Origin: Betaproteobacteria bacterium
GTDB taxonomy: Bacteria; Pseudomonadota; Gammaproteobacteria; Burkholderiales; Rhodocyclaceae
Reading direction: 5' to 3'
DNA: 5,668 nucleotides
Assembly (NCBI GenBank): GCA_028065725.1
Contig: JAPTVL010000025.1
Location: forward strand, 1-5,668
Shown here piece after piece: positions 1-5,668 of the stretch. How positions within the stretch are numbered: the first letter of the stretch is position 1; every line of letters begins with the position of its first letter. A program made the position numbers and the translations under genes. The notes beneath the pieces were generated by a model. That model saw only the letters and a list, made by a program, of their open reading frames with translations. It searched no databases and had not been told where the DNA came from.

Positions 1-79
1 CAGCCTGCAGAAGCACTCGATCGCCTTCGAACGTGCCGGCTACGGACTTCACTATGACAAGTACTACGGAGGCATCTGA
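1..79 (+). CDS. 3' end of an unidentified phage structural gene (partial)
   Basis: An open frame enters from the left edge (frame starting at base 2) and gives 25 residues ending in HYDKYYGGI before a TGA at 77-79. That stop overlaps the ATG of the next gene by one base (TGATG), and the next gene's GGAGG site lies inside this reading frame, which is typical of translationally coupled phage late genes. The fragment is too short to assign a family. Its place just before a DUF2793 protein suggests a tail or particle component, but that rests on context only. Confidence 0.6.
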   Translation, partial: SLQKHSIAFERAGYGLHYDKYYGGI

Positions 80-432
80 TGCCCGCAATCACTGACCCGA
101 ACCTGGGACTCAACTACGGCTGGACGCTCGGCGAAAGCGGCTGGGGCGCCGGCATGGATGCCAACCTGAAGCGGCTGGGCGCTGTCGTCAGCCTGTCGGT
201 CAAAGACCGCGATCTGGCCACACCACCTGCCAGCCCGGTTAACGGCGACCGTTACCTCATTCCCGCTGGCGCAACCGGCGTCTGGAGCGGCAAGACCGAT
301 CAGATCGCGGCGCGCATCGCGGGCGTCTGGGAATACCACATCCCTAAAGTCGGTTGGCTCTGCTTCATCGAGGACGAGGCAGTGCTCTCGGCCTACAAGG
401 CCACCGGCTGGAGTCCCGGCATCGCCATCTGA
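79..432 (+). CDS. DUF2793-type phage tail-associated protein
   Basis: A 117-residue protein whose central part has the DUF2793 signature: a VKDRDLATPPASPVNGDRYLI-like stretch (about residues 41-61), then GATGVWSG, an IAGVWEY strand and a PKVGWLCFIED segment. DUF2793 proteins are found in phage tail regions and gene-transfer-agent-like clusters, often near tail-fibre or receptor-binding genes; no biochemical role is established. The start is supported by GGAGG at 68-72, six bases upstream, and by the one-base overlap with the previous stop. There is no signal peptide or membrane segment, consistent with a cytoplasmically assembled virion protein. An intrinsic terminator follows 20 bases after the stop. 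The family call is from recalled motif resemblance; the tail role is context plus family knowledge. Confidence 0.85.
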   Translation: MPAITDPNLGLNYGWTLGESGWGAGMDANLKRLGAVVSLSVKDRDLATPPASPVNGDRYLIPAGATGVWSGKTDQIAARIAGVWEYHIPKVGWLCFIEDEAVLSAYKATGWSPGIAI

Positions 433-452
433 TCGCTTTCCCCTGAACCCCG

Positions 453-477
453 AAAACCCGCCCGAGTGGCGGGTTTT
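453..477. terminator. Symmetric intrinsic terminator between tail and lysis genes
   Basis: Arms AAAACCCGCC (453-462) and GGCGGGTTTT (468-477) are perfect complements over 10 bp with a 5-base loop, CGAGT. The GC-rich core is followed by a T tract on the + strand and, because of the A tract on the left, also on the - strand, so it could stop transcription both ways. It lies 20 bases after the DUF2793 stop and ends 20 bases before the next start. Its place inside a same-strand phage late region implies partial read-through, antitermination, or a separate transcript for the lysis cassette. Confidence 0.85.
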
Positions 478-497
478 GCATTTCTGGAGCCCGCCCT

Positions 498-797
498 ATG
501 ACTGACCCACAAAAACCCGCACTGGTCGACAACATGCTCCTCCTGCGCAAGGAGGACTTCGAAGACCTTCTGGATCGCGCCGCCGAACGCGGTGCCAAAC
601 GTGCCCTGGCCGATGTTGGCCTGGACGGTGACGACGCCGCCCACGACATCCGCGAACTGCGCGGCCTGCTCGATGCCTTCAACACCGCCAAGCACACCGC
701 CTGGCAGACCGTCATCAAGATGATCACCACCGGATTCCTGCTGACGTTGGTGGCGGGCGCCCTCATCAAGTTCAAGGTGTTCGGAGGTGGCCAATGA
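498..797 (+). CDS. Small C-terminally anchored membrane protein of the phage lysis cassette (DUF6127-like)
   Basis: A 99-residue protein. Residues about 14-60 form a charged, helix-prone stretch (RKEDFEDLLDRAAERGAKRAL, then DDAAHDIRELRGLLDAF). Residues about 75-91 are hydrophobic (ITTGFLLTLVAGALI), followed by a short lysine-containing tail, so it is probably a single-pass, tail-anchored inner-membrane protein. The pattern resembles DUF6127-type small proteins of proteobacterial phages, recalled from memory and not certain. GGAG at 486-489 sits eight bases before the ATG. The stop overlaps the holin start as ATGA (794-797), tying it to the lysis genes. A holin accessory or antiholin role is possible but not shown. 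It does not look like a classical Rz i-spanin, whose membrane segment is N-terminal. Confidence 0.75.
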   Translation: MTDPQKPALVDNMLLLRKEDFEDLLDRAAERGAKRALADVGLDGDDAAHDIRELRGLLDAFNTAKHTAWQTVIKMITTGFLLTLVAGALIKFKVFGGGQ

Positions 798-1270
798 TCG
801 AGACCCTTCTTGGTGGTCTGCTCGGCGGCGGGTTTCGCCTGGCACCTGAGCTGCTCAAGTGGCTCGACCGCAAGGGCGAACGCGGCCACGAGCTGTCGAT
901 GCAGGACAAGGCGCTCGAATTCGAGAAGCTACGCGGTGCGCAGCGTATGCACGAAATCGGCGCCGGAGCCGATGCGGCGTGGAACGTGGGCGCAATCGAA
1001 ACGCTGCGCGAAGCTGTTCGCACCCAAGGCGAGAAAAGTGGCGTCCGATGGGCCGACGCCCTGTCGAGCAGCGTGCGCCCCGTCATTACTTATTGGTTCA
1101 TGGCGCTGTACTGCGCTGCCAAGACGGCCGCCTTCGTTGCTGCTATTGAAGGCGGTGCCGACTGGGGTGTTGCCATCCTCCACGCATGGACTGAAGCCGA
1201 CCAAGCCCTGTGGGCCGGCGTGCTGAACTTTTGGTTCATCGGGCGCGTGTTCGACAGGGTGAAGCCATGA
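794..1270 (+). CDS. Three-transmembrane-type phage holin
   Basis: A 158-residue protein matching the 3TM-type (GTA_holin_3TM) holins, which open the inner membrane at the end of the lytic cycle so that the lysozyme reaches the cell wall. A glycine-rich hydrophobic N-terminus (about residues 2-18) precedes a long charged, probably helical middle (about 19-90). Two membrane segments follow: SSVRPVITYWFMALYCAAK (about 92-110, continuing to about 118), and LWAGVLNFWFIGR (139-151). The SxVRPxITYWF and LNFWFxGR motifs are what I associate with this family. A strong GGAGGTGG site (783-790) lies just upstream, and the start overlaps the preceding stop by four bases. Its own stop overlaps the lysozyme start. 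Function is by family; topology is read by eye. Confidence 0.85.
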   Translation: MIETLLGGLLGGGFRLAPELLKWLDRKGERGHELSMQDKALEFEKLRGAQRMHEIGAGADAAWNVGAIETLREAVRTQGEKSGVRWADALSSSVRPVITYWFMALYCAAKTAAFVAAIEGGADWGVAILHAWTEADQALWAGVLNFWFIGRVFDRVKP

Positions 1271-1743
1271 GCCAGATTCCCCAGGCAGCTATCGCCCTGG
1301 CCAAGCGCTTCGAGGGATTTCATCGAATTCCGAGGTCAGATCCGCTGCGCCGGGCCCATCCCTATATCTGCCCGGCCGGCTACTGGACGATCGGCTACGG
1401 CCGTTTGTGCAAGCCAGACCATCCACCAATCAATGAGGAAGAGGGCGAGATCTACTTGCGTCAGGACCTGCGCACAGCACTCACCGCCACGCTTCGCTAC
1501 TGCCCGGTGCTGGCCGCTGAACCAGAGGAGCGACTCGCGGCCATCGTCGACTTCACCTTCAACCTCGGTGCGGGACGGCTTCAGACGTCGACGTTGCGGC
1601 GGCGGATCAATCAGCGGGACTGGCATGGTGCGGGCAAGGAGCTGCGGCGCTGGGTCTATGGCGGCGGAAAGATTCTGCCGGGATTGGTTACGCGGCGGGA
1701 GGCCGAGGCGTCCTTGATGCTGCGTGGGATGGTCCCAGGCTAA
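1267..1743 (+). CDS. Phage lysozyme (endolysin), GH24 family
   Basis: A 158-residue muramidase of the T4/P22 lysozyme type, cutting the glycan strand of peptidoglycan during host lysis. The probable catalytic residues are Glu16 in KRFEGF, Cys35 in YICPAG (the Asp/Cys position) and Thr41 in WTIGYG. The C-terminal half has the typical VDFTFNLGAGRLQTSTLRR and GLVTRREAE segments. The Glu-to-Cys distance is longer than the usual eight residues of the family because of an insert (RIPRSDPLRRAH). There is no hydrophobic N-terminus or signal-anchor, so it should stay in the cytoplasm until the adjacent holin opens the membrane. I chose the ATG at 1267 because it overlaps the holin stop (ATGA) and has AGGG at 1256-1259. 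An in-frame ATG at 1210 would add 19 residues encoded within the holin gene and is unlikely. Confidence 0.93.
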   Translation: MSQIPQAAIALAKRFEGFHRIPRSDPLRRAHPYICPAGYWTIGYGRLCKPDHPPINEEEGEIYLRQDLRTALTATLRYCPVLAAEPEERLAAIVDFTFNLGAGRLQTSTLRRRINQRDWHGAGKELRRWVYGGGKILPGLVTRREAEASLMLRGMVPG

Positions 1744-1771
1744 CCGGTCCAATCGGTCCCGCAAGCCGCAA

Positions 1772-1812
1772 GTGCATGCACCAAGAGAATATATGATGTA
1801 GAATATGCTCTA
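1772..1812 (+). promoter_or_regulatory. Putative promoter/operator of the XRE-DUF5131 operon
   Basis: The gap after the lysozyme gene is visibly AT-richer than its surroundings. It holds a perfect 10-bp palindrome GTGCATGCAC (1772-1781), two -10-like hexamers, TATGAT (1792-1797) and TAGAAT (1799-1804), and a 7-bp direct repeat AGAATAT (1786-1792 and 1800-1806). An imperfect dyad TAGAATATGCTCTA spans 1799-1812. No good -35 box is seen at 17 bases from either hexamer, so an activator or weak promoter is likely. The palindrome sits where the -35 element would be, a natural place for autoregulation by the downstream HTH protein. This is inference from layout. Confidence 0.4.
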
Positions 1813-1833
1813 GGTGACTTTTTTGGTGTTGTG

Positions 1834-2172
1834 ATGGCGGCCTTCGAAAGCGTAGAAGAACTCATCCGGGCGGCGCGTAACGGGCGCAGCCAGAAGGAAT
1901 TCGCTGACTTACTGGAGGTCGATCAGTCGATGGTTAGCAAGTACGAAAGGGGTAAGGCCAGTCCGCCGATCACTGTCATCAACCGGTGTATGCGTCTGGT
2001 GCATACGGCTGAGAGCGAGGCGACTCCGACAGCGGAACAGCTCGCTGAACGCGTTCGCGTGACCTTGGCCGACCCCGACTTGGCGCAGGTTCGCTCAGCG
2101 CTGTCCCGATTGGTGGACGCCTTCGCGTCCGAACATGCACAGCCCCGTTCGGCGGGCGCTGCGCTTAAATGA
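1834..2172 (+). CDS. XRE-family helix-turn-helix transcriptional regulator
   Basis: A 112-residue protein with an N-terminal Cro/C1-type HTH. A first helix (VEELIRAARNG, about 7-17) is followed by SQKEFADLLEV (19-29), then the recognition helix and turn DQSMVSKYERGKASPP (30-45), a standard XRE pattern. The C-terminal part (about 60-112) is a helix-prone charged stretch that may dimerise. A GTG at 1831 directly precedes the ATG at 1834. I prefer the ATG because GGTG at 1825-1828 is better spaced to it, though the ribosome site is weak either way. The DUF5131 gene begins 14 bases after the stop, so the two are probably co-transcribed. It likely controls this cassette, perhaps through the palindrome upstream. 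Whether it is a cargo regulator or a remnant of the phage repressor system cannot be told here. Confidence 0.88.
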   Translation: MAAFESVEELIRAARNGRSQKEFADLLEVDQSMVSKYERGKASPPITVINRCMRLVHTAESEATPTAEQLAERVRVTLADPDLAQVRSALSRLVDAFASEHAQPRSAGAALK

Positions 2173-2186
2173 ATTAGGAGGCCAAC

Positions 2187-2939
2187 ATGGCGACGCAATC
2201 AACCATCGAATGGACGGAGCAAACTTGGAATCCGACTACCGGATGCACCAAGGTTTCGCCTGGCTGCAAACACTGCTATGCCGAAGTGATGGCGCGTCGG
2301 CTGCATGCGATGGGCGCTCCCGGCTACGAGAACGAGTTTCAGCTCACTTTGCACGAGAACCGGCTTGAACAGCCACTGACGCGAAAGAAGCCGACCGTGT
2401 ACTTCGTCAACAGCATGAGCGACCTGTTTCACGAAGACGTGCCCGACAAGTTTCTCGACCGCGTGTTCTCGGTCATTGAGGCGACGCCACATCACACCTA
2501 TCAGATTCTCACCAAGCGTGCCGAGCGGCTGCCAGAGTATTTCGCGAGACGCGCCTGCCCACAAAACGTCTGGCTAGGGGTATCCGTGGAAGACAAGAAA
2601 TACGGTGTGCCCCGCATCGATTACCTGCGCAGGGTAGACGCGTACATACGTTTCCTCTCGGTAGAGCCGTTGCTTGAAGATCTGGGGCATCTCAACCTGT
2701 GCGATATCCACTGGGTGATCGTCGGTGGCGAGTCAGGCCACAAGGCTCGACCCATGCGCGAAGAGTGGGTAGCAAACGTACAGGCGCAGGCCGAGGACGC
2801 CGGCGCGGCGTTTTTCTTCAAACAGTGGGGAGGCTGGGGGTCCGACGGCGTCAAGCGCCACAAAAAGGCGAACGGACGTGTCTTCCGTGGCCGCACCTGG
2901 GACGACTATCCGGATGCAGTGGCGACCACCCTAGGCTAG
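2187..2939 (+). CDS. DUF5131 (phage Gp37/Gp68) family protein with three-Cys motif
   Basis: A 250-residue protein recognisable as the phage Gp37/Gp68 family (PF07505, DUF5131). The N-terminus carries the three-cysteine motif TGCTKVSPGCKHCYAE (Cys20, Cys27, Cys30; spacing C-x6-C-x2-C). Ordered strand-like motifs follow: VYFVNSMSDLFHEDVP (71-86), YQILTKRAERL (105-115), VWLGVSVED (128-136), FLSVEPLLEDL (156-166), WVIVGGESGHKARPM (176-190) and FFFKQWGGWG (209-218). The cysteine cluster followed by repeated beta-strand motifs recalls radical-SAM barrels with a 4Fe-4S site, but the cysteine spacing differs from the classical C-x3-C-x2-C, so this is inference. AGGAGG at 2176-2181, five bases before the ATG, is the strongest ribosome site in the right half of the window. 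Its stop interlocks with that of the convergent tcmP, its known family partner. Confidence 0.92.
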   Translation: MATQSTIEWTEQTWNPTTGCTKVSPGCKHCYAEVMARRLHAMGAPGYENEFQLTLHENRLEQPLTRKKPTVYFVNSMSDLFHEDVPDKFLDRVFSVIEATPHHTYQILTKRAERLPEYFARRACPQNVWLGVSVEDKKYGVPRIDYLRRVDAYIRFLSVEPLLEDLGHLNLCDIHWVIVGGESGHKARPMREEWVANVQAQAEDAGAAFFFKQWGGWGSDGVKRHKKANGRVFRGRTWDDYPDAVATTLG

Positions 2940-3763
2940 AAATCGAGCTTCCCCTGGCCTTCGACATTGGAGGCCGTGGCCCAGAACTTGTGTGCCAGAT
3001 CGTGCTTTGCCGCGAGCAGCAGCCAGTACAGCGGCTGATTCTTGCTGCCCGTGATTAGCTTCATTTCGGCAGATGGCCATACCCCCAGATTGGCAACCTG
3101 ATCGCGCCAATACTGGAATACGCGTTGCCGAATCTCGTTTTGCCCCCGCACGATGTCCACCTTGTCGCGCCATCCCGGCGCGAATGTATCAAATGCTGAT
3201 TCTTCCGCTGTCGCGTTGCTTATCAGATTGCGCTGCAAATCCATCTGATTCACATGAACAAGCATGTCGATACGTCTCAGCGCGGAAAGCGAGTTGATGA
3301 TATCGAAGTCCAGCGCTTCGAGATTGAACGGATCGAGGAACGCGAAATGCAGCCCATAGGGATTCAGTCTCCCAACAATCTGGCGCACGGCCTGCACGGC
3401 GGCACCGTCGATCTCAACAACCGGCGCGCCCAACTGCCGTAAGCGGTTGGCTGCGGATTCCCGCCGTTGAACGTCAAGGTCGCCGATAAAAACCTGGGTA
3501 AATGGCGCCCCGCCGTCGCGACTCTTCTTCCAGGCTGCCACCACCCCCCCGTCAATCCATTCCCCGGTATCTCGAACGCGGCATCGTCCCGGGCCGCAAA
3601 ACGGGTCGATGTATGTAGCTCCAGCCTTACCTTGACCGATCCACTGAGTGCGAACGGCGCGGGAGATGTCGATGTATCGACAGAGGTAGTCGTGCTTTTC
3701 CTTTGCCCAGACGCCCACCTCTTCGGCAGGCAGACCATCGTCTCCATCGATCAGTTTTCCCAT
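2936..3763 (-). CDS. tcmP: Three-Cys-motif partner protein TcmP
   Basis: A 275-residue protein matching TcmP (TIGR04474), a family defined by occurring beside three-Cys-motif Gp37/Gp68 proteins, as here. Visible features are the N-terminal WAKEKHDYLCRYIDI (19-33), YIDPFCGPGR (51-60; resembles methyltransferase motif I), FIGDLD (92-97; acidic end of a second strand) and LHFAFLDPFN (138-147; resembles motif IV, D/N-P-P-F). Together they suggest a Rossmann-type, possibly SAM-binding, fold; activity and substrate are unknown. The ATG at 3763-3761 is preferred: AGGA lies three bases upstream with further purines before it. A TTG at 3787 would add eight residues. The gene lies 111 bases downstream of the DUF262 gene on the same strand, and its TAG stop shares CTAG (2936-2939) with the DUF5131 stop. 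A run of seven G on the coding strand (3544-3550) falls inside the frame. Confidence 0.92.
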   Translation of the reverse strand: MGKLIDGDDGLPAEEVGVWAKEKHDYLCRYIDISRAVRTQWIGQGKAGATYIDPFCGPGRCRVRDTGEWIDGGVVAAWKKSRDGGAPFTQVFIGDLDVQRRESAANRLRQLGAPVVEIDGAAVQAVRQIVGRLNPYGLHFAFLDPFNLEALDFDIINSLSALRRIDMLVHVNQMDLQRNLISNATAEESAFDTFAPGWRDKVDIVRGQNEIRQRVFQYWRDQVANLGVWPSAEMKLITGSKNQPLYWLLLAAKHDLAHKFWATASNVEGQGKLDF

Positions 3764-3804
3764 CTTTCCTTTCCCACATCGCTGCAATCAGAAATCGCTG
3801 GAAA

Positions 3805-3826
3805 GCGCCTGGCGTCTTCGCCGCGC
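3805..3826 (-). other. GC-rich hairpin in the DUF262-tcmP gap
   Basis: The 111-base gap contains GGCG (3811-3814) and CGCC (3819-3822) around a 4-base loop, extended by GCGC (3805-3808) and GCGC (3823-3826) across a 2-base bulge. Read on the minus strand the hairpin is followed only by a three-T run, so it is a poor intrinsic terminator. It could be an attenuator or mRNA stabiliser between the two genes, or chance in GC-rich DNA. The rest of the gap holds only a faint extended -10-like TGATATGAA (minus strand, about 3833-3841), and no clear -35. Confidence 0.3.
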
Positions 3827-3874
3827 AGCGCGTTCATATCAGACGGGCAGCACGTATGTGTCGGCCCAAGTAAG

Positions 3875-5668
3875 TTACACCTCAATCGGAGAAATTCTCC
3901 AAACATCCCGCGCCAGCGCCATAAGCATGCCGTGCCGCTTCTCGATCGATGCGGCATCCCAAGCGGGGAACGCTTCCAATTTCTCGTTGATCCTGGAAAT
4001 GGACGTGTTCTGCCCGACACTCGTCAGCTCGACCAAGCTACGCGTGAGGTAGTTGCTGCTTTTGCGGTACTCGGCCTGTTTCGCCGCGTAGAAGTCATTA
4101 CCCGCAACGATATTGATTGGCTTCTCCAACAGAGTCAGATTGCCCAGCCGGTTCTTGTAGTCGTCATAGACGGCAGTCGGATTTTCAGTCGCCCACTTTT
4201 CCCTCAGCTCTGTGGTTGGCGTGTCCGGCAGAATGTGCTCGATTTCGAGGCTGGTATAAGGCTCCAGGCTGCCGGGCGATTTCACACCGTTGAATGCCAT
4301 GTCAACGTGCTGGGTCAGCCGCGCCAGCAGGTAGCGCGTCCGGTATTGCTGCATGGTGTACAGCGAGAAGCGCTTCAGCGCATCCGAAAGCTCCGGTGAC
4401 TTCGCCGCCATGTTGCTCTCGAACCGGTCCGCGACAAACGCGTTGAGCGCAACCCGCTGCTTCACCGGGTCCGTGACCGCCGCAATTGTCCTAAGCTCGT
4501 CGGCCCACAGTGAGAAATTCCGCTCCAGATCCTTGGTCGGCGTCTTGGTGAAGATGTAATAGAACAGGAAGCTCTCGAGCTGGGTGACGAAGTGATCGAA
4601 CAGCGGCTTGGGCAAGGCAGCAGATGCCAGCAGCAATACGTAGTGCAGGCTGAACGCGCCACCAGCCAGTCGTTTCAGGCTGTCCATCGCAAGGCTCGGT
4701 TTGCCGTCGTTGCCGAGGCCATTGCCAAAGGCGAGGTAGTGCTCGACGCTACGAATGACCTTCCGCACGAACTCAAATGGCTTGTTCGCGTAGTCGCACA
4801 GCGCCGCGTTCTCCTTGTCGACAAACCAGTCGTAGATCTCATCCTCCCGCACTACGGCATCACCACGGTCGTTCTTGATGACATAGTTGGCCATCAGGAA
4901 GTAGCGCAGGAACCGCAGCGGCTTTTCCTTTTCCTTTTCCAGCGGCTTGGTGATCTTCTTCCACTCATCCTTGAGCTGGGTGAACTGCGTCTGCTTGACC
5001 TGCGTGAACAGCAGGTTCTTCAGCAAATCCATCGGGTTCAGGCCGACGCCGCGCTCGTTGATGGTCTCGAAGATCTTCAGCGCGCTGCTCACATCGGTAG
5101 AAATTTGGATGAACACGACGTTGTTGGCCAGGTAGCCCCAATATTTCTTCAGCTTGGGCGCGTCGTCATAGTTGTCCTTCAAGTACCGATACAGAGTGCC
5201 GTAGGCGTTGACCAGGTTCTCCAGTGATCCAAAGCTGGGAATGCCAGCAGCCTGAATGCCGGCGCGCACTGACTGCGGATCGGTGTCCAGCTCTACCAGT
5301 TTGGTCATGACGTCGCCGGCGTTCTCGTAGCGCGGCTCCAGCTTCAAACTGGTCCTTGTCTCGCCGTCGCTGTCGGTGTAGCTGGTCGAGATCAGGCCGC
5401 TGACGACCTGCCGCTGTGGCTCACCCTGAAACACATGCTTCAATGCGCAGAGCAGCAGGAAGAAGGTGGTCAGACGCTGCTGACCGTCGATCACCTCATA
5501 GTGATTCTTCTGATCGGTCGGCGACACCAGCACAGTGCCGATGAAGTACTCCCGCGTCGAACCCGCATCGATCTGCTCATTGATGTCCTCAAGGAGCTGG
5601 TGCACTTCCTTGTCCGTCCAGACGTATTCGCGCTGGTAGTCCGGGACGATGTAGAAGCACTCCCTGAA
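3875..5668 (-). CDS. DUF262/DUF1524 (GmrSD-type) protein, probable type IV restriction enzyme, 5'-partial
   Basis: The frame is open to the right edge, giving 597 residues that begin inside the N-terminal domain; the true start is outside. Visible-residue numbering: YQREYVW (11-17), YFIGTVLV (41-48) and IDGQQRLTT (60-68; the DGQQR motif of DUF262, at 5488-5474) define the GmrS-like part. A conserved FETINERG...DLLKN segment follows near 200-216. The C-terminal DUF1524 (GmrD-like, HNH-type nuclease) part has EIEHILP (His478, at 4235-4237) and NRLGNLTLL (506-514). In GmrSD-type enzymes the DGQQR domain is linked to nucleotide use and the H-x-x-P/N region to DNA cutting, often of modified phage DNA; SspE and BrxU share this architecture. 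A GTG at 5605 is not the start, because YQREYVW lies upstream of it in frame. The gene is followed by tcmP on the same strand. Confidence 0.92.
   Translation of the reverse strand, partial: FRECFYIVPDYQREYVWTDKEVHQLLEDINEQIDAGSTREYFIGTVLVSPTDQKNHYEVIDGQQRLTTFFLLLCALKHVFQGEPQRQVVSGLISTSYTDSDGETRTSLKLEPRYENAGDVMTKLVELDTDPQSVRAGIQAAGIPSFGSLENLVNAYGTLYRYLKDNYDDAPKLKKYWGYLANNVVFIQISTDVSSALKIFETINERGVGLNPMDLLKNLLFTQVKQTQFTQLKDEWKKITKPLEKEKEKPLRFLRYFLMANYVIKNDRGDAVVREDEIYDWFVDKENAALCDYANKPFEFVRKVIRSVEHYLAFGNGLGNDGKPSLAMDSLKRLAGGAFSLHYVLLLASAALPKPLFDHFVTQLESFLFYYIFTKTPTKDLERNFSLWADELRTIAAVTDPVKQRVALNAFVADRFESNMAAKSPELSDALKRFSLYTMQQYRTRYLLARLTQHVDMAFNGVKSPGSLEPYTSLEIEHILPDTPTTELREKWATENPTAVYDDYKNRLGNLTLLEKPINIVAGNDFYAAKQAEYRKSSNYLTRSLVELTSVGQNTSISRINEKLEAFPAWDAASIEKRHGMLMALARDVWRISPIEV
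4916..4948. repeat. In-frame hexanucleotide repeat flanked by 9-bp direct repeats
   Basis: Three tandem CTTTTC units (4922-4939) lie between two copies of CAGCGGCTT (4916-4924 and 4940-4948). On the coding (minus) strand this reads as the charged segment PLEKEKEKPL in the DUF262/DUF1524 protein. Because the unit is six bases, gain or loss of copies would add or remove a Lys-Glu pair without breaking the frame. It probably lies in a surface loop or linker between the two domains. Confidence 0.6.

Follow-up and report, generated by a model that had tools for sequence, protein, structure and literature searches.

Gene content of the window

The window, a stretch of 5,668 nucleotides analysed over its full length, begins with four phage genes, all on the forward strand. 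These encode a DUF2793 phage protein with tail-fibre-like PHROG matches (79..432; PF10983, 92.7 bits; phrog_5363, 179 bits; phrog_35360, tail fibre, 100 bits), a DUF6127 protein of the phage backbone adjoining the endolysin (498..797; PF19622, 95.9 bits; phrog_10540, 121 bits), a protein of phrog_6637, a PHROG without assigned function that serves as a neutral marker for the phage family (794..1270; 197.6 bits), and the endolysin itself, a phage lysozyme that is the final conserved gene ahead of the cargo (1267..1743; PF00959, 106.8 bits; phrog_7 endolysin, 152.8 bits). The initial annotation had placed a block of four further genes directly after a lysis cassette; the position was right, but the profiles name the endolysin alone, the two preceding genes belonging to PHROGs of unknown function.

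Open reading frames and profile scans place the four genes of this block as annotated. An XRE/HTH_3 regulator (1831..2172, forward strand; PF01381, 42.5 bits), for which an ATG is found at the proposed start, 1834, is followed 15 bp later by the gene for DUF5131 (2187..2939, forward strand). TcmP is encoded convergently (2936..3763, reverse strand, with its ATG at 3763), and the stop codons of the two genes overlap at 2936-2939. The fourth gene encodes a GmrSD-type nuclease (3875..5668, reverse strand), of which 597 residues lie in the window; its reading frame is open at the edge, 5668, and its N-terminus lies beyond, 14 more residues being present in 26 of 27 aligned relatives and 42 in L115. 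TcmP and GmrSD are codirectional and separated by 111 bp (3764..3874, GmrSD stop to TcmP ATG), an arrangement that makes their co-transcription possible. A promoter and terminator scan of the window gave scores no better than those of shuffled sequences, and an Rfam scan gave no matches.

A phage-end cargo region with high turnover

The order of lysis genes, XRE, DUF5131 and TcmP is found again in many phage loci. Phages of this family carry a serine integrase, as identified by PHROG scan, and integrate at the 3' ends of tRNA genes. A Mu-like phage, considered on the basis of gene sizes at the left end, was rejected, since the PHROG scan of ten proteins revealed the serine integrase and no transposase match. 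Tyrosine integrase (PF00589) was found in none of ten virus records; its many matches elsewhere in seven bacterial genomes made this search uninformative.

In relatives, the right-end cargo is located inside the element: the end motif (CCACCA...GCCCAACC...GGTTGGGC) lies at tRNA-Phe or tRNA-Ala and is repeated beyond the cargo in Thermomonas and in L287. The Thermomonas element measures 63.5 kb, with end repeats that are only 81% identical, and its cargo slot, from TcmP to the far end motif, spans ~17 kb. No attachment-end motif occurs within the window, whose phage would have the same ends as its relatives; a DNA search of 60 relatives for an empty site, starting from the sequence that flanks the Thermomonas prophage on the right, yielded short repeats only. 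Different systems are found behind the same lysis genes across relatives, and some loci harbor complete operons of BREX, type I or type III systems. This combination of high-turnover cargo next to conserved phage genes and, in two relatives, end motifs that enclose it identifies the region as a hotspot, and the phage genes and defence systems at the relatives' loci bear out the prophage and defence setting that had been proposed.

The hotspots of antiviral systems in P2 and P4 phages (Rousset et al. 2022, PMC9122126), loci described as ~1-5 kb long, are comparable in that rapidly exchanged defence genes lie there, too, alongside a conserved gene close to the end of the phage. Here, however, the slot lies behind the endolysin of serine-integrase, tRNA-integrating phages, extends up to ~17 kb and accommodates whole operons. 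Literature searches on hotspots and lysis returned no paper on this phage family among the matches listed. A phage-borne defence region of this size, recognizable by its endolysin neighbour and end motif, should ease the mining of genomes for new systems.

The DUF5131/TcmP pair

DUF5131 matches PF07505 with 364.2 bits over residues 4-242 (Pfam gathering score, 28.9), and TcmP matches TIGR04474 with 180.7 bits (NCBIfam cut-off, 53). The score of DUF5131 against TIGR04471 (radical SAM mobile pair protein A), 91.8 bits, falls far below the cut-off of 355, and the protein is thus not a member of that family. Predicted structures agree with the proposal of a radical-SAM-like protein and a methyltransferase-like partner: DUF5131 is modelled with a spore-photoproduct-lyase/RlmN-like radical-SAM fold, a partial TIM-barrel, and TcmP as an RlmJ-like methyltransferase with a Rossmann fold and AdoMet motif I. 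Three DUF5131 cysteines (C20, C27 and C30) are invariant in 42/42 sequences, with a CX6CX2C spacing. The canonical radical SAM cluster motif is CX3CX2C; DUF5131 therefore differs in its cysteines from spore photoproduct lyase, RlmN and viperin, with which the radical SAM fold is associated, and is called 'radical-SAM-like' rather than filed as a member. RlmJ is the N6-methyltransferase of 23S rRNA A2030, and enzymes of its type, N6-adenine methyltransferases, carry DPPY as motif IV. TcmP shares the predicted Rossmann fold and AdoMet motif I but departs from DPPY: D144-P145 is invariant in 37/37 sequences, the next residue is F or Y, and the second P is absent. In a PDB sequence search, DUF5131 had no significant match and TcmP no match at all. 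In the literature searched, no paper contains DUF5131, and matches to TcmP were swamped by other meanings of the name; three papers mention three-Cys-motif partner proteins, two of them in tables only.

The two genes are closely linked, as the initial annotation had stated at family level: in 398 Pseudomonadota genomes, all 27 TcmP places above cut-off lie within 1.5 kb of DUF5131, and in the window, too, TcmP adjoins DUF5131, in keeping with the description of its family as partner of a three-Cys-motif protein. By tblastn, the pair is present in 71 of 90 DUF5131/TcmP loci (52 convergent, 19 codirectional). DUF5131 also occurs without the TcmP type of the window, in 161 of 50,697 phage records, many of which belong to laboratory-propagated phages of Gordonia and Mycobacterium. 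The neighbours of 23 chromosomal DUF5131/TcmP loci displayed no clear defence enrichment among the 25 of 74 families listed, and the defence role of the pair and its regulator is consequently proposed from the phage hotspot setting and from candidate status in PADLOC.

Within PADLOC, DUF5131 matches the B components of two candidate systems strongly (PDC-M30B, 379 bits; PDC-M41B, 376 bits), whereas TcmP matches the A components weakly (PDC-M41A, 31 bits; PDC-M30A, 18 bits), indicating that it represents a subtype poorly covered by these models. Other TcmP subtypes occupy the same slot in relatives, where that of L014 matches PDC-M41A (285 bits) and that of L030 matches PDC-M30A (79 bits). PDC-M30 and PDC-M41 are candidates, with no activity recorded in PADLOC; one study predicts PDC-M30, there an uncharacterised system, for 32 of 100 P. 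aeruginosa strains and reports phage resistance for 68.8% of those carrying it (PMC10855318). The predicted folds turn this two-gene candidate without a described function into a biochemical proposal that can be tested, namely a radical-SAM-like and an RlmJ-like enzyme.

The GmrSD-type gene

Both domains of the nuclease score above the Pfam cut-offs (DUF262, PF03235, 141 bits with a cut-off of 33.2; DUF1524, PF07510, 73.9 bits with a cut-off of 23), and a PDB sequence search matched a DUF262 protein (E 2.7e-9). All 28 aligned sequences have DGQQR (residue 61) and, in the place of a DHIYP-type motif, EHILP (residue 477), which is counted as its equivalent; RLFDS as such was not found in the window protein, in which a related IFETINERG was seen by eye. 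PADLOC profiles of Orf5 (295 bits) and HEC-06 (223 bits), where HEC presumably denotes Hma-embedded candidate, are also matched, but the two names stand only for components of systems or candidates. According to PMC8565348, GmrSD enzymes act on modified DNA, and GmrSD/BrxU proteins are DUF262-DUF1524 fusions with the motifs DGQQR, DHIYP and RLFDS that are associated with BREX and other modification systems.

The window gene shares with these type IV restriction enzymes the domain fusion, DGQQR, an HNH-type motif and the association with modification systems. It differs in that one closely conserved GmrSD family is common to several unrelated operons and to two slots of a single phage family; its substrate is a prediction. 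In 18 of 21 loci, another operon runs in the same direction and ends no more than 67 bp upstream of GmrSD; these operons are BREX-, type I-, type III- or Hma-like (named after blastp clusters, in each of which one or a few members were scanned), and the genes directly upstream in relatives include PglZ, HsdR, type III Res, and SNF2 and PLD helicases. Since the GmrSD genes of relatives are most often preceded by BREX-, R-M- or Hma-like operons, one such operon would be expected beyond position 5668. The second slot adjoins the serine integrase: in L343, L344 and L113, GmrSD has the integrase on one side and the tRNA-side end of the phage on the other; L346 differs only in lacking GmrSD, with a clean junction.

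Two modules or one system

The initial annotation had linked the four genes as a matched modifier and nuclease. Such a system, in which DUF5131/TcmP would modify nucleic acid and the adjacent GmrSD would be matched to the mark, so as to tell self from non-self, draws on the adjacency and shared direction of TcmP and GmrSD and on the reported action of GmrSD enzymes on modified DNA; a Comamonas prophage, moreover, carries the trio of XRE, DUF5131 and TcmP at one end and GmrSD (89% identical) at the other, 46 kb away. The distribution of the genes speaks against it. By blastn, the homology of L103 and L104 to the window covers only 1-1706 (96.2%) and 3895-5668 (93.4%): they hold the same phage backbone and GmrSD, with ~287 bp in place of the trio segment (1707..3894). 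The homology of trio-bearing L012, L086 and L100, on the other hand, stops at 3763-3764, the module junction, and other phages bear the trio without GmrSD alongside. None of 427 fetched loci holds both, within the reach of a tblastn search with window sequences, which overlooks distant GmrSD, and with many contigs ended at the endolysin, DUF5131 or TcmP by IMG/VR provirus trimming. Neither do DUF5131 and GmrSD meet in any of 80 phages sampled through phrog_6637 (the best 80 of 362 relatives in viral contigs, with the near-duplicates L220/L221 and L269/L272), of which 5 have DUF5131 and 8 have GmrSD (7 close). In the 398 Pseudomonadota genomes, no TcmP lies beside a placed GmrSD_N match among the matches listed; in the 24 genomes with TcmP above cut-off, the placed PF03235 matches listed are all on other contigs, one of five in G110 being unplaced. 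GmrSD was therefore rejected as the partner of DUF5131/TcmP, and we regard the single-system reading as highly improbable: the enrichment of GmrSD near the pair that it predicted was not seen within the limits of these surveys, the Comamonas prophage having the two at opposite ends, and GmrSD is found mainly behind modification-based operons of other kinds. Adjoining defence genes in such a hotspot thus need not form one system, which corrects a tempting grouping, and the phages with and without the trio constitute natural knock-in/knock-out pairs.

Proposed functions and alternatives

The window probably holds two independent units side by side in one phage-borne defence hotspot, a module of two enzymes that modify nucleic acid and a type IV nuclease gene. 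It would represent the start of a temperate phage's right-end cargo region, with defence genes between the endolysin and the right attachment site. The first module would combine a repressor-like regulator, XRE, with the radical-SAM-like DUF5131 and the RlmJ-like methyltransferase TcmP; the two enzymes may share a nucleic-acid substrate, RNA being likelier than DNA, which they would mark or inactivate in the course of infection. The second, an NTP-dependent nuclease, would cut modified phage DNA. For both modules, we infer substrates, regulation and anti-phage activity. A more specific version, in which DUF5131 and TcmP provide RNA-modification defence by acting sequentially on tRNA, rRNA or phage RNA and thereby block phage translation under XRE control, beside a nuclease gene in an unusually large cargo region, we consider unlikely. 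To our knowledge, no known defence mechanism uses radical-SAM-type plus RlmJ-like RNA-modification chemistry.

The trio could instead serve the phage itself, through self-protecting DNA or RNA modification or through counter-defence against host restriction, rather than defend the lysogen. Enzymes of both folds can have nucleic acids as substrates, and the phage records with DUF5131 but another or no TcmP, many of them from laboratory-grown phages, would fit such a role. The trio, however, sits in a cargo slot among defence systems, is of a pair type listed as a PADLOC defence candidate, and is missing from most family members sampled, so that it is not essential to the phage; we judge a phage-serving role unlikely. 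Finally, the block could be one by location only, phage integration having hit a chromosomal defence island in which GmrSD is a host gene. The many viral contigs that end at the endolysin, DUF5131 or TcmP would agree with this, as would the occurrence of GmrSD at either prophage end, its 3' end facing the phage. This alternative nevertheless appears very unlikely, and the idea that GmrSD is a host gene next to the attachment site was rejected: the end motifs of Thermomonas and L287 enclose the cargo, GmrSD also lies in the integrase-side slot, between integrase and phage end, and L346 is cleanly without it.

Gene organization

Downstream of phage backbone genes (DUF2793, DUF6127, phrog_6637 and an endolysin; 79-1743), ORF and profile scans place an XRE regulator (1831/1834-2172, forward strand) and DUF5131 (2187-2939, forward), followed on the reverse strand by TcmP (3763-2936) and by a GmrSD-type gene that is cut by the window edge (5668-3875). 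The stop codons of the convergent DUF5131 and TcmP genes overlap at 2936-2939, leaving no space for an intergenic terminator. Alignment with relatives shows that the DGQQR and HNH-type motifs of GmrSD are intact, and that these relatives start earlier than the window frame, by 14 residues in 26 of 27 and by 42 in L115. The PADLOC candidate matches are PDC-M30B/M41B for DUF5131 and Orf5/HEC-06 for GmrSD.

XRE, DUF5131 and TcmP as a unit

The XRE-DUF5131-TcmP trio is a real unit. Relatives in viral contigs were found at 77 loci for DUF5131 and 7 for close TcmP homologs, and the closest retain the order lysis genes-XRE-DUF5131-TcmP. A 4768-base contig matches window positions 1-3209 at 99.4% identity. 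Among 18 TcmP loci in genome contigs, DUF5131 lies right behind TcmP (within ~40 bp) in about 14, counting L095, where the contig end cuts DUF5131; a 1-2 kb open frame separates the two in L091, L097 and L098, the distance is 7 kb in L099, and no DUF5131 was found near TcmP in L090 and L096. The intervening frame of L091 and L097 encodes 379/380 residues and suggests an insertion into the module, and in Thermomonas TcmP itself appears split; the regions concerned are L097:8771-10687 and L091:10766-11905.

Over 90 DUF5131/TcmP loci, tblastn recovered the pair in 71 (52 convergent, 19 codirectional), and 8 of the 17 loci listed without TcmP stop no more than 300 bp from DUF5131. Of 398 Pseudomonadota genomes, 24 contain TcmP above its cut-off (27 places) and 40 contain DUF5131 above its own. 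All 27 TcmP places have DUF5131 within 1.5 kb, supporting the pairing noted in the initial annotation. TcmP lies within 2.5 kb at 24 of the 47 DUF5131 places counted, a total that omits two further places, in G272 (a match on 41 positions) and in G383 (score below the cut-off).

Two other gene clusters in the same slot, considered as different DUF5131 partners, were rejected as such, six proteins scoring as TcmP family (158-209 bits). At least three TcmP subtypes accompany DUF5131 (L085-L102, L009-L051): the short, convergent type of the window; c7, a short convergent divergent type with a strong PDC-M41A match; and c26, which is long, carries a GMT-wHTH domain and corresponds to PDC-M30A. DUF5131 is present in 161 of 50,697 phage-collection records, mostly of Mycobacterium and Gordonia phages; the window's TcmP as query gave no match anywhere in the collection at E 1e-5, and DUF5131 may have a different role in such phages.

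Independence of the trio and GmrSD

The GmrSD family is described as cutting modified DNA (PMC8565348), and it had been proposed that DUF5131/TcmP and GmrSD form one matched modifier/nuclease system. The data do not uphold this proposal: the nuclease gene and the trio are separate modules. The window's backbone (96.2% over 1-1706) and GmrSD (93.4% over 3895-5668) are shared by L103 and L104, which carry ~287 bp in place of the trio; L012, L086 and L100 match the trio up to the TcmP start (3763-3764) and diverge beyond it. The 28 GmrSD loci in viral contigs, of which 19 adjoin lysis-gene relatives, 4 an integrase and 5 neither, contain no DUF5131 or TcmP. In a cargo-independent sample, the best 80 of 362 relatives of the phage marker phrog_6637, DUF5131 occurs at 5 loci and GmrSD at 7 close and one distant, never together; 44 of the 80 continue for 2.5 kb or more past the marker, with DUF5131 in 2 and GmrSD in 8. 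Across 427 partly overlapping loci (DUF5131 in 182, TcmP in 124, GmrSD in 42), none combines trio genes with GmrSD.

At the genome scale, the GmrSD_N profile PF03235 has a match in 5 of the 46 genomes or records with TcmP/DUF5131, each of the five belonging to the 18 genomes in that set; in four the match and TcmP are on different contigs, and in Comamonas they share a contig, at 46 and 121 kb. In the Pseudomonadota set it matches 136 of 398 genomes and 10 of the 24 with TcmP, none of the matches listed falling on TcmP's contig (in G110, 4 of 5 were placed). This survey shows no GmrSD enrichment near TcmP/DUF5131, the association that the initial annotation had anticipated, and does not show avoidance. 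Against the two-module reading stands Comamonas, where both modules occur in one prophage.

Upstream operons

GmrSD follows a codirectional gene within 67 bp in 18 of the 21 loci with a covered upstream frame, 7 further loci ending too early to be counted. Upstream representatives are an SNF2 helicase of Hma/BREX-like similarity that neighbors an HmaB-like methyltransferase, BrxC-PglZ, HsdM-HsdR, a type III Res, a PLD helicase accompanied by a DUF1156 methyltransferase, and an M78 protease resembling capP. TcmP lies less than 150 bp behind a codirectional gene in 12 of 18 loci; among the operons there are HmaB/HmaC-like genes accompanied by a PLD protein, and a CBASS cyclase (398 bits) together with a TIR protein; further upstream in L089 is ThsA of Thoeris (664 bits). 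Since both genes trail varied codirectional operons, both are edge genes of changing cargo.

Possible function of the pair

In the mechanism envisaged, XRE would repress DUF5131 and, on infection or induction, the DUF5131/TcmP pair would modify one nucleic acid. RNA is slightly favored over DNA as the putative substrate, since the closest folds include the rRNA modification enzymes RlmN and RlmJ; this preference is weak because spore photoproduct lyase, also a close fold, acts on DNA. Among the first 25 of 74 families listed for 91 frames around 23 chromosomal DUF5131/TcmP loci, a set including some TcmP genes themselves, no common defense family appeared, and a defense function of the pair therefore stays a candidate; a GMT-wHTH domain is shared by 13 of these frames and, in those examined, is an extension of TcmP itself. 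In P. aeruginosa, 32 strains were predicted to carry PDC-M30 and 68.8% of these resisted phage, a purely correlative finding (PMC10855318).

Integrase and element ends

In one phage relative, the genes at the left end encode an anti-repressor, a primase and a serine integrase matching phrog_95 (355 bits), and PF07508 is present in 6 of 7 prophage-bearing genomes searched. A shared motif marks the start of the left phage region and lies at the 3' end of tRNA-Phe in L344, L113, L324 and L368 and of tRNA-Ala in L346 and L361. In Thermomonas the motif recurs beyond the cargo in direct orientation, 63.45 kb away, inside a 253-bp repeat (81% identity); the direct repeats of Thermomonas sp. S9 (L324:12708-12972 and L327:10161-10427), beside tRNA-Phe, enclose a 63.5-kb element comprising the phage and ~17 kb of right-end cargo. 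In L287 the motif recurs ~9.3 kb past phrog_6637; it was not found in the window, as expected if the cargo continues.

The Comamonas granuli contig looks like two tandem prophages of the window's phage family in one tRNA-Phe, the second motif copy (L343) having no tRNA. Its two integrases are 94% and 88% identical to that of the phage relative, and ~1.3 kb upstream of each lies a GmrSD (89% and 87% identity to the window's), with the serine integrase on one side and an M78/capP-like protease region on the other (L344:7532-17071; L343:6502-16000). Compared with L343, L346 is missing only the stretch with GmrSD (L343:10851-12724). The capP-like M78 protease gene (L321:3123-4049; L113:3499-4431; 187-194 bits) is constantly present at the left end of these phages; in L113, L121 and L122 it is the upstream neighbor of GmrSD in the integrase-side slot.
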